Below are positions 1 to 64,000 of a stretch of 64,000 nucleotides of DNA, piece after piece. Numbering within the stretch: the first letter of the stretch is position 1; each line of letters starts with the position of its first letter. This DNA comes from Burkholderia sp. (GTDB lineage Bacteria; Pseudomonadota; Gammaproteobacteria; Burkholderiales; Burkholderiaceae). Below the pieces are notes generated by a model. The model was not told where the DNA came from. It was given only the letters and a program-made list of their open reading frames with translations, and made no database searches. Position numbers and translations under genes: made by a program. Where the stretch lies: assembly GCA_031253835.1 (NCBI GenBank), contig JAIRVP010000054.1, forward strand, positions 124,001-188,000. The letters are read 5' to 3'.

Positions 1-192
1 TTCCGTCAGGCTCACGCCGCGCGTGCTGCGGTTGAACAGCTTCACGTTCAGCTCGCCCTCGAGCTGCCCGATCGCGAGGCTGACGGCAGCCGGCGTCAGG
101 CCCAGCGCGGCGGCGGCCCGCGTGAAGTTGCCGGCCGTCGCGACGGTCATGAACACGTGCAGCCCGGCCATCGGATCACGTCTGCCCATCAT
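1..192 (-). CDS. LysR-family transcriptional regulator, N-terminal part (runs off the window)
   Basis: Only the first 64 codons are inside the window. They encode a typical LysR winged-helix N-terminus: an opening helix with LHVFMTVATAGNFTRAA, then a recognition-helix region with LTPAAVSLAIGQLE and the usual LFNRSTRGVSLTE wing. Two in-frame ATG codons lie at 192 and 189; the first is used here. The gene diverges from the DUF336-SDR pair that begins at 285, so it is the natural candidate regulator of that pair. The effector domain is not visible, so no ligand can be proposed. Confidence 0.85.
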   Translation of the reverse strand, partial: MMGRRDPMAGLHVFMTVATAGNFTRAAAALGLTPAAVSLAIGQLEGELNVKLFNRSTRGVSLTE

Positions 193-284
193 TAGAAAAA
201 CTTGAAACTCCTTCGAGCGGAATGCGGATTCTCCCATATACCGCAACTGCCTACACTGGCGCTGTCGTCCCACCGGAGCCTCGC

Positions 285-722
285 ATGGAACCGCCCACCG
301 CCGCGCTGCCGCTCGCAGCCGCCCGCCGCACGATCGATGCCGCCCTCGCGCATGCCGCGTCGCTGCAGGTCACCGGCATCGCCATTGCAATCGTCGATGC
401 CGGTGCAAACCTGCTCGCGTTCGTGCGCACCGACGACTGCTTCCTCGGCGCGATCGATCTCGCGCAGCGCAAGGCGCTGACGGCCGTCCGCTTCCGCGCA
501 TCGACCGATGCACTCGGCGCGATGTCGGGCGACGGTCCGCTGCGCGGCATCGAACACAGCCACGGCGGGCTCGTCACGTTCGGCGGCGGCGAACCGCTCA
601 TCGACGGCAACGGGCGCTGCGTGGGCGCGATCGGCGTGTCGGGCGGCAGCGTCGACGAAGACACCGCGATCGCGCAGCACGGCCGCGACCGCTTTCCGGC
701 AACGTCCCACTCCACAAGGTAA
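285..722 (+). CDS. DUF336 / GlcG-HbpS family protein
   Basis: A 145-residue protein of the GlcG/HbpS (DUF336) family. These are small single-domain proteins, often beside dehydrogenases or catabolic genes; some bind heme and most have no assigned reaction. Family features seen are the opening helix with LAAARRTIDAAL, the strand IAIVDAGANLLAFVRTDD, the segment AQRKALTAV and the glycine-rich stretch VGAIGVSGGSVDED near the end. The ATG at 285 is chosen because GGAG lies six bases upstream; the frame is open further back to 222 without a ribosome site. The stop is four bases before the next start, so it is probably co-transcribed with the SDR gene. Function is not inferred beyond the family. Confidence 0.8.
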   Translation: MEPPTAALPLAAARRTIDAALAHAASLQVTGIAIAIVDAGANLLAFVRTDDCFLGAIDLAQRKALTAVRFRASTDALGAMSGDGPLRGIEHSHGGLVTFGGGEPLIDGNGRCVGAIGVSGGSVDEDTAIAQHGRDRFPATSHSTR

Positions 723-726
723 GCAC

Positions 727-1503
727 ATGACACAGAAGCGCATCCTCATCACCGGCGCAGGCACCGGCTTCGGCCGCGAAGTCGCTTTACGCCTCGCCGA
801 ACGCGGTCACGACGTGACGGCCGGTGTACGCGTCACCGCCGAAATCGACACACTGACGGCCGCCGCCGCACGGCGCGGCACCGCGCTGCGCGCGATCCAG
901 CTCGACGTCACGTCGGCGCACGATCGCGCCCGCGCGGCCGAACTCGACATCGACGTGCTCGTGAACAATGCGGGCGTCGGCGAAGCCGGCGCGCTGGTGG
1001 ACCTGCCGGTCGAGATCGTCCGCGAGCTGTTCGACGTCAACGTGTTCGGGCCGCTCGAACTCACGCAGCAGGTCGCGCGCGGCATGCTCGCGCGCCGGCA
1101 CGGCAAGATCGTGTTCGTGTCGTCGATCGCGGGCCTGATTACAGGCCCGTTCACGGGCGCCTATTGCGCGTCGAAGCACGCGGTCGAATCGGTGGCCGAG
1201 GCGATGCACGCGGAGCTGGCGCCGCACGGAATCCGCGTCGCGGTCGTGAACCCCGGCCCGTACAGCACGGGCTTCAACGACCGGATGATGGAAACGACGC
1301 GGCGCTGGCACGATCCGGCCGTCCATATCGTGACGCCCGAGCGGCTGGCGTTCCCGCTCGAACAGCACGACCCGGAGGAAATGATCGCGAAGATGGTCGA
1401 CGTGATCGACAGCGACGGCGGCGCGTTCCGCAACCTGCTGCCCGAGTCGTCCGAAGCGTTCGTGCGCGCCGAACAGGCGCGCGCGTGGGAACGGCAGCAG
1501 TAA
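727..1503 (+). CDS. Short-chain dehydrogenase/reductase
   Basis: A 258-residue classical SDR oxidoreductase using NAD(P)H. The cofactor motif TGAGTGFG is at residues 8-15, the NNAG motif follows the fourth strand, the catalytic serine is in VSSIAG, and the active-site YCASK gives Tyr and Lys. The proline-glycine segment NPGPYSTG after the sixth strand is also typical. An AAGG stands eight bases before the ATG. It follows the DUF336 gene by four bases, so the two form a small operon probably controlled by the diverging LysR gene. The substrate cannot be read from sequence. The gene is convergent with the nitrate operon that ends at 1549. Confidence 0.9.
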   Translation: MTQKRILITGAGTGFGREVALRLAERGHDVTAGVRVTAEIDTLTAAAARRGTALRAIQLDVTSAHDRARAAELDIDVLVNNAGVGEAGALVDLPVEIVRELFDVNVFGPLELTQQVARGMLARRHGKIVFVSSIAGLITGPFTGAYCASKHAVESVAEAMHAELAPHGIRVAVVNPGPYSTGFNDRMMETTRRWHDPAVHIVTPERLAFPLEQHDPEEMIAKMVDVIDSDGGAFRNLLPESSEAFVRAEQARAWERQQ

Positions 1504-1548
1504 CGAGCCGGGCGGCAGGCGCCGGATGGCAGCCCGCCGCTCGCGCGA

Positions 1549-4500
1549 TCAATACACGTCGCGCATGTAGCGCCGCGCCTTCGAAAGCCGCGCGACGTAG
1601 TCGTTCGCGGCTTCGTCCGACATCCCGCCATGCTCGGCGACGACGGCCTTCAGCGCGGTATCGACGTCCTTGGCCATCCGCGCGGCGTCGCCGCACACGT
1701 AGAAGTGCGCGCCTTCCTCCAGCCACGCGAACAGCTCGGCGCCCTGCTCGCGCATCCGGTCCTGCACGTAGATCTTGTCGGCCTGGTCGCGCGAGAACGC
1801 GAGATCGAGCCGCGTGAGAAAGCCGCTGTCGTGCATCGCACCCAGTTCGTCGCCGTAATAGAAGTCGGTCTGCGCGTGCTGTTCGCCGAAGAACAGCCAG
1901 TTGCGCCCGCGTGCGCCGCGCGCCTGCCGCTCGTGCAGGAAGCCGCGGAACGGTGCGACGCCGGTGCCGGGGCCGACCATCACGATCGGCACGTCGCCGT
2001 TCACCGGCGGCCGGAAATGCGCGGACTTCTGCACGAACACGGGCACGCGGCCGTCGTCCGCGCGATCGGCGAGGAACGTCGACGCGACGCCTTTGCGGGC
2101 GCGCCGGCCGTTGTGATAGCGCACGGCCGACACGGTCAGGTGGATCTCGCCCGCGTGCGCGCTCGGGCTCGACGCGATCGAATAGAGGCGCGGCTGCATG
2201 CGCTTCAGCATCCCGACCAGCTCCGTGCCCGACAGCTCGACCGGGAATTCGTGCAGCACGTCCGCGAGCTGCTGCCCCCACAGCCACTGCTTCAGGTCGC
2301 CCTTGCGCTCGTCGCCGAGCAGCGACTTCAGCGCACCGTTCGCGCTGCGCGATGCGATGAATGCAAGCGTGTCCGGATGCGGACGCGTGATGTCGAAGTG
2401 ACGCGCGAGCGCATCGCCGAGGCGCACGTCGCCGACGCCCGCGATCGACACCGGTGCATCGGCCTTCAGCGCGGTGACGGACAGCAGTTCGTCGACCAGC
2501 TCCGGGCAGTTGGTCGGCCACACGCCGAGCGCGTCGCCGGTTTCGTATTCGAGGTTCGCGCCTTCGGTCGACAGCGACACGTAGCGCGTATCTTTCGCGG
2601 CGCCCGGACGGTTCAGCCGCAGGTTCGCGACGAGCTTCGACGGCGCCGGATGCGCCTTCGTCGGCAGCAGCCCCGACGGGCTCATTCCGCCGGACGGCAC
2701 CGCGTGCAGCGCGGCATCGGCCTCCTTGATCCGCGCGACGACACGCTCGAGCCACTGGTCGGCATCGCGCTGGAATTCGACGTCGCAATCGACGCGCGCG
2801 GCAAGGCGTGCCGCGCCGAGCTCCGCGAGCCGCGCGTCGAGCCGGCGGCCGTGGCCGCAGAACTGGTCGTAGTTGCGGTCGCCGAACGCGAGCACCGCGA
2901 AATGCACGCCGTCGAGGCGCGCGGCGCTGCCGGCCTGCAATGCGTCCCAGAACTCGGTGCCGTTGTCGGGCGCATCGCCGTCGCCGAACGTGCTCGTCAT
3001 CAGCAGCACGTATTGTGCGCCGGCGAGCGATGCGACCGGATAGTCGGACATGCACGCGGTGCGGATCTCGAAACCCGCGTTCATCAGTTGCGTCGCGTAA
3101 TCCTCGGTCAGCGATTCGATGTTGCCGGTCTGCGACGCCCACAGCAGCACGACCTTCGGGCGCGTGCGCACGATCCGCACGCCGCCGGACGCGGCGGCGT
3201 CAAGCGGCAGCGCGGCTGCCGCGGCAACCTGCGGATGCGCGGGCAGCGAACGGCTGAACAGGCCCGCGAGCATGCCGTCGAGCCAGAACCGCACGGGCGG
3301 CGTCAACGGCGCAGCGGCCGGCAGCACGGGCACGCTGCCCTCGCGCCGCCCGGCGCTCGCCTTCAGTCCGCTGACGAGGCCCGCCACGTACAGCCGTTCG
3401 GTGTCGGTCAACGGCGGCGGCGCGAGATCGGCGACGCCGAGCGCGGCCGCGAAAGTGTCGATGTCTGCCATGTCGGATTCCTGTGAAGCAGTGGCCTGCA
3501 CCATCGCCGGCGCGGGCCGCGCGTCGTCGGCGCATGCATCGGGTTGCGCCGTTTCATCGTCGGCGGACGCGAACGCGTCCGTGTCGACGCGCCGCAGCGC
3601 GACCGCGCAATATTTCAGTTCGGGTTGCTGCGATTCCGGATCGATCGCGTCGTTCGTCACCGCGTTGATGCACAGGTCGTCGCCGTACACGTCGTTCCAG
3701 TGCATCGGCGCGAAGCAGTTGCCGCGCTGCACGCGTTCGGTCACGACGGCCGGCAATACCGCACGGCCGCGCGCCGAGCGGATCTCGACGCTGTCCTTCG
3801 CGGCGATGCCGAGCGCGCTCGCATCGTCCGGGTGCAGCTCGACGAACGGGCGCGGGTTCAGCTTGTTCAGCATCGCGACCTTGCCCGTCTTCGTCATCGT
3901 GTGCCATTGATGCTGCAGCCGGCCGGTGTTCAGCACGATCGGAAACGTGTCGTCGGGCAGCTCGGCCGGATCGACGTGCGGCCGTGCGAAGAAGCGGGCC
4001 TTGCCCGACGGCGTCGGAAACGCGATGCGCGGTGCATCGTGGCCGTCGGCGGCCGGTCGCAGCGTCTGGCTCACGCCGTCGTTCAGGTAGCGGATCGGGT
4101 GCCGCTCGCGCGCGGTGCCCGGCGCGACCGGCCATTGCACCGGGCCGTCGCGCAGCGCCGCGTGGCTCGCGCCGCGCAGGTCGTAGCCGGTCGCCGGATT
4201 CGAGAACCGCACGATCTCGTCGAACACGTCGGCCGCCGACGCATAGTCGAACGCATCGCCGAAGCCCATCGCACGTGCGACCTCCGCGACGATGCGCCAG
4301 TCGGGCAGCGCGTCGCCCGGCGGCGCGACCGCCGCGCGCATCAGCGTCATGTTGCGCTCGGAGTTGATCATCACGCCGTCGCCTTCGGCCCACAGCGCGC
4401 CCGGCAACAGGATGTCCGCGTAGCGGTTGGTCTCGGTGTCGAGGAACGCGTCCTGCGCGATCACGAGTTCCGCGGCCTGCAGCCCGGCGATCACGTTCTG

Positions 4501-5736
4501 CCGGTTCGGCACGGTCGCGACCGGGTTCGTGCAGACGATCCAGCATGCCTTGATGTCCCCGGCCGCCATGCGTTCGAACAGGTCGACCGTGCCCTTGCCC
4601 GTCTCCTTGCGCAGCGTGCCGGCCGGCACGCGCCACAGGTGCTCGACGAAGCGACGATCGTCGTCGGACTGCACCGAGCGCTGGCCCGGCAAGCCCGGCC
4701 CCATGTAGCCCATCTCGCGCCCGCCCATCGCGTTCGGCTGGCCGGTCAGCGAGAACGGCCCGCTGCCGGGCCGGCAGATCTTGCCCGTCGCGAGATGCAG
4801 GTTGCAGACCGCGTTGGTGTTCCACACGCCGTGCGTGCTCTGGTTGAGCCCCATCGTCCAGCAGCTCATCCATTCCTGCGCGTCGCCGATCCATTGCGCG
4901 GCCGTGCGGAGATCGGCTTCCGCGAGCCCCGTGATCGCCGCGACGCGCTCGGGCGTGTAGTCGGCGAGGAACGCGGGCATCGCGTCCCAGCCTTCCGTGT
5001 ATGCGCCGATGAACGCGGCATCGGTGCGGCCGTTCGCCTGCAGCAGGTGCAGCAGCCCGTTCGTCAGCGCGAGATCGGTGCCCGGCCGGATCTGCAGGAA
5101 CAGGTCGGCCTTGTCGGCCGTGCCGGTGCGGCGCGGATCGACGACGATCAGTTTCGCGCCGGCCTTCACGCGATCCATCATCCGCAGGAACAGGATCGGG
5201 TGGCAGTCGGCCATGTTCGCGCCGATCACGAAGAACAGGTTCGCGCGATCGAAGTCCTGGTACGACCCGGGCGGGCCGTCCGCGCCGAGCGACTGCTTGT
5301 AGCCGGTGCTCGCGCTCGCCATGCAGAGGCGCGAGTTCGACTCGATGTTGTTGGTGCCGACGAAGCCTTTCGCGAGCTTGTTGACGAGGTACTGCGCCTC
5401 GATCGACATCTGTCCCGACACATAGAACGACAGCGCGTCGGGGCCATGCGCATCGAGCACCGCGCGCAGGCGGCGCGCGGTTTCGGCGATCGCCTCGCGC
5501 GCCGGCAGCGGCACGAGGTCGTCCTCGCGCGCGCGGCGCACGAACGCACGGTCGAGCCGCCCCGAGCGGCGCAGCGCGACGTGCGCCGACGAACCTTTCG
5601 TGCACAGCCGCCCGAAGTTGGTCGGATGGTCGGAGTCGCCGGACACCTTGACGACTTCGCCCTCCTCGACGTGCAGCACCATCCCGCAGCCGACGCCGCA
5701 GTACGGGCACACGCTCTTGACGGGGGTGGCGGTCAT
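1549..5736 (-). CDS. nasA: Assimilatory nitrate reductase fused to a diflavin (CysJ-like) reductase
   Basis: A 1395-residue cytoplasmic fusion that should reduce nitrate to nitrite directly with NAD(P)H. Residues 1 to about 700 are a Mo-bis-MGD nitrate reductase. The [4Fe-4S] ligands are Cys10, Cys13, Cys17 and Cys45, and SRLCMASA carries the probable molybdenum ligand Cys138. After a linker, a flavodoxin domain starts near residue 860 (LLWASQTGN, then TSTFGDGDAPDNG). A ferredoxin-reductase-type FAD domain follows with RLYSIASSP near 1180, then NADP-binding GPGTGVAPFRGF near 1255, ending in MRDVY. The second half resembles the sulfite reductase flavoprotein CysJ and replaces the separate electron donor used by most NasA enzymes. 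The gene is last in the operon, 16 bases after nirD. I am confident of both halves; the preference for NADPH over NADH is inferred from family. Confidence 0.93.
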   Translation of the reverse strand: MTATPVKSVCPYCGVGCGMVLHVEEGEVVKVSGDSDHPTNFGRLCTKGSSAHVALRRSGRLDRAFVRRAREDDLVPLPAREAIAETARRLRAVLDAHGPDALSFYVSGQMSIEAQYLVNKLAKGFVGTNNIESNSRLCMASASTGYKQSLGADGPPGSYQDFDRANLFFVIGANMADCHPILFLRMMDRVKAGAKLIVVDPRRTGTADKADLFLQIRPGTDLALTNGLLHLLQANGRTDAAFIGAYTEGWDAMPAFLADYTPERVAAITGLAEADLRTAAQWIGDAQEWMSCWTMGLNQSTHGVWNTNAVCNLHLATGKICRPGSGPFSLTGQPNAMGGREMGYMGPGLPGQRSVQSDDDRRFVEHLWRVPAGTLRKETGKGTVDLFERMAAGDIKACWIVCTNPVATVPNRQNVIAGLQAAELVIAQDAFLDTETNRYADILLPGALWAEGDGVMINSERNMTLMRAAVAPPGDALPDWRIVAEVARAMGFGDAFDYASAADVFDEIVRFSNPATGYDLRGASHAALRDGPVQWPVAPGTARERHPIRYLNDGVSQTLRPAADGHDAPRIAFPTPSGKARFFARPHVDPAELPDDTFPIVLNTGRLQHQWHTMTKTGKVAMLNKLNPRPFVELHPDDASALGIAAKDSVEIRSARGRAVLPAVVTERVQRGNCFAPMHWNDVYGDDLCINAVTNDAIDPESQQPELKYCAVALRRVDTDAFASADDETAQPDACADDARPAPAMVQATASQESDMADIDTFAAALGVADLAPPPLTDTERLYVAGLVSGLKASAGRREGSVPVLPAAAPLTPPVRFWLDGMLAGLFSRSLPAHPQVAAAAALPLDAAASGGVRIVRTRPKVVLLWASQTGNIESLTEDYATQLMNAGFEIRTACMSDYPVASLAGAQYVLLMTSTFGDGDAPDNGTEFWDALQAGSAARLDGVHFAVLAFGDRNYDQFCGHGRRLDARLAELGAARLAARVDCDVEFQRDADQWLERVVARIKEADAALHAVPSGGMSPSGLLPTKAHPAPSKLVANLRLNRPGAAKDTRYVSLSTEGANLEYETGDALGVWPTNCPELVDELLSVTALKADAPVSIAGVGDVRLGDALARHFDITRPHPDTLAFIASRSANGALKSLLGDERKGDLKQWLWGQQLADVLHEFPVELSGTELVGMLKRMQPRLYSIASSPSAHAGEIHLTVSAVRYHNGRRARKGVASTFLADRADDGRVPVFVQKSAHFRPPVNGDVPIVMVGPGTGVAPFRGFLHERQARGARGRNWLFFGEQHAQTDFYYGDELGAMHDSGFLTRLDLAFSRDQADKIYVQDRMREQGAELFAWLEEGAHFYVCGDAARMAKDVDTALKAVVAEHGGMSDEAANDYVARLSKARRYMRDVY

Positions 5737-5752
5737 GCGCGCTCCGGGACGG

Positions 5753-6097
5753 TCAGGCCGCGATCCACACGAAGCCGTCCTCGACCCGCGACGGATACGC
5801 GCTCACCGACTGCTCGGGCGCTTCCAGGCATTCGCCGGTGCGCAGGTCGAAGTGCTGCTTGTACAGCGGCGACGCGACGACGACGCGCTCGCCGAGGCTG
5901 CCGATCAGCCCGCGCGACATCACGGCCGCCTGCGATACCGGATCGACGTTGTCGATCGCGAACACGCCGCCGTCGGCATGCGCGACGTGAAACACCGCGA
6001 CCTGCTCGCCGTTGACGAGCGCGCACACGCCGGTGTTCGGCACGATGTCGTCGAGCGGGCACACGCGGGTCCAGGACAGCGGAAGACGATCGTTCAT
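5753..6097 (-). CDS. nirD: Nitrite reductase [NAD(P)H] small subunit
   Basis: A 114-residue NirD, the small partner of the assimilatory siroheme nitrite reductase NirB in the cytoplasm. It has the Rieske-like fold sequence (AVFHVAHADGGVFAIDNVDPVSQAAVMSRGLIG, then SPLYKQHFDLRTGECLE) but lacks the paired Cys-His ligands of true Rieske proteins, as is normal for NirD. It starts 31 bases after nirB and ends 16 bases before the fused nitrate reductase gene, so it belongs to the same transcript. Confidence 0.95.
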   Translation of the reverse strand: MNDRLPLSWTRVCPLDDIVPNTGVCALVNGEQVAVFHVAHADGGVFAIDNVDPVSQAAVMSRGLIGSLGERVVVASPLYKQHFDLRTGECLEAPEQSVSAYPSRVEDGFVWIAA

Positions 6098-6128
6098 GAT
6101 GGGCTCCTTGATGTGATGCGGGTATCGG

Positions 6129-8726
6129 TCAGGCGGTTGCGGGTTCGGTCGCGGCTTGCGTCGCGCTTTCGGCGGCGACGGGAATCGACACGGGCTTGCC
6201 GCCCGCGCGCTCGCCGGGCGTCGCGGGGCGGATCTGGCCGCGCGTCTCGACGAATTCGATGGTCGTATCCGGCGCGTCGCTGTTCACGAAGTGGCGGAAG
6301 CGCTTGCGCGTGTCCGGATCGGTCACGGCCTTCTTCCATTCGCACTCGTAGGTGTCGACCACGTGCTGCATGTCGGCTTCGAGTTCGGCCGCGATCGCGA
6401 GCTTGTCGCGCACGACGACGTCGATCAGGTAGTCGAGCCCGCCTTCGAGGTTGTCGCGCCACACGCTGGTGCGCTGCAGCCGGTCGGCCGTGCGCACGTA
6501 GAACATCAGGAAACGGTCGATGTAGCGGATCAGCGTGGCGCGGTCGAGGTCGGACGCGATCAGTTCGGCGTGGCGCGGCTTCATCCCGCCGTTGCCGCAC
6601 ACGTACAGGTTCCAGCCCTTTTCGGTGGCGATGATGCCGACGTCCTTGCCCTGCGCTTCCGCGCACTCGCGCGTGCAGCCCGATACGCCGAACTTGATCT
6701 TGTGCGGCGCGCGCAGCCCCTTGTAGCGGTTTTCCAGGTCGATCGCGAGGCCGACCGAGTCGTCGACGCCGTAGCGGCACCACGTCGACCCGACGCACGA
6801 CTTCACCGTGCGCAGCGACTTGCCGTACGCGTGACCCGATTCGAAGCCGGCCGCGATCAGCTCTTCCCAGATCGACGGCAGCTGCTCGACGCGCGCACCG
6901 AACAGGTCGACGCGCTGGCCGCCCGTGATCTTCGTGTACAGGCCGTACTTCTTCGCGACCTGGCCGACCGCGATCAGCCCTTCCGGCGTGACTTCGCCGC
7001 CCGGCATGCGCGGCACGACCGAGTACGTGCCGTCGCGCTGGATGTTCGCGAGGTAGTAGTCGTTCGAATCCTGCAGGCCCGCGTGTTCCTTCTTCAGCAC
7101 GAACTCGTTGAAGCACGACGCGAGGATGCCGGCGACGGCCGGCTTGCACACGTCGCAGCCGAGCCCGTGGCCGTGCTTCGCAAGCAGTTCGTCGAAGGTC
7201 GTGATGCGCTCGACGCGGATCAGGTGGAACAGCTCCTGGCGCGAATGCGGGAAGTGCTCGCACAGATGGTTGTTGACCGCGAGGCCCTGCTTCTTCATCT
7301 CGGCCTTCATGATCTGCGTGACGAGCGGCACGCAGCCGCCGCACGACGTGCCGGCGCCCGTGCACGTCTTCAGCGCGCCGAGGCTCGTCGCGCCGTCGGC
7401 GACCGCCGTGCAGATCTGCGACTTCGACACGTTGTTGCACGAGCAGATCTGCGCGCCGTCCGGCAGCGCGTCGACGCCGATCGCCGGCTTCGCGACGCCG
7501 TCCGACGACGGCAGGATCAGGAATTCGGGCGACTCCGGCAGCTCGATGCGGTTCAGCATCATCTGCAGCAGCGTGCCGTATTCGGCCGCGTCGCCGACCA
7601 TCACCGCGCCGTGCAGGAACTTGCCGCAGTCGGACACCACGAGCTTCTTGTAGACCTGGCGGCGCTCGTCCGCGTACTGGTACGTGCGGCTGCCGGCCGT
7701 CGTGCCGTGCGCGTCGCCGATGCTCGCGACGTCGACGCCCATCAGCTTCAGCTTCGTGCTCATGTCGGCGCCCGCGAACGCGGCACCGGCCGCGTCGTTC
7801 GCGTCGCCGGCAAGCTGCTTCGCGACCACGCGCGCCATGTCGTAGCCGGGCGCGACCAGGCCGTACACCATGCCGTTCCACGCGGCGCATTCGCCGATCG
7901 CGTAGATGTCCGCATCGCTCGTGCGGCACGCATCGTCGATCGCGACGCCGCCGCGCGCACCGGTGTCGAGCCCGCATGCACGGGCCAGTTCGTCGCGGGC
8001 ACGGATGCCGGCGGAGAACACGATCATGTCGGTGTCGAGATGCGTGCCGTCGGCGAACGCCATCCGGTGCGTGCCGTCCTCGCCATCGACGATTTCGAGC
8101 GTGTTCTTGCCCGTGTGCACGGTCACGCCGAGCGCCTCGATCTTCGCGCGCAGCATCCGGCCGCCGCCGTCGTCGACCTGCACGGCCATCAGCCGCGGCG
8201 CGAATTCGACGACGTGCGTGTCGAGCCCCATGTCGCGCAGCGCCTTCGCGCATTCGAGGCCGAGCAGCCCGCCGCCGATCACCACGCCGCGCTTCGCGTG
8301 CGTACCGCACGCCTGCATCGCTTCGAGATCCTCGATCGTCCGGTACACGAAGCAGCCTGCGCGATCGCGCCCCGGCACCGGCGGCACGAACGGGCGCGAG
8401 CCCGTGGCGAGCACCAGCTTGTCGTACCCGAGCGTTTCGCCGGACGCGAGCGTGACCGTATGCGCGGCGCGGTCGATCGACGCGACCTGCGCGTTCAGGC
8501 GCAGGTCGAACTGCGGATGGCGTGCGAAGAAGCCCGGTTCGACGAGCGACAGGTCGTCCGCCGACTTGCCCGCGAAGAATTCGGACAGGTGCACGCGATC
8601 GTAGGCCGGGCGCGGCTCCTCGCCGAGCACGGTGACCTGCAGCGCGCCCGCCGTACCGGCTTCCGCCGCGACGCATTCGAGGAGCTTGTGGCCGACCATA
8701 CCGTGGCCGATGACGATGAGTTTCAT
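6129..8726 (-). CDS. nirB: Nitrite reductase [NAD(P)H] large subunit
   Basis: An 865-residue NirB, which reduces nitrite to ammonium with NAD(P)H. The N-terminal FAD/NAD(P) oxidoreductase half has the opening dinucleotide fold (IVIGHGMVG) and the second one, VIGGGLLGLECA. Near residue 427 is a BFD-type [2Fe-2S] segment, CSCNNVSKSQIC, followed by CTGAGTSCGGC. The C-terminal half is a siroheme/[4Fe-4S] reductase with CVGSTWC near 645 and GCTREC near 683, then the GNGG segment. The length matches the family. The siroheme requirement explains the nearby uroporphyrinogen methyltransferase gene. It is the second gene of the operon, 21 bases after the transporter gene. Confidence 0.96.
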   Translation of the reverse strand: MKLIVIGHGMVGHKLLECVAAEAGTAGALQVTVLGEEPRPAYDRVHLSEFFAGKSADDLSLVEPGFFARHPQFDLRLNAQVASIDRAAHTVTLASGETLGYDKLVLATGSRPFVPPVPGRDRAGCFVYRTIEDLEAMQACGTHAKRGVVIGGGLLGLECAKALRDMGLDTHVVEFAPRLMAVQVDDGGGRMLRAKIEALGVTVHTGKNTLEIVDGEDGTHRMAFADGTHLDTDMIVFSAGIRARDELARACGLDTGARGGVAIDDACRTSDADIYAIGECAAWNGMVYGLVAPGYDMARVVAKQLAGDANDAAGAAFAGADMSTKLKLMGVDVASIGDAHGTTAGSRTYQYADERRQVYKKLVVSDCGKFLHGAVMVGDAAEYGTLLQMMLNRIELPESPEFLILPSSDGVAKPAIGVDALPDGAQICSCNNVSKSQICTAVADGATSLGALKTCTGAGTSCGGCVPLVTQIMKAEMKKQGLAVNNHLCEHFPHSRQELFHLIRVERITTFDELLAKHGHGLGCDVCKPAVAGILASCFNEFVLKKEHAGLQDSNDYYLANIQRDGTYSVVPRMPGGEVTPEGLIAVGQVAKKYGLYTKITGGQRVDLFGARVEQLPSIWEELIAAGFESGHAYGKSLRTVKSCVGSTWCRYGVDDSVGLAIDLENRYKGLRAPHKIKFGVSGCTRECAEAQGKDVGIIATEKGWNLYVCGNGGMKPRHAELIASDLDRATLIRYIDRFLMFYVRTADRLQRTSVWRDNLEGGLDYLIDVVVRDKLAIAAELEADMQHVVDTYECEWKKAVTDPDTRKRFRHFVNSDAPDTTIEFVETRGQIRPATPGERAGGKPVSIPVAAESATQAATEPATA

Positions 8727-8747
8727 GGTGACGATTCCTTCGGTCGA

Positions 8748-10073
8748 TCAGTTCGCGGCGTTGGCGGCGGCCAGCGCGCGGTCGCGCAGTTCGGCTTCGC
8801 GCGCCTTGTGTTCTTCGCTGAAGCGCACGGCCATCGCGCACAGCGCGGTCGCGGTGACGGCGAGGCCGAGCAGGCTCAGCGTCTGCTGCACGTCGCCGAC
8901 GCCCTTCAGCAGGAAGGCCGCGGCCACCGCGCCGACGTTGCCGCCCGCACCGACGATTCCCGCGACGCCGCCGAGCGCCTTGCGGTCGATGAACGGCACC
9001 AGCGCGTAGGTCGCGCCGCAGGCCATGTGCGTGAACAGGCCGAAGGTCAGCATCGCGACGAGCGCGATGCCGATGCTTTGCGCATGCGAGAACCAGATCA
9101 GCCCGAGCCCTTCGCCGACGATCAGCGCGCACAGCAGCGCCGCGCGCACGTCGAGGCTGCGGCGCGCGGCGATCTTGTCGGACAGCCAGCCGCCGAGCGC
9201 ACGGGCGAACAGCGCGAGCAGCCCGAACAGGCCGACCGCGAAACCGGCGTCCTTCAGCGACAGGCTGAAGTGATTGACGTAGTACAGCGCGGCGATGTTG
9301 TGGATGAACACTTCGACGCCGAAGCACGCGCCATACGTGACGAACAGCATCCACACGCGATAGTTGCCGCATGCGGCAAAGAAGCTCGCCCAGCCGCCCT
9401 TCTTGCCGCTGTCGACCGTCACGCCTTCCTTGCGCAGCGCGAGGATGTCGCCTTGCGGGCAGTCCTGCGTGAAGCGCCAGTACGCCCAGGCCATCACGAG
9501 CATCGCCACGCCCGGCACGACCAGCGCCATGCGCCACGACGAATCCTCGCCGAAACCGAGCATCAGGCCGGCGGCGACCAGCAGCGGCATCAGCGCCTGC
9601 GTCGCGCCGGCACCGGCGTTGCCCCAGCCGGCCGTCGTCGCGTTCGCGGTGCCGACGACGTTCGGCGCGAACATCACCGACGTGTGGTACTGCGTGATCA
9701 CGAAGCCCGCGCCGATCGCACCGATGCCGAGCCGGCAGATCAGGAACGACAGGTAGTCGTGCGTGAACGACACCGCGAACACGGGAATCGCGCCGAGCAC
9801 CAGCAGGCCGACATACACGCGGCGCGGGCCGAAGCGGTCGCACATCGGGCCGACGAGCAGCCGCACGGCGATCGTCGCGGCCACCGCGGCGATGTTGATG
9901 TTGGCGACCTGCGCCGCCGTCAGGTGGAATTCGCGTGCAATGAGCGGCATCAGCGGCGCACACGCAAACCATGCGAAGAAGCACACGAAGAACGCCATCC
10001 ACGTCATGTGGAACGCGCGCATCGGCGCGGTGCGGAAGCTGAAGAGATCGATACGGGTAGCTTTGTCGGTCAT
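8748..10073 (-). CDS. narK: Nitrate/nitrite transporter, NarK-NasA type MFS
   Basis: A 441-residue, 12-helix major facilitator of the nitrate/nitrite porter family. It carries the family's glycine-rich signature in the fifth helix (AGWGNAGAG) and again in the eleventh (GIVGAGGNVGAV), plus an MFS loop motif (GPMCDRFGPRRVYVG). It probably imports nitrate for the enzymes encoded downstream. The ATG at 10073 is preferred over the in-frame TTG at 10085 because GGCGG lies just upstream of the ATG and nothing precedes the TTG. It is the first gene of the operon and sits directly behind the hairpin/terminator leader described separately, so its expression should need antitermination. Confidence 0.93.
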   Translation of the reverse strand: MTDKATRIDLFSFRTAPMRAFHMTWMAFFVCFFAWFACAPLMPLIAREFHLTAAQVANINIAAVAATIAVRLLVGPMCDRFGPRRVYVGLLVLGAIPVFAVSFTHDYLSFLICRLGIGAIGAGFVITQYHTSVMFAPNVVGTANATTAGWGNAGAGATQALMPLLVAAGLMLGFGEDSSWRMALVVPGVAMLVMAWAYWRFTQDCPQGDILALRKEGVTVDSGKKGGWASFFAACGNYRVWMLFVTYGACFGVEVFIHNIAALYYVNHFSLSLKDAGFAVGLFGLLALFARALGGWLSDKIAARRSLDVRAALLCALIVGEGLGLIWFSHAQSIGIALVAMLTFGLFTHMACGATYALVPFIDRKALGGVAGIVGAGGNVGAVAAAFLLKGVGDVQQTLSLLGLAVTATALCAMAVRFSEEHKAREAELRDRALAAANAAN

Positions 10074-10088
10074 GTCATCCGCCAAACG

Positions 10089-10144
10089 AAAAACGGCGTC
10101 CTGCGCACCCGGTCTCGTCGAGACCCGATGCGTAGGACGCCGTT
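10089..10144 (-). terminator. Intrinsic terminator in the leader of the nitrate operon (attenuator)
   Basis: Read on the minus strand, 10144 down to 10092 folds into a 25-position stem with 23 pairs (two mismatches and one G-U) closed by a three-base loop. The outer arms are AACGGCGTCCT and AGGACGCCGTT, and five U residues follow (10093-10089). This is a strong Rho-independent terminator, only 16 bases before the ATG of the first gene of the operon that it would block. A terminator in that position makes sense only as a conditional attenuator. Confidence 0.88.
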
Positions 10145-10213
10145 GCCCATGAAGCCCGTTACCGGGCGCGTCTAGTAATCGGTACTGCGGACGAATCGCC
10201 GTTGATCCGCCCG
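10135..10213 (-). promoter_or_regulatory. ANTAR-type two-hairpin antiterminator RNA in the nitrate operon leader
   Basis: Hairpin P1 (10213-10188) has a 10-bp stem (CGGGCGGATC with GATTCGTCCG, two G-U pairs) and the hexaloop AACGGC. Hairpin P2 (10148-10135) has a 4-bp stem (GGGC with GTCC) and the same loop. A in loop position 1 and G in position 4 is the rule known for RNA targets of ANTAR proteins. A third hairpin (GCCCG-GTAA-CGGGC, 10167-10154) sits between them. P2 uses the same bases as the 5' arm of the terminator, so the two are mutually exclusive. NasT, an ANTAR protein, is encoded at 11614. The P2 stem is short, so its stability alone is the weakest part of the model. Confidence 0.82.
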
Positions 10214-10224
10214 AACCACCTTAC

Positions 10225-10239
10225 GCAAACGCCGTGCCA
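10225..10239 (-). promoter_or_regulatory. Sigma-54 promoter of the nitrate operon
   Basis: On the minus strand the sequence is TGGCAC-GGCGT-TTGC, an exact match to the -24/-12 consensus TGGCAC-N5-TTGC. Counting 12 bases from the final C puts the transcription start at about 10213, precisely the first base of the P1 hairpin. Two NtrC-type sites lie about 135-155 bases upstream, a normal enhancer distance. Confidence 0.88.
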
Positions 10240-10340
10240 TGTCGCCGCCAATCGGGCCCGCGGCCCCGCCGTGCAAGGCTCGCCGGCCGGCGGGCGGCGT
10301 GCGGCGACACGCGACGCACGATGCGTGGTGAGGCAGCGAA

Positions 10341-10376
10341 GCACAGATGTGGTGCGCTGCAGCACTGTCACCGTGC
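10341..10376. promoter_or_regulatory. Tandem NtrC-type enhancer sites
   Basis: Two copies of GCAC-N7-GTGC occur at 10341-10355 (GCAC-AGATGTG-GTGC) and 10362-10376 (GCAC-TGTCACC-GTGC). This is the core of the NtrC operator. Their centres are 21 bp apart, two helical turns, so dimers would bind the same face. The pair lies between two outward-facing sigma-54 promoters, about 146 bp from the left start and 180 bp from the right start, and could serve both. Confidence 0.75.
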
Positions 10377-10512
10377 GACATCGCGGTGCGTGCTGGCGGG
10401 GCACGATGCACGCCGATGCGGCATTGCGGCTGCCCGCGCGCGGCGCCCGCCTGCACGCGTGCGCCCGTCGCGCGGTGCATCGCGTGCTGCGCGTGCCGGG
10501 CTGTGCGCCGGT

Positions 10513-10527
10513 TGGCCCGGATATTGC
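10513..10527 (+). promoter_or_regulatory. Sigma-54 promoter of cobA
   Basis: TGGCCC-GGATA-TTGC matches the -24/-12 consensus at all but one position (C for A). The predicted start is near 10539, five bases before the first hairpin of the cobA leader. Its orientation and spacing mirror the promoter at 10225 on the other strand. Confidence 0.78.
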
Positions 10528-10543
10528 TCAACCTCATGCATCA

Positions 10544-10622
10544 CACCGGCAACGGCGCCGGTGGGCAGTCCCCGCAAACATTGCCCGCCCTTCACGGCGG
10601 GCCCGTCAGGACAACGGCGTCC
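10544..10622 (+). promoter_or_regulatory. ANTAR-type two-hairpin antiterminator RNA in the cobA leader
   Basis: Hairpin P1 at 10544-10563 is CACCGGC-AACGGC-GCCGGTG, a perfect 7-bp stem with a hexaloop. Hairpin P2 at 10609-10622 is GGAC-AACGGC-GTCC. Both loops are identical to those of the nitrate operon leader and obey the A1/G4 rule for ANTAR targets. A 7-bp spacer hairpin (10583-10602, GCCCGCC with GGCGGGC) separates them, as in the other leader. The loop and 3' arm of P2 also form the 5' arm of the terminator-like stem at 10612, so NasT binding should favour read-through into cobA. Confidence 0.8.
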
Positions 10623-10657
10623 CTCCGTGCGCGGCACGGCCGGATGCCGGTGCGTTT
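10612..10657 (+). terminator. Terminator-like hairpin overlapping P2 in the cobA leader
   Basis: The arm CAACGGCGTCC (10612-10622) pairs with GGATGCCGGTG (10642-10652): ten pairs of eleven, including one G-U. An inner 6-bp stem CCGTGC/GCACGG (10625-10639) continues it. Only three U residues follow (10655-10657), so it is a weaker terminator than the one before the nitrate operon, but its position relative to P2 is the same. Confidence 0.6.
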
Positions 10658-10731
10658 CGACCGCCCGCCGCCGCCGCGCAGACCACCCGTTATCGACCGC
10701 CGCGCGCACGCATGCGGCAATGGAACACGAC

Positions 10732-11493
10732 ATGACGACTGGCAAAGTCACGCTGCTGGGCGCCGGCCCCGGCGACCCCGATCTCCTCACGCTGAAGGCC
10801 GCGAAGGCACTGGCCGCGGCCGACGTGCTGCTGCTCGACGATCTCGTCGCGCCCGGCATCGTCGAACTCGCGCCGCAGGCGCGCGTGATCCGCGTCGGCA
10901 AGCGCGGCGGGTGCCGCTCCACGCCGCAGGCATTCATCGAGAAGCTGATGCGCCGCTACGCGCTGCGCGGCGCGCACGTGGTGCGCGTGAAAGGCGGTGA
11001 CGCGCTGCTGTTCGGCCGCGCGGGCGAAGAACTCGCGACGCTGCGCGCCGCCGCGATTCCGGTCGAGATCGTCAACGGCATCTCGTCGGGATTCGCGGCC
11101 GCCGCGAGCCTCGGCATCTCGCTCACGCACCGCGAGCACTGCCAGGGCGTCACGTTCGTGACCGCGCACCGCCAGGATCATGGCGAACCCGACTGGGCGC
11201 GGCTCGCGGCGACCGGCACCACGCTCGCGATCTACATGGGCATGAGCCGCGTCGACAGCATCGCGGCCGGCCTGCTCGCCGCGCTGCCTGCGTCGACGCC
11301 GGCAGCCGCCGTGCAATGGGCCGGCACGCCCGACGAACGCCGCTGGACCGGCACGCTCGGCACGCTTGCGCACGGCATCGAATCAGCCCGGCTCGGCAGC
11401 CCCGCCGTGATCCTCGTCGGCGGGGCGATCGGCGAAGCCGCCGCGCAGTGCGCGGACGCCGCGGCCGACACCGCGCTTTCGCGGGCCGCCTGA
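10732..11493 (+). CDS. cobA: Uroporphyrinogen-III C-methyltransferase
   Basis: A 253-residue SAM-dependent enzyme that methylates uroporphyrinogen III twice to precorrin-2, the first step to siroheme. It has the opening LLGAGPGDPDLLTLKAAKAL, the VKGGDALLFGRAGEE motif, the GISSGFAAAASLGISLTHR segment and LAIYMGMS. The length fits stand-alone SumT/CobA rather than trifunctional CysG, so the dehydrogenase and ferrochelatase steps must be encoded elsewhere. The ATG at 10732 is preferred over 10720 because GGA precedes it by seven bases. It is transcribed away from the nitrate operon behind a matching sigma-54/ANTAR leader. The clear role is supplying siroheme for NirB. Confidence 0.93.
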   Translation: MTTGKVTLLGAGPGDPDLLTLKAAKALAAADVLLLDDLVAPGIVELAPQARVIRVGKRGGCRSTPQAFIEKLMRRYALRGAHVVRVKGGDALLFGRAGEELATLRAAAIPVEIVNGISSGFAAAASLGISLTHREHCQGVTFVTAHRQDHGEPDWARLAATGTTLAIYMGMSRVDSIAAGLLAALPASTPAAAVQWAGTPDERRWTGTLGTLAHGIESARLGSPAVILVGGAIGEAAAQCADAAADTALSRAA

Positions 11494-11613
11494 CATGCAC
11501 GGCGTCACGCGGCCTCGGCCGTTCCTCCTTCCCGTCACCACCGGCCGCGCTGGAGGCCTGCTTTCCCCGTTCGCGCGTTGCATCGACGCTTCACCGCCCC
11601 TGTTGCCCGCCTC

Positions 11614-12210
11614 ATGAGTTCGCCTGCCCTGACCGCCCGCCTGCGCGTGCTGCTCGTCACCGACACCGACAAGCCGATCGGCGAACTCGGCGACGCGCTC
11701 GCGCGCCTCGGCTACGAGATGCTGAACGACGTCGCGACGCCCGCGCGCCTGCCGGCAGCCGTCGAGGAGCAGCGCCCCGACGTCGTGATCATCGATACCG
11801 ATTCGCCGTCGCGCGACACGCTCGAACAGCTCGCGGTAATGCACGCGACCGCGCCGCGCCCCGTGCTGATGTTCAGCCACGACGCCGACCAGGAACTGAT
11901 CCGCGCGGCGGTCGGCGCGGGCGTCAGCGCGTATCTCGTCGAAGGCTTGTCGGCCGAGCGTCTCGCGCCGATTCTCGAAGTCGCGCTCGCGCGCTTTTCG
12001 CACGACGATGCGCTGCGCCGCCGGCTCGCCGACGTCGAGCGCGAGCTCGCGGAACGCAAGCTGATCGACCGCGCGAAACGCGTGCTGATGGATCAGCGCA
12101 GGCTGTCCGAACACGACGCGTATGCGGCGCTGCGCAAGCGCGCGATGGATCAGGGCCTGCGCATCGTCGACGTCGCGCGGCAACTGCTCGACGCCTCACC
12201 CCAGTCATGA
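11614..12210 (+). CDS. nasT: Nitrate-responsive antiterminator, ANTAR domain
   Basis: A 198-residue NasT-type protein. Residues 8-130 form a response-regulator-like receiver (LRVLLVTDTDKPIGELGDAL, then VVIIDTDSPSRDT). Residues about 140-195 are the three-helix ANTAR RNA-binding domain (ERKLIDRAKRVLMDQRRLSEH, then DAYAALRKRAMDQGLRIVDVA). NasT proteins bind paired hexaloop hairpins in nitrate-assimilation leaders and prevent termination. NasS holds NasT inactive until nitrate binds. The gene lies 120 bases after cobA with no terminator seen between, and its stop overlaps the nasS start (ATGA). Its predicted targets are the two leaders at 10089-10213 and 10544-10657. Confidence 0.93.
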   Translation: MSSPALTARLRVLLVTDTDKPIGELGDALARLGYEMLNDVATPARLPAAVEEQRPDVVIIDTDSPSRDTLEQLAVMHATAPRPVLMFSHDADQELIRAAVGAGVSAYLVEGLSAERLAPILEVALARFSHDDALRRRLADVERELAERKLIDRAKRVLMDQRRLSEHDAYAALRKRAMDQGLRIVDVARQLLDASPQS

Positions 12211-13271
12211 CCGCCGCCATGGATACCTCACCTCCCGCCGCGCCGGAACGCGCGCATCTTCGCCTCGGGTTCGTCGCGCTGAGCGACGCGGCCCCGCTGA
12301 TCGTCGCACAGCGCCTGAACCTCGGCGCGCGGCACGGCCTCACGCTCGAACCGAGCCGCCAGCCGTCATGGGCCGCCGTGCGCGACAAGCTGCTGAGCGG
12401 CGAGCTCGACGCCGCGCATGCGCTGTACGGCCTCGTCAGCGGGCTGCAGCTCGGCATCGGCGGCCCGCAGGCCGACATGGCCGCGCTGATGGTGCTGAAC
12501 CGCAACGGCCAGGCGATCACGTTGTCGCGCGGCCTCGCCGATGCGGCGCGCGACACCGGCAGCGTGCGCGACGCGTTCGCGACGCTCGGCCGCAAGCCGC
12601 TGCTCGCGCAGACGTTCCCGACCGGCACGCACGCGATGTGGCTCAATCACTGGCTCGCGTCGCACGGCGTCGATCCGCTGCGCGACGTTCGCAGCGTCGT
12701 GATCCCGCCGCCCGAGATGGTCGCCGCGCTCGCCGGCGGCGAACTCGACGGCTTCTGTTCCGGCGAGCCGTGGCACGCGGTGGCCGACGCATGCGGCGCG
12801 GGCCGCACCGTCGCGGTCACGAGCGAGATCTGGCCCGATCATCCGGAGAAGGTGCTGGCGGCCCGGCGCGATTTCGTCGCGCTGTATCCGGCCACCGCGC
12901 GTGCGCTGATCCGCACGCTCGTCGATGCGTGCGCGTGGCTCGACAGCGCCGCGCACCGCCGCGAGGCCGCCGACTGGCTCGCGTCGCCCGATGCGCTCGG
13001 GGTGCCGGCCCGGCTGATCGCGCCGCGCCTGCTCGGCGACTACGGCGCGGGGCCGTTCGCCGCGCCGCCGCTGCCGATCCGCTTCCACGACGGCGGCGCC
13101 GTGAACCGGCCCGATCCGCTCGAAGGCCGCTGGTTCCTGTCCCAATACCGGCGCTGGGGCATGCTCGACGGCGCGCACGACGATGCGGCGATCGCCGCGG
13201 CAATCGCGCAGACCGCGTTGTATGATGCTGCGGTCGCCGAAGGCGGCGCATCGGGCCTGTCGCACGCGTAA
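12207..13271 (+). CDS. nasS: Nitrate sensor protein, NrtA-like, partner of NasT
   Basis: A 354-residue protein with the two-lobed fold of the nitrate-binding proteins NrtA/NasF (RLGFVALSDAAPLIVAQRLNL, FPTGTHAMWLNHWLASHGVDP, then GFCSGEPWHAVA). It has no signal peptide and no lipobox, as expected of the cytosolic sensor NasS. Binding of nitrate or nitrite is known in this family to release NasT. The ATG at 12207 overlaps the nasT stop by the ATGA arrangement, which implies translational coupling and matched amounts of the two proteins. A second ATG is at 12219. Confidence 0.92.
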   Translation: MTAAMDTSPPAAPERAHLRLGFVALSDAAPLIVAQRLNLGARHGLTLEPSRQPSWAAVRDKLLSGELDAAHALYGLVSGLQLGIGGPQADMAALMVLNRNGQAITLSRGLADAARDTGSVRDAFATLGRKPLLAQTFPTGTHAMWLNHWLASHGVDPLRDVRSVVIPPPEMVAALAGGELDGFCSGEPWHAVADACGAGRTVAVTSEIWPDHPEKVLAARRDFVALYPATARALIRTLVDACAWLDSAAHRREAADWLASPDALGVPARLIAPRLLGDYGAGPFAAPPLPIRFHDGGAVNRPDPLEGRWFLSQYRRWGMLDGAHDDAAIAAAIAQTALYDAAVAEGGASGLSHA

Positions 13272-13395
13272 TGCGTGCCGCACGGAGCCGCGGGCGCGCG
13301 CCAGGGCCGCGCCACGCCGATCCGGGCCCCCGGGCGGCTCCGGCAGGTACGGCCCGGGCGACACTGCGTGACCACTCCGTCCCCGATCCGAATCG

Positions 13396-13995
13396 ATGCC
13401 GAAACGAACGCGCGCGCCGCTCGACGTGCTGCTCACCGAAATCCGCGCGTGCCGTGCCTGCGAAGCCGACCTGCCGCTCGGCCCGCGCCCCGTCGTGCGC
13501 GCCCATCGTGACGCCCGCATCCTGATCGTCGGGCAGGCGCCGGGCGCGCGCGTCCACGCGAGCGGCATCCCGTGGGACGACGCGAGCGGCAAGCGGCTGC
13601 GCGGCTGGCTCGACGTCGACGCCGACACCTTCTACGACGAGACGCGCTTCGCGATCGTGCCGATGGGCTTCTGCTATCCGGGCCGCGGCGCGAGCGGCGA
13701 CAACCCGCCGCGCCCCGAATGCGCACAATTGTGGATCGACCGGCTCGTGGCCGAGCTACCGTCGATCCGCCTGACCCTGCTGATCGGCCAGTACGCGCAG
13801 CGGCATTTCCTGCGCGACACGCGCAAGGCAACGCTGACCGATACCGTGCAGGCCTGGCGCGACTACGGCCCCGCCGTGCTGCCGCTGCCGCACCCGTCGC
13901 CGCGCAACCAGGCGTGGTTCAAGCACCATCCGTGGTTCGACGCCGAAGTCGTGCCCGAACTCCGCCGCCGGGTGGCTCCGCTGCTCGGCCGATGA
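13396..13995 (+). CDS. Uracil-DNA glycosylase superfamily protein (iron-sulfur type)
   Basis: A 199-residue protein of the uracil-DNA glycosylase superfamily. Motif A is GQAPG at 46-50, and the C-terminal minor-groove motif is HPSPRN at 166-171. Four cysteines, Cys19-x2-Cys22 and Cys93-x15-Cys109, are spaced like the [4Fe-4S] ligands of family 4/5 glycosylases. Motif A has Gln where family 4 usually has Glu. Members excise deaminated bases from DNA, but the exact substrate here is uncertain. The gene follows nasS by 124 bases and is followed by a YkgJ-like gene after 61 bases. Confidence 0.8.
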   Translation: MPKRTRAPLDVLLTEIRACRACEADLPLGPRPVVRAHRDARILIVGQAPGARVHASGIPWDDASGKRLRGWLDVDADTFYDETRFAIVPMGFCYPGRGASGDNPPRPECAQLWIDRLVAELPSIRLTLLIGQYAQRHFLRDTRKATLTDTVQAWRDYGPAVLPLPHPSPRNQAWFKHHPWFDAEVVPELRRRVAPLLGR

Positions 13996-14056
13996 ATACA
14001 TTCACCGGCGGCACCGCGATACTGCGCGTCCCGCCCGATGTCCCCGCGACGCCCTT

Positions 14057-14845
14057 ATGAATGCCGCCTCGACCGACCTCGACATCGACTTTGCCTGCAC
14101 CGGATGCGGCGCATGCTGCCGCGACTTGCGCATTCCGCTGACGCTCGACGAGGCGATCGCGTGGCTGCAGCGCGGCGGCCACGTGGAGTTGCTGTGCGAC
14201 GCAATGCCGTGGCCCGTCGAACCCGAGCCTGACGACGCGTTCGCCGCGTACAAGCGTGCGCGTTCGACGCCCGCGATGAGCGGTTCGCTGCCCGTGCGCA
14301 TCACGGCCGTGCTCGCCGCATCCCATGCCGGCCCGTGCCCGAACCTGCGCGACGACCTGCGCTGCGGGATCTACGACGCGCGCCCGCTCGTGTGCCGGAT
14401 CTATCCGGCCGAAGTCAATCCGTTCGTGGCGCTGATGCCGGGCGGCAAACAATGCCCGCCCGACGCCTGGCAGCACGCGCCGCTCCTCCGTGGCGGCACG
14501 CTCGTCGACGCGGCAACGCGCGAGAACATCGCACGCTCGCGCGCGGCGAGCGAGGCCGAAACGCCGTTGCGCGCGCGGCTGTGCGCGGCGCTGGGCATCG
14601 ACACGGCGGCCGTCGCCAATGAAGGATTCGTGGTTCATGCGCCGCCTGCCGCCATCTTGCTCGGCGCACTGACGAACCTGCGCGCCCCGTCGCCGGCCGA
14701 AGCCGGAGATGCGACCGAATGGACGCTGGTATCGAACCGCACGCCCACGGTGGAAACGCTCGTGTCGGTCGGGGCGTCGAGCGTGCACGCCGGCCACGGC
14801 ACGGCGCCGCACGCCCGCTATCTCGGCTTCCATCCGGACGCCTGA
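14057..14845 (+). CDS. YkgJ-family cysteine-cluster protein
   Basis: A 262-residue protein with the N-terminal cysteine cluster of the YkgJ family (FACTGCGACCRDLRIPLT), followed by CPNLRDDLRCGIYDARPLVCRIYPAEVNP (given here as a description; the key residues are the spaced cysteines between about 95 and 116). The family is predicted to chelate zinc or an iron-sulfur centre and its role is unknown. No membrane segment or signal peptide is seen. The C-terminal half has no recognised domain. It is co-directional with the UDG-like gene, and no ribosome site is obvious before the ATG, so the start is less certain. Confidence 0.78.
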   Translation: MNAASTDLDIDFACTGCGACCRDLRIPLTLDEAIAWLQRGGHVELLCDAMPWPVEPEPDDAFAAYKRARSTPAMSGSLPVRITAVLAASHAGPCPNLRDDLRCGIYDARPLVCRIYPAEVNPFVALMPGGKQCPPDAWQHAPLLRGGTLVDAATRENIARSRAASEAETPLRARLCAALGIDTAAVANEGFVVHAPPAAILLGALTNLRAPSPAEAGDATEWTLVSNRTPTVETLVSVGASSVHAGHGTAPHARYLGFHPDA

Positions 14846-14936
14846 TCGCCACGCCGCGGCGCGCCCGCACGTTCCGGCCGCGCCCGGTTCGCTGTACCAT
14901 CGCGGCTCAACCGCGTCACCAACAGCAGAATCCTTC

Positions 14937-15878
14937 ATGCCCTCCACCGCCCCGCCGCGCCTGTACGGGATGCCCGAACGCAGCGACCGGCTCGACTTCT
15001 ACATCCGCGACCAGGCGTCGCGCCAGGCGATCACCGAGCCGCACCGGCACGCGTATTTCCAGATCCAGTTCAACCTCGGCGGCGACACCGAGCAGCGGAT
15101 CGGCGGCGTCACGCGGCCGTTTCCGCGCGGCGCGCTCGCGTTCGTGCTGCCGCACCGCGAGCACCTGATTCCGCATCCGGAAGGCGCGCATTTCATCGTG
15201 ATCAACTTCAGCCAGGCGTTCCTGCGCGCCGATCTCGACGTCGATCCGCTCGATCTCGAGGACGTGCCCGCGCACCGCTTTCCCGAGCTGACGCCGTTCC
15301 GCTTCCAGGAACATCTCGACTTCATCCTGACCGGCGACGCGTACGACGAAGCGCGCCGCCTCGCGCTGTGCATGCTCGACACCGATCGCGTGCGCACGTT
15401 CGGTTCGACCACGTTGCTGCGCGGCTACCTGCTGCAGCTGATCGGGCTCGTCTGCACGCAGTACGCGGGCGCGCTCGACAAGCTCGCGCAACGCGGCGCC
15501 CAGCGCGCGGGCCGGCGCGATGCGCTCGCGCGCGTGCTGCGGCACGTCCGCGCGAACCTGACGCGCGAGGACCTGACGCTCGCCGCGACCGCCGAGGCCG
15601 CGTTCCTGTCGCCGAACTACCTCGCGCACCTCGTCCGCAAGGAAACCGGCAGCACGTTCACCGATCTCGTGACCGAGCGCCGGATCGCGCTCGCGCAGTC
15701 GCTGCTGGCCCACACGAGCCGGCGCATCGCGGACATCGCGCGCTCGGTCGGCTTCCGCGACGAAGGGTATTTCGCGCGGCGCTTCCGCGCGCGCGTCGGC
15801 GTGTCGCCGAAGGCCTACCGCGACGCGAACGCCGCGCTGCCGGACGGCGACGATGCACCGGCGGCTGCCGACGCGTAG
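14937..15878 (+). CDS. AraC-family transcriptional regulator
   Basis: A 313-residue regulator. The N-terminal cupin-like sensing domain contains ITEPHRHAYFQIQFNLGG and PRGALAFVLPHREHLIPH. The C-terminal AraC domain (about 195-300) has two helix-turn-helix units, TAEAAFLSPNYLAHLVRKE and RIADIARSVGFRDEGYFARR, ending in the family signature FRARVGVSPKAYR. The ATG at 14937 is chosen because the frame upstream overlaps the preceding gene. It precedes, in the same direction, a fumarylacetoacetase-family gene that starts 126 bases later; regulation of that gene is possible but not shown. Confidence 0.9.
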   Translation: MPSTAPPRLYGMPERSDRLDFYIRDQASRQAITEPHRHAYFQIQFNLGGDTEQRIGGVTRPFPRGALAFVLPHREHLIPHPEGAHFIVINFSQAFLRADLDVDPLDLEDVPAHRFPELTPFRFQEHLDFILTGDAYDEARRLALCMLDTDRVRTFGSTTLLRGYLLQLIGLVCTQYAGALDKLAQRGAQRAGRRDALARVLRHVRANLTREDLTLAATAEAAFLSPNYLAHLVRKETGSTFTDLVTERRIALAQSLLAHTSRRIADIARSVGFRDEGYFARRFRARVGVSPKAYRDANAALPDGDDAPAAADA

Positions 15879-16004
15879 TTTTGTCCCGGTAAAACGCAGT
15901 TGCGTCGCATCCGGCCGCACGCGCGTCGGGTATCGTTGCACGCATGCCGGCCCGTGCGCCGCCCGGGCGCCGGCATCCGTCTTCCTACCGAACGAGGCCA
16001 TCCG

Positions 16005-16703
<699 letters not shown>

Positions 16704-16710
16704 TGACGCA

Positions 16711-16743
16711 CGCACGGCGGCCGCCCGTCCGGGCCGCCGTGCG
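16711..16743. terminator. Bidirectional hairpin between convergent genes
   Basis: A perfect 12-bp stem (CGCACGGCGGCC with GGCCGCCGTGCG) and 9-base loop lies between the convergent FAH and DUF4303 genes. No good U run follows on either strand, so it may be a weak or Rho-assisted terminator. Confidence 0.5.
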
Positions 16744-16758
16744 GTATTCCGATGCCGG

Positions 16759-17304
16759 TCAGCCGAAACGGCGCAGGAAGGCGTCGGCCACGGCCGGCGG
16801 ATTCAGCACTTTCGCCGATGCGTTTTCGAGCGCCTCGGCCGTGTCGTCGTCACTGATCGTCACGAACAGCGTGATGGCCGCCCGTTCGTCGCCCGTACCG
16901 AACAGGCCTTCGCGATCGAGCAGACGCAGTGCCTCGATCATGTCGGCGTGCAGTTGCCGGGAGAATTCCGCAAACCGCGACTGGACGAACTGCGGGCTCA
17001 GCACTTCGTCGGCCAGCCTGCCGCATATCGCGTTGAACGGCGAAGCCTCCGCCGCCTCGTAGGCCCATTCGGCAGAACCCCACGTGTACCAGGGATCCGG
17101 ATCGTCGGCCGCGACCGCCCCTTGCGTGCGCATCCGGCGCAACCCTTCAACCGAATTCGCCGCCGGCACCACCGTCATCGCGCCGCTGTCCGTATAGAGC
17201 GCGAACGCGTAGAAATGCTCGTCCGGGTGCAACGCCCGCAGTGCCTTGAAAGTCGCTCGCGCGGCATCGGCAATGTCCCGCTGGAAATCCGAAAATTCGC
17301 TCAT
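16759..17304 (-). CDS. DUF4303 domain-containing protein
   Basis: A 181-residue soluble protein resembling the DUF4303 family, with the characteristic region HPDEHFYAFALYTDSGAMTV, a conserved tryptophan stretch DPWYTWGSAEWAYE, and an ending rich in aspartate (VTISDDDTAEAL). No catalytic motif or membrane segment is visible. The family's biochemical role is unknown; some relatives occur near immunity-type genes, but no toxin is seen here. It is transcribed in the same direction as the efflux gene but lies downstream of its stop by 126 bases. Confidence 0.65.
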   Translation of the reverse strand: MSEFSDFQRDIADAARATFKALRALHPDEHFYAFALYTDSGAMTVVPAANSVEGLRRMRTQGAVAADDPDPWYTWGSAEWAYEAAEASPFNAICGRLADEVLSPQFVQSRFAEFSRQLHADMIEALRLLDREGLFGTGDERAAITLFVTISDDDTAEALENASAKVLNPPAVADAFLRRFG

Positions 17305-17430
17305 CGCATCCTCGTCCAGTCACCGGTCGCGCGCGTCGGGGAATACGGCTCGCGGAGAATGCATCGTCTCCCGGTATTCGACGGATTGTCCGCCAATCGG
17401 GCGTGACCCGGTACCGGGCCGCACCCGCGG

Positions 17431-18642
17431 TCATCGCGCGGCGTCCCGCGCGTCGAACACCCGCACGCAGACGGCGGCCGCCAGCGCGATCGCCGCCGAC
17501 AGCAGCATCATCGCGAGCGGCGCATAACCGGCGTTGCCGGCGGTCAGCACCGCACCCGTCAGCGCCGACAGCCCGGCGCCGCCGGCGATCGTCAGCGCGC
17601 CGGCCAGCCCCGACGCGCTGCCCGCCAGCTCCGGGCGCACCGACACCGCGCCGGCATGCGCGACGGGATGGGTCAGCCCGTTGCCGATGCCGACCAGCAC
17701 GCACGGCCCGAACCACGCGAGCGCATGCGTCGCGCCGCCGAACACGAGCGCGAGCGCGATCAGCGGCCCCGCACACGCGACGACGCGTCCGCACAGAATT
17801 GTCGTGGCCAGCGCGCAGCGGCGTGCAACACGCGCAGCCAGAAAGCTGCCGACGACGAAACCGGCCGTGATCGTCCCCATGTAGAAGCCGATCTCCGCCG
17901 GCGCGATGCCAAACAACGTTTTCGCGGCAAGCGGCGCGCCGGCCAGGAACGCGTAGAACGCGCCCGTCGAAAACGCCATGCAAAGCGCATAGGCCCAGAA
18001 ACGGCGCGCGCGGAACAGCGCCGGATACGCACGCAGTTGCTGCCGGAAGCTCGACGACCGGTTCGTATGGGTTTCGACGAGATCGAATGCGCACCAGCCG
18101 AACAGCGCGATGCCGGCCGCGCCGAGCAGCCAGAAGCTCGCCCGCCAGCCGACCGCCTGGTCGAGCACGCCGCCGAGCGTCGGGCCAAGCATCGGCGCAA
18201 ATGCAGCCGCCATCGCCGCATAGCCGATCCGGCTCGCCACGCGCGCGCCGCCGCCGGTATCGCGGATCGTCGCCATCGACACCGGATAGACCGACGTGAT
18301 CGCCGCCTGCATCAGCCGGCATGCGAGAAACACGCGGATGTCGGTGGCCATTGCGCAGCCGAGCGAACCGATCGTGAACACGCCGACGCTCGTCAGCACG
18401 ATCGGCCGCCGCCCGAACCGGTCCGACAGCGGCCCCATCACGAACTCGAGCGACGCGGCCGCCGCCGCGTAACCGCCGAGCGACAGCGCGACGAGCGCAT
18501 AGTCGGTGTGCAGGTCGCGTGCGATCGCCGGCAACGACGGCAGGAACAGGCTCAGCGGCAGCACCGAGAGCGCGCACAGCAGGATCAGCGTCACGTGTCG
18601 CGGCGACGCCGGGGCGGAATCGATCGGCCGGTTCGATGGCAA
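17431..18642 (-). CDS. Bcr/CflA-family multidrug efflux MFS transporter
   Basis: A 403-residue, 12-helix drug:H+ antiporter of the Bcr/CflA group. It has the loop motif GPLSDRFGRRPIVL after the second helix and the motif-C-like GPTLGGVLDQAVGWRASFWL after the fifth. The start is set at the TTG at 18642 because GGAGGG precedes it by seven bases; the frame is open back to 18777 but that stretch contains the leader terminator. Members export chloramphenicol, bicyclomycin, sulfonamides or amino acids. The gene has its own promoter and a leader with a short reading frame and an intrinsic terminator, so expression is probably inducible by ribosome stalling. Confidence 0.88.
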   Translation of the reverse strand: MPSNRPIDSAPASPRHVTLILLCALSVLPLSLFLPSLPAIARDLHTDYALVALSLGGYAAAAASLEFVMGPLSDRFGRRPIVLTSVGVFTIGSLGCAMATDIRVFLACRLMQAAITSVYPVSMATIRDTGGGARVASRIGYAAMAAAFAPMLGPTLGGVLDQAVGWRASFWLLGAAGIALFGWCAFDLVETHTNRSSSFRQQLRAYPALFRARRFWAYALCMAFSTGAFYAFLAGAPLAAKTLFGIAPAEIGFYMGTITAGFVVGSFLAARVARRCALATTILCGRVVACAGPLIALALVFGGATHALAWFGPCVLVGIGNGLTHPVAHAGAVSVRPELAGSASGLAGALTIAGGAGLSALTGAVLTAGNAGYAPLAMMLLSAAIALAAAVCVRVFDARDAAR

Positions 18643-18685
18643 GCGGATGCCCTCCGCGCACGCGCCGTACGGCCGTGCGCAACGC

Positions 18686-18714
18686 AAAAAAAAGCCCCCG
18701 AACGAGTCGGGGGC
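18686..18714 (-). terminator. Intrinsic terminator in the efflux-gene leader (attenuator)
   Basis: On the minus strand GCCCCCGA-CTCGT-TCGGGGGC forms an 8-bp stem followed by eight U residues (18693-18686). It ends 43 bases before the efflux start codon and about 115 bases after the predicted transcription start. Because a consensus promoter lies between it and the upstream protease gene, it is better read as an attenuator for the efflux gene than as the terminator of the protease gene. Confidence 0.88.
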
Positions 18715-18737
18715 GCATGGGTGCCGGCGAGGTGCCG

Positions 18738-18788
18738 CTACCGGACCCTGCGCCTGCGGAGTACAACGATGAAGCAAGCCGTTTTCAT
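18738..18788 (-). CDS. Arginine-rich leader peptide upstream of the efflux gene
   Basis: A 16-codon frame encoding MKTACFIVVLRRRRVR and then TAG. AGGAG lies nine bases before its ATG. The last six codons are CGC-AGG-CGC-AGG-GTC-CGG: five arginines, two of them on AGG, a codon expected to be rare in GC-rich genomes. The stop codon is 23 bases before the terminator stem. R-x-R patterns are known to stall ribosomes in the presence of macrolides, so this looks like a sensor peptide for transcription attenuation. Translation has not been shown and the frame is short. Confidence 0.7.
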   Translation of the reverse strand: MKTACFIVVLRRRRVR

Positions 18789-18835
18789 GCCGAATGGCTC
18801 CTGAATGCCGGGCTGACTGCCCGCGATATCGGACG

Positions 18836-18865
18836 ATATTAGGCGGGCGACGCCGGCCGCGTCAA
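18836..18865 (-). promoter_or_regulatory. Sigma-70 promoter of the efflux gene leader
   Basis: TTGACG (18865-18860), an 18-bp spacer and TAATAT (18841-18836) are a near-consensus promoter. It starts just after the stop codon of the protease gene at 18870. Transcription should begin near 18829, about 40 bases before the leader-peptide ATG. Confidence 0.75.
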
Positions 18866-18869
18866 CGCC

Positions 18870-20471
18870 CTAACGCGTGCGTACCGACACGAACTTCCGC
18901 GCGTTGTTGCGCTGGATCAGCACGGCGATCACGTTGCCGCCGCTCGCCTCGAGCGACTGCACGTCGTCCGGCGTCTCGAGCAGCGTGTCGTTGAGCTCCA
19001 GCACGACGTCGCCCGGCTGGATGCCCGCGCTCGCGGCCGGGCCGTGCACCGCGTCCACCATCATCCCGACCGCGAGCCCCGTCGAACGACGCTCGTCGTC
19101 GCTCAGCGCGTGCATCGTCAGTCCCAGGCGGTCGCCTCGACCGCCCGCCCCCGGACCTGGTCGTGCCGCAGCCTTCGGCGCGGCCATGCCGGCTGTCGCG
19201 GCCGGTGCGTTCCCGGCTGCCTCGTCGGCACCCGTGATCGTCAGCATCACCGGCGTGCGGTTGCGGATCACGCGAAGCGGCGCCTTCTCGCCGGGCGACA
19301 GCGCGGCGGCCAGGTCGATCAGTTCGGCCGAGTGGCCGATCGCCTTGTCGCCGAATTTCACGATCACGTCGCCGGGTTTCAGGCCGGCCGCGGCGGCCGG
19401 CGAGCCCGGCGCGACGCCGTTGACGAGCGCGCCCGCCGGCCGCGGCAGCCCGAACGCCGCGGCCAGCCCGACGCCGACGTCCTGCACGTCGACGCCGAAC
19501 GCGTTGCCGGACGGCGCACCGGGCGCGGGCGCCTGAGCCTGTTGCGCCTGCAGCTGGGCCTGCTGTTGCACCTGCAACTGCGCGCGCACCTTTGCCGCGA
19601 ATGCGATCGGGATCGCGAACGTCATGCTCGCGTAGCGATCGTTGCCGGTGTAGACCTGCACCGCGATGCCGATCACGTCGCCCGCGCGATTGAACACGGG
19701 GCCGCCCGAGTTGTCGGGATTCGGCGCGATGTCGGTTTCGAAGAACGGAAACGCGCTGCCGTCCGGCAACCGGTGCGACGTCGCACTGACGATGCCGGCC
19801 GTGACCGTGTTGCCCGATCCGTCCGGCGCGCCGATCGTCAGCACCGGTTCGCCCGCGCGGACCTTCGACGAATCGCCGACGCGCACGAACGGCAGTTTCG
19901 TCCCGTTGATGCGCAGCACGGCGACATCGCTTTGCGGATCGACGGCCAGCACCGTCGCCTTGAATTCGCGGCGGTCGGTCAGCCGCACCGTCACGTCGGT
20001 TGCTTCGTCGACCACATGGGCCGACGTGAGGATCAGGCCGTCGGCGCTGACGATGAAGCCCGAGCCGCTGCCCGATACCGCGCGCGGCGCCGTGTCGGGC
20101 GCCGGCACCTGAGAAGCCTGTGGCGCCTGCGGCCCTGGTGCTGTCCCCTGCGCGGGCGGCGGCGCGTCGTGCCGGAAGAATGCGGCGAGCGGATCGTCGG
20201 GATCGAGGATCGCGAAGGACGGGCCACCGGATTGCGGGTCGGGCGCGGTGGCCATGATGGTCACGACCGCCGGACCGTAGCGGTCGACGATCGCCGGAAA
20301 ATCGACCGGCATCGCGTACGGCACGGCGGGTGCCCTCTGCTTCATGGCGTGTGGCGCGGCAGGCGGCGCGACGGTGGCGGCAATGGCGGCCGGCGGCGGC
20401 AGAAAAACGGCAAACACGCCCCCGATCAACGCGGTGCGAAGCACGGCGCGAGCAAGCGTCTGGCGAACCAC
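18870..20471 (-). CDS. HtrA/Deg-family periplasmic serine protease with altered oxyanion motif
   Basis: A 533-residue Deg-type protease: a signal sequence (residues 1-32), a proline-rich segment, a trypsin-like domain (about 130-330) and two PDZ domains (about 345-420 and 445-530). The triad is His152 (TSAHVVD), Asp182 (SDVAVL) and Ser255 (DNSGGP). Family members have GNSGG; here the glycine two before the serine, whose backbone NH forms the oxyanion hole, is Asp253. Ala/Gln-rich repeats (VQQQAQLQAQQAQ) link protease and PDZ1. The GTG at 20471 is chosen for GGGGGAGG six bases upstream. The role is periplasmic protein quality control, or, if the aspartate blocks catalysis, a chaperone. Confidence 0.88.
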   Translation of the reverse strand: MVRQTLARAVLRTALIGGVFAVFLPPPAAIAATVAPPAAPHAMKQRAPAVPYAMPVDFPAIVDRYGPAVVTIMATAPDPQSGGPSFAILDPDDPLAAFFRHDAPPPAQGTAPGPQAPQASQVPAPDTAPRAVSGSGSGFIVSADGLILTSAHVVDEATDVTVRLTDRREFKATVLAVDPQSDVAVLRINGTKLPFVRVGDSSKVRAGEPVLTIGAPDGSGNTVTAGIVSATSHRLPDGSAFPFFETDIAPNPDNSGGPVFNRAGDVIGIAVQVYTGNDRYASMTFAIPIAFAAKVRAQLQVQQQAQLQAQQAQAPAPGAPSGNAFGVDVQDVGVGLAAAFGLPRPAGALVNGVAPGSPAAAAGLKPGDVIVKFGDKAIGHSAELIDLAAALSPGEKAPLRVIRNRTPVMLTITGADEAAGNAPAATAGMAAPKAAARPGPGAGGRGDRLGLTMHALSDDERRSTGLAVGMMVDAVHGPAASAGIQPGDVVLELNDTLLETPDDVQSLEASGGNVIAVLIQRNNARKFVSVRTR

Positions 20472-20830
20472 GGTGCACCTCCCCCGGGCAGTCGCGGCGA
20501 CGACCTGCGCGAGACGCGCAGGTACCCGACAAGCACCGGTACACGCATCCATTTATAGTCCACGCGGCCTGTTCGAACATACGAATCGAAACCCGTATGC
20601 CGGGGGATATGACACGTGCGAAGCCGCGATGGCGGTCGTTTCGAACAAAGTCGACGATTCGTCAATCCGAACATCCACCACGCGTCGACACGCGCACGAG
20701 CGGAGAATCGTTGCCGGTAGTCGTGAACGCGGACGTTGCGGTCTGCCATGGATTGTCCGCCTGTCACGTATCGCTGACAGACCGGCCCGCTATCGCCCCC
20801 CGCCCGTCGACAAGCCTGCACCGGCCCCGA
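20472..20830. other. Intergenic region, 359 bp
   Basis: No gene is supported. On the minus strand there is a possible -10 (TATAAA, near 20555) ahead of the protease gene, and nearby the imperfect dyad CATACG-N10-CGTATG. No terminator is evident for the lipoprotein gene that ends at 20831. Confidence 0.4.
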
Positions 20831-21724
20831 TCAGTGGCACGACAGCACCACCACGCCGCCGACTCCTTGCGTGTTCGGCAACGCAGCCGAGTAACCGACG
20901 GCCACCAGCGGCTGTGCCGCGTCGCGCCCGACGACGATCGACTGAATCGTCGCGGGCCCGGTGGTCTTCAACACACCGTTCAACGGCACTTGCGTGTACG
21001 TCAACCCGTATTGCGCACTCGCCAGCTTGATCGTCAGGTTCAGCGTGGCGAGCATGCGCGTACCGGGATCCAGCGTGGCCGAACCCGAAACGAGCGTACC
21101 GGACGTGCTGCCGTCGTTGCTCGCCACCGTGTCGGCAATCACCTGCGTACACGCGAGCGGGCCGCCCGTCGCGGGCAACGACAGCGGCGTGCCGACTGCG
21201 TAGTGAACGCCTTGCGTATCGGTATAGGTATTGCCGTCGGTATCCATCGCGCGATTCCAGCGGCCGATCGCAACATCGGTGCCGACGCCCTGGATGTCGG
21301 TGACAGCCCCATGGTCGAGCCCCAGGCAGTCGGTCGCCGCAGCAGACGATGCAAGCGTCGTAAACGCGCCGCTTCCCTGCTGAACCAGGCTCGCCGCAGG
21401 CACGTTGGCCGCCGTGAAGTTGCGATTCTTCGCGTATTCGCTCGGCAAATTCGGCACCGCGAGCACCGCCAGTTGACCGTTGCCCGCCGCGACCGGCGAC
21501 GCCGAACCCGAGTAGCTGAAGTTGCCATTGGGCCGGCATGCCGTTTGCACGGAAGGCTGGGTAGAGGCACCCGGCGTCGGTGTAGTCGGCGACGTCCCCG
21601 TCGTATTGTTGTTCGATGCGTTGCTGCCCGTATTGGCGGCGCCTCCGTCATCGCCGCCACCGCATCCTGCCAGCATCAGTACCGTACTCGTCAGACTCGC
21701 CAGCCAGACTTGCTTGCCCCGCAT
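20831..21724 (-). CDS. Putative lipoprotein, function unknown
   Basis: A 297-residue protein with a lipoprotein signal peptide; the lipobox LAGC puts the acylated cysteine at residue 21. A low-complexity Gly/Asn/Thr/Pro linker follows (about 22-58). The rest is a secreted domain with a regular beta-type composition and a few cysteines (Cys63, then Cys in ATDCLGLDHG and PLACTQ, and a Cys two from the end). I recognise no family. It follows the CPBP protease gene by 41 bases on the same strand, so the two may be co-transcribed. GC content looks lower than in neighbouring genes. Confidence 0.75.
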   Translation of the reverse strand: MRGKQVWLASLTSTVLMLAGCGGGDDGGAANTGSNASNNNTTGTSPTTPTPGASTQPSVQTACRPNGNFSYSGSASPVAAGNGQLAVLAVPNLPSEYAKNRNFTAANVPAASLVQQGSGAFTTLASSAAATDCLGLDHGAVTDIQGVGTDVAIGRWNRAMDTDGNTYTDTQGVHYAVGTPLSLPATGGPLACTQVIADTVASNDGSTSGTLVSGSATLDPGTRMLATLNLTIKLASAQYGLTYTQVPLNGVLKTTGPATIQSIVVGRDAAQPLVAVGYSAALPNTQGVGGVVVLSCH

Positions 21725-21765
21725 GCTTCACCTCGTTTTCTCGTTGTAAAAATAATGGCGTGCTC

Positions 21766-22611
21766 TCAGTTCACGCCGTCATTGTTGGTCGCACCCGCAG
21801 GCGCGATTCGCAGCGCCTCGACCGACTTGACCAGCAACCATGCACCAACGCCACCCGACACCAGCGCACCGAACCACCACGACGTGGGCCAGATCTCCGG
21901 AAGACTCTCTCTGGAAAATACGAACGGCGATTTCAGTGCGACGATCACGACGGCCGTGTTGTAGCACGCATGAATCAAAATACCGGGCAGCAGCGATCGT
22001 GTGGCCGCGTACAGTTTTCCGATCAACAATCCGAGTCCGAATGCGAGAACGAACTGATGGACATTCAAATGCGCAAGACCGAATACGGCGGCCGAATGTG
22101 CGATAGCCGTTCCCGCCGGATACTGTCGCAAAAAGCTGCGGAGCATCACGCCGCGAAACAGCATCTCTTCAAGTAGCGGCGCAATCACGCAAGTCAACAC
22201 GATCAGGCCGAGCCCGCCATTCACATAAAACTCGCGGGCTTCATCCCGGGTCCCGTTCAACGGGAAAAACTGCCCGACGCCGACCTCAAGCACGCTCATC
22301 ACCACCAGCAATCCCGGCGTAATCAGCAAGACAGGGACGAGGAATTGCCCGATTGTCGTTCGCCAGGAATCGGTACTGTCGTGCAGCAGGTTCCGGTAGG
22401 TCGATTTGCCGTGATAAAGCAGCACGGTAAAGACGAGCCCGTTCGCGAGAACGCGCCCGATGCTGGCGATCGCCATCGTTTGGAGCCCGGCGCTTCGGCC
22501 GATCGACCAGATGATCGAGTTCATCAGATACTCGACCATGTTCAGCACGACGACGATCAAGAACGCTTCCAGCAGGTTCGGGAAGCCATATAGCTTCGAA
22601 TCGGAGTTCAT
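21766..22611 (-). CDS. CPBP-family intramembrane glutamic endopeptidase
   Basis: A 281-residue membrane protein with about eight hydrophobic helices and the three CPBP (CAAX protease and bacteriocin-processing) motifs: APLLEEMLFRG with the paired glutamates and arginine, the FGLAHLNVHQF histidine motif, and the final HACYN. Such proteins cleave within membranes or protect against self-made peptides; the substrate here is unknown. It is the first gene ahead of the lipoprotein gene. The region has lower GC than its surroundings and lies downstream of an AT-rich gap, hinting at separate acquisition. Confidence 0.87.
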   Translation of the reverse strand: MNSDSKLYGFPNLLEAFLIVVVLNMVEYLMNSIIWSIGRSAGLQTMAIASIGRVLANGLVFTVLLYHGKSTYRNLLHDSTDSWRTTIGQFLVPVLLITPGLLVVMSVLEVGVGQFFPLNGTRDEAREFYVNGGLGLIVLTCVIAPLLEEMLFRGVMLRSFLRQYPAGTAIAHSAAVFGLAHLNVHQFVLAFGLGLLIGKLYAATRSLLPGILIHACYNTAVVIVALKSPFVFSRESLPEIWPTSWWFGALVSGGVGAWLLVKSVEALRIAPAGATNNDGVN

Positions 22612-23055
22612 GGGACGCTAGACGGTTTCGCACACGGCATTTGTGCGAATATGGATCGGCATGGGAAACCGCATGCAACGCGCCGAAAAGTAACTTTTTG
22701 TTACAGACGATTCATCGTCGCTTATCCCATGGGTACTTGCAAGCACCGTTGACCATTCTTGACGATCAAAGCAGCCGTGCCGATACGCCCAAGAAGCGAA
22801 ACCGGGAATCGATGAAGATCAACCTGATTTTCAACATATTTAATATTTAAAAGGTTGTCCCGATATTGCGCCGCTCATTCGAAACACCGGCAAGCGTCCA
22901 TTGAGCGCGTTCGACGTGCGGACCACGCGGCCGGATTTCTACCCGCCCTTCGTTTTTCCGGCTACGACCGCCAATTCCTTTCTGATCGTCACCGGGACCA
23001 TCCCGTCAGCGCCGCGCCGATGTTTGCTTGAATGGCGAAACCGCGCCATCACGCG
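22612..23055. other. AT-rich intergenic region, 444 bp
   Basis: This gap is much richer in A+T than the window, especially 22795-22870. It contains the palindrome GTAAC-TTTTT-GTTAC (22690-22704), about 80 bases upstream of the CPBP start, a possible operator. A 12-codon frame at 22812 with a weak ribosome site is not convincing as a gene. Confidence 0.5.
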
Positions 23056-24528
23056 TCACCCCTCGCCCACCCGCTCCGCAATCGCCGACAGCATCCGCAA
23101 CATCGGCTCGAACGCATCGGCCGACGTATTGCCGAAACCGAGCACGAGCCCGTTGCCCGCCCGCGCCGCATCGATCGAAAAACCCGACAGCGGAAACGGT
23201 CCGATGCCGTGCGCGCGCGCCGCTTCGACGATCGCACGATCGCGATAGCGCGCCGGCATCCGCAACGCGAGATGCAGCCCGCACGGCCCGCCCTCGACCT
23301 GGTGCGGCACGCCCAGGCTGCTGTCGAGCGCGGCGAGCAGCAAACGCCGCCGGTCGCGATACAGCCGGCGCATCCGCCCGAGATGCCGGCCGTACTCGCC
23401 GGTCTCGATGAAATCGGCCAGCGCGAGCTGCACATGGCGCGTCCCGCCGCGCAGCATCTCCGGCAGCGCCGGCCGCACGGCGGCCAGCAGCGCCTCGGGC
23501 AGCACGAGAAAACCGATCCGCAGCGCCGGAAACATCGTCTTGCTGAACGAGCCGAGATAGACGACCGGCGAATCGGGCGCGAGCCCGTGCATCGCGCCGA
23601 TCGGCTCGCCGGTGTGACGGAATTCGCTGTCGTAGTCGTCTTCGATGATCCACGCGCGATGCCGGCGCGCCGCGTCGATCAGCGCGAGCCGGCGCGAAAT
23701 CGACAGCACGGCGCCGGTCGGGAACTGGTTCGACGGCGTCGTGTAGACGAGGCGCGGCGTCCGCTCGCGCCAGTCGTCCTCTTCCGCACGCAGCCCCTCC
23801 GCGTCGACCGGCATCGGCACGACCTCGAGATCGGCCGCCTGCATCGCGGTACGCGCGCCGCGATAGCCGGGCTCCTCGACCCACACCGTATCGCCCGGGT
23901 TCGTCAGCAGCTGCGCGCACAGCGCAATCGCGCCCTGCGCGCCTTCCGTGATCACGATCTGCTCGGGATCGCAGCGCACGCCGCGCGTCACGGCCAGGTG
24001 GCGCGCGATCGATTCGCGCAGCGCACGCTCGCCGAGCGGATCGCCATACGCCAGCAGGTCGCGGCCGGCGCGGCGCAGCGCGCGGTCGATCGCATGCCGC
24101 CACGCGTCCACCGGGAAATGCGACAGCGCGGGCACGCCTGGCCGGAAGCCCTCCGACTCGCCGGTGCCGACGAGGCTCGGGCGGATCCGGCCGAGCCGCT
24201 GCGCGACGGCCGGCGGCGCCGCTCGCCGGCGCGGCGGGGCCGGCCGCGACAGCCCGACCACGCGCGTGCCGCGACGGTCGGACTGCAGGAAGCCTTCGGC
24301 GACGAGCTGCTCATAGACGGCGGCGGTCGTGTTGCGCGACACGCCGAGCGTCTCCGCCAGCGCGCGCGTGCCGGGCAGCCGCGTGCCGGCCGGCATTGCC
24401 CCACCGAGAATCGCGTCGCGCACGCGGCGCAGCAACTGGCGCTGCAGCGAAGGCGCGCCGGGCGTGCGCGCCAGCGGTGCGTCGAGCGGCAGCAACGGCG
24501 CGTCGCCGGCAGGAAAGGCAGTCGTCAT
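23056..24528 (-). CDS. MocR/PdxR-type GntR regulator with aminotransferase domain
   Basis: A 490-residue chimera. Residues about 25-95 are a GntR winged helix (LQRQLLRRVRDAILGGAMP, then LPGTRALAETLGVSRNT). The rest is a fold-type I aminotransferase-like domain with the PLP lysine in YLGSFSKTMFPALR and the aspartate in IIEDDYDSEF. MocR proteins bind PLP and regulate vitamin B6, GABA, taurine or related genes. It diverges from a tandem GNAT gene 175 bases away, its likeliest target. The ATG at 24528 starts the protein just before the DNA-binding domain. Confidence 0.9.
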   Translation of the reverse strand: MTTAFPAGDAPLLPLDAPLARTPGAPSLQRQLLRRVRDAILGGAMPAGTRLPGTRALAETLGVSRNTTAAVYEQLVAEGFLQSDRRGTRVVGLSRPAPPRRRAAPPAVAQRLGRIRPSLVGTGESEGFRPGVPALSHFPVDAWRHAIDRALRRAGRDLLAYGDPLGERALRESIARHLAVTRGVRCDPEQIVITEGAQGAIALCAQLLTNPGDTVWVEEPGYRGARTAMQAADLEVVPMPVDAEGLRAEEDDWRERTPRLVYTTPSNQFPTGAVLSISRRLALIDAARRHRAWIIEDDYDSEFRHTGEPIGAMHGLAPDSPVVYLGSFSKTMFPALRIGFLVLPEALLAAVRPALPEMLRGGTRHVQLALADFIETGEYGRHLGRMRRLYRDRRRLLLAALDSSLGVPHQVEGGPCGLHLALRMPARYRDRAIVEAARAHGIGPFPLSGFSIDAARAGNGLVLGFGNTSADAFEPMLRMLSAIAERVGEG

Positions 24529-24703
24529 CGGAACATCGCAGCGTGAAAGTGTCGGAACGTGGCATACCGCGGCATGGCGGGCGGCACCCGAATCGTGGCA
24601 CCATAAATTTGTCGCTCTCTGGCGCTTCTCATGGTACCTCGCCAGGACTACGATCGTCTGCATGCCGGCATGTCGCCGGCCGCCAACCGAAGCGAGATCG
24701 ACC

Positions 24704-25906
24704 TTGTCCACGCTCACCAACGCCTTCCAGCAATCCATCGGCCATCCCGTTCCCGACTGGTCCGCGCGCCCGCGCCCGGCGCGCATCGCGCTCGAAGGCC
24801 GCTACTGCCGGCTCGAACCGCTCGACGCCGAGCGCCATGCGGCCGACCTGTACGCCGCCTACTCGCACGCGCCCGACGGCAGCGACTGGACCTATCTCGC
24901 GCACGGCCCGTACGCCGACGAAGCGAGCTACCGCGACTACGCACGCGGCGCGCAGGCAAGCCCCGATCCGCTGCACTACACGGTGATCGATCGCGCCACG
25001 GGCCGCGCGGTCGGCACGCTCGCGCTGATGCGCATCGATCCGGCCAACGGCGTGATCGAAGTCGGCTCCGTCACGTTCTCGCCGCTGCTCAAGCGCACGC
25101 CGATCTCGACCGAAGCGCAATTCCTGCTGATGCAGTACGCGTTCGACACGCTCGGCTACCGGCGCTACGAATGGAAGTGCGACGACCTGAACGAACCGTC
25201 GCGCAAGGCGGCCGCGCGGCTCGGCTTCCGTTACGAGGGCACGTTCCGGCAGGCGATCATCTATCGCGGCCGCAACCGCGACACCGCGTGGTTCTCGATC
25301 ATCGACGGCGAATGGCCGGACGTCCGCGCCCCGTTCGAAGCATGGCTCGCGCCGGACAACTTCGACGCCGAGGGCAACCAGCGCCAGTCGCTCACCGCGA
25401 TCCGCCATGCGCAGGCCGGCGCGCGCGACGCGGCCAGCCGTGCGAACGACGCGACGCGCGTCACGGTCCGCCCGCTCGTCGCGGCCGATGAAGCCGCGTG
25501 GCGCCCGCTGTGGCAGGGCTATCAGAAGTTCTACGACACCGCGCTGAGCGACGCGGTGTTCGCGACGACGTGGGCGCGCCTGATGGATCCCGCCGAACCG
25601 ATGTTCGTGCTCGGCGCATTCGACGCGTCGGGCGCGCTGGTCGGGATCGTGCATTCGATCTACCACCGCTCGTGCTGGACCGAAGGGCCGTACTGCTACC
25701 TGCAGGACCTGTACACGGCGCCCGACGCGCGCGGGCAAGGCGCGGGCGGCGCGCTGATCGAGGCCGTGTACGAACGGGCCCGCGAAGCCGGCGCGAGCCG
25801 CGTGTACTGGCTCACGCACGAAACCAACACGACCGCGCGCGCGCTGTACGACAAGCTCGCGAACAACGCGGGGTTCATCCAGTACCGGCACGATCTGAAG
25901 AAGTAA
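24704..25906 (+). CDS. Tandem GNAT N-acetyltransferase (two domains)
   Basis: About 400 residues with two acetyltransferase domains. The first (about 25-190) is of the RimJ-like type (RYCRLEPLDAERHAADLYAAY, then EWKCDDLNEPSRKAAARLGFRYEG). The second (about 250-400) is a compact GNAT with the acetyl-CoA motif LYTAPDARGQGAGGALI and a closing YRHDLKK. Start choice is uncertain: the TTG at 24704 begins the conserved protein, while an in-frame ATG is at 24662. It diverges from the MocR-type regulator, which probably controls it. The substrate is unknown. A fused pair may act on one substrate at two sites or be a duplication that diverged. Confidence 0.83.
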   Translation: MSTLTNAFQQSIGHPVPDWSARPRPARIALEGRYCRLEPLDAERHAADLYAAYSHAPDGSDWTYLAHGPYADEASYRDYARGAQASPDPLHYTVIDRATGRAVGTLALMRIDPANGVIEVGSVTFSPLLKRTPISTEAQFLLMQYAFDTLGYRRYEWKCDDLNEPSRKAAARLGFRYEGTFRQAIIYRGRNRDTAWFSIIDGEWPDVRAPFEAWLAPDNFDAEGNQRQSLTAIRHAQAGARDAASRANDATRVTVRPLVAADEAAWRPLWQGYQKFYDTALSDAVFATTWARLMDPAEPMFVLGAFDASGALVGIVHSIYHRSCWTEGPYCYLQDLYTAPDARGQGAGGALIEAVYERAREAGASRVYWLTHETNTTARALYDKLANNAGFIQYRHDLKK

Positions 25907-25935
25907 CGCAGATGGGCGGCCGGCCGGCGTTCCGT

Positions 25936-26427
25936 TCAGTCGAGCACGCCGGCCGGATCGTGCGCGTCGTCAGGCTCCGGCGCCCCGTCCCGCGCCGTGC
26001 CTGCAGTGCCGGCCGCGCCCGGCACCGACGCCGGGCAGATCATCTCGTCGCCATTGGCCGGTACGGGCCGCCGCACCGGCCGGAACACCGGCTCGCCCGG
26101 CTCGATCGGCTGCCCCGAGAGCGCGCAGCGGCCCGGCTGCAGCGCGACGCGCAAGCGCCAGCGTTGCTCGCCGTAATGGCAACGGCCGCTCTCGACCCAT
26201 CGAATCAGCAGACCGTCGTCACCGGCCTCCAGCACCGTGACGAACAGTTGCGGACGCAACGGCGACACTGCCGCCGCCGCATGCTCCGGAACCGGCGCGC
26301 GGCCGATCGTCACGAGCGGATGCGCGACGACGCCGTCGCGCGGCGGTCTCTCATCGTGCTCGCCATAGGCCGGCGCATCGCACGACACGTCTTCTTCGCA
26401 GATCGGGCTTTCCATGGTGTTGAGCAT
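25936..26427 (-). CDS. DUF3331 domain-containing protein
   Basis: A 163-residue protein whose middle and end match the DUF3331 pattern found mainly in Burkholderia (LLIRWVESGRCHYGEQRWR, then GRCALSGQPIEPGEPVFRP and a closing EMICPA). Conserved Cys residues occur in GRC and CALSG. Its function is not known. The first 60 residues are poorly conserved-looking and acidic. Two ATG codons, 26427 and 26415, are both possible. It lies 41 bases after the MFS gene on the same strand and is convergent with the GNAT gene. Confidence 0.72.
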   Translation of the reverse strand: MLNTMESPICEEDVSCDAPAYGEHDERPPRDGVVAHPLVTIGRAPVPEHAAAAVSPLRPQLFVTVLEAGDDGLLIRWVESGRCHYGEQRWRLRVALQPGRCALSGQPIEPGEPVFRPVRRPVPANGDEMICPASVPGAAGTAGTARDGAPEPDDAHDPAGVLD

Positions 26428-26468
26428 GCTCGACGAATTTCCGTGCAGGTTGAACGGCACCGGCGCAC

Positions 26469-27680
26469 TCAGCGCCGGCCCAGCGATTCGCGCAGCAGCG
26501 ACAGGCCGATTGCGGCACCGGCCACGGCGGCCGTGAGCATCAGCCCGATGCCGCCCGGCCAGCCGAACGCACCGACGATCGCGCCGATCGTCAGCGGCCC
26601 GATCACCTGGCCGAGATAGTTGCCCTGCACGACCCAGCCGATGCTGAGCGGCGCCAGCGACGGCGAAGGCGCGGAGTCCGGCGCGCAGGCCAGGATCGTC
26701 GCGGGCAGCATCCCGGCCATCGCCGAGAACGCGAAGCCCAGCGCGACCGCGAGCGGCGCGGGCGTCGCCGCGCTGAAGAGCCCTGCACCGGCCGCACCGA
26801 TCGCAACCGAGGTCGCGGCCATCACGATTCCCGGCCGGGCGCCGCACGACAGCAGCCAGCCGGCCGTCAGGTTGCCGATCACGCACGCGGCGACGATCGC
26901 CGCGCTGATCAGCCCCGCCGCGCCGACCGCGACGCCGAGGCGCTGCATCAGGAACACCGGCAGGAACGTCATCACCGCGAAGAACTGCACGTTGTAGGTC
27001 GCGAAGCCCAGCGCCAGGAGCGTGGTCGAACGCGACGCGAGCACGTCGCGCAGCGCGGGCCCGATGCGCGTCGCAGCCGCCGGACGCGACGGCGTGTCGG
27101 CCGATGTCGTGACGGGCACCGCGGCCGCCGCGACGAGCGTCAGCGCCGCGGCCGCGAGCCAGCCGTTGCGCCAGCCGCCCAGCAGCGGCCCGACGAGCAT
27201 CGACAGCGCCATGCCGGCCGGCATGAACGTGCTCCACAGGCCGAACACGAGATTGCGCCGCTCGGGCGGCGTCACGCGATTCAGCACGGCCGGCGCGGCG
27301 ACGACCACGATCACGAAACCGAGCCCTTCGGCGAAGCGCGTGGCCAGCAGCAGCGCGAAGCTGCCCGCCCACGCGCCGGCGACGCTCGACAGCCCGAGGA
27401 TGACGAGGCCCGTCGTCAGCAACAGCCGGTCGCCCCAGCGCCGCACCAGCAGGCCGGCGGCGATCCCGCCGAACACGCCGACAAACGGAAACACCGACAT
27501 GATCCCGCTCAGCGACGCCAGCGAGCCGCCGAACTCGTGCTGCAATGACGGCAACGCGATCGTCGCCTTGCCGACGTGCAACGCCGAGACGATGCTCGCC
27601 AGCACGACGTTCGCGACGGCGGCCCGGTAGCTGCGCGACGGCAGCGTGGCGGCATCGGCCGCGACAGGCGATTCGGTCAT
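26469..27680 (-). CDS. MFS transporter
   Basis: A 403-residue, 12-helix major facilitator with the motif-A region GLLVRRWGDRLLLTTG and an ERRNLVFGLWSTFMPAGMALS segment after helix 4, resembling CynX/NimT-like or drug-efflux families; the substrate cannot be assigned. The ATG at 27680 has GGAGG five bases upstream, a strong site. The promoter about 70 bases further up has a 19-bp spacer filled by a dyad, the pattern of MerR-controlled genes, which suggests induction by a drug, metal or redox signal. Confidence 0.85.
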   Translation of the reverse strand: MTESPVAADAATLPSRSYRAAVANVVLASIVSALHVGKATIALPSLQHEFGGSLASLSGIMSVFPFVGVFGGIAAGLLVRRWGDRLLLTTGLVILGLSSVAGAWAGSFALLLATRFAEGLGFVIVVVAAPAVLNRVTPPERRNLVFGLWSTFMPAGMALSMLVGPLLGGWRNGWLAAAALTLVAAAAVPVTTSADTPSRPAAATRIGPALRDVLASRSTTLLALGFATYNVQFFAVMTFLPVFLMQRLGVAVGAAGLISAAIVAACVIGNLTAGWLLSCGARPGIVMAATSVAIGAAGAGLFSAATPAPLAVALGFAFSAMAGMLPATILACAPDSAPSPSLAPLSIGWVVQGNYLGQVIGPLTIGAIVGAFGWPGGIGLMLTAAVAGAAIGLSLLRESLGRR

Positions 27681-27747
27681 CTGCACCTCCGTTGAAGCGG
27701 CCGCGTGCAACGGGATGTCTCACGCGCCCGCAATCGGACTGGCGCAC

Positions 27748-27778
27748 ATGATACAAATTGAAGTTCACTTTAAGTAAA
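27748..27778 (-). promoter_or_regulatory. MerR-type promoter with 19-bp spacer and internal dyad
   Basis: On the minus strand TTTACT (27778-27773) and TATCAT (27753-27748) are separated by 19 bp instead of about 17. The spacer holds the dyad TTAAAGT-GA-ACTTCAA (27773-27758), six of seven positions symmetric. MerR/SoxR-type activators bind such dyads and twist the DNA to activate. No merR gene is nearby. Confidence 0.6.
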
Positions 27779-27894
27779 GGGGTAACGTGCGCAACGATGC
27801 GTTTCGGCGATTGCGGCAATCGGTCGGCACGACCGTACGAAGTCGTCGCCCGAGCGCGCATCGGACCGCGCCACCCGCTGCCGCTCGTCTCGCG

Positions 27895-27920
27895 ATTCGT
27901 CTCAATGCGTTGAGACGAAT
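27895..27920 (+). promoter_or_regulatory. Perfect 11-bp inverted repeat, likely enhancer of the butanediol-type dehydrogenase
   Basis: ATTCGTCTCAA, a 4-base spacer TGCG, and TTGAGACGAAT form a perfect inverted repeat 150 bp upstream of a sigma-54-like element. Further GTCTC half-sites flank it (near 27888 and 27929). This is the layout of binding sites for NtrC-class activators such as AcoR-type regulators. Confidence 0.65.
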
Positions 27921-28070
27921 GTCCCGGCGTCTCACTCGATCCGCTATTTCGCAAGCGCAGCAGATACCGCACACATTTCCCTCCGGATCGTCGACCGTCG
28001 CCGCAAGCAATCATGCTGCGTCGCACACTCCGCTCCCCGTCCGGGCACCGCAACCGGCACCGATTCACGC

Positions 28071-28085
28071 TGGCCCCGTTCCTGC
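28071..28085 (+). promoter_or_regulatory. Sigma-54-like promoter of the butanediol-type dehydrogenase
   Basis: TGGCCC-CGTTC-CTGC differs from the -24/-12 consensus at two positions but keeps the essential GG and GC. The start would be near 28097, about 70 bases before the GTG start. The inverted repeat upstream supports it. Confidence 0.55.
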
Positions 28086-28167
28086 ATACCGGTCGAACGC
28101 GCATTCGCGCGACGGGCGCCCGGCAGCCACGCCAGGCGCCCGACGACAACCTGACGGAGACAGCAAC

Positions 28168-29265
28168 GTGAGTACACCGGCACCGATCACCGCCCGCAGC
28201 ATGAAAGCCGCCGTCTGGCGCGGCCGCCACGACATCCGCGTCGAAGAGGTTCCCGTTCCGGCGCGCCCGCCGGCAGGCTGGGTCACGATTCGCGTGCACT
28301 GGTGCGGCATCTGCGGCTCCGACCTGCACGAATACGTCGCGGGCCCCGTGTTCATCCCGGTCGATGCGCCGCATCCGCTGACGGGCCTGAAAGGCCAGTG
28401 CATCCTCGGCCACGAGTTCAGCGGCGAGATCGCCGAACTCGGCGCGGGCGTATCCGGCTTCGCGGTCGGCGACCGCGTGACGGCCGACGCGTGCCAGCAT
28501 TGCGGCACCTGCTGGTATTGCCGGCACGGGCTGTACAACATCTGCGAGAACCTCGCGTTCACCGGGCTGATGAACAACGGCGCGTTCGCCGAATTCGTGA
28601 ACGTGCCGGCCGAGCTGCTGTACAAGCTGCCCGACACCTTCCCGACCGAGGCCGGCGCGTTGATCGAACCGCTCGCGGTCGGGCTGCATGCGGTGAAGAA
28701 GGCCGGCAACATCGTCGGGCAGACTGTCGTCGTGGTCGGCGCGGGCACGATCGGCCTGTGCACGATCATGTGCGCGAAGGCCGCCGGCGCCGGGCGCGTG
28801 ATCGCGCTGGAGATGTCGGCCGCGCGCAAGCAGAAGGCGCTGGAAGTCGGCGCGAGCGTCGTCATCGATCCGAAGACGTCGGATGCGATCGCGGAAGTCA
28901 AGGCGCTGACGGGCGGCTACGGCGCCGACGTGTCGTTCGAGTGCATCGGGCACACGGCCACCGCGAAGCTCGCGATCGACGTGATCCGCAAGGCCGGCAA
29001 GTCGGTGATGGTCGGCATCTTCGAGGAGCCGACGCCATTCAACTTCTTCGACATCGTGTCGACCGAGAAGGAAGTGATCGGCTCGCTTGCCTACAACGGC
29101 GAATTCGCGGACGTGATCCGCTTCATCGCGGACGGCCGCATCGACGTGCAGCCGCTCATCACCGGGCGCATCGCGCTCGGCGACATCGTCGCGCACGGAT
29201 TCGAGGAACTGGTCAACCACAAGGACCGGAACGTGAAGATCATCGTTCAGCCGGCCGTTTCCTGA
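28168..29265 (+). CDS. Zinc-dependent medium-chain dehydrogenase, 2,3-butanediol dehydrogenase-like
   Basis: A 365-residue zinc alcohol dehydrogenase. Catalytic zinc residues are seen in HWCGICGSD and in the GHEFSGE motif. The structural-zinc cysteines are in CQHCGTCWYC and the following NIC. The NAD-binding VVVGAGTIGLCT follows. It is most like (R,R)-2,3-butanediol dehydrogenases, which interconvert butanediol and acetoin. GGAGA seven bases before the GTG at 28168 favours that start over the ATG at 28201. The upstream inverted repeat and sigma-54-like promoter suggest control by an acetoin-type activator, consistent with the assignment. Confidence 0.85.
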   Translation: MSTPAPITARSMKAAVWRGRHDIRVEEVPVPARPPAGWVTIRVHWCGICGSDLHEYVAGPVFIPVDAPHPLTGLKGQCILGHEFSGEIAELGAGVSGFAVGDRVTADACQHCGTCWYCRHGLYNICENLAFTGLMNNGAFAEFVNVPAELLYKLPDTFPTEAGALIEPLAVGLHAVKKAGNIVGQTVVVVGAGTIGLCTIMCAKAAGAGRVIALEMSAARKQKALEVGASVVIDPKTSDAIAEVKALTGGYGADVSFECIGHTATAKLAIDVIRKAGKSVMVGIFEEPTPFNFFDIVSTEKEVIGSLAYNGEFADVIRFIADGRIDVQPLITGRIALGDIVAHGFEELVNHKDRNVKIIVQPAVS

Positions 29266-29663
29266 TAGCTCGCGCATCACCCATTCGCTGCCGAGCGTCG
29301 CCCGATTCCCGGGCGACGTCTCCGATTGTCCCCTCCCGATTTCCTCCCTGCCGTCATCCGAAACGAACTGCATCCCGCGTTCCGCCCCGGACACGACGTT
29401 AAATAACTTTCGCAATCCAAACAATCAGGCACGACGCACCGCCCGCCAGATGCGCGATCAGGGTTTCTCCCGATCAAGCACGTTCGGCCCGAGGTCGACA
29501 GGACGGTGGCGCAAGGCGATCCTGTGCAACGCCCGATCCGGCTTCCCGGCCGCGATCGGTGCCGCCGCCCGACGGCGGAACATCTGTTGAACCTCACGGT
29601 GCAACGGCGCCGACAGGCCGAGAATACGGGCCTACCCGGGATAGCTTGCAAACATGGTGTGTC
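29266..29663. other. Intergenic region, 398 bp, with a hairpin after the dehydrogenase gene
   Basis: CGTCGCCC-N7-GGGCGACG (29296-29318) is an 8-bp hairpin 30 bases after the dehydrogenase stop, without a U run, so only a possible terminator. Nothing else is recognisable; no clear promoter for the histidine kinase was found. Confidence 0.4.
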
Positions 29664-31595
29664 ATGACCCTCTCGTTCCATCGGGATCGCGCAAACAATA
29701 TTCGGACGCTGACGATCCAGCAGAAGACCCATATCGGCTTCGCGCTCGTCACCACGCTGCTGGCCGTGCTGTGCGGCACGATCATCTGGGGAAGTGTCCG
29801 GCAATACCGGCAGGAAAGCGCCGACCTGCAAAGCTTCGAATTCATCCACGGCGCGATGGTCGCCGCCAACATGCTGTCGGCCGAGCGCGGCCCGACGAAC
29901 GACCTGCTGGTGCGCCTGCAGAACGGCGACGCAACGGAAGTGCGCAACCTGCTCGCCGCCCGCGACCGTTCCGACCAGGCGCTCGCACACTTTCGTGCCG
30001 GAATCGGACAGGCGGCCGCGCTCGACGACCGCGAGCGCAGCAACCTGCTGCACGCGCTCGACGCCCTCCGGATCACGCTCGCCGATGCGCGCGCGGAAGT
30101 CGATGCGCTCGACGCCCGGCCGCTCGCGTCACGCACGGTTCACGCCATCCAGCACGCACAGGCGCGCCTGTTCCGCGTCGTCGACACGGTGTCGCTGCTG
30201 ATCGACGGCGCGATGACCGATACGGCGATGCGCGACCCGCACACGTCGGGGGCGATCCTGCTGGCGCGGCTCCTGAGCGATCTCCGCGAATACGCGGGCC
30301 GCACGGGCTCGCTGCTCATTGCACCGATGTACACGCGGCAGGCGCTCGACCGCGGGCAGTTCGCGGACATCATGCTGATACGCGGACGCATCGAGCAATT
30401 GCGTGCACTGATCGACGGCGCGATCGGCGCCCAACTCGACGATGCCGACGTGGCGCGCGAGTATGCGCAGCTCAACGCGGCATTCGACACGCACCTGCTC
30501 CCGCTCGTCGACACGATCGTCGCGAACGGCCGGACCGGCACCTACGCGATGAGCGCCGCCGATTTCTCGAGGACGATCGTCCCGTATTTCCGTCCGTGCG
30601 AACGGCTGCGCGACCGTGTCATCGATGTCGCCCGGCGTCGTGCCGTTTCGGACCGGAACACCGCGCGGATCAAGGTGGCGATATCGGCGTTCGCGACCGC
30701 ACTCAGCATCGCGATCCTGATCTCGCTCGCACGCGGCACGCAGCGGCTGCTGTCGAAGCCGCTCGACGTGCTCGGCCGCCGGATCGTCGCGCTCAGCGAC
30801 GGCGATACGACGCACGTCGCGATGCCGCGCGGCATCGGGCCCGAGATTGCCCGCATCCATGACGCGCTGGAGACGTTGCGCAACGCGCATGTCCGCCGCG
30901 ACATGCTCGAGCGCCAGCGCAACGACATGCTGACGCTGTTCTCGCACGACATGCGCGCGCCGCTGACGTCGCTGATCATCCTGATCGACGCGCAGGAACA
31001 CCGCGCGAGCGATGCACGGACGAAGCAGCAGTTCACGAGAATCGCCAGGCTGGCGCGGCACACGCTGGCGATGGCCGACGGTTTCGCGCAGCTGTCGCGT
31101 GCGGAGGCCAGCGAATACGAACACGTGCCGATCAATCTCGCCGACCTGATGAACGAGGCCCGCGACGCGGTGTGGCCGCTCGCGCACCGGAAGCACATGT
31201 CGATCGACGACGTGCCGCGGCGCGACGACACGATCGTGCCGGGCGACCCCGCGCTGCTGTCGCGCGCGCTGATCAACCTGCTGGACAACGCGATCAAGTA
31301 CAGCGCATCGCTGACGAGCGTCGAATGCCGGGTCGAGCCGGGTGCCGACGGCATGACCGTGCGCTGCACGATTCGCGACAGCGGATGCGGAATCAGCAGC
31401 GCGGACCAGACGCGGCTGTTCGAGCGTTACCGGCGCTTCCGCACCGCCGGACAACCGGAAACCAGCGGCGTCGGGCTCGGCATGGCGTTCGTCAAGACGG
31501 TCGTCGAGCGGCATGGCGGCACGATCGAGGTACAGAGCGCCGTGCTGCAGGGCACCACGGTCACGATCACGCTGCCGGCAGCCGCCCACGCGTGA
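29664..31595 (+). CDS. Orphan sensor histidine kinase
   Basis: A 643-residue inner-membrane kinase. Transmembrane helix 1 (about 24-44) and helix 2 (about 333-354) bracket a roughly 290-residue, mostly helical periplasmic sensor that includes MLSAERGPTNDLLV, reminiscent of nitrate/nitrite-sensing (NIT-type) bundles but not certainly one. A short HAMP-like stretch follows, then the H-box FSHDMRAPLTSL with His428, the N-box LLDNAIKYS, and G-boxes DSGCGIS and GVGLGMAFVK. It is a complete kinase with no receiver domain. No response-regulator gene is adjacent, so its partner is encoded elsewhere. The ATG at 29664 begins just before the first helix. Confidence 0.88.
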   Translation: MTLSFHRDRANNIRTLTIQQKTHIGFALVTTLLAVLCGTIIWGSVRQYRQESADLQSFEFIHGAMVAANMLSAERGPTNDLLVRLQNGDATEVRNLLAARDRSDQALAHFRAGIGQAAALDDRERSNLLHALDALRITLADARAEVDALDARPLASRTVHAIQHAQARLFRVVDTVSLLIDGAMTDTAMRDPHTSGAILLARLLSDLREYAGRTGSLLIAPMYTRQALDRGQFADIMLIRGRIEQLRALIDGAIGAQLDDADVAREYAQLNAAFDTHLLPLVDTIVANGRTGTYAMSAADFSRTIVPYFRPCERLRDRVIDVARRRAVSDRNTARIKVAISAFATALSIAILISLARGTQRLLSKPLDVLGRRIVALSDGDTTHVAMPRGIGPEIARIHDALETLRNAHVRRDMLERQRNDMLTLFSHDMRAPLTSLIILIDAQEHRASDARTKQQFTRIARLARHTLAMADGFAQLSRAEASEYEHVPINLADLMNEARDAVWPLAHRKHMSIDDVPRRDDTIVPGDPALLSRALINLLDNAIKYSASLTSVECRVEPGADGMTVRCTIRDSGCGISSADQTRLFERYRRFRTAGQPETSGVGLGMAFVKTVVERHGGTIEVQSAVLQGTTVTITLPAAAHA

Positions 31596-31746
31596 CGAGC
31601 GTGACGCAACCGGTCACGGCGGACGGCGATTGCGCCACCGCAGCCGCGCACGATTCTTCGATATACTGGACCGAACCCTTTTCGGGGCAACCGGGGGCCA
31701 CCACGCCCTTCGCGCGTTCGCCCCAACCTGCGTGGAATTGCGCACC

Positions 31747-32403
31747 GTGAAACCGCGAGCCGGACTGATACTCGAACTCTTCGTCAACCTCGTGCTGCCA
31801 TGGGCGGCCTACCGGGTCGCGCAGCCGCATTTCGGCGAAACCGGCGCGCTGTACGCGTCGGCGGTTCCGCCGATCATCTGGTCGATCGTCGAATTCGTCC
31901 GCTCGCGCCGTGTCGACGCGGTGGCGGCCATCGTGCTGCTCGGCATCGCGCTGTCGATCGTCGGAATGGCGCTCGGCGGCAGCCCGCGCACGCTGCTGAT
32001 GCGCGAATCGCTCGCATCGGGCTCGATCGGCGTCGTGTTCCTGCTGTCGCTGTTCCGCGAACGCCCGCTGATCTTCTATCTCGCCCGCGCGACGGTAGCC
32101 CGCGAGATGGACGGCGGCGCCGCGCACTTCGAAGCGGTCTGGGCCGCGCAGCCGGGGCTGCGGCAGATGCTGCGGCGGATGACGTTCGTGTGGGGCGGCT
32201 TCATGACGCTGGAAATGCTGCTGCGCTGCTGGATGGTGATGACCTGGCCGGTCGAGCGCGTGCTCGTCGTATCGCCGATCGTCGGCTACACGGTGTTCGG
32301 CTGCCTGCTGGCGTGGACGTTCTGGTACCGGCGGCGGATGCGCGTGCGCAACAGCGTCGACATCCCGGGCCGCAGCGGCGTCACCGAAACCGCCGGCCGC
32401 TGA
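31747..32403 (+). CDS. VC0807-like integral membrane protein
   Basis: A 218-residue protein with five or six hydrophobic helices (ILELFVNLVLPWAAYRVA, then ALYASAVPPIIWSIVEFVR, and others), resembling the VC0807 family of membrane proteins of unknown function. Between helices is the charged stretch FRERPLIFYLARATVAREMD. The start is taken as GTG 31747 just before the first helix; a GTG at 31732 is an alternative. It lies 151 bases after the kinase gene on the same strand, but a functional link is not evident. Confidence 0.7.
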   Translation: MKPRAGLILELFVNLVLPWAAYRVAQPHFGETGALYASAVPPIIWSIVEFVRSRRVDAVAAIVLLGIALSIVGMALGGSPRTLLMRESLASGSIGVVFLLSLFRERPLIFYLARATVAREMDGGAAHFEAVWAAQPGLRQMLRRMTFVWGGFMTLEMLLRCWMVMTWPVERVLVVSPIVGYTVFGCLLAWTFWYRRRMRVRNSVDIPGRSGVTETAGR

Positions 32404-32506
32404 CGCCCGGCGTGCCGGCGACGCTCCGTTCGTCGACGACCCGGCAGCAGTCACGGCCGCTGCTGTATGATGCGCGGCGTCTCGTCCGACCCAAGCCTTC
32501 CCCGTC

Positions 32507-33373
32507 ATGTCCCTTTCGCTCCTTCCGTGTGCCACGATCTGGCTCGCCCTGTTCGCGGCCGCCGCATTCGCGTGGCATCGCCCGCTGCACGGCCTGAGCA
32601 TCATCCTGGCCACGTTCGGCTATGCCGTCGCGCTGGCGTTCGGCAAGCTCGGAGCGGTCGCACTGGCGCCGCTCGCGCTGCTGGCCGCGGCCGCGTGGGG
32701 TGTGTTGCCCGCGCGCCCGCTCGCGGTGCGGATCGCCGCGCACGCCGTGTTTGCCGCGCTGGCGGTCGCGCTGAGCCTCCACCTGATCCCCGGTTTCCAC
32801 AATCCGCTCGTGATCGGCCCGACGCGCTTCACGCCGGACGCCGTGCCGTTCACGATGTACCTGAATCTCGACAAGCCGCTGGTCGGCCTGTGGCTGCTGT
32901 GGGCGCTGCCGTGGGTCGCGCCCGACGTCGCACTGTCGCGCGCGCTGCGCACCGGTACGGTGGCGGCCGCCGCGACGGCCGCTGCGTGCCTGGCCGGCGC
33001 GCTCGCGTTCGGGATGGTCGGCTGGGCGCCCAAGTGGCCGGCGTCGGGCTGGCTGTGGCTCGCGAACAACCTGTTGCTCGTGACGCTTGCCGAGGAAGCA
33101 CTGTTCCGCGGCTACGTGCAAGGCGGGCTGACGCGCGCGCTCCGCGCGTTCTCGTGGGGCCCGTGGGTCGCGCTCGCGACCGGCGCGGTGCTGTTCGGCG
33201 CCGCGCATGCGGCCGGCGGCTGGCAATGGATCGTGCTGGGCACGGTGGCCGGCGCCGGCTACGGGCTCGCATGGCGGCGCGGCGGATTGCTCGCCTCCGC
33301 CATCGCGCATGCCGGGCTGAACGTCGTCCACTTCGGCCTGTTCACCTACCCGATGCTCGCCGCCGCACGCTGA
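32507..33373 (+). CDS. CPBP-family intramembrane protease
   Basis: A 288-residue, multi-helix membrane protein with the CPBP motifs LAEEALFRGYVQ, FGAAHAAGG and AHAGLNVVHF near the C-terminus. It is the second CPBP protein in the window and is not closely similar to the one at 21766; this one is rich in Ala/Leu/Trp and has the neighbourhood's high GC. The substrate is unknown. It is convergent with the aldo/keto reductase gene. Confidence 0.87.
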   Translation: MSLSLLPCATIWLALFAAAAFAWHRPLHGLSIILATFGYAVALAFGKLGAVALAPLALLAAAAWGVLPARPLAVRIAAHAVFAALAVALSLHLIPGFHNPLVIGPTRFTPDAVPFTMYLNLDKPLVGLWLLWALPWVAPDVALSRALRTGTVAAAATAAACLAGALAFGMVGWAPKWPASGWLWLANNLLLVTLAEEALFRGYVQGGLTRALRAFSWGPWVALATGAVLFGAAHAAGGWQWIVLGTVAGAGYGLAWRRGGLLASAIAHAGLNVVHFGLFTYPMLAAAR

Positions 33374-33404
33374 ACGCAGCGCACGGCGGCGCCTGCGCTG
33401 CCGC

Positions 33405-34385
33405 TCAGTTGAACCCGGCGACCGCGTGCGGCACGTACGGGCGTTCGAGCGTCGCGATTTCGTCGTCGGTCAGCGTCAGCGCGAGCGCACCGAGCGCATC
33501 GTCCAGTTGCTGCGGCTTCGAGATGCCGACGATCGGCGCGGTCACCCCGTGCTTCCGGGCCACCCACGCCAGCGCAACCTGCGCCCGCGGCACGTTGCGC
33601 GCGGCGGCGATCGCTGCAACGGCCTCGACGACGGCCTTGTCCGCATCGACCGTCGCGTCGTACAGCCGCTGGCCGACGTCGTCCTTCTGCTGCCGTTCCG
33701 ACGATTCGTCCCAGCTGCGCGTCAGGCGGCCGCGTGCGAGCGGACTCCACGGGATCACCGCGATGCCTTCGTCTTCGCACAGCGGCAGCATCTCGCGCTC
33801 TTCTTCCCGATACAGCAGGTTCAGGTGGTTCTGCATGCTGACGAAGCGGGTCCAGCCGTTCTGTTTCGACGTGTGCAGCGCCTTCGCGAACTGCCACGCG
33901 AACATCGACGACGCGCCGATATAGCGCGCCTTGCCGGCCTTCACGACATCGTGCAGCGCCTCGAGCGTCTCCTCGATCGGCGTGCCGTAGTCCCAGCGGT
34001 GGATCTGGTAGAGGTCGACGTAATCGGTGCCGAGCCGCTTCAGGCTCTGGTCGATGTCGGTCATGATCGCCTTGCGCGACAGGCCGGCGCCGTTCGGGCC
34101 CGGCCGCATCCGGTAGAACACCTTGGTCGCGATCACGACGTCGTCGCGCTTCGTGAAATCGCGCAGCGCACGGCCGACGATTTCCTCCGACGTGCCGTCC
34201 GAATACATGTTCGCGGTATCGAAGAAGTTGATGCCGGCTTCGACCGCCCGCTGGATGATCGGGCGGCTTTCGGCTTCGGGCAGCGTCCACGGATGCGTGC
34301 CGCGCAGCGGCTCGCCGAACGTCATGCAACCCAGCACCAGCTTCGACACGTCCAGCCCGGTCGACCCGAATTTCACGTATTCCAT
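33405..34385 (-). CDS. Aldo/keto reductase
   Basis: A 326-residue NADPH-dependent (alpha/beta)8 oxidoreductase. The catalytic tetrad is visible: Asp in FFDTANMYSDG with its Tyr, Lys in VIATKV, and His in LYQIHRWD. Cofactor-binding SPLARGRLTR and the closing PIVGISKPQQLDDAL are typical of AKR families close to YajO/Tas. The ATG at 34385 is preferred (GAGG six bases upstream) over the frame's earlier start. The physiological substrate is unknown. The next gene on this strand, upstream, is marC, 145 bases away, so it probably has its own promoter. Confidence 0.9.
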   Translation of the reverse strand: MEYVKFGSTGLDVSKLVLGCMTFGEPLRGTHPWTLPEAESRPIIQRAVEAGINFFDTANMYSDGTSEEIVGRALRDFTKRDDVVIATKVFYRMRPGPNGAGLSRKAIMTDIDQSLKRLGTDYVDLYQIHRWDYGTPIEETLEALHDVVKAGKARYIGASSMFAWQFAKALHTSKQNGWTRFVSMQNHLNLLYREEEREMLPLCEDEGIAVIPWSPLARGRLTRSWDESSERQQKDDVGQRLYDATVDADKAVVEAVAAIAAARNVPRAQVALAWVARKHGVTAPIVGISKPQQLDDALGALALTLTDDEIATLERPYVPHAVAGFN

Positions 34386-34530
34386 TGCACGCCTCGCCAC
34401 TCAAGTTGGGTTAGCGGCGACATGCGCATCGCGCATCCGCCGGACGTCGCATGGTATCCCGCACCGCGTAAACGCGTACGGCACGCGCACGCGTGCAGGC
34501 TGCGTGAAAGGATGACCCGGGACGAGCCGG

Positions 34531-35214
34531 TTACTTGACCTGGTCGGCGATCGGCTGCAGGAACGCGGAGAAGCCGGTCAGCATGATCTGCACGCCGATG
34601 CACAGCAGCAGGAACGCCGACACGCGCTTCGCGACCTTGGTCCCTTCGCTGCCGAGATAGCGCGCGAGCAGCGCGGAGCGGCTGTAGACCTGCCAGATCA
34701 CGACCGCGACGAGCACGGAGACGGCGATCGACACGATGCTCGACAGCATGAATTCCGACAGCTTGTGCGTGCGGTTCGCGTTCAGCGCGATCGCGGTCGC
34801 GATCGAGCCGGGGCCGACCGTCAGCGGCACGGTCAGCGGGAAGAACGCGCGCGTCATGATCGCGTTCGCGTCGATCGGCTTGACCGGCGTGTCGCCGCCG
34901 CCGGGCCCGTCGGGTTCGTTCAGCATCTGCCAGCCGGCCACGGCCACCGCGAAGCCGCCGCCGATCCGCAGCGCTTCCATCGAGATCCCGAAGAAATGCA
35001 GCACCGGCGTGCCGGCGAAGAACGCGACCAGCAGCACGACGAACGAGTTGAACGCGACCTTCCTCGCGAGCAGGTCCCGCTCATGCTCGGTGAGCGCCTC
35101 GGTCCGTTCGAGAAACAGGAACGCGATGCCGATCGGGTTGATGATGCCGATCAGGCCGGTGAAGCCGAACAGGATCTCGGAAATAAGGCGGTTGACGATC
35201 ATCGGACGAAGCAT
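34531..35214 (-). CDS. marC: MarC-family integral membrane protein
   Basis: A 227-residue, six-helix protein of the MarC (UPF0056) family: the opening helix with GFTGLIGIINPIGIAFLFL, the helix PLTVPLTVGPGSIATAIAL that is the family's hallmark, and a closing helix with IGVQIMLTGFSAFLQP. MarC was once linked to antibiotic resistance, but its transport role remains unknown. The start could be ATG 35214 or 35202; neither has a clear ribosome site. No operon partner is evident. Confidence 0.88.
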   Translation of the reverse strand: MLRPMIVNRLISEILFGFTGLIGIINPIGIAFLFLERTEALTEHERDLLARKVAFNSFVVLLVAFFAGTPVLHFFGISMEALRIGGGFAVAVAGWQMLNEPDGPGGGDTPVKPIDANAIMTRAFFPLTVPLTVGPGSIATAIALNANRTHKLSEFMLSSIVSIAVSVLVAVVIWQVYSRSALLARYLGSEGTKVAKRVSAFLLLCIGVQIMLTGFSAFLQPIADQVK

Positions 35215-35329
35215 CGGTCGGGGCTGGGCCGGCAGCGCGCCGGGGGTCACGCATTGTAGAGCAAGCGCCCGGACCCGAGACGCAATTTGCGGCCGGGCCC
35301 GTTGCGCCGTCGATCTCGGTCGCGCCGCG

Positions 35330-36130
35330 CTACTCGGCGCCCGCCTCCCAGGCCGGCGGCCGCTTCGCGAAGAACGCGGCGAAGCCTTCCTTCGCTTCCG
35401 GTGTCGCCCGCACGCGGGAGATCGTCTGCGCGGTGAATGCCGCGCGCTCGTCCGACGGCGGATACTCGCCGATCGCGTCGAAGAAGCGCTTGATCTCCAT
35501 CAGCGCGTTCGGGCCGTTGCGCGCCAGTTCGGCAAGCGTCCGGTCGAGCGTTTCGTCGAGCGCGTCGAGCGGCACGGCCTGGTGGATCAGCCCGATCGCG
35601 ACGGCTTCGGCGGCGGCGAGTTGCGTCGCGGTCAGCGCGAGCCGGCGCGCCTGGCGCTGGCCGACCGCCTCGACCAGATACGGGCCGATCACGGCCGGCA
35701 GGATCCCGAAGCGCGCCTCGCTGACCGAAAAGCGCGCGTGGTCGCTTGCAATCACGATGTCGCAGGCCGCGCACAGGCCGACGCCGCCGCCGAACGCGTG
35801 GCCCTGCACGCGGGCGACCGTCGGCTTCGGGCACTGCCGGATCGCGCGCATCATCGCGGCGAACCGCTCGGCGTCGCGCAGGTTCGCGGCCGCGTCGTTC
35901 GTGCTCGCGCGCTGCATCCACTGCAGGTCGGCGCCCGCGCAGAACGCGCGACCGGCCGAGCGCAGCACGATCGCGCGCACGTCGTCGCGCCGGCCGAGCG
36001 CCGTGAACGCATCGGTCAGCTCGGCGATCATCGTCTCGTCGAACGCGTTCAGCACGTCGCCGCGCTGCAGCGCGACGGTCGCGATGCCGCGCGCATCGAC
36101 CGCGACGGCCAGGGTCTTCAATCCATCCAT
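35330..36130 (-). CDS. Enoyl-CoA hydratase/isomerase, probable phenylacetate pathway enzyme
   Basis: A 266-residue crotonase-fold enzyme. The oxyanion-hole elements are FCAGADLQWMQ and the GHAFGGGVGL segment. The glutamate of FSVSEARFGILPAVI fits hydratases. Sequence details (GADLQWM, ILPAVIGPYLVEAVG) also resemble methylglutaconyl-CoA hydratases, so function by sequence alone is ambiguous. Its place directly after paaK and paaH on one strand (38 bases from paaK) argues for the PaaF-like hydration step in phenylacetyl-CoA breakdown in the cytoplasm. Confidence 0.83.
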   Translation of the reverse strand: MDGLKTLAVAVDARGIATVALQRGDVLNAFDETMIAELTDAFTALGRRDDVRAIVLRSAGRAFCAGADLQWMQRASTNDAAANLRDAERFAAMMRAIRQCPKPTVARVQGHAFGGGVGLCAACDIVIASDHARFSVSEARFGILPAVIGPYLVEAVGQRQARRLALTATQLAAAEAVAIGLIHQAVPLDALDETLDRTLAELARNGPNALMEIKRFFDAIGEYPPSDERAAFTAQTISRVRATPEAKEGFAAFFAKRPPAWEAGAE

Positions 36131-36168
36131 CGAACAGGTTTCCTCGGGTAAAACGGCCAATATCGGAA

Positions 36169-37491
36169 TCAGGCGGCGTGGCGGCGGTCGATCACGCGCC
36201 GCGCCTTGCCGGTCGCGGTCGCGGGAATGCCGCCGGCCGCGAGCACCGTCACGCCGGACGACACGCCGACCATCGTCTTGATCCGGTGCTGCAGCTCGCG
36301 CGCGAGCGCCGCGCGATCGCCGTCGGTGACGGATGCCGCCACCTCGGAGCGCAGCTCGACCGCAAGGTCGAGGCGGTCCATGTGACCGTCGCGCGACAGC
36401 GTGATCTGGAACTGGCCCGACAGCTGCGGCAGCGCGACGACGATCTCCTCGATCTGGCTCGGAAACACGTTCACGCCGCGCACGATCAGCATGTCGTCGG
36501 AGCGGCCCGTGATCTTCGCGAGCCGGCGCATCGCGCGCGCGGTCGGCGGCAGCAGCGCGGTGAGGTCGCGCGTGCGGTAGCGGATCACCGGCATCGCCTC
36601 CTTCGTCAGCGACGTGAACACGAGCTCGCCCTGGCTGCCGTCGGGCAGCACTTCGCCCGTGACGGGATCGATGATCTCCGGATAGAAATGGTCTTCCCAG
36701 ATCACCGGGCCGTCCTTCGTCTCGACGCATTCGCACGCGACGCCCGGGCCCATCACTTCCGACAGCCCGTAGATGTCGAGCGCGTCGATGCCCACGCGCG
36801 TCTCCACTTCCTCGCGCAGCGCCTGCGTCCACGGCTCGGCGCCGAAGATGCCGATCTTCAGCGACGACGCGGCCGGGTCCATCCCCTGCCGCACCATCTC
36901 GTCGATCAGGTTCAGCATGTACGACGGCGTGACGAGGATGATCTTCGGCTCGAAATCGCGGATCAGCTGCACCTGCTTCTCGGTCTGCCCGCCCGACATC
37001 GGCACGACCATGCAGCCGAGCCGCTCCGCGCCGTAGTGGATCCCGAGGCCGCCCGTGAACAGGCCATAGCCGAACGCGTTGTGCAGCGTGTCGCCCGGGC
37101 GGCCGCCGGCCGCGCGGATCGAGCGCGCGGTCACGTTCGCCCACGTGTCGATGTCGCGCGCGGTGTAGCCGACCACCGTCGGCTTGCCGGTCGTGCCGCT
37201 CGACGCATGCACGCGCACGACCTGCTCGCGCGGTACCGCGAAGAGCCCGAACGGATAGTTGTCGCGCAGGTCGTTCTTCGTCGAGAACGGGAATTTCGCG
37301 AGATCGGCGAGCGACTTCAGGTCGTCCGGATGCACGCCGGCCGCGTCGAACGTGCGGCGATAGTGCGGGACGTTGTCGTACGCGTGGCGCAGCGACCACT
37401 TGAGGCGCTCGAGCTGCAGGGCCTGCAGTTCGTCGCGGCTGGCGGTCTCGATCGGCTCGAGGGCCGCGGCGGGATGCGTCGGGTGAGTCAT
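36169..37491 (-). CDS. paaK: Phenylacetate-CoA ligase
   Basis: A 440-residue AMP-forming ligase that activates phenylacetate to phenylacetyl-CoA. The ATP-binding loop is HASSGTTGKPTVVGYT (about 95-110), followed by the aromatic-acid-specific NAFGYGLFTGGLGIHYG and the adenylate motif IYGLSEVMGPGV. The C-terminal hinge KITGRSDDMLIVRGVNVFPSQIEE matches PaaK closely. The ATG at 37491 has GGAGGAG seven bases upstream. It is the middle gene of the paaH-paaK-hydratase operon. Burkholderia often carry a second paaK elsewhere; none is in this window. Confidence 0.94.
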   Translation of the reverse strand: MTHPTHPAAALEPIETASRDELQALQLERLKWSLRHAYDNVPHYRRTFDAAGVHPDDLKSLADLAKFPFSTKNDLRDNYPFGLFAVPREQVVRVHASSGTTGKPTVVGYTARDIDTWANVTARSIRAAGGRPGDTLHNAFGYGLFTGGLGIHYGAERLGCMVVPMSGGQTEKQVQLIRDFEPKIILVTPSYMLNLIDEMVRQGMDPAASSLKIGIFGAEPWTQALREEVETRVGIDALDIYGLSEVMGPGVACECVETKDGPVIWEDHFYPEIIDPVTGEVLPDGSQGELVFTSLTKEAMPVIRYRTRDLTALLPPTARAMRRLAKITGRSDDMLIVRGVNVFPSQIEEIVVALPQLSGQFQITLSRDGHMDRLDLAVELRSEVAASVTDGDRAALARELQHRIKTMVGVSSGVTVLAAGGIPATATGKARRVIDRRHAA

Positions 37492-37549
37492 CGGGGTGCT
37501 CCTCCAATGGAGTGATGTCGTTATCGTGTTCGAAGAACGGAGCCGGCGG

Positions 37550-39106
37550 TTACGACCGGAACGTGCGACCGGCCGCATGCAGCGCGGCGAGGCGCGGCGA
37601 CACGCGATAGCGGTCCTCGCCGTAGCTCGCCGCCAGGTTCGACAGCACGCGATGCACGCGGCCGATGCCGATCGCATCGGCCCACGCGAGCGGGCCGCAC
37701 GGATAGTTCACGCCCTTCTCCATCGCGAGATCGAGATCGGCGGGCGAGCACACGCCCTGGTTCACCGTGTCGGCCGCCTCGTTCGCGAGCATCGCGACAG
37801 TGCGCATCGCGACCATCCCCGGCACGTCGGCGACGCCGACGACGCGAAAGCCCGCCTGCTGGAACAGGCCGACCGCGTCCGCATAGGCCGCGTCGCTGCA
37901 CTGGAGCGCGCGCGTCAGCGCGACGAGCCCGGCCTGCGCGTAATCGCGCGCGAGGTCGACGAGCACGAGATCGGCCGCGCCCGTCTGTGCGGCGCGTGCG
38001 GTGGCCGTGCGGCCGTCGGTCAACGCGATCGACGCACGGCCGGCCGTCGCGAGCAGGTCGTCCGGCTGCGCGCCGGCCTGCCGGGCCCCCGCGATGCGTT
38101 CGGCGAAGCGCGCCTGCAACGCGGCAGCCGGGCCGTCCTGCGCGAACAGCACGACGTCGGCCGGCGCGTCGCGCGGCGGTTCGAGATCGGGCGCGGGCGG
38201 CGTCGCGCCGTCCGCATACGCATAGAAGCCGCGCCCCGACTTGCGCCCGAGGAAGCCCGCGTTCACGAGTTCCTGCTGGATCAGCGACGGCGTGTAGCGC
38301 GGATCGTTGAAGTACGCGCGGAACACCGATTCGGTGACCGCGAAGTTCACGTCGTGGCCGATCAGGTCCATCAGCTCGAACGGCCCCATCCGGAAGCCGC
38401 CGGCCTCGCGCATCACCGCGTCGATCGAGGCCGGCGCGCCGCCCTGCTCGTTCAGCACGCGCAGCGCCTCCGCGTAGTACGGCCGCGCGACGCGGTTCAC
38501 GATGAAGCCGGGAGTCGATTTCGCCATCACGGGCTTCTTGCCCCACGCGGCGGCGGTCGCATAAAGCACTTGCGCGACATCGGGCGCGGTCGCGAGCCCG
38601 CTGACCACTTCGACGAGCGCCATCAGCGGCGCAGGGTTGAAGAAATGCAGGCCGGCGACGCGCTGCGGCACGCGCAGCCCGGCCGCGATCGACGTGATCG
38701 AAATGGACGACGTGTTGGTCGCCAGCATGCACGCGTCGTCGACATGGCGTTCGAGCGTCGCGAAGATCTCGCGCTTCACGTCGAGCCGCTCGGCCGCCGC
38801 CTCGACGACCAGCGCGGCGCCCGCGAAATCGGCCAGTGCGCGCACGGCACTGATCCGGCTGCCGGCCGCCTCGGCCTGGGCCGGTTCGAGCCGGCCTTTC
38901 TCCGCGAGTCGCGCGAACTGGGCACGGATGCCGGCGAGCGCCTTGTCGCAGGCCGCTTCGTTCAGGTCGTACAGCAGCACCGTGTGGCCGGCCGCGGCTG
39001 CAACCTGCGCAATGCCCGCGCCCATCGCGCCGGCACCGATCACGCCGACGACGACCGACGGCGCCAGCGCGCCCGAGTTCACCGATTGTGCAGAGGAAAC
39101 AGCCAT
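37550..39106 (-). CDS. paaH: 3-hydroxyacyl-CoA dehydrogenase of phenylacetate catabolism
   Basis: A 518-residue NAD-dependent enzyme of the PaaH/PaaC type. It has an N-terminal Rossmann motif VIGAGAMGAGIAQ (about 21-34), the catalytic HFFNPAP region, and two C-terminal dehydrogenase domains, the second with VGLFQQAGFRVVGVADVPGM and GVNYPCGPLAWAD. It oxidises a 3-hydroxyacyl-CoA intermediate of the phenylacetyl-CoA route. It is first in the operon, 58 bases before paaK. A perfect TetR-type palindrome lies 43 bases upstream of its ATG, so repression relieved by phenylacetyl-CoA is likely. Confidence 0.92.
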   Translation of the reverse strand: MAVSSAQSVNSGALAPSVVVGVIGAGAMGAGIAQVAAAAGHTVLLYDLNEAACDKALAGIRAQFARLAEKGRLEPAQAEAAGSRISAVRALADFAGAALVVEAAAERLDVKREIFATLERHVDDACMLATNTSSISITSIAAGLRVPQRVAGLHFFNPAPLMALVEVVSGLATAPDVAQVLYATAAAWGKKPVMAKSTPGFIVNRVARPYYAEALRVLNEQGGAPASIDAVMREAGGFRMGPFELMDLIGHDVNFAVTESVFRAYFNDPRYTPSLIQQELVNAGFLGRKSGRGFYAYADGATPPAPDLEPPRDAPADVVLFAQDGPAAALQARFAERIAGARQAGAQPDDLLATAGRASIALTDGRTATARAAQTGAADLVLVDLARDYAQAGLVALTRALQCSDAAYADAVGLFQQAGFRVVGVADVPGMVAMRTVAMLANEAADTVNQGVCSPADLDLAMEKGVNYPCGPLAWADAIGIGRVHRVLSNLAASYGEDRYRVSPRLAALHAAGRTFRS

Positions 39107-39148
39107 CGCTTGCGATCCGTCATGAAGTGGAGGTGCGAGCGATTATAA

Positions 39149-39162
39149 ACCGACCGGTCGGT
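39149..39162. promoter_or_regulatory. Palindromic operator upstream of paaH (PaaR/TetR type)
   Basis: ACCGACCGGTCGGT is a perfect 14-bp palindrome flanked by A/T-rich bases, 43 bp upstream of the paaH ATG. TetR-family repressors of acyl-CoA catabolism, including PaaR-type proteins, use sites of this shape. No tetR gene is in the neighbourhood. Confidence 0.7.
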
Positions 39163-39657
39163 AGATTTATGTCAGGGCGTGCCCGAATGTGTCGTGCAAG
39201 AGACCGTTACGGAAACCGCAAAGGTAAAAAAATTGAAAGATCGGGGCACTTTTTGTAGACCGAAAGGTCAACGTAAGCACTCGAATATGAGATAGTGACC
39301 CCCGAACGCCTGATAAAATTCGACAAACCGCCGGATTTCAGGGGGAAACCGCGTGTCACGTCGCCACCGCCGTCCATCGCCGGCCGCCCTTTCGGGGTCG
39401 GAACCGAGCCTCCGGCCCGCGCGTCGTCACGTGCACGCGTCTCGCCGTCCGCGGCCAGCCGCATCGAACCGTTTCATCCAGCGACGGGCTTCGGCCCGCC
39501 CGCGCCCGTCGCCGCCTCACCGCGGCGCACCCAGGGCAGCGCCGTTGCGCGCTGCCACCCTTCGGTTTCATCGTCCTCGTTCGGCGGATAGTACGGCCGG
39601 GCTTCGTCAACCCGTGACGGTGCGTCGCGCGCCGCCACTCGCATAGGGAAACCCTCC
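39163..39657. other. Intergenic region, 495 bp, between divergent paaH and chaA
   Basis: A second dyad, GACC-GAAA-GGTC (39258-39269), resembles a half-degenerate copy of the operator 110 bp away. The stretch around it is AT-rich and may contain promoters for both directions. The rest, up to the chaA ribosome site, holds no supported gene. Confidence 0.45.
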
Positions 39658-40746
39658 ATGCCGCTCTCGTCCAACCAGCTCCCGCGCTGGACCCTCTGGG
39701 CCCCGCTTGCCGCCTGGCTGGTACTCGCGCTGTCGCGCGTCGTGCCGGCCGAAGGCCTCGTCATCACAGTGTTCGCCGCCGCGCTCGCCGGCGCCGTGTT
39801 CGCCGCCGTCCACCATGCGGAAGTCGTCGCGCACCGCGTCGGCGAGCCGTTCGGCACGCTCGTGCTCGCGGTCGCCGTGACCGTCATCGAAGTCGCGCTG
39901 ATCGTGTCGGTGATGCTCGGCGCGGGCCCCGAGAAATCGGGCCTCGCACGCGACACCGTGTTCGCCGCCGTGATGATCATCTGCAACGGCATCGTCGGCA
40001 TCTGCCTGCTGGTCGGTGCGTGGAAGCACGGCGAACAGGACTTCCAGGGGCGCGGCGCGAGCAAGGCGCTCGCGGTACTCGCGTCGCTGTCGGTGCTGTC
40101 GCTCGTGATGCCGAACTACCTGAACGCCGCGCCGGGCCCGTTCTTCTCGAAATCGCAGCTCGCGTTCGCCGGCGTCGCGTCGCTCGTGCTGTACGGCGCG
40201 TTCGTGTTCGTGCAGACCGTGCGCCACCGCGACTACTTCCTCGCCGAGCACGACAGCGCGAACGAGGCAGTGCACGCGGCGGCGCCGAGCAACCGCACCG
40301 CCGTGACCAGCATGATCCTGCTGTTCGTGAGCCTCGTCGCGGTCGTGCTGCTCGCGAAGCTGCTGTCGCCGGCCGTCGAGCATGCGGTGATGAAGCTCGG
40401 TGCGCCCGAGGCTGCAGTCGGTATCGTGATCGCCGCGCTCGTGCTGCTGCCGGAAGGGCTTGCGGCCGTCACCGCCGCGCGCGCGAACCGCCTGCAAACC
40501 AGCATGAACCTCGCGCTCGGTTCGGCGCTCGCGAGCATCGGGCTCACGATCCCGACCGTCGCGGCCGTGTTCATCTGGGTCGGCCAGCCGCTCACGCTCG
40601 GCATCGGCGCGATGGAAACGGTCCTGCTGGCGCTTACGCTGCTGGTCAGCACGCTCACCCTCAGCCAGGGGCGCACGACGGTGCTGCACGGCGTCGTTCA
40701 CCTCGCGCTGTTCGCCGCATACCTGTTCCTGTCCGTCACCCACTGA
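39658..40746 (+). CDS. chaA: Sodium-potassium/proton or calcium/proton antiporter, ChaA family
   Basis: A 362-residue inner-membrane protein with about 11 helices and the two CaCA alpha-repeats: GTLVLAVAVTVIEVALIVSVM in the first half and IAALVLLPEGLAAVTAARANR in the second, each with the conserved acidic residue. The length and motifs match ChaA, which exchanges Na+, K+ or Ca2+ for protons at alkaline pH. The ATG at 39658 starts shortly before the first helix. A strong hairpin follows the gene. Confidence 0.9.
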   Translation: MPLSSNQLPRWTLWAPLAAWLVLALSRVVPAEGLVITVFAAALAGAVFAAVHHAEVVAHRVGEPFGTLVLAVAVTVIEVALIVSVMLGAGPEKSGLARDTVFAAVMIICNGIVGICLLVGAWKHGEQDFQGRGASKALAVLASLSVLSLVMPNYLNAAPGPFFSKSQLAFAGVASLVLYGAFVFVQTVRHRDYFLAEHDSANEAVHAAAPSNRTAVTSMILLFVSLVAVVLLAKLLSPAVEHAVMKLGAPEAAVGIVIAALVLLPEGLAAVTAARANRLQTSMNLALGSALASIGLTIPTVAAVFIWVGQPLTLGIGAMETVLLALTLLVSTLTLSQGRTTVLHGVVHLALFAAYLFLSVTH

Positions 40747-40758
40747 CGGCCGAATGCA

Positions 40759-40791
40759 CGCGGCCCGGCGGATCCTCTCCGCCGGGCCGCG
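40759..40791. terminator. Strong hairpin between convergent chaA and the LysM gene
   Basis: A perfect 14-bp GC-rich stem (CGCGGCCCGGCGGA with TCCGCCGGGCCGCG) with loop TCCTC begins 13 bases after the chaA stop. A short T run (TCTTTC) follows on the plus strand. It probably ends transcription from both sides. Confidence 0.7.
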
Positions 40792-40839
40792 CGCGTCTTT
40801 CACGCCCCTTCACCTTCCTTCGTTCACGCCACGCCGCCG

Positions 40840-41973
40840 TTACCGGACCGGAATCACGAGATGCTGGCCTGCCAGGATCAGGTTCGGGTTCGCGAGGTTG
40901 TTGCGGCGCTGGATCTCGCGATAACGCTGGCCGCTGCCGAGCTTGCTCGCCGCGATCAGGTTCAGCGTGTCGCCCGCCTTCACCACGTACGTGTGTTCGC
41001 CCGATGCGGCCGCGGTCGTCACCGCCTGGTCGCTGACGAAGTACTTGCGCAGCAGGTCGAGATACTGCGGCGACTGCTTGAGCTTCGCGATCGCGGCGTT
41101 CAGGTAGATCAGCAGGTCCTGGTCGTCGGCACGCACGCCGATCTTGTACGCGATGTTCGAGCCGTCGAGCTTGGTCACCGCGAATTTCAGGTCGGTGCCC
41201 TTGATCGAGCTGACCGCGAACGGATAGTCGTAGATGAACGCGTCGACCGTGCGGCCGTCGATGCTCTTCGCGATGAATGCCGGATCGGAATCGTCGACCT
41301 CGACGAAGTGCACGTTCGGATACTGGCGCGTGACGAACGCGCGCACGTCGGGGTCGCCCTTCAGGATGCCGACCGTCTTGCCGGCGAGATCGTCGGTCGA
41401 GCGGATCGCCGAGCCCTGCCGCACGATCAGCGAATAGCCGAAATCGTCGACGTACGGCACCGAATAGACGACGCCGGCCGGCGAGTTGTCCGGAAACGTC
41501 AGCCCGTCCATCGCGACATCGACCACGTGGTTGCCCTTCGCATCGGTATCGAGCAGCTGCTTCGGCACGCCCGGGTACGTGTCGACCTCGTGACGCGTAT
41601 CGACGACGACCGGCTTGCCGCCGTGCGAGAACGACGGGTCCGCGAACAGCAGCCGCGCGAATTCGACGTTGAAGCCGTGCGGCGCGCCCTTGTCCTCGCC
41701 GAAGAACGGCTCGCTCGGGTTCTGCACCGAGATCCGCACGATGCCGTTTTCCGCAATCGATTTCAGCGAGCTGGCCTGCGGCGTGAAGCCGGCCGGCAGC
41801 ACGTTGGCCGACGGCGGCGTCTGCGCGGACTGGCCGGTGTCGACATTTTGTGCGGATGTCGACGACGGCGCCGCGTCATGCGCGGGAATCAGCGTCGACA
41901 GGCCGCCCTGATGCACGATCCATACGCCGACGAGCACGACCAGAAACGCGATTGCGCCAAGAAGTTTTTTCAT
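40840..41973 (-). CDS. Membrane-anchored solute-binding domain fused to LysM
   Basis: A 377-residue protein. An N-terminal hydrophobic segment (residues 4-22) looks like a membrane anchor or signal. After a Ser/Thr/Gln-rich linker, residues about 68-310 form a type-3 solute-binding domain (VRISVQNPSEPFFGEDKGAPHG, then DLAGKTVGILKGDPDVRAFV), the kind that binds amino acids. Residues about 330-377 are one LysM peptidoglycan-binding module (TYVVKAGDTLNLIAASKLG, ending ILAGQHLVIPVR). This pairing is unusual: it suggests a ligand sensor tethered to the cell wall rather than a transporter component, since no permease or ATPase gene is adjacent. It follows the coiled-coil gene by 20 bases. Confidence 0.85.
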   Translation of the reverse strand: MKKLLGAIAFLVVLVGVWIVHQGGLSTLIPAHDAAPSSTSAQNVDTGQSAQTPPSANVLPAGFTPQASSLKSIAENGIVRISVQNPSEPFFGEDKGAPHGFNVEFARLLFADPSFSHGGKPVVVDTRHEVDTYPGVPKQLLDTDAKGNHVVDVAMDGLTFPDNSPAGVVYSVPYVDDFGYSLIVRQGSAIRSTDDLAGKTVGILKGDPDVRAFVTRQYPNVHFVEVDDSDPAFIAKSIDGRTVDAFIYDYPFAVSSIKGTDLKFAVTKLDGSNIAYKIGVRADDQDLLIYLNAAIAKLKQSPQYLDLLRKYFVSDQAVTTAAASGEHTYVVKAGDTLNLIAASKLGSGQRYREIQRRNNLANPNLILAGQHLVIPVR

Positions 41974-41993
41974 GGTTGAGGGCCTGCAGGAAG

Positions 41994-42764
41994 TTATTGT
42001 TGTTTGGACGGCAACTGCGCGGGGTTCGCCGCATCGACCCCGGGCGCGCGGCCGCCGTTCAGCACCGCCTGCTGCTGCGCCTGCTTGACCTCGGGGTTAT
42101 CCATCAGCGACGTCTCCATCTCGGAGAACGCCTTGTTGACCGAGCGCATCACCGAATCGACGGCCACGTCGGTCTTGATCTGCTCGAATGTATCGGACGC
42201 CTGCCGGCCCGCGAGCTTGTTCATCTGCTGCGCCGCCTGCGACATGTCCCACATCGCCTTCGCGCGGTCGATCGCCGACGCGAAATTCTTCAGTTCGACC
42301 TGCACCTGCTTGTAGCGGCCCTCGCGAAACGCGAGCAGCTGCTTCATCGTGTCGAGCTGCGCGCGAAAGCGCGGCGCGTCCTCCGGATACTGCTTCTCGA
42401 ACAGTTCCGTCTTGCCCTCGAAGTTCTTCACCTCGGTCCGGAACGCGGTGATGCTGTCCGCGAACTTCTGTGCGTCCTGGCGCTTCTCCGCGAGCTGGTT
42501 GATCAGCGTCTCGATCGGATTCGACTGCGCCTCCTCGACGATCATCTTCACCTTCTGGTTCGCGAGCTTCATCGCGACGACCGGCGCCAGGTAGATCGCG
42601 CCGAGACCGATCACGCCCGCCGCGACCAGCGCGATCACCCCCTTCAGGATGAACAGCGCGGCCGGTGCCGCGATCGCGACGCCGGCGACGATGATCGCCC
42701 ACTTGATCAGCTTGACCTTGCCACTCCCCGAACTGCCGTTTGCTTCATTTGAAAGCTGCGACAT
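41994..42764 (-). CDS. Membrane protein with long coiled coil, function unknown
   Basis: A 256-residue protein. A cytoplasmic start is followed by two adjacent hydrophobic helices (about 18-62: WAIIVAGVAIAAPAALFIL and IALVAAGVIGLGAIYLAPVVA). Next is a long charged helix (about 70-215) rich in Glu/Lys/Gln, with heptad-like spacing reminiscent of PspA/IM30-type proteins but without recognisable similarity. The tail is Gln/Pro-rich and disordered. AAGGAG eight bases before the ATG is a strong ribosome site. It is the first gene of a two-gene operon with the solute-binding/LysM protein, implying a joint envelope function. Confidence 0.75.
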   Translation of the reverse strand: MSQLSNEANGSSGSGKVKLIKWAIIVAGVAIAAPAALFILKGVIALVAAGVIGLGAIYLAPVVAMKLANQKVKMIVEEAQSNPIETLINQLAEKRQDAQKFADSITAFRTEVKNFEGKTELFEKQYPEDAPRFRAQLDTMKQLLAFREGRYKQVQVELKNFASAIDRAKAMWDMSQAAQQMNKLAGRQASDTFEQIKTDVAVDSVMRSVNKAFSEMETSLMDNPEVKQAQQQAVLNGGRAPGVDAANPAQLPSKQQ

Positions 42765-43455
42765 GAGTTTTTCTCCTTGAACCTCGAACCGAACTGCGTA
42801 CGTTTGCTTTTTCAAGCGCAATCGAAATGCTTCGGACTCCGGTGCCGCCCGGCCATCAGGAAAGCCGGCGGCGCAATGCAAGGACGGGGCGCGCGCGGAC
42901 GTCACGAGACGCCGGTGTAGGCGCCGTTCGGGATGCGGTGATCGGGGGCAGCGTGCGGCGGTGCGATACGGCGGGCCGGACCGGCGCCGTTCATCGTCGC
43001 GGCCATCGCGCGGACGGGAAAGTGTACCGATGCACGGTACGAAACGGGATGACGGATACGTGACGCGACGGGCGTCGGGTGAAGCGTCGTTGCGGCGCGC
43101 AAACAGGTGCGGCGCCGGTATTCCGGTACGAGGGCGTAAAGGCTCATCGTTGTTCTTTTGCGTGTCGCGGGTGCAGGAACCGCGCGGCCGGCGCGTCCCG
43201 CTCCAAATGCACGGACGTATCCTGCGCCGACCGGCATGCAGCGTCAAGCGGTCGGCATGGAGCCCTTCGTCGGGCTGACAGCCCCCTGTCGTTCGTGCCG
43301 CTCCCGCCGTGAAACGCATGCATGACGGCATGCTTTCGAAATTGCAAGGATTCCTGCCCTCGGCACGTGCGCCGCTCGCTCAGGATTGCTTGTCATCGCG
43401 GCGCAGCAAGCTTCCGGATTGAAAGCTTGTGACACGGCACGCATGCACGACGCCG
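42765..43455. other. Intergenic region, 691 bp
   Basis: No gene is supported; short frames here lack ribosome sites and typical codon use. The dyad GTACCG-ATGCA-CGGTAC (43024-43040), about 260 bp upstream of the coiled-coil gene, is the only element worth noting. Confidence 0.5.
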
Positions 43456-44364
43456 CTACGCTACCGCGCCGCCCTGCTCGTGCGCGAGAAACCGCTCGAC
43501 CATCGCGTTGAACACCGGCAGCGCCGGGTTGTCGTTGTCCGCGCGCCACGCGAGATACAGCTCGGCTGCGACATTGACGCCCGCCAGCGGCCGGAACACC
43601 ACGCCGTCGACATGAAGCTCGCGCGCCGATGCCGGCACCAGCGCCGCGCCGAGCCCCGCGCGCACGAGGCCGAGGATCGTATGCGTCTGCCCGACGTAGT
43701 GCAGGTAGTTCGGCAGCCGCCCGGCGCCCGCGAACATCCCCGAGATCATGTCGTGGAAGTACTTCCCCTCGTTCGGCGAATACGCGATGAACGGCTGCCG
43801 GTCGAGTTCGTCGGGGCCGATCTGCTCGTAGCCGGCAAGCGGCGCACCCTGCGCAACCGCGACGAGCATCGGCTCGCGCTGCACGAGCCGGTATTCGAGC
43901 GGCTGGCGCGCCGCGCGCTGGCGCACGAAACCCGCGTCGAGCATGCGCGACGCGAGCGCATCGATCTGCACGGTCGACACCATCTCGCGCAATTCGACGT
44001 CGACGTCCGGCAGCGCATGCGCGGCGTGCGCGAGCAGCACCGGGATCATCCGGTACGCGCTGACGGCCGTGAAGCCGAGCGTGATGCGGCCGGCCCCGCC
44101 GTGCGCGACGCGTTGCGCGGCCTGCTCGGCCCGTGCGGAGAATTCGAGGATGTGCCGCGCGTCGCGCAGGAAGCGCTCGCCGGCCGCGGTCAGGCTGACC
44201 TGCCGGCTGCTGCGCTCGAGCAGCGCGATGCCGAGCGCGTGCTCGAGCAGCTGGATCTGCCGGCTCAGCGGCGGCTGGGTCATGAAGAGCCGTTTGGCCG
44301 CGCGGCCGAAATGCAGTTCCTCGGCCACCGCGACGAAGCAGCGAAGCTGGTGCAGTTCAATCAT
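43456..44364 (-). CDS. LysR-family regulator next to a hydroxyacid dehydrogenase
   Basis: A 302-residue LysR protein of the BenM/CatM/CbnR-like group. The winged helix is at 1-60 (HQLRCFVAVAEELHFGRAAKRL, FMTQPPLSRQIQLLEHALG) and the effector domain is at about 90-300 (RITLGFTAVSAYRMIP, then VGQTHTILGLVRAGLGAALVPAS). It diverges from a 2-hydroxyacid dehydrogenase and MFS pair, the standard layout for a LysR activator and its target. Confidence 0.92.
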   Translation of the reverse strand: MIELHQLRCFVAVAEELHFGRAAKRLFMTQPPLSRQIQLLEHALGIALLERSSRQVSLTAAGERFLRDARHILEFSARAEQAAQRVAHGGAGRITLGFTAVSAYRMIPVLLAHAAHALPDVDVELREMVSTVQIDALASRMLDAGFVRQRAARQPLEYRLVQREPMLVAVAQGAPLAGYEQIGPDELDRQPFIAYSPNEGKYFHDMISGMFAGAGRLPNYLHYVGQTHTILGLVRAGLGAALVPASARELHVDGVVFRPLAGVNVAAELYLAWRADNDNPALPVFNAMVERFLAHEQGGAVA

Positions 44365-44398
44365 CCAATTCTTGAATCAATCGATAGTCTTTTGATGT

Positions 44399-44427
44399 TA
44401 GACGCATATCGATGTGATTTCTATACT
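44399..44427 (+). promoter_or_regulatory. Promoter of the hydroxyacid dehydrogenase gene
   Basis: A good -10 (TATACT, 44422-44427) has a weak -35 (TAGACG, 44399-44404) 17 bp upstream. The weak -35 fits a gene that needs an activator. AT-rich sequence with partial dyads (near 44376-44398) between it and the LysR start is where the regulator would bind. Confidence 0.5.
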
Positions 44428-44477
44428 CGGTTCCACCTGATGTGCGGCCCGCGCCGCGCACGACGACCGAGACCTTC

Positions 44478-45416
44478 ATGACCATCGACATCCTGCTGAC
44501 CCAGCCGCTCCCCGACGCCATCGACGCCGAACTGTCCGCCCGTTACGCGGTGCACCGGCTGTACGCGGCCGCGCAGCCGGACGCGCTGCTCGATCGCGTG
44601 GCCTCGCGCATTCGCGGGGTCGTGACCGGCGGCGCGAACGGCCTGTCCGCCGCGCTGATGGATCGGCTGAGCGCGCTCGAGATCGTCGCGATCAGCGGCA
44701 TCGGCACCGATGCGGTCGATCTCGACCGCGCGCGGTCGCGCGGCATCCACGTGACGACGACGCCCGGCGTGCTGACCGACGACGTCGCCGACATGGCGCT
44801 GGGGCTGATCCTGATGACGCTGCGCGACCTCGGCGCCGGCGAGCGGATCGTGCGTGCCGGCCGCTGGAGCAAGACGGCCCAGCCGCTCGCGACGCAAGTC
44901 ACGGGCAAGCGGCTCGGCATCATCGGACTCGGCCGTGTCGGCCGCGCGATCGCGCAGCGCGCGCAGGCGTTCCGGATGCCCGTCAGCTACTTCGGCCCGC
45001 GCGAGCATCGCGACAGCGGCTACCGCTTCGTGCCCGACCTCGCCGCGCTTGCGCGCGACAGCGACGTGCTCGTGATCGCGGCATCGGCCGATCACGGCAA
45101 CGTGCTCGTGACGGCCGACGTGCTCGCCGCGCTCGGCCCCAAAGGATTCCTGATCAATGTCGCGCGCGGCAAGCTGATCGACGAAGCCGCGCTCATCCGC
45201 GCACTTGCCGACGGCACGATTGCCGGCGCCGGCCTCGACGTGTTCGCGAACGAGCCGCACGTGCCCGCCGCGCTGCTCGAACTCGACCGCGTCGTCGTAC
45301 AGCCGCACCGCGCGAGCGCCACGCATGAAACGCGCGAAGAGATGGGCCGGATCGTGCTCGCCAACCTCGCCGCGTGCTTCGCGGGCCAGCGCCCGCCGAC
45401 CAGCGTCACGCGCTGA
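44478..45416 (+). CDS. D-isomer-specific 2-hydroxyacid dehydrogenase
   Basis: A 312-residue NAD(P)-dependent oxidoreductase that interconverts 2-keto and D-2-hydroxy acids. Cofactor motif GLGRVGRAIAQRA (about 152-164) follows GKRLGIIG. The catalytic Arg is in NVARGKLIDEAAL, the Glu in VFANEPHVP, and the His in VVQPHRASAT. Closest types are hydroxypyruvate/glyoxylate reductases. It is followed 77 bases later by an anion:cation MFS transporter, so the pair may import and process a hydroxy or sugar acid. The divergent LysR gene probably controls both. Confidence 0.9.
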   Translation: MTIDILLTQPLPDAIDAELSARYAVHRLYAAAQPDALLDRVASRIRGVVTGGANGLSAALMDRLSALEIVAISGIGTDAVDLDRARSRGIHVTTTPGVLTDDVADMALGLILMTLRDLGAGERIVRAGRWSKTAQPLATQVTGKRLGIIGLGRVGRAIAQRAQAFRMPVSYFGPREHRDSGYRFVPDLAALARDSDVLVIAASADHGNVLVTADVLAALGPKGFLINVARGKLIDEAALIRALADGTIAGAGLDVFANEPHVPAALLELDRVVVQPHRASATHETREEMGRIVLANLAACFAGQRPPTSVTR

Positions 45417-45492
45417 ACGCCGCGCGGCCTCACGGCCGACATCCTCGTTACAACAACCGATGCCTCCGCGCGACGGAGGCCAGGAGACACGC

Positions 45493-46857
45493 ATGCCCAA
45501 TCGATCCAGCGGCGCCGCCCTCGCCGCGTCGCCCGCCGCGTCGCGCACGATCGGCCGCGTCCGCTACGCGGTCCTCGCGCTGATTTTCGCGGTCACCGTC
45601 ATCAACTACGCGGACCGCGCGACGATGTCGATCGCCGGCACCGGCGTCGCACACGATCTCGGGCTGACGCCCGTGCAGCTCGGCATCGTCTTCTCGGCGT
45701 TCGCATGGGCCTATGCGATCGGCCAGATCCCGGGCGGCTGGCTGCTCGACCGCTTCGGCGCGCGGCGCGTGTACGGCCTGAGCCTGCTGCTGTGGTCGGT
45801 CTTCACGATGCTGCAGGGCACGGTCGGCGGATTCGCCGTGCAAGGTGCGGCCGCGACGCTCGCGCTGTTCGTCATGCGCTTCATGCTCGGCCTCGTCGAA
45901 TCGCCGGCCTTTCCGGCCAATTCGCGGATCGTCGCCTGCTGGTTCCCGACCGCCGAACGCGGCACCGCGTCGGCGCTGTTCAATTCCGCGCAGTACATGG
46001 CCGTCGTGCTGTTCACGCCGGCGATGGCCTGGCTCACGCATGCGCTCGGCTGGGAGCATGTGTTCCTGTGGATGGGGCTGCTCGGCATCGCGCTCGCCGC
46101 GCTGTGGTTCGCGTGGTATCGCGAGCCGCACGGCCACCCGCGCGTGACCGACGCGGAGCGCGACTACCTGCGCGCGCACGGCGCGCTCGTCGATCTCGAG
46201 GCAAACCGCGTGCGCCACCGGCCGCGCGTGTCGTGGCACGACGTGTCGCAACTGTTCCGCCACCGGAACCTGTGGGCAATCTATGTCGGCCAGTACTGCA
46301 TCACGGCGCTCACGTACTTCTTCATCACGTGGTTTCCGATCTACCTGATCAAGGGGCGCGGGATGACGATCATGGAAGCCGGCTGGGTCGCCGCGCTGCC
46401 GGCGATCTGCGGGTTCACGGGCGGCGTGCTCGGCGGCGTGCTGTCGGACTGGCTGATCCGGCGCGGCATGCATCCGTCGAAGGCGCGCAAGACGCCGTTC
46501 GTCGCGGGGATGGCGATGGCGACGCTGCTCGTGCTCGCGAACGGCGCATCGTCGAACGCGGTCGTGATCGCGCTGATGACGATCGCGTTCTTCGGCAAGG
46601 GGCTTGCAGCGGTCGGCTGGGCCGTGCTCGCCGATACGGCGCCCGAGGGGATGGTCGGGCTGAGCGGCGGCGTGTTCAACGGCCTCGGCAACATCGCCGG
46701 GATCGTCACGCCGCTCGTGATCGGTTACTTCGTCGCCAGCACGGGCTCGTTTGCCGGCGCGTTGTGGTTCGTCGCCGCGCACGGGCTGATCGGCATCGCC
46801 GCGTACGCGTGGCTCGCGGGCCGCTTCGAGCGGATCCGCATCACGCCGGCCGCATGA
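45493..46857 (+). CDS. MFS transporter, anion:cation symporter type
   Basis: A 454-residue, 12-helix transporter resembling the anion:cation symporter family that takes up hexuronates, galactonate, phthalate and related acids. Family features are the opening NYADRATMSIAG, the GWLLDRFGARRVYGL loop and FVMRFMLGLVESPAFPANSRI. GGAGA eight bases before the ATG supports the start. Its position after a D-hydroxyacid dehydrogenase suggests an organic-acid substrate. It is convergent with the next LysR gene, only 28 bases away. Confidence 0.9.
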   Translation: MPNRSSGAALAASPAASRTIGRVRYAVLALIFAVTVINYADRATMSIAGTGVAHDLGLTPVQLGIVFSAFAWAYAIGQIPGGWLLDRFGARRVYGLSLLLWSVFTMLQGTVGGFAVQGAAATLALFVMRFMLGLVESPAFPANSRIVACWFPTAERGTASALFNSAQYMAVVLFTPAMAWLTHALGWEHVFLWMGLLGIALAALWFAWYREPHGHPRVTDAERDYLRAHGALVDLEANRVRHRPRVSWHDVSQLFRHRNLWAIYVGQYCITALTYFFITWFPIYLIKGRGMTIMEAGWVAALPAICGFTGGVLGGVLSDWLIRRGMHPSKARKTPFVAGMAMATLLVLANGASSNAVVIALMTIAFFGKGLAAVGWAVLADTAPEGMVGLSGGVFNGLGNIAGIVTPLVIGYFVASTGSFAGALWFVAAHGLIGIAAYAWLAGRFERIRITPAA

Positions 46858-46884
46858 ACGGCGCCGCGGCGTGCCGGCGCACCG

Positions 46885-47853
46885 TCACGCGCGCTTGCGG
46901 CCGCCCGGCGTCTGCTCGGTCGTCAGCCGGTCGAGTTCGCGCAGGTCGTTTTCCAGCGCGGGCGTCAGCGTCGTGCGCAGGTGGTCGAGGAACGTGCGGA
47001 TCTTCGCGTCGAGATAGCGGCGCGTCGCATAGACGGCATACACGCTGACCGTCTGCAGCCGGTACTCCGGCAGCACGCGGATCAGCCGCCCTTCGCGGAT
47101 GTCGTCGAGCACCGTATACAGCGCGACGCACGCGATCCCGCGCCCGGCGCGCACCGCGACGCACAGCGCGTCCGGCACGTTGACCTGGAACGGCGCCGGC
47201 TGCAGTTCGTAGACGGCTTCCTCGCCGTCGCTGCGCTCGAGCCGCCATTCGCTGGCCGGCGAGGCAGGCGTGTCGAGACGCAGGCACACGTGGTTCGGCA
47301 GTTCGTCGGGCGCCTGCGGCGTGCCGTGCCGCGCCAGATATTCGCGCGACGCGACGAGCACGCTGCAGCTCGTGCCGCACGTCTGCGCGACATAGCCCGA
47401 ATCGGGCAGCTGCGACGCCGTCACGATCGACACGTCGTAACCCTCCTCGACGAGATTCGGCATCCGCTGCGCGAGCGTCAGCTCGACCGACACGTCGGGG
47501 TTGTCCTCCTGGTAGCGAACGATCGACGACACGACATGACTCTGCCCGAGCCCCGTCATCGCATGGATGCGCATCTTGCCGCTCGGCCGCAGCAGCGCGT
47601 TGCGCGCCTCCGCGTTCGCGTAGTCGATTTCCGCGAGGATCGATTTCGCGCGCTCGAAATAGCGTTCGCCGCTTTCGGTCAGGCCGAGGTGGCGCGTCGT
47701 GCGATGCAGCAGGCGCGTCTGCACGTGCGCTTCGAGGTTCGATACCGCGCGCGACACCTGCGCGGTGGTCGCATCGATTTCCTTCGCGACCGCAGTAAAA
47801 CTGCCGGCTTCGACAACGCGCACGAACAGGCGCATGTTTTCGAGCATGTCCAT
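46885..47853 (-). CDS. LysR-family regulator
   Basis: A 322-residue LysR protein of the large CrgA/DsdC-like subgroup: DNA-binding domain at 1-65 (NMRLFVRVVEAGSFTAVAKEI, TTAQVSRAVSNLEAHVQTRL), with an effector domain ending in IRTFLDHLRTTLTP. Its C-terminal tail is basic (GGRKRA). The gene diverges from the HPP-CBS gene 365 bases away, but its target is not obvious, since that promoter carries a MarR-type operator. Confidence 0.92.
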   Translation of the reverse strand: MDMLENMRLFVRVVEAGSFTAVAKEIDATTAQVSRAVSNLEAHVQTRLLHRTTRHLGLTESGERYFERAKSILAEIDYANAEARNALLRPSGKMRIHAMTGLGQSHVVSSIVRYQEDNPDVSVELTLAQRMPNLVEEGYDVSIVTASQLPDSGYVAQTCGTSCSVLVASREYLARHGTPQAPDELPNHVCLRLDTPASPASEWRLERSDGEEAVYELQPAPFQVNVPDALCVAVRAGRGIACVALYTVLDDIREGRLIRVLPEYRLQTVSVYAVYATRRYLDAKIRTFLDHLRTTLTPALENDLRELDRLTTEQTPGGRKRA

Positions 47854-48133
47854 TGGATTGGCTTGGGGAGAGTCAGTGGGGAGGCGTCGGCGGCGCTCGC
47901 GTCAGGTGGGGAACGGAACGCGGCCGCGAACCACGTCGAATCGATCACCGGGCCGGGGAAAAGGCGGGAGAGCGGGCATCGCGTACGTGGTTCTGGCATG
48001 ACGGGGGATTCAGTGGCCCGAATTGTACGCCGCTGCAGACAAATTTGCGCGATTGCCCGGCCCACAAGCTTTCATCCGATGAAAGGTTTTCGCAAGGCGC
48101 GCGCGTCGCGCGCGTGCAACGGCTTGATGCAGC
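47854..48133. other. Intergenic region upstream of the HPP-CBS promoter
   Basis: About 280 bases without a supported gene between the diverging LysR and HPP-CBS genes. No LysR-type dyad is convincing. The promoter at the right end is listed separately. Confidence 0.4.
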
Positions 48134-48163
48134 GCGACAATTTGTATCACAACGCGATATAAT
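48134..48163 (+). promoter_or_regulatory. Promoter of the HPP-CBS gene with overlapping MarR-type operator
   Basis: GCGACA (48134-48139), an 18-bp spacer and a perfect TATAAT (48158-48163) form the promoter. The imperfect palindrome TGTATCA-CAACG-CGATATA (48143-48161) covers the spacer and -10. It matches the palindrome in front of marR at 12 of 14 arm positions, so MarR should repress here. Confidence 0.68.
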
Positions 48164-48218
48164 TCCGCGCTTGTCGCCGCGCGCGCCCCGCGCTGTCATT
48201 TTTACCGCTTAACCGTCC

Positions 48219-49394
48219 ATGTCGTCAGGCTCCTCTCCGTCGCGCCGCACGTTGCGGCAATGGCTGCACAGCTTCCTTCCCCATCCGATGTCGCTTGGCT
48301 GGCGCGAACGCCTGCGTTCGTGCACGGGTGCGCTCGTCGGGATCGCGACGGTCGGCGTCACGATGCGGCTGCTGCCCGGCGTGCCGGGCCTCGTGCCGCT
48401 GCTCGTCGCGCCGATGGGCGCGTCGGCCGTGCTGCTGTTCGCGGTGCCGGCGAGCCCGCTCGCGCAGCCGTGGTCGATCATCGGCGGCAATCTCGTCGCG
48501 GCGACGGTCGGCGTGGCCTGCGCGCAATGGATCGCCGATCCGATCACGGCCGCCGCGGTCGCGATCGCGTGCGCGATCGGCGGCATGTTCGTGCTGCGCT
48601 GCGTGCACCCGCCGTCGGGTGCCGTCGCGCTCACGGCCGTGGTCGGCGGCCCGGCGATTCACGCGCTCGGCTTCAGTTTCGTGCTGGAGCCGATCGCACT
48701 GCAATCGGCGATCCTGCTGTCGGCCGCGCTCGCGTATCACGCGCTGACCGGGCACCGCTACCCGCACGGCGGCGTGCGCCCCGAAACGAAACCGCAGGCG
48801 GGCGGCGCCGCACCGGCGCGCGGCGGCTTCACGCGCAGCGACCTCGACGCCGTGCTGAAGCGCCGCAGCGAATGGCTCGACGTCGATCCCGACGATCTCG
48901 AAACGCTGCTGCGCGAAACCGAGATGCAGGCCTATGCGCGCACGTTCGGCCAGCTCACGTGCGCCGACCTGATGACGAAGAATGCGATCGAGGTCGCGCC
49001 GTCGACATCGGTGACGGCCGCGCTGACGCTGCTCGACCGCCACCGTGTGAAGGCGCTGCCGGTGATCGACGGCGAAGGCCGCCTGACCGGCATCGTCACG
49101 CGCGCCGACCTCACGCGCCAGCTGCGCCGCCCGACCCCGCTGTGGCAACGCCTGTCCGCGCGGCTGCCGCAATCGCTCGGCGGCCAGCCCGCGAGCGTCG
49201 CCACCGTGATGACGCGCGACGTCGCGTACGTGCCGGAAACGATGCCGATCACCGCGCTCGTGCCGCTGTTCACGCATTCGGGCCACCACCACATTCCGGT
49301 CGTCGATGCGTCGCGCCGGCTCGTCGGGATCATTACGCAGACGGATCTCGTGACGGGCCTTTATCGGCAAACCCAAATGCTCGAGGCCGCGTAG
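48219..49394 (+). CDS. HPP-family membrane protein with two CBS domains
   Basis: A 391-residue protein. Residues about 25-185 hold the HPP domain, four or five helices with the signature RCVHPPSGAVAL. Residues about 240-295 and 325-385 are a pair of CBS domains (ADLMTKNAIEVAPSTSVTAAL, then VMTRDVAYVPETMPITALV), which bind adenine nucleotides or sense ionic strength. Plant and cyanobacterial HPP relatives transport nitrite. Its promoter shares an operator with marR-clc, linking it to the ClC channel gene, which also ends in CBS domains. A regulated anion transporter is the best guess. Confidence 0.85.
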   Translation: MSSGSSPSRRTLRQWLHSFLPHPMSLGWRERLRSCTGALVGIATVGVTMRLLPGVPGLVPLLVAPMGASAVLLFAVPASPLAQPWSIIGGNLVAATVGVACAQWIADPITAAAVAIACAIGGMFVLRCVHPPSGAVALTAVVGGPAIHALGFSFVLEPIALQSAILLSAALAYHALTGHRYPHGGVRPETKPQAGGAAPARGGFTRSDLDAVLKRRSEWLDVDPDDLETLLRETEMQAYARTFGQLTCADLMTKNAIEVAPSTSVTAALTLLDRHRVKALPVIDGEGRLTGIVTRADLTRQLRRPTPLWQRLSARLPQSLGGQPASVATVMTRDVAYVPETMPITALVPLFTHSGHHHIPVVDASRRLVGIITQTDLVTGLYRQTQMLEAA

Positions 49395-49461
49395 CGCACG
49401 TCACGCCACATAACGGCTGACGCAACGCGGAATGCCTCCATTCCGCCGACGATCGGCCATT

Positions 49462-49480
49462 TATATCATGTTGTGATATA
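49462..49480. promoter_or_regulatory. MarR-type operator upstream of marR-clc
   Basis: TATATCA-TGTTG-TGATATA is a perfect palindrome with 7-bp arms and a 5-bp centre, 38 bp upstream of the marR start. It overlaps a possible -10 (TATATT, 49477-49482). MarR repressors usually bind palindromes of this size in their own promoters. Confidence 0.75.
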
Positions 49481-49517
49481 TTTGACGCTACCGAAACCGA
49501 CCGTACGACCGACCTCG

Positions 49518-49931
49518 ATGAACGATACCCGACGCGCGCTGGCGAAAAGCGATTTTCAGCAACTGTCCGAGTTCCGCTACCAGATGCGCCGCTTCGAGCG
49601 CTTCTCCGAACGCGCCGCGCAAAGCGAAGGCGTGACGCCGCTGCAATACCTGCTGCTGCTGCACATCAAGGGCTATCCGCATCGCGAATGGGCAACCATC
49701 GGCGAGCTCGCGGAACGCCTGCAGGCGCAGCATCACGGCGTCGTCGCGCTGGTGACGCGCTGCGAGGCGCTCGGGCTCGTGAAGCGCAAGACGAGCGAAG
49801 CCGACCGCCGCCAGGTCGAAGTCCACCTCGAACACGCCGGCGAGACGCTGCTCGCCCGCCTCGCGGCCATGCATCGCGCCGAGCTGAAGTCGCTCAAGGA
49901 CGCGTTCCAGGTTCCCCAGATCGATTACTGA
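49518..49931 (+). CDS. MarR-family transcriptional repressor
   Basis: A 137-residue winged-helix regulator with the MarR layout: an N-terminal dimerisation helix (FQQLSEFRYQMRRFERF), the DNA-recognition helices (TIGELAERLQAQHHGVVALVTR) and the wing (CEALGLVKRKTSEADRRQVEVHL). It lies 20 bases before the ClC gene on the same strand, so both are one transcript. The palindrome just upstream, and its near-copy in the HPP-CBS promoter, suggest it represses its own operon and that gene. The inducing ligand is unknown. Confidence 0.92.
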   Translation: MNDTRRALAKSDFQQLSEFRYQMRRFERFSERAAQSEGVTPLQYLLLLHIKGYPHREWATIGELAERLQAQHHGVVALVTRCEALGLVKRKTSEADRRQVEVHLEHAGETLLARLAAMHRAELKSLKDAFQVPQIDY

Positions 49932-49951
49932 CCCTTGCCTTTGCCACTCCG

Positions 49952-51739
49952 ATGAACGCACCACACAAACGCGATTTCTCGACCAACGAACGCCTGCCCA
50001 GGATCGCGTTGCTTGCCGCCGGGATCGGCCTGCTCAGCACGCTTGCCGCGTTCGTGCTGTTGAGCCTGATCCACCTGTTCACGAACCTGTTCTTCTTCCA
50101 GCAGTTCTCGTTCGCCGACCGCTCCCCGGCGAACAACACGCTCGGCGCATGGGTAATCGTGATCCCGGTGATCGGCGGGCTGATCGTCGGGATGATGGCG
50201 CGCTTCGGTTCGGAGAAGATCCGCGGCCACGGCATTCCCGAAGCGATCGAGGCGATCCTGTTCGGCAAGAGCCGCATGTCGCCGAAGGTCGCGATCCTCA
50301 AGCCGCTGTCGTCCGGCGTCGTGATCGGCAGCGGTGGCCCGTTCGGCGCCGAAGGCCCGATCATCATGACGGGCGGCGCGCTCGGCTCGCTGATCGCGCA
50401 ATGCGTGCATGTAACCGCCGCCGAGCGCAAGACGCTGCTCGTCGCCGGTGCGGCCGCCGGCATGACGGCCGTGTTCGGCACGCCGGTCGCCGCGGTGCTG
50501 CTCGCGGTCGAGCTGCTGCTGTTCGAATGGCGTCCGCGCAGTTTCCTGCCGGTCGCGCTTGCATGCGCGGTGGCCGGGTTCGCACGCGCGGTGTTCTTCG
50601 GCGTCGATCCGCTGTTTCCGCTGACGACGGCCGCGCCGACGCCTGTCGCGCTGCTGTCGTGCATCGTCGCGGGCCTGCTGTCGGGCATGCTCGCATGCGG
50701 CCTGTCGGCGGCGCTCTACCGCGTCGAGGACACGTTCGCGAAGCTGCCCGTGCACTGGATGTGGTGGCCCGCGCTCGGCGCGATCGTGATCGGCATCGGC
50801 GGCTGGCTCGAACCGCGCGCGCTCGGCGTCGGCTACGACGTGATCGGCGACCTGCTTCATCAGCACATCGCGCTGAAGATCGCGCTCGCGCTGCTGATCG
50901 TGAAAGCCGTGATGTGGGTGATCGCGCTCGGCTCGGGCACGTCGGGCGGTGTGCTCGCCCCGCTGCTGATGCTCGGCGCCGGCCTCGGCACCGTGCTGTC
51001 GCCGATGCTGCCGGGCGGCGATCCGGCGCTGTGGCCGCTCGTGTGCATGGCCGCGACGCTCGGCGCCACGCTCGGTGCCCCGCTGACCGCGATCGTGTTC
51101 GCGTTCGGCCTCACGCACGACGCGAACGCGCTGCTGCCGCTGCTCGCGGCGACGCTCGTCGCGCACGGCTTCTCGACCATCGTGATGAAGCGCTCGATCA
51201 TGACGGAAAAGATCGCACGGCGCGGCTATCACATCTATCGCGAATACGGCGTCGATCCGCTCGAGCGCCATGACATCGGCGAAGTGATGACACCGGCCGA
51301 CGTGCTCGTCGCGATCGACGGCGCAGCGACGCTCGTTACCGTCGAGTCGCAGTACTTCGGCGCGAAGCAGACGCATCGCGCGTACCCGGTCGTGCAGAAC
51401 GGCCGCCTGCTCGGTCTCGTCGATCGCGCGACGCTCGATGCGCAGCGCGCGCAGGCCGGCGCCGACACGCCGATCTCGGGCGCGTTCGCGAACCGCGAGC
51501 CGGCCGTCGCGCTCGCGCACGAAACGTGCCGCGTCGTCGCGTCGCGCCTCGCGATGCTGGGCCTCGAACGCCTGCCGGTCGTCGCCGACGAGCAATCGCT
51601 GCGCATCACGGGCATCGTGTCGCGCAGCGACCTGATCAAGCCCGCACTCCAGCACTTCGACGACGAACAGAAGCGCGAGCGCTTCCGCCCGATCGTTCCG
51701 GTCAACCTGCGCGACGCCGGCACCCGCAAGGCCGGCTGA
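49952..51739 (+). CDS. clcB: ClC-type chloride channel/antiporter with CBS domains
   Basis: A 595-residue ClC protein. The membrane part (about 20-430) has the anion-selectivity elements GSGGPFGAEGPI, whose glutamate corresponds to the gating Glu, and GSGTSGGVLAPLL. The first differs from the GSGIP and GREGP pair of E. coli ClcA. Two CBS domains follow (about 445-505 and 515-575: VMTPADVLVAIDGAATLV, then GITGIVSRSDL-like RITGIVSRSDL). It moves chloride, or in some family members nitrate or fluoride. Co-transcription with a MarR gene and a shared operator with the HPP-CBS gene suggest an inducible anion response. Confidence 0.9.
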   Translation: MNAPHKRDFSTNERLPRIALLAAGIGLLSTLAAFVLLSLIHLFTNLFFFQQFSFADRSPANNTLGAWVIVIPVIGGLIVGMMARFGSEKIRGHGIPEAIEAILFGKSRMSPKVAILKPLSSGVVIGSGGPFGAEGPIIMTGGALGSLIAQCVHVTAAERKTLLVAGAAAGMTAVFGTPVAAVLLAVELLLFEWRPRSFLPVALACAVAGFARAVFFGVDPLFPLTTAAPTPVALLSCIVAGLLSGMLACGLSAALYRVEDTFAKLPVHWMWWPALGAIVIGIGGWLEPRALGVGYDVIGDLLHQHIALKIALALLIVKAVMWVIALGSGTSGGVLAPLLMLGAGLGTVLSPMLPGGDPALWPLVCMAATLGATLGAPLTAIVFAFGLTHDANALLPLLAATLVAHGFSTIVMKRSIMTEKIARRGYHIYREYGVDPLERHDIGEVMTPADVLVAIDGAATLVTVESQYFGAKQTHRAYPVVQNGRLLGLVDRATLDAQRAQAGADTPISGAFANREPAVALAHETCRVVASRLAMLGLERLPVVADEQSLRITGIVSRSDLIKPALQHFDDEQKRERFRPIVPVNLRDAGTRKAG

Positions 51740-52232
51740 CGCCACCCGCGTGCGCGGCACACCGGCCGCGCACCGCTTCCTCATCCCGCCTCACCTCGCT
51801 GCACGATGCGGCGCGCCCCGCGCGCGCCGCATCGCATTCCCCCGCGTCCCGTGTTTAAAGTTGGTTAACAATTCGACCGACGAAAGTTTGTCATCATGGT
51901 GCCCATGCGACGGGGCCACCAATCAGCCATTCCACTTCGCCAACAGATAAAAGATAAAGAGTCGCGGCACGGCATGCGCACACATGCCGTTCGCCGTGGC
52001 CGTCACGACACCACACGACCGGACAGCGCACCGACCACGCAACGCATGACGTCGAGTCGCACGCGACGCATGCCGCATCGCAGCAACGCGCACAGCACCG
52101 GAGTCGCCATTTGGCAAGCGCGCTAACAACTTGTTTCGGAATAGCCGGAACCGTACTTGCCCGATGCGATCTCATTAGCACGCAGTACTGCTGCGCATCC
52201 CACTCAATCAATCACGACTCGAGGGAGATAAC
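51740..52232. other. Intergenic region, 493 bp, with a hairpin after clcB
   Basis: An 11-bp stem (GATGCGGCGCG with CGCGCCGCATC, 51805-51833) lies 65 bases after the ClC stop, without a U run; it may end that transcript. From about 51850 the sequence is AT-richer and probably holds the promoter of the small secreted-protein gene, but no clear -35/-10 pair stands out. Confidence 0.45.
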
Positions 52233-52568
52233 GTGAACGCGAAATACTTACCGCTCATCGCATTGGCCGTGGCATTTTCTGCTCATGCAGCCGATTCTGC
52301 CCTGCAGAACGTGGGACAAAGCCAAAAGCCCGCCGACCAAGTGGCGCAGTGCATCGCCAAGACGTGGGCCGACAAGTCGCAACAACAAGTGACGTCGCAG
52401 TACGAACTGGCGAACGGCCTCGCAATGGCCGTCTACGCGCCGGGCCAGCAGCCGCCGAACGGCGCTGCCGCCGTGGTGCGCCCGGCCAACGCCGGCAACG
52501 CGAAGACCTGGGTCGGTTTCCGCGGCGGCGATGCATCGTCGGCCGGCGACATCAACGCCTGCCTGTAA
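52233..52568 (+). CDS. Small secreted protein of unknown function
   Basis: A 111-residue protein with a clean Sec signal peptide (MNAKYLPLIALAVAFSAHA, cleavage after about residue 19). The mature part of about 92 residues has two cysteines (in VAQCIAKTW and the closing INACL) that could form a disulfide. GAGGGAG five bases before the GTG sets the start. A perfect intrinsic terminator follows, so it is a stand-alone unit. I do not recognise the family; the size suggests a periplasmic or secreted helper. Confidence 0.78.
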   Translation: MNAKYLPLIALAVAFSAHAADSALQNVGQSQKPADQVAQCIAKTWADKSQQQVTSQYELANGLAMAVYAPGQQPPNGAAAVVRPANAGNAKTWVGFRGGDASSAGDINACL

Positions 52569-52611
52569 CGAGAACAGGCGCTTCGGACGGCCTTGCGCCA
52601 TCCGCTTGCGA

Positions 52612-52634
52612 CAAGCCCCGCCTCGGCGGGGCTT
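52612..52634. terminator. Intrinsic terminator after the small secreted-protein gene
   Basis: AAGCCCCGC-CTCG-GCGGGGC is followed by TTTTCTTTT: a strong stem with a U-rich tail on the plus strand. The AA at the left end offers only weak function for the convergent ppnP gene. Confidence 0.88.
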
Positions 52635-52655
52635 TTCTTTTGCTGCCGCCTGCGC

Positions 52656-52976
52656 TTACAGGTAGCTGCAGACGTAATCGAGCGTCTCGAGCACTTCGAT
52701 GTCGAAGCGGCTCTTGCCCGGCACCGAGAACGACTCGCCGGCGCCGTAGGTTTGCCATTCGCTGCTGCCGTCGAGCTTCACGCGGCACTGGCCGGCCTGC
52801 ACTTCCATCAATTCGGGCGCATCCGTGCCGAAGTTGAGCGCGCACGGCAGGATCACGCCGAGCGTCTTGCGCGTGCCGTCCGGGAAGAGCACGGTATGCG
52901 ACACGCACTTGCCGTCGAAATAGACGTTCGCGCGCTTGACGACCGATACGTTGTCGAATTGGGTTGCACTGGTCAT
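52656..52976 (-). CDS. ppnP: Pyrimidine/purine nucleoside phosphorylase
   Basis: A 106-residue single-domain cupin of the PpnP (DUF1255, UPF0345) family, which splits nucleosides with phosphate to free base and ribose 1-phosphate. Family segments are [38 protein letters not shown] and [26 protein letters not shown] (the closing segment, mentioned by its ends ESFSVPG and YVCSYL). The length equals that of the E. coli protein. No operon partner is seen. Confidence 0.93.
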
Positions 52977-53151
52977 GTGATGCCTCTGATTGCTGGATGC
53001 CGGATGGCGATAGTTGTTGGCGGCCGGCCGGAGCGGCGGGCCGGCCGATATCATACCGGCTTGCGCGGCATGCGCCGGAACGGCGTGCCGCCGGCTGCGT
53101 GCCGAGCCTCGAATAATCAGGATGACTACGCGATCCCCGGCGAGCGGCGGT

Positions 53152-54054
53152 TCACCGCAGCCCCTTGCGCCGCGCGGAATCGCGCAGGCAATCGAGCAGC
53201 ATCGACGCGGCCGGCGTCAGCGGGCTGTCGCGGCGCGTGACGACCTGCACCGAGACGCCCGGCAGGCGCTCGCGGATCGGCAGCACCGCGAGCTGGTCGC
53301 GCGCCCACTCGCCCTGCAGCAATTGCTCGGGCATCGATGCGATCAGGTCGCAGCCGGTCATCAGGCTGTGCGCGAGCCCGAAGCTCGGGCATTCGACGAC
53401 GCGTGCCGGCACCGGCAGTCCGTAGGCGACGAACGAATTGAACAGCACCTGCGTGGAGCTTTCCGGCGACGGGTTCATCAGCCAGTCGGCCTCGACGAGA
53501 TCGGCGAGCGACGTGGCCGACGCAAGCGGATGCCCCTTGCGTGCGACGATCAGCGAGCGGCTCGCGTAAAGCTCCGCGTGGTCGAACTCGGCCGCCAGCA
53601 GCTCGGGGACGACGACGGCCACCGCGAAATCGAGCGAGCCATCGTGCAGGCGCGGCAGCGCGACGCCCGGAAACCCTTCGATCAGGTTGACGCGCGCCAC
53701 CGGGAAGCGGCGCCGGAATGCGCGAAACGCGTCGGGCAGGATCGTCACCGCGGCCGCCGGCGTGATGGCCGCCGCGACGGAGCCCGTCATCGCGCCCTGC
53801 GCCTGCTCGATGTCGTCGCGGGCGCGCTGCATTTCGGCGACGATCAGCCGCGCGCGCACCTGCAGTTGCTGGCCGAACGCGGTGAGTTGCACGCCGCGCG
53901 CGGTACGCACGACGAGCGACACGCCGAGGGCGATCTCGAGCTCCTTGACCGCCTTCGTCAGCGCCGCCGGCGACACGTTCAGGCGCCGCGCGGCCGCGCG
54001 GATGCTCCCTTCTTCGGCAACGGTGACGAACGCTTTCAGCTGATGGTATTTCAT
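53152..54054 (-). CDS. LysR-family regulator of the M20 hydrolase-transporter pair
   Basis: A 300-residue LysR protein resembling AbgR/TsaR-like members: DNA-binding region at 1-60 ([40 protein letters not shown]) and effector domain at 90-295. It diverges from a hydrolase-transporter pair similar in plan to abgAB-abgT, the standard arrangement for a LysR activator. An AT-rich stretch with two AATTTAT repeats (54149-54184) lies between and is the likely binding site. Confidence 0.92.
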
Positions 54055-54236
54055 GGCGGCAATGCGTGATCCGTGGAAACCCCGTGCATCGCGACACGCG
54101 CCGGCTCAGGGTATTCCCGAGCGGCAACCGACGGTGTGCACCAAAGCAATTTATCAGCTTCTGGTACGCAAAAGAAATTTATATGCTTGGTCGTCATATG
54201 CGCGTCAAACGCCCCTTCGGCCCCACAGGAGACACC

Positions 54237-55421
54237 ATGCTGCAAGCCGTGAACCCCGTCATCCCCGGTATCGCCGCGATCGCCCCCGAGCTGGTCGAGG
54301 TGCGCCGCCGCATCCACGCGCATCCCGAGCTCGCGTTCGAAGAGACGCTCACGAGCGATCTCGTCGCCGAGCTGCTCACCGGCTGGGGCTATGAAGTGCA
54401 TCGCGGCATCGGCAAGACGGGCGTCGTCGGCGTGCTGCGCGAAGGGCAAGGCGCGCGCACGGTCGGCCTGCGCGCCGACATGGACGCGCTGCCGCTCGCG
54501 GAAACCACCGGCCTGCCGTACGCGAGCCGCCATGCGAACAAGATGCATGCGTGCGGCCACGACGGCCACACGGCGATGCTGCTGTGCGCGGCGCGCCACC
54601 TCGCGGCGACGCGCCAGTTCTCCGGCACGCTGAACCTGATCTTCCAGCCGGCCGAGGAGAACTTCGGCGGCGCGAAGGCGATGATGGACGACGGCCTGTT
54701 CGACCGCTTCCCGTGCGACGCGATCTTCGCGATCCACAACATGCCGGGCCGTGCGGCCGGCGACATGGCGTTCCGCACCGGCGCCGCGATGGCGTCGGCC
54801 GACCGCGTGACGATCACGCTGCGCGGCGTCGGCGGCCATGGCGCGATGCCGCATTTCGCGCGCGATCCGATGTCGGCCGCCGGCAGCATCATGGTCGCGC
54901 TGCAGACGATCGTCGCGCGCGAGGTCGATGCGCAGCATGCGGCCGTGATCACGGTCGGCAGCGTGCAGGCCGGCGAGACGTTCAACATCATTCCCGAAAC
55001 CGTCGTGATGAAGCTGTCGGTGCGTGCGCTGAACGCCGACGTGCGCGCGCTGCTCGCGCGCCGCATCGAAGCGCTCGCGAAAGGCCAGGCGGAAAGCTTC
55101 GGCGTCACCGCGGAAGTCGACTACGACTACGGCTACCCGGTGCTCGTGAATCACACGGAACCGACCGCGTTCGCAGCCGGCATCGCACGCCAGATGCTCG
55201 GCGCCGACCGCGTCGAAACCGACTCCGCGCCGCTGATGGGCAGCGAGGATTTCGCGTTCATGCTCGAGGCGCGCCCCGGCTGCTACGCATTCATCGGCAA
55301 CGGGATCGGCAGCAAGGGCGGCTGCATGGTGCACAACCCCGGCTACGACTTCAACGACGACATTCTCGCGATCGGCGCGAGCTACTGGGTTCGCGTCGCC
55401 GAAGCCTGGCTCGCGGCCTGA
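54237..55421 (+). CDS. M20-family amidohydrolase (hippurate hydrolase/aminoacylase type)
   Basis: A 394-residue metal-dependent amidohydrolase that removes N-acyl groups from amino acids. Metal ligands and catalytic residues are in RIHAHPELAFEE, GLRADMDALPLAE, MHACGHDGHTAMLL and FQPAEENFGGA. The lid-domain histidine is in GGHGAMPH, and SEDFAFMLEARPG is typical of the HipO/AmaA group. It leads a two-gene operon with an MHS-type transporter 56 bases downstream and diverges from a LysR gene, indicating uptake and cleavage of an N-acyl compound. Confidence 0.93.
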   Translation: MLQAVNPVIPGIAAIAPELVEVRRRIHAHPELAFEETLTSDLVAELLTGWGYEVHRGIGKTGVVGVLREGQGARTVGLRADMDALPLAETTGLPYASRHANKMHACGHDGHTAMLLCAARHLAATRQFSGTLNLIFQPAEENFGGAKAMMDDGLFDRFPCDAIFAIHNMPGRAAGDMAFRTGAAMASADRVTITLRGVGGHGAMPHFARDPMSAAGSIMVALQTIVAREVDAQHAAVITVGSVQAGETFNIIPETVVMKLSVRALNADVRALLARRIEALAKGQAESFGVTAEVDYDYGYPVLVNHTEPTAFAAGIARQMLGADRVETDSAPLMGSEDFAFMLEARPGCYAFIGNGIGSKGGCMVHNPGYDFNDDILAIGASYWVRVAEAWLAA

Positions 55422-55476
55422 CGGCCCCTCCTGACAGCCCTTCATCACGCAGTTTCGCGCTTACCGGGGGAACCCC

Positions 55477-56796
55477 ATGGAAACATCCGCCCTTCCGTTC
55501 GCCGGCACGCCGGTCGATGCCCGCGCCGCCGCGAAGAAACGCCGGCTGATCGCGGCTGCCGCCGTCGGCAACGCGCTCGAGTTCTACGACTTCACGGTCT
55601 ACAGCTTCTTCGCGATCCTGATCGGCAAGCTGTTCTTCCCGGTGCATTCGTCGTTCGGGCAGTTGATGCTCGCGGTCGCGAGCTTCGGCGTCGGCTTCGT
55701 CACGCGGCCGCTCGGCGGGCTCGTGATCGGCATGTATGCCGACCGCGCCGGCCGCAAGAAGGCGATGATCCTCACGCTGCTGCTGATGGCGCTCGGCACC
55801 GCGACGATCGCGGTCGCGCCGACCTTCGCGCAGATCGGCATCGCCGCACCGATGCTGCTCGTGCTCGCGCGCCTGCTGCAGGGGTTCGCATCGGGCGGCG
55901 AAGTCGGCGCGTCGACGACGCTGCTGCTCGAACAGGCGCCGCAGCATCGTCGCGGCTTCTACGCATCGTTCCAGTTCTCGAGCCAGGGGCTCGCCGCGCT
56001 CGCGGGCGCGCTCACCGGCGTTGCGCTGACGTCCACGCTGACTGCCGCGCAGCTCGAAAGCTGGGGCTGGCGCGTGCCGTTCATCATCGGCACGCTGTTC
56101 GTGCCGATCGGCTACTGGCTGCGCCGTACCGTCGAGGAAGTGCCGGCTGCCACACCGGCGGCCGCGCACGACGAGCCGGTCGCATCGCTGCCGCTCGCCG
56201 ACGTGCTGCGCCATCACGGCAAGGCCGTGTTCGCGGGCCTCGGCGTGACGATCGGCGGCACGTCGATCCACTACATCATCGTGTTCTACATGGCGATCTA
56301 CGGCGTGCAGGTGCTTCACCTGCCGACCTGGCTGTCGATGACGGCCGGCTGCGTCGCCGGCGCGATCCTGATGCTCGTGACGCCGATCGGCGGCCACCTG
56401 TCCGACGTGTACGGGCGCAACAGGATCGTCTGGTGGACGCGCATCGTGCTGATGGTCGCGATCTACCCGGCGTTCATCGCGCTGAACCGCTGGCCGGGCG
56501 CCACGTCGCTGCTGTCGATCATCGCCGCGCTGTCGATCGTGCACGCGATCAACATCGGCGCGACCGGCGCGATGCTCGGCGAGCTGTTCCCGCGTGCGGT
56601 GCGCGCAACCGGCGGCGCCCTCGTGTACAGCGTCGGCGTCGCGATCTTCGGCGGCTTCGCGCAGTTCTTCGTCACGTGGCTGATCGCGGCGACCGGCAAT
56701 GCGAATGCACCCGCGTGGTATGCGATCGGCTGCGGTGCGATGACGCTGCTCGCGATTCGCTGCATGGATGAAAAGGCGGGGAAGGCGCTCGACTGA
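55477..56796 (+). CDS. MFS transporter, metabolite:H+ symporter type
   Basis: A 439-residue, 12-helix symporter of the metabolite:H+ family (ProP, ShiA and citrate-type relatives). Characteristic parts are the opening VGNALEFYDFTVYSFFA, the loop GMYADRAGRKKAMILTLLLM, and GFASGGEVGASTTLLLEQAP. It probably imports the substrate of the M20 hydrolase encoded immediately upstream. A clear bidirectional terminator follows. Confidence 0.92.
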   Translation: METSALPFAGTPVDARAAAKKRRLIAAAAVGNALEFYDFTVYSFFAILIGKLFFPVHSSFGQLMLAVASFGVGFVTRPLGGLVIGMYADRAGRKKAMILTLLLMALGTATIAVAPTFAQIGIAAPMLLVLARLLQGFASGGEVGASTTLLLEQAPQHRRGFYASFQFSSQGLAALAGALTGVALTSTLTAAQLESWGWRVPFIIGTLFVPIGYWLRRTVEEVPAATPAAAHDEPVASLPLADVLRHHGKAVFAGLGVTIGGTSIHYIIVFYMAIYGVQVLHLPTWLSMTAGCVAGAILMLVTPIGGHLSDVYGRNRIVWWTRIVLMVAIYPAFIALNRWPGATSLLSIIAALSIVHAINIGATGAMLGELFPRAVRATGGALVYSVGVAIFGGFAQFFVTWLIAATGNANAPAWYAIGCGAMTLLAIRCMDEKAGKALD

Positions 56797-56828
56797 CCAG
56801 GGGCCGATGCGGCCGTGGGCCGCAAATG

Positions 56829-56862
56829 AAAAAAGGCACGGGTTCGATCACCCGTGCCTTTT
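56829..56862. terminator. Bidirectional intrinsic terminator
   Basis: GGCACGGG-TTCGATCA-CCCGTGCC forms an 8-bp stem with six A residues on the left and four T residues on the right. It separates the convergent MHS-transporter and porin genes and works in both directions. Confidence 0.92.
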
Positions 56863-56884
56863 GCGCATCTGGCGCTGCCCGCGC

Positions 56885-57988
56885 TCAGAACGTATGCATC
56901 ATCCCGACATACGCGCCCGTCTGCGACTCGCCCGCCAGCGGGCTCGTGCCCGACGTCGCGTCGCGCGGCGTCGCCAGCAGCGAGAAGTTCGAGTTGCCGC
57001 CGTTGCGCACATACGCGACCGTGCCGTACAGGAACGTGCGCTTCGACAGGTTGTACGTCGTGCCGAGCACGTACATCATCGCGTGGCCCGACGGATCGTG
57101 CGACGCGTCGCTGCCGCCGTCGCCCACCTTCACGTAATAGCCGCCGGCCGTCACGGCCCATTGCGGATTCGCCGCGTAGGTCGCGCCGAGCCAGTAGTGG
57201 TCGGCGCGATCGGCGACGCCGGCCGGGCTGTCCGGCGCCTGGTAGTGCGTATACGCGCCCTGGATCTTGAACTTCGACACCTTCACGTTCGCGCCGACGA
57301 AGTACTCGCGCGACGCCGTGAAGATGTTGCTGAACTTGCCGTTGTTGTCGCGCAGCTCGTCGTACATGCCGCGCACGTCGAACACCGGCGAGTGGTACGA
57401 GATCATGATCCCGTCCGAGCGGCCGAAATCGTCGGCCGCGCCGTAGTTGAAGCCGCGCGACTGGTTGCCGAACGCGTACTGCGCCTGCACGTCGAAGCCG
57501 CCGATCACCGGGCTGTGATATTCGATGTTGTTGCTGCTCTGCTGCCAGTTGCGGCCACGCACGAGCGACGCGGACGAAAACGCCTGCTGGACGAACGGAT
57601 CGAATTCCCACACGCCGTCGCTGTCGATGAACAGGTTGCGGCCGGCCTGCAGCTGGCCCCACGTGTCGCTCTTCAGCCCGACATACGCGCGACGCGACCA
57701 CATGCGCCCGCCGCCCGTCGTGCCGTTCATCACCTGGAATGCGGTCTCCAGGTTGAAGACCGTCGACAGCCCGCCGCCGAGATCCTCGAAGCCCTTCAGG
57801 CCGAACATGCTGGTGCCCCAGTCGCCGCCTTCCGCGCTCCAGCGCGACTTGCTGCCGTTCGGCGTCGCGATGTGGTTCAGGTATTCGATGCCGCCGTCGA
57901 TCCGGCCGTACAGCATCACGCTCGTCTGTGCAAAGGCAGCCGCCGGTGTGGCGGCCGCAATCAGCCATGCGAAATGTTTAAGTCGCAA
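56885..57988 (-). CDS. Outer-membrane porin, Gram-negative (OmpC-like) type
   Basis: A 367-residue porin with a signal peptide (LIAAATPAAAFAQ, cleavage near residue 20), the opening strand SVMLYGRIDGGIEYL, the family segment SRWSAEGGDWGTSMFGLKG, and the C-terminal strand ending YVGMMHTF with terminal Phe for outer-membrane assembly. It forms a 16-strand trimeric channel for small solutes. The start is TTG at 57988 with GGGGG seven bases upstream; no ATG is available before the signal peptide. Confidence 0.92.
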   Translation of the reverse strand: MRLKHFAWLIAAATPAAAFAQTSVMLYGRIDGGIEYLNHIATPNGSKSRWSAEGGDWGTSMFGLKGFEDLGGGLSTVFNLETAFQVMNGTTGGGRMWSRRAYVGLKSDTWGQLQAGRNLFIDSDGVWEFDPFVQQAFSSASLVRGRNWQQSSNNIEYHSPVIGGFDVQAQYAFGNQSRGFNYGAADDFGRSDGIMISYHSPVFDVRGMYDELRDNNGKFSNIFTASREYFVGANVKVSKFKIQGAYTHYQAPDSPAGVADRADHYWLGATYAANPQWAVTAGGYYVKVGDGGSDASHDPSGHAMMYVLGTTYNLSKRTFLYGTVAYVRNGGNSNFSLLATPRDATSGTSPLAGESQTGAYVGMMHTF

Positions 57989-58051
57989 AATGATGCCCCC
58001 TCGGAGTCTCGACCTTCCCGCGCGCGCCCCATGCGCGCGCCCAGGGTCTGT

Positions 58052-58471
58052 TTATCCGCGATCGACCGAATATCGACCGGGGCCCGCTGCGCACAGTGCA
58101 AGCAGGCCACCCGCGATCGCGATGTTCTTGTAGAAGTGAATCATGTTGTCGATCTGCTCGCCGCCCGTCATCGTCCAGTAGTGGTGGCCGATGAAGCCGG
58201 TGCCGATCGAATACAGCGCGAGCAGCAACGCCAGCGGGCGCGTCTGGAAGCCGACCAGGATCGCGATCCCGGCGAACAGCTCCATCACGACGGAGATCGC
58301 CGCGGAAACGATCGGCGCGGGCGCGCCTTCCGAGCCCATGAACGCGATCGTACCGGAGAAGTCGGTGATCTTCTTCCAGCCGAACATCACGAACAGGATC
58401 ACGAGCAGGATCCGGGACAGCAACAGCAGCACATCGCGCTGGGACGCGAGAAACGGTTGATTCGGTGTCAT
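58052..58471 (-). CDS. DoxX-family membrane protein
   Basis: A 139-residue, four-helix protein of the DoxX family (LLLLSRILLVILFVMFGWKKI, MELFAGIAILVGFQTRPLALLL, then a conserved GGLLALCAAGPGRYSVDRG end). Members of unknown activity often sit with redox or sulfur genes. It is 170 bases downstream of the cytochrome subunit gene and 64 upstream of the porin start on the same strand. The ATG at 58471 is preferred; the frame is open further upstream. Confidence 0.87.
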   Translation of the reverse strand: MTPNQPFLASQRDVLLLLSRILLVILFVMFGWKKITDFSGTIAFMGSEGAPAPIVSAAISVVMELFAGIAILVGFQTRPLALLLALYSIGTGFIGHHYWTMTGGEQIDNMIHFYKNIAIAGGLLALCAAGPGRYSVDRG

Positions 58472-58640
58472 GGTCTCGATCAACGAAAACGATGCGCGGC
58501 CTACGCGCACCGGATTGCCAACGAACCAGGACGGGCGGCCGCCTGCGCCGCCCGCCCCGCTCTGCAACAACCGGCATCGGGCCCGCCCGATGTGCTGCGC
58601 GCCTCCTCTTGGTTGTCGCCCTGCTCCGTCGCGCGCCGCA

Positions 58641-59918
58641 TCAGCGCAGCTTCGCGACGTCCTGCTCGGTCACCTTCGCGGCCGGATTGCCGAACTGCCC
58701 GGTCAGGTAGTTCGTCAGCGCGGCGATCTGCGCATCCGACAGCTCGTGGCGGAACGCCGGCATCCCGACGTCCTCGCTGCCGGCCTTGCGCTGCACGCCG
58801 TTCAGGATCACCTGCACGAGGTTGGTCGGATTCGGTGCGCCGACCGCCGAGTTGTGGAACAACGGCGGGTAATAGCCGTCCGGCGTGCCCTTGCCCTGCA
58901 TCTGGTGGCAGGTCGCGCAGTTGCCGAGGTACAGCCGCGCCGGATCGATGCCCGACGACGCGAGCGCGACGCCGCGCAGCTTCAGGCCGTCCTCGGCCGG
59001 CTTGCCCCACGACGAACGCGACTGCTTCGCGTCGTCGCTGGCCACCGCCGGCACCGTACGGATGTACGTCGAGATCGCGCCGATGTCGGCTTCCGTCATC
59101 TTCGAGAAGCTGTGCTCGATCGCCTCGGCCATCGGGCCGGCGGCCTGCGCGAGACCCGGCACGCTGCCGGTGCGCAGGTACTGGACGAGCTGCTGCTGGG
59201 TCCAGCCGCCGATCCCGGCGTTCGGGTCGGACGTGATGTTGTAGCCGTCCCAGCCCGCGAGCACCGAACCGGACAGGAAGCTGCCGCCGGTTTCATCGAG
59301 CGACTTCTCCTGCATCGCGATCCCGCGCGGCGTGTGGCACGTGCTGCAGTGCGCGAGGCCCTGCACCAGATACGCCCCGCGGTTCCACTCGGCGCTCTGT
59401 GCGGGCTTCGGCTGGTACACGCCGTCCTTCAGGAACAGCCAGTTCCAGATCTTCAGCGGCCAGCGCATGCTCAGCAGCGCGGGGATCTCGTTCTTCGGCG
59501 GCGCCTGCTTGACCGGTTCGACGCCGTGCATGAAGTACGCGTACAGCGCCTGCACGTCGTCGTCGTTGATCTTCGCGTACGACACGTACGGCATCGCCGG
59601 GTACAGGTTGTCGCCGTTCTTCGAGACGCCGTGACGCACCGCGCGCTCGAAATCGTCGAACGTCCAGTTGCCGATGCCGGTGTCCGGGTCGGGCGTGATG
59701 TTGCTCGTATAGATCTTGCCGAGCATCGGCACCGGCATCCCGAGGCCGCCCGCGAACGGCTTGCCGCCCTTCGCGGTGTGGCAGGCCATGCAGTCGCCCG
59801 CGATCGCGAGGTATTCGCCGCGCTTGACCTGCGCCGGATCGGCCGAATCGGCCGCGCGTACGAGCCCCGGCAGCGCGAGGCAGCCGGCGAGGAGGAAGGT
59901 GAGAGTAGATTTCCGCAC
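58641..59918 (-). CDS. FAD-glucose dehydrogenase cytochrome c subunit (beta)
   Basis: A 425-residue tri-heme cytochrome c with a signal peptide (residues 1-22). Heme motifs are CMACH (43-47), CSTCH (191-195) and CATCH (334-338). The length equals that reported for the beta subunit of the B. cepacia FAD-dependent glucose dehydrogenase. It passes electrons from the flavin subunit to the respiratory chain on the periplasmic side of the inner membrane. The GTG at 59918 comes two bases after the alpha-subunit stop, a tight translational link. Confidence 0.93.
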   Translation of the reverse strand: MRKSTLTFLLAGCLALPGLVRAADSADPAQVKRGEYLAIAGDCMACHTAKGGKPFAGGLGMPVPMLGKIYTSNITPDPDTGIGNWTFDDFERAVRHGVSKNGDNLYPAMPYVSYAKINDDDVQALYAYFMHGVEPVKQAPPKNEIPALLSMRWPLKIWNWLFLKDGVYQPKPAQSAEWNRGAYLVQGLAHCSTCHTPRGIAMQEKSLDETGGSFLSGSVLAGWDGYNITSDPNAGIGGWTQQQLVQYLRTGSVPGLAQAAGPMAEAIEHSFSKMTEADIGAISTYIRTVPAVASDDAKQSRSSWGKPAEDGLKLRGVALASSGIDPARLYLGNCATCHQMQGKGTPDGYYPPLFHNSAVGAPNPTNLVQVILNGVQRKAGSEDVGMPAFRHELSDAQIAALTNYLTGQFGNPAAKVTEQDVAKLR

Positions 59919-59920
59919 GG

Positions 59921-61540
59921 TCAGACTTCCTTCTTCAGCGTGTCCGACATCCGCAGCGCCAGCGCCGCGATCGTCAGCGTCACGTTCACCGTACCGACGG
60001 TCGGCATCGTCGAGCTGCTCGAGATGAACAGGTTCGGATGGTCGAACGTGCGGCAGTCCTTGTCGACGACCGAGTCGCGTGCATCCGCGCCCATGATCGT
60101 CGCGCCCGTGATGTGGTTGTTCGGCGCGAACTCGTCGTTGAAGACGACTTCGGTGCCGCCGAGCACCTTCGCGGCCGTCGCGTAGACCTCGCGCGTGTGC
60201 ACGGCGCCGCGCTTCACGTAATCGTCGATCGCGTACGTGATCTCGGGGCGCGGGATGCCGACCGCGTCCGTGGCCGTCTTGCTCGGCACGATGCGGTTCT
60301 CGGGCTGCGGCAGGATTTCGTGGAAGCAGTCGAACTGCACGTAGCGCGCGGAACGGTCGCGGATCTGCGCGTCGAGCTCCGCGGGCTTCATCAGCTTGCC
60401 GCCCTTGAAGATCTTCTGCGTCTCCTGGTTGATGCGCGACATGTTCGACAGGTGGATCTTCTTCGCGGCTTCGGTCGCGCGGAACGGGCCGTCGCGGAAA
60501 CCGATCAGCGACGTCATCTCCTGCGGGCCGCGGCCCGGCCACAGCTTCTCGTTCGCGTAGAACGACACGCCGGTGCCCGGGTGGTCCATCAGGTTGCGGC
60601 CGACCATGTCGGAGCTGTTCGCGACGCCGTTCGGGAAATCGCGGTTCGCGGACATCAGCAGGATCTTCGGCGTCTCGATGCCGTTCGCGGCGATCACGAA
60701 GTACTTGCCCTCGACGCGATGGTCGGCGCCCGTCTTGTCCTTGTAGATCGCGGCGACGATGCGCTTGTCCGGGCCGGTCTCGAGCTTGTAGACGACCGCG
60801 CTGTCGATCAGCTTCGCGCCGGCCTGCTCGGCCTTCTCGACGTGCACGATGCCGTTGTACATCGCGCCGATCGGGCAGATCGGCATGCAGTTGTTGTTCC
60901 CGCAACAGGTTGGCCGGCCGTCGTACGGGCGGCTGTTGCGCGCGACGGGCTCGGTCACCACGTGGAACTTCGGGTCATAGCCGTTGAGCGCGCTCTTGAT
61001 CGTCTGCTCGTTGAACGACAACGGCAGCGGCGGCATCGGGTACGGCTCCTTGCGCGGCGAGTACAGGTCTTCCTCGGGGCCCGGGCCCCACACGCCGAGT
61101 TCTTCCTCGGCGCGCTGGTAGTAATGCTCGATGTCGTCGTACTGGATCGGCCAGTCGCGGCCGACGCCGTACACCGTCTTCATCTTGAAGTCGTTCGGGA
61201 TGAAGCGCCATGCCGACGCGGCCCAGTGCCACGTCGTGCCGCCCACCGCGCGGATGTACTGCGAGTTGAACTTGTGCTCGCCCTTCAGGACCAGGTAGTC
61301 GTTCGGCGGACCGTATTCCGGATGCGGCGCCCACGGGCTCGACGGGTACGGCGCCATGAAATCGGTCTTGTCGACCTGGTTGCGAAAACGCTCGACGATT
61401 TCCCAGCGCGGCATGCGCGGGCCGGCTTCCAGCAGGATCACGGACTTGCCCGCCATCGCGAGCTGGTGGGCCACGATCGCGCCTGCGACACCCGACCCGA
61501 CGACGACGACGTCGGCCTTTTGCGTATCGGTATCGGCCAT
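59921..61540 (-). CDS. FAD-dependent glucose dehydrogenase catalytic subunit (alpha), GMC oxidoreductase
   Basis: A 539-residue GMC-family flavoprotein. The FAD motif VVVGSGVAGAIVAHQLA is at 11-27. The cysteine cluster TCCGNNNCMPICPIG supplies Cys212, Cys213, Cys218 and Cys222, where the B. cepacia enzyme binds a [3Fe-4S] cluster. The C-terminal MPTVGTVNVTL is typical of the family. The length is identical to the known alpha subunit. It oxidises glucose at the anomeric carbon in the periplasm and has no signal peptide of its own; export is thought to depend on the twin-arginine gamma subunit. Its ATG overlaps the gamma stop (TGATG). Confidence 0.95.
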   Translation of the reverse strand: MADTDTQKADVVVVGSGVAGAIVAHQLAMAGKSVILLEAGPRMPRWEIVERFRNQVDKTDFMAPYPSSPWAPHPEYGPPNDYLVLKGEHKFNSQYIRAVGGTTWHWAASAWRFIPNDFKMKTVYGVGRDWPIQYDDIEHYYQRAEEELGVWGPGPEEDLYSPRKEPYPMPPLPLSFNEQTIKSALNGYDPKFHVVTEPVARNSRPYDGRPTCCGNNNCMPICPIGAMYNGIVHVEKAEQAGAKLIDSAVVYKLETGPDKRIVAAIYKDKTGADHRVEGKYFVIAANGIETPKILLMSANRDFPNGVANSSDMVGRNLMDHPGTGVSFYANEKLWPGRGPQEMTSLIGFRDGPFRATEAAKKIHLSNMSRINQETQKIFKGGKLMKPAELDAQIRDRSARYVQFDCFHEILPQPENRIVPSKTATDAVGIPRPEITYAIDDYVKRGAVHTREVYATAAKVLGGTEVVFNDEFAPNNHITGATIMGADARDSVVDKDCRTFDHPNLFISSSSTMPTVGTVNVTLTIAALALRMSDTLKKEV

Positions 61541-62046
61541 CAGGCTTGCCTCTCGATCGGTTTTTCGGCCCAGAAGCCGGGTTTGTTGGGGCAATACGAA
61601 GGAATCACGAGCGTATCGGATACGACGCTGAACATTAATGCTTCTTCGTAGGTAATCACGACGTTGTCGACAATGCCGAGATACCACGCTTCAAGAATCT
61701 TCAGCGCGAGTGCTTCCTGATCGGGATTCAGCGAACCGGACGCGAGTGCGCCGGCGAGTTGCGGCAGGCTGTCGGCCGTCTTGAACGAGCCCTTCTGCAA
61801 GGCCTGGAGGAAGCGTTCGCCGAGCACGCGGCTCAGCCCCTTCTTGCCGGTCAATGCTTCGGAGAGCGTCATGAACGTATCGAGCGGCGCCGTGCCGGGA
61901 TCGTCGGCCAGGGCCCGCAACGCCAGCGAGCCGGTGAGGCCCGCCGCCGTCAGCGCCAGTGCGCCCTGCAGCCATTGACGCCGCGTGATGCCGCTTGCGG
62001 CTGCGTCGTTTTCACGACGCGAGTGGGGGGTGTTGTCGTTGTGCAT
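61540..62046 (-). CDS. FAD-glucose dehydrogenase small subunit (gamma), TAT signal
   Basis: A 168-residue hitch-hiker subunit with a twin-arginine signal (TRRQWLQGALALTAAGLTG). Its length equals that of the described gamma subunit of the B. cepacia enzyme. It chaperones and exports the flavin subunit. It is first of the three co-transcribed genes; its stop overlaps the alpha start by one base. The mature part is mostly helical and otherwise unremarkable. Confidence 0.93.
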   Translation of the reverse strand: MHNDNTPHSRRENDAAASGITRRQWLQGALALTAAGLTGSLALRALADDPGTAPLDTFMTLSEALTGKKGLSRVLGERFLQALQKGSFKTADSLPQLAGALASGSLNPDQEALALKILEAWYLGIVDNVVITYEEALMFSVVSDTLVIPSYCPNKPGFWAEKPIERQA

Positions 62047-62350
62047 GTTTCCTTCTCTCGAACACCGGATTCGGGAAAACCACGCTTGATATTTCTCAAA
62101 CATTGGCGCGGACCTGAAATGTACGCGCACAAATCGGATCGAACAATCTTTTTATAGTCCATTAAATGTTCCGCAATCCGAGACAATCGACATTTCGCTG
62201 CATTTTTGTGTCGCCGGCGCGACAAATCTGCGGCACCGCCCCCCGTGTCGCATGCCGGCGACACACTGCGCACCGCGATGCGCGTGCATGACGGTCGGTT
62301 AGAATCGCGTGCAATCAAACAGAAAGCTTCCCTCCGAGGGCAATCGAGCG
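62047..62350. other. Intergenic region between divergent glucose dehydrogenase and macroglobulin genes
   Basis: About 300 bases, AT-rich near 62150-62210. On the minus strand a TATAAA (62157-62152) about 105 bases before the gamma ATG is a possible -10; no good -35 at 17 bp is seen. No operator is evident. Confidence 0.4.
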
Positions 62351-64000
62351 ATGAAGCAGCACGACAAACACAACAAAGAAGCGCATCAACCCAACCACAC
62401 CACCGGGCTGCTCTGGCGCATCGGCGCCGTCGCGGTGCTCGGCGGCGCAGCGGCGCTGTCGCTGCACGCAGGCGCGGCGCGCACGGTGAGCGTGTCGCCG
62501 CAAGGCACCGTCACCGAAGTCCGGCAGAGCGTCGTCAAGTTCGACGAACCGATGGTCGCGTTCGGCTCGGCCTCCGCGCCGAATCCCGCACGCGTGACCT
62601 GTAACGACTCGACGGCCGCACGCGGCCAGGGTCACTGGCTCGACGACAAGACCTGGGTTTACGATTTCGAAAACGACCTGCCGCCCGGCGTGCGCTGCTC
62701 GGTCGCGCTCAACGACGCACTGCGCTCGGTCGCCGGCAATGCGGCGAGCGGCCCGCGCCGCTTTACGTTCCAGACGGGCGGACCGTTCCCGGTGTCGGTA
62801 CGCCCCGGCTCGCGCGAGATCGAGGAACACCAGGTCTTCGTGATGAAGCTGAACGGCCCGGCCGAGCCGCGTTCGGCACTCGCGAACATCTGGTGCGAAG
62901 CGGCCGGCATCGGCAACCGCATTCCCGTCACGGCCGTCGACGACGATGCGCGCAATGCGCTGCTCGATCATTTCGGCCTGAAGAAGGAAGCCGCGCGCGT
63001 GCTGACGCTGTCGTGCGCGCAGGCACTGCCGGCGAGCGCGAAGATGCAGCTCGTATACGGCAAGGGTGTCGCGAGCCCGAGCGGCATCGCGAACGAAACC
63101 GAACGCCGCTTCGATTTCACCGTGCGTGCCCCGTTCGCCGCGAGCTTCTCGTGCGAACGCGAGAATGCGAAGGCGCCCTGCACGCCGCTGCGCCCGCTCA
63201 CGCTGACGTTCAACGCGCCGATCTCGCGCAAGCACGCGGAAGCGATCAAGCTGCGCGGCCCCGACGGCACGTTGAACCCGACCTTCGCGGCCGACGACCA
63301 CAGCGAGGAAGTGACGACCGTCACGTTCAACCCGCCGCTGCCCGCGCAGGCCGGCCTGACGATCGAGCTGCCGTCGGGCCTGCGCGACGTGACCGACCGC
63401 ACGCTGTCCAACGCCGACCTGTTCCCGCTGGCGACGCGTACCGCGCCGATGCCGCCGCTCGCGAAATTCTCGTCGGGCACGTTCGGGATCGTCGAGCGCT
63501 TCGCCGAACCCGATACGCCCGCGCTCGTGCCCGTCACGCTGCGCAACGTCGAGGCCGACCTGCATATCGCGGGCCTCAACGCGGGCGGCGCGCAATTCGC
63601 GAACCTGAAGGTCGAGAACGACACCGCGATCCGCCAGTGGATGCGCACCGTCGACCGCTTCGACAACTGGTCGATGACGGCCGGCTCGATCGACAGCCAG
63701 ATTCCCGGCCTGCTCGACCGCAAGGGGCAGCACCCCGTCTACGTGCCGCTCGAAGCCGGCGAAAAGCAGCCCGCGCCGAAGAACCGCCGTATCGACGTGC
63801 GCTCGCTGTCACTGCTCAAGGGCGAGCCCGGCGCGCAGACGCTGACGCTGCCGCCGGCCGATCCGAAAACACTGCGCCCGTTCGAAGTGGTCGGCGTGCC
63901 GATCGACAAGCCCGGCTTCTACGTGCTCGAACTCGCGTCGCCCGCGCTCGGCCGCTCGCTGCTCGCGAAGCCGTCGAGCATGTACGTGCGCACCACCGTG
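62351..64000 (+). CDS. Alpha-2-macroglobulin-like protein, N-terminal part (runs off the window)
   Basis: The first 550 codons of a large envelope protein. A transmembrane/signal segment is at about 22-40 (LLWRIGAVAVLGGAAALSL). The rest is a chain of beta-sandwich (MG-type) domains, with CNDSTAARGQGHWLDDKTW, FTVRAPFAASFSCERENA and PLTLTFNAPISRKHAEAI as in bacterial YfhM-like macroglobulins that trap proteases in the periplasm. The thioester motif would lie beyond the window and cannot be checked. A pbpC neighbour, common for this family, would also be outside. Confidence 0.82.
   Translation, partial: MKQHDKHNKEAHQPNHTTGLLWRIGAVAVLGGAAALSLHAGAARTVSVSPQGTVTEVRQSVVKFDEPMVAFGSASAPNPARVTCNDSTAARGQGHWLDDKTWVYDFENDLPPGVRCSVALNDALRSVAGNAASGPRRFTFQTGGPFPVSVRPGSREIEEHQVFVMKLNGPAEPRSALANIWCEAAGIGNRIPVTAVDDDARNALLDHFGLKKEAARVLTLSCAQALPASAKMQLVYGKGVASPSGIANETERRFDFTVRAPFAASFSCERENAKAPCTPLRPLTLTFNAPISRKHAEAIKLRGPDGTLNPTFAADDHSEEVTTVTFNPPLPAQAGLTIELPSGLRDVTDRTLSNADLFPLATRTAPMPPLAKFSSGTFGIVERFAEPDTPALVPVTLRNVEADLHIAGLNAGGAQFANLKVENDTAIRQWMRTVDRFDNWSMTAGSIDSQIPGLLDRKGQHPVYVPLEAGEKQPAPKNRRIDVRSLSLLKGEPGAQTLTLPPADPKTLRPFEVVGVPIDKPGFYVLELASPALGRSLLAKPSSMYVRTTV

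Follow-up and report, generated by a model that had tools for sequence, protein, structure and literature searches.

The window (the whole 64,000-nucleotide stretch of DNA analyzed here) encodes on its minus strand a Bcr/CflA-like MFS transporter and, upstream of it, a compact leader cassette. The following features, all in window coordinates, are recognized at this locus:

18836 to 18865, minus strand: promoter-like site TTGACG-N18-TAATAT, found in a scan and as a pattern kept upstream of leaders
18798 to 18802, minus strand: Shine-Dalgarno-like AGGAG of the leader frame, present in most of 32 listed leaders
18738 to 18788, minus strand: leader peptide frame of 16 codons, MKTACFIVVLRRRRVR plus TAG (ATG at 18788, TAG at 18740-18738)
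18759 to 18773, minus strand: proposed sensing codons Phe-Ile-Val-Val-Leu (TTC ATC GTT GTA CTC), chosen from Ile/Leu/Val enrichment, synonymous Val changes, and the rare GTA
18745 to 18753, minus strand: proposed 5' arm of a helix, GCGCAGGGT, within the arginine codons (folding and arm comparison)
18713 to 18722, minus strand: proposed 3' arm of this helix, ACCCATGCGC (folding and arm comparison), which shares two bases with the base of the terminator
18694 to 18714, minus strand: intrinsic terminator stem-loop of 8 pairs, followed by 8 T (18693-18686)
17431 to 18642, minus strand: gene for the Bcr/CflA-like MFS transporter (TIGR00710 and MFS_1 profiles), with a putative TTG start at 18642

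The transporter scores 200.1 bits with the TIGR00710 (Bcr/CflA efflux) profile, just below its curated cutoff of 200.9, and is recognized by MFS_1 at 154.4 bits. Its nearest solved structures by sequence are MdfA and “Multidrug resistance protein D.” The gene upstream of the leader, which ends at 18870, encodes a DegP/HtrA-like protease on the same strand. Downstream of the transporter, in the same direction, lies a gene for a DUF4303 protein (window 16759-17304, minus strand). A Pfam scan of eight transporter neighbors reveals no consistent operon partner.

The promoter, the 16-codon frame, and the terminator are all located, in this order, at the site where the first-pass annotation had reported them. 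The promoter-like site (18865-18836) is the only sigma-70-like site within 17000-20500, where shuffled sequences lead one to expect 0.2. The terminator scan finds one candidate against 2.4 from shuffles and is not significant by itself. The folding z-score of the whole leader (-1.94) is only moderately better than that of shuffles, and no Rfam family matches the window at its gathering score. The window leader rises above chance because it is conserved across relatives. In particular, the intrinsic terminator, which stands between the leader frame and the transporter gene, is conserved across an alignment of 22 leaders (A1).

A 281-base leader query has matches in 40 of 299 genomes of the family, the weakest of them by short stretches only. 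A search with the transporter protein yields 52 loci, and the upstream sequences show the leader directly in front of the gene in 30 of these, comprising 16 of the 19 Burkholderia loci, both Paraburkholderia loci, and 12 alphaproteobacterial ones. One further Burkholderia locus, L032, has the leader at a distance from the gene, as described below. No leader is seen upstream in 19 of the 52 loci, which include two of the 19 from Burkholderia (L046 and L048, the latter with only 189 upstream bases) and the partial copy L069. In Burkholderia territorii (L046), the leader region is replaced; unrelated sequence at 2600-3000 ends near the transporter start. The search for the same frame in other Betaproteobacteria that the first-pass annotation had suggested is thus positive for Burkholderia and Paraburkholderia and negative for homologues of Variovorax and other genera: in L059, L060, L064, L068, and L071-L082, there is no leader and, at its expected position, no match to the covariance model R1 described below. 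Four of these loci (L059, L060, L064, and L068) have a common upstream motif, recognized by eye, that resembles TTGACTCCTGTTG-ACCCG-CACGAG; it is partly an inverted repeat and is perhaps a repressor site.

Exact matches to the promoter pattern TTGAC-N17,20-TAAYAT occur in 30 of 168 loci, and in 29 of these the match stands immediately upstream of a leader. The 168 loci include several that represent one place twice, and some of those with a leader deviate from the exact pattern. L024 and Paraburkholderia have the leader and transporter in other upstream contexts, with the promoter pattern unchanged. Because they are kept together in differing surroundings, the promoter, leader, and transporter look like one unit. 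The earlier view that the leader frame and terminator are positioned to attenuate the transporter gene is supported.

A relationship to a known RNA family comes from a lenient Rfam scan of nine loci, which finds RF02502 (“Rhizobiales sRNA Atu_C8,” typed as Gene; sRNA, with a gathering score of 50 bits) at 82 to 115 bits in five alphaproteobacterial loci, each time immediately upstream of the homologous transporter. At the place of the leader, the same family scores 26.3 bits in Burkholderia seminalis (L031) and 28.6 bits in Paraburkholderia fungorum (L050), both below the gathering score that the alphaproteobacterial copies exceed. The Paraburkholderia phenazinium leader gives nothing up to an E value of 1 in the nine-locus scan and 24.2 bits in a genome search. 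The window leader is not found by RF02502 in its own genome (G000) at an E value of ≤0.01, the two places listed there, at 29.5 and 27.5 bits, being elsewhere. A class-wide survey of 94 genomes gives hits only at 24.6 to 32.3 bits, none of them over the cutoff. Because chance hits attain such values in whole genomes, the Burkholderia RF02502 scores by themselves prove nothing.

The alphaproteobacterial copies are more informative. Among 13 source genomes searched with RF02502, a second copy is found over the cutoff in G392, G401, and G402 and at 43.9 bits in G393. All four lie directly before ilvI, the gene for the large subunit of acetolactate synthase, and so do the only copies in G399 and G396. 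A search of 150 genomes of the same order yields matches at an E value of ≤1e-5 in 50, and 23 of these exceed the cutoff. Classification by the next gene, which covers the 32 loci fetched, places 29 before ilvI and 3 before the transporter; L134, whose locus is cut short, gave no leader. The ilvI leaders encode peptides such as MKISIVLIVVGRRMGRMV. Judged by gene context, in the loci looked at, RF02502 is the alphaproteobacterial ilvIH attenuator together with transporter copies of it. Upstream of ilvI in three Burkholderia genomes and one Paraburkholderia genome, the nearest 520 bases contain no such leader, and an origin of the window leader from Burkholderia's own ilvI leader is rejected on that ground.

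The Rfam type of RF02502 agrees with a different reading, in which the leader is a free-standing sRNA or short mRNA that acts mainly in trans and the terminator is its 3' end. Two displaced copies point the same way. In Burkholderia cepacia LK29 (L032:1395-1591 and 2943-3036), the leader lies about 1.35 kb from the transporter, with an insert apparently at the U-run of the terminator, and in genome G211 (L023; G211:C2:888252-888440 and 879294-879385), the transporter starts about 9 kb from the leader; in both, the leader stays by the upstream gene and it is the transporter that is displaced. However, the leader accompanies either the transporter or ilvI across upstream contexts (L024, Paraburkholderia, and the alphaproteobacteria), and the displaced leader of G211, a single case, has a mismatch in its terminator and a change of an Arg to a Trp codon. 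A role mainly in trans is therefore unlikely, although cis attenuator and trans RNA roles may coexist.

Homology between the two groups of leaders is also seen from the Burkholderia side. Covariance model R1, trained exclusively on 22 leaders from Burkholderia and Paraburkholderia, was run against 62 further loci that total 327,290 bases; 42 of these have a leader and 20 lack one. At an E value of ≤0.01, all 12 of its matches fall on leaders, and RF02502 also matches most of these; the best is Kiloniellaceae L053 (51.1 bits; E value, 1.2e-11). At an E value of ≤1, there are 28 matches, 26 of them on leaders; the model misses 16 of the 42 leaders, including L055 and L056. These matches indicate that the Burkholderia leaders are homologous to the alphaproteobacterial ones. 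Across 200 genomes of the window's family, R1 hits 13, namely, 12 from Burkholderia and one other (L166). The latter, the sole match outside Burkholderia in this set, proved to be a plain terminator; because it attains 33.9 bits, R1 scores near 30 bits need positional support.

The tree of 38 transporters places the Burkholderiaceae within an alphaproteobacterial clade of leader carriers; it is midpoint rooted, has some weak forks, and does not include L032, L063, L069, L070, and L071-L082. The history that fits best, judged by these sequences, is a joint transfer of the leader and the transporter into Burkholderiaceae from an alphaproteobacterial line, which would suggest that a transporter can carry a biosynthetic attenuator with it from one bacterial class to another. 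The sister of the Burkholderiaceae transporters is the copy of Mesorhizobium tianshanense that carries a TPP riboswitch. Such a riboswitch replaces the leader before the transporter in two Mesorhizobium loci (L051:2800-2916 and L063:2809-2925, at 75.0 and 75.4 bits). The finding of a TPP riboswitch and a branched-chain amino acid leader on one transporter family hints that the substrate lies close to the step catalyzed by the TPP-dependent acetolactate synthase. In L051, the next gene, on the same strand, is a NUDIX gene.

The codons of the leader frame fall into two sets that vary in different ways. Codon usage was counted in 25 distinct Burkholderia leaders, with duplicates, L047 (19 codons), the Paraburkholderia leaders L049 and L050, and the displaced L023 set aside. 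Codon -9 specifies Val in all 25 and codon -8 in 24, by means of GTA, GTC, and GTT (and, at -9, also GTG); codon -10 specifies Ile in 19, and codon -7 specifies Val, Ile, or Leu in 21. GTA accounts for 46 of the 66 Val codons at -9 to -7, compared with 4% of 167 Val codons in six genes of the window. The arginine codons, by comparison, barely vary even synonymously: -4 is CGC and -1 is CGG in all 25 leaders, -5 is AGG in 23 and CGG in 2, and -3 is AGG in 23, with one instance each of ATG and AAG. This pattern indicates that the Burkholderia arginine codons are constrained as nucleotides and not as amino acids. A run of Ile, Val, and Leu codons is found in the leader frames except in that of Burkholderia pseudomultivorans (L047; RPVARRRKVR), where Ile and Val are only scattered. 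Over the six codons that precede the helix arm, the Ile/Leu/Val fraction is 0.76 in the ilvI leaders, 0.67 in the alphaproteobacterial transporter leaders, and 0.65 in the betaproteobacterial ones, and the respective Arg fractions are 0.03, 0.01, and 0.05; this comparison used 69 of 71 leaders, L116 and L058 having no arm pair.

The pairing of the arginine codons with the bases before the terminator, noted in the first-pass annotation, exists, with its 5' arm at 18753-18745, one base away from where it had been drawn. The ilvI leaders provide the comparative data for this helix. In 5 of 31 of them, the arm pair GCGC/GCGC is changed to GCAC/GTGC, which turns R into H, and the partner shows the compensating change each time. 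At six further positions of 23 distinct ilvI arm pairs, the paired fraction is 0.91 against 0.70 in permuted pairs, and none of 2,000 permutations reaches as high a value, for arms picked by complementarity, with that choice not repeated in the permutations and with relatedness ignored. By this covariation, the arginine codons of the ilvI leaders are the 5' arm of a co-varying helix.

These observations bear on the two readings in which the arginines themselves carry the signal. The first, favored by the first-pass annotation, holds that macrolides or other drugs cause the ribosome to stall on an arginine-rich (R-x-R) nascent peptide, which induces a drug pump. Most Burkholderia leaders do have four to five Arg codons, and the downstream gene is Bcr/CflA-like, near MdfA and multidrug resistance protein D in sequence. 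Among known systems, the cmlA leader is a drug-sensing leader of an efflux gene, with a short frame and attenuation before the transporter. The same combination, shared with the window leader, is described for the drug-sensing leader of bmrCD (PMC4191407). However, the Arg count in homologous leaders is only 0 to 4, the arm Arg is replaced by His in the five ilvI leaders cited above, and the leaders of Paraburkholderia and of the alphaproteobacterial transporters have RRMVR or RMG, with R-x-R mostly lost. Poor conservation of the peptide among close relatives had been named as the observation that would speak against stalling; RRRVR is in fact nearly invariant inside Burkholderia, albeit at the nucleotide level, but the amino acids are not conserved across the homologues. 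A ribosome halted on the arginine codons would, with the footprint assumed here, also cover the pairing arm and mask the helix. With Val codons that change synonymously, Arg codons held as nucleotides, and Arg lost in homologues, arginine stalling is not supported as the signal, and drug induction of this kind is very unlikely.

The second such reading, classical attenuation by charged tRNA-Arg with the rare AGG as the sensing codon, draws on the fact that AGG makes up only 3% of 112 Arg codons in the six window genes and yet occurs twice in the leader, at positions where 23 of 25 leaders have it. Against this, AGG gives way to CGG at -5 and to ATG or AAG at -3 in the few remaining leaders, the invariant CGC at -4 is the commonest Arg codon, and the helix persists in some ilvI leaders in which it contains no Arg codon. 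This is the least probable of the explanations considered.

The explanation that we regard as likely is that the leader is a ribosome-mediated transcription attenuator of the alphaproteobacterial ilvIH (branched-chain amino acid) type that controls the Bcr/CflA-like MFS transporter. Its signal is most probably the supply of valine and isoleucine and not arginine or macrolides, as the codon patterns suggest. With charged tRNA-Val and tRNA-Ile plentiful, the ribosome would pass through the arginine codons, the helix would be blocked, and the terminator would form, yielding a short RNA of about 140 nt. With these tRNAs scarce, the ribosome would pause at the Ile and Val codons, the arm in the arginine codons would pair with the bases before the terminator and take the first base pairs of its stem, and the transporter would be transcribed. 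The cargo of the transporter would then probably be tied to branched-chain amino acids. On this view, the gene that had been taken for a drug pump is probably under the control of branched-chain amino acid supply, which points directly to the nature of its substrate.

Attenuation of ilvIH and ilvBN has been published for Caulobacter (PMC4117421). For Sinorhizobium meliloti, PMC2573895 lists an ilvIH cis-regulatory element and cites Vitreschak et al. 2004. The window leader shares with the alphaproteobacterial ilvIH/ilvBN leader (ilvL; RF02502) the run of Ile, Leu, and Val codons, the arm right after it, the partner before the terminator, and, by the searches described above, homology. It differs in preceding an MFS transporter instead of acetolactate synthase and in having a Shine-Dalgarno sequence and a 5' untranslated region, whereas many alphaproteobacterial copies appear nearly leaderless by eye. 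The logic is the same as in the Escherichia coli trp leader (sensing codons, alternative pairing, and an intrinsic terminator), with no homology claimed; the trp antiterminator is clean, whereas the window leader captures its terminator only in part. The S. meliloti DUF1127 upstream frame (29 codons, with a Rho-type model), as described in PMC12218461, is a different leader from that of the window. Among the titles and opening lines of abstracts listed in searches of an open-license library, we found no report of a branched-chain amino acid leader before a Bcr/CflA-like gene.

A variant of the attenuator reading would make the system a self-protection circuit carried as a cassette from class to class: the leader would sense naturally occurring compounds that inhibit the supply or charging of branched-chain amino acids, directed at acetolactate synthase or at isoleucyl- or valyl-tRNA synthetase, and the transporter would export them. 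This may be the case but is rather doubtful.

Folding calculations bear on the ilvIH-type attenuator with varying force. Energy folding of the window and Burkholderia cenocepacia leaders picks the arm before the terminator, whereas, when no bulge is allowed, 13 of the 25 betaproteobacterial leaders have their best ungapped partner after the stop, in GGCACCGCGC or GGCATCGCGC. For the 22 aligned leaders of Burkholderia and Paraburkholderia, RNAalifold favors a local helix and shows no compensatory pairs; these leaders are conserved too strongly for the helix to be tested. When the leader is folded at equilibrium for each ribosome position, nearly all states contain the terminator; this says little, because the E. 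coli trp leader, used as a control, behaves alike, its states being likewise not separated.

Folding of the nascent chain, as made before the 3' arm of the terminator, reproduces the E. coli trp case; the results given here cover the leaders other than L049, L050, L058, L053, L061, and part of L024 and L054. For the window, a 17-bp hairpin that takes up the three leading bases of the terminator stem is predicted while the A site is no further than codon 8; at codon 9, the hairpin does not include them. The paired fraction of the terminator bases is 0.6 to 0.7 at codon 10, 0.1 to 0.6 at the arginine codons 11 to 13, and 0.9 to 1.0, in short hairpins, from codon 14 to the stop. The modeled contrast between states is less clean than that of trp, and the states differ mainly in the predicted stability of whatever holds the terminator bases. 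Within this model, nascent-chain folding supports an antiterminator, short of proof. In the alphaproteobacterial leaders, the helix has no overlap with the terminator.
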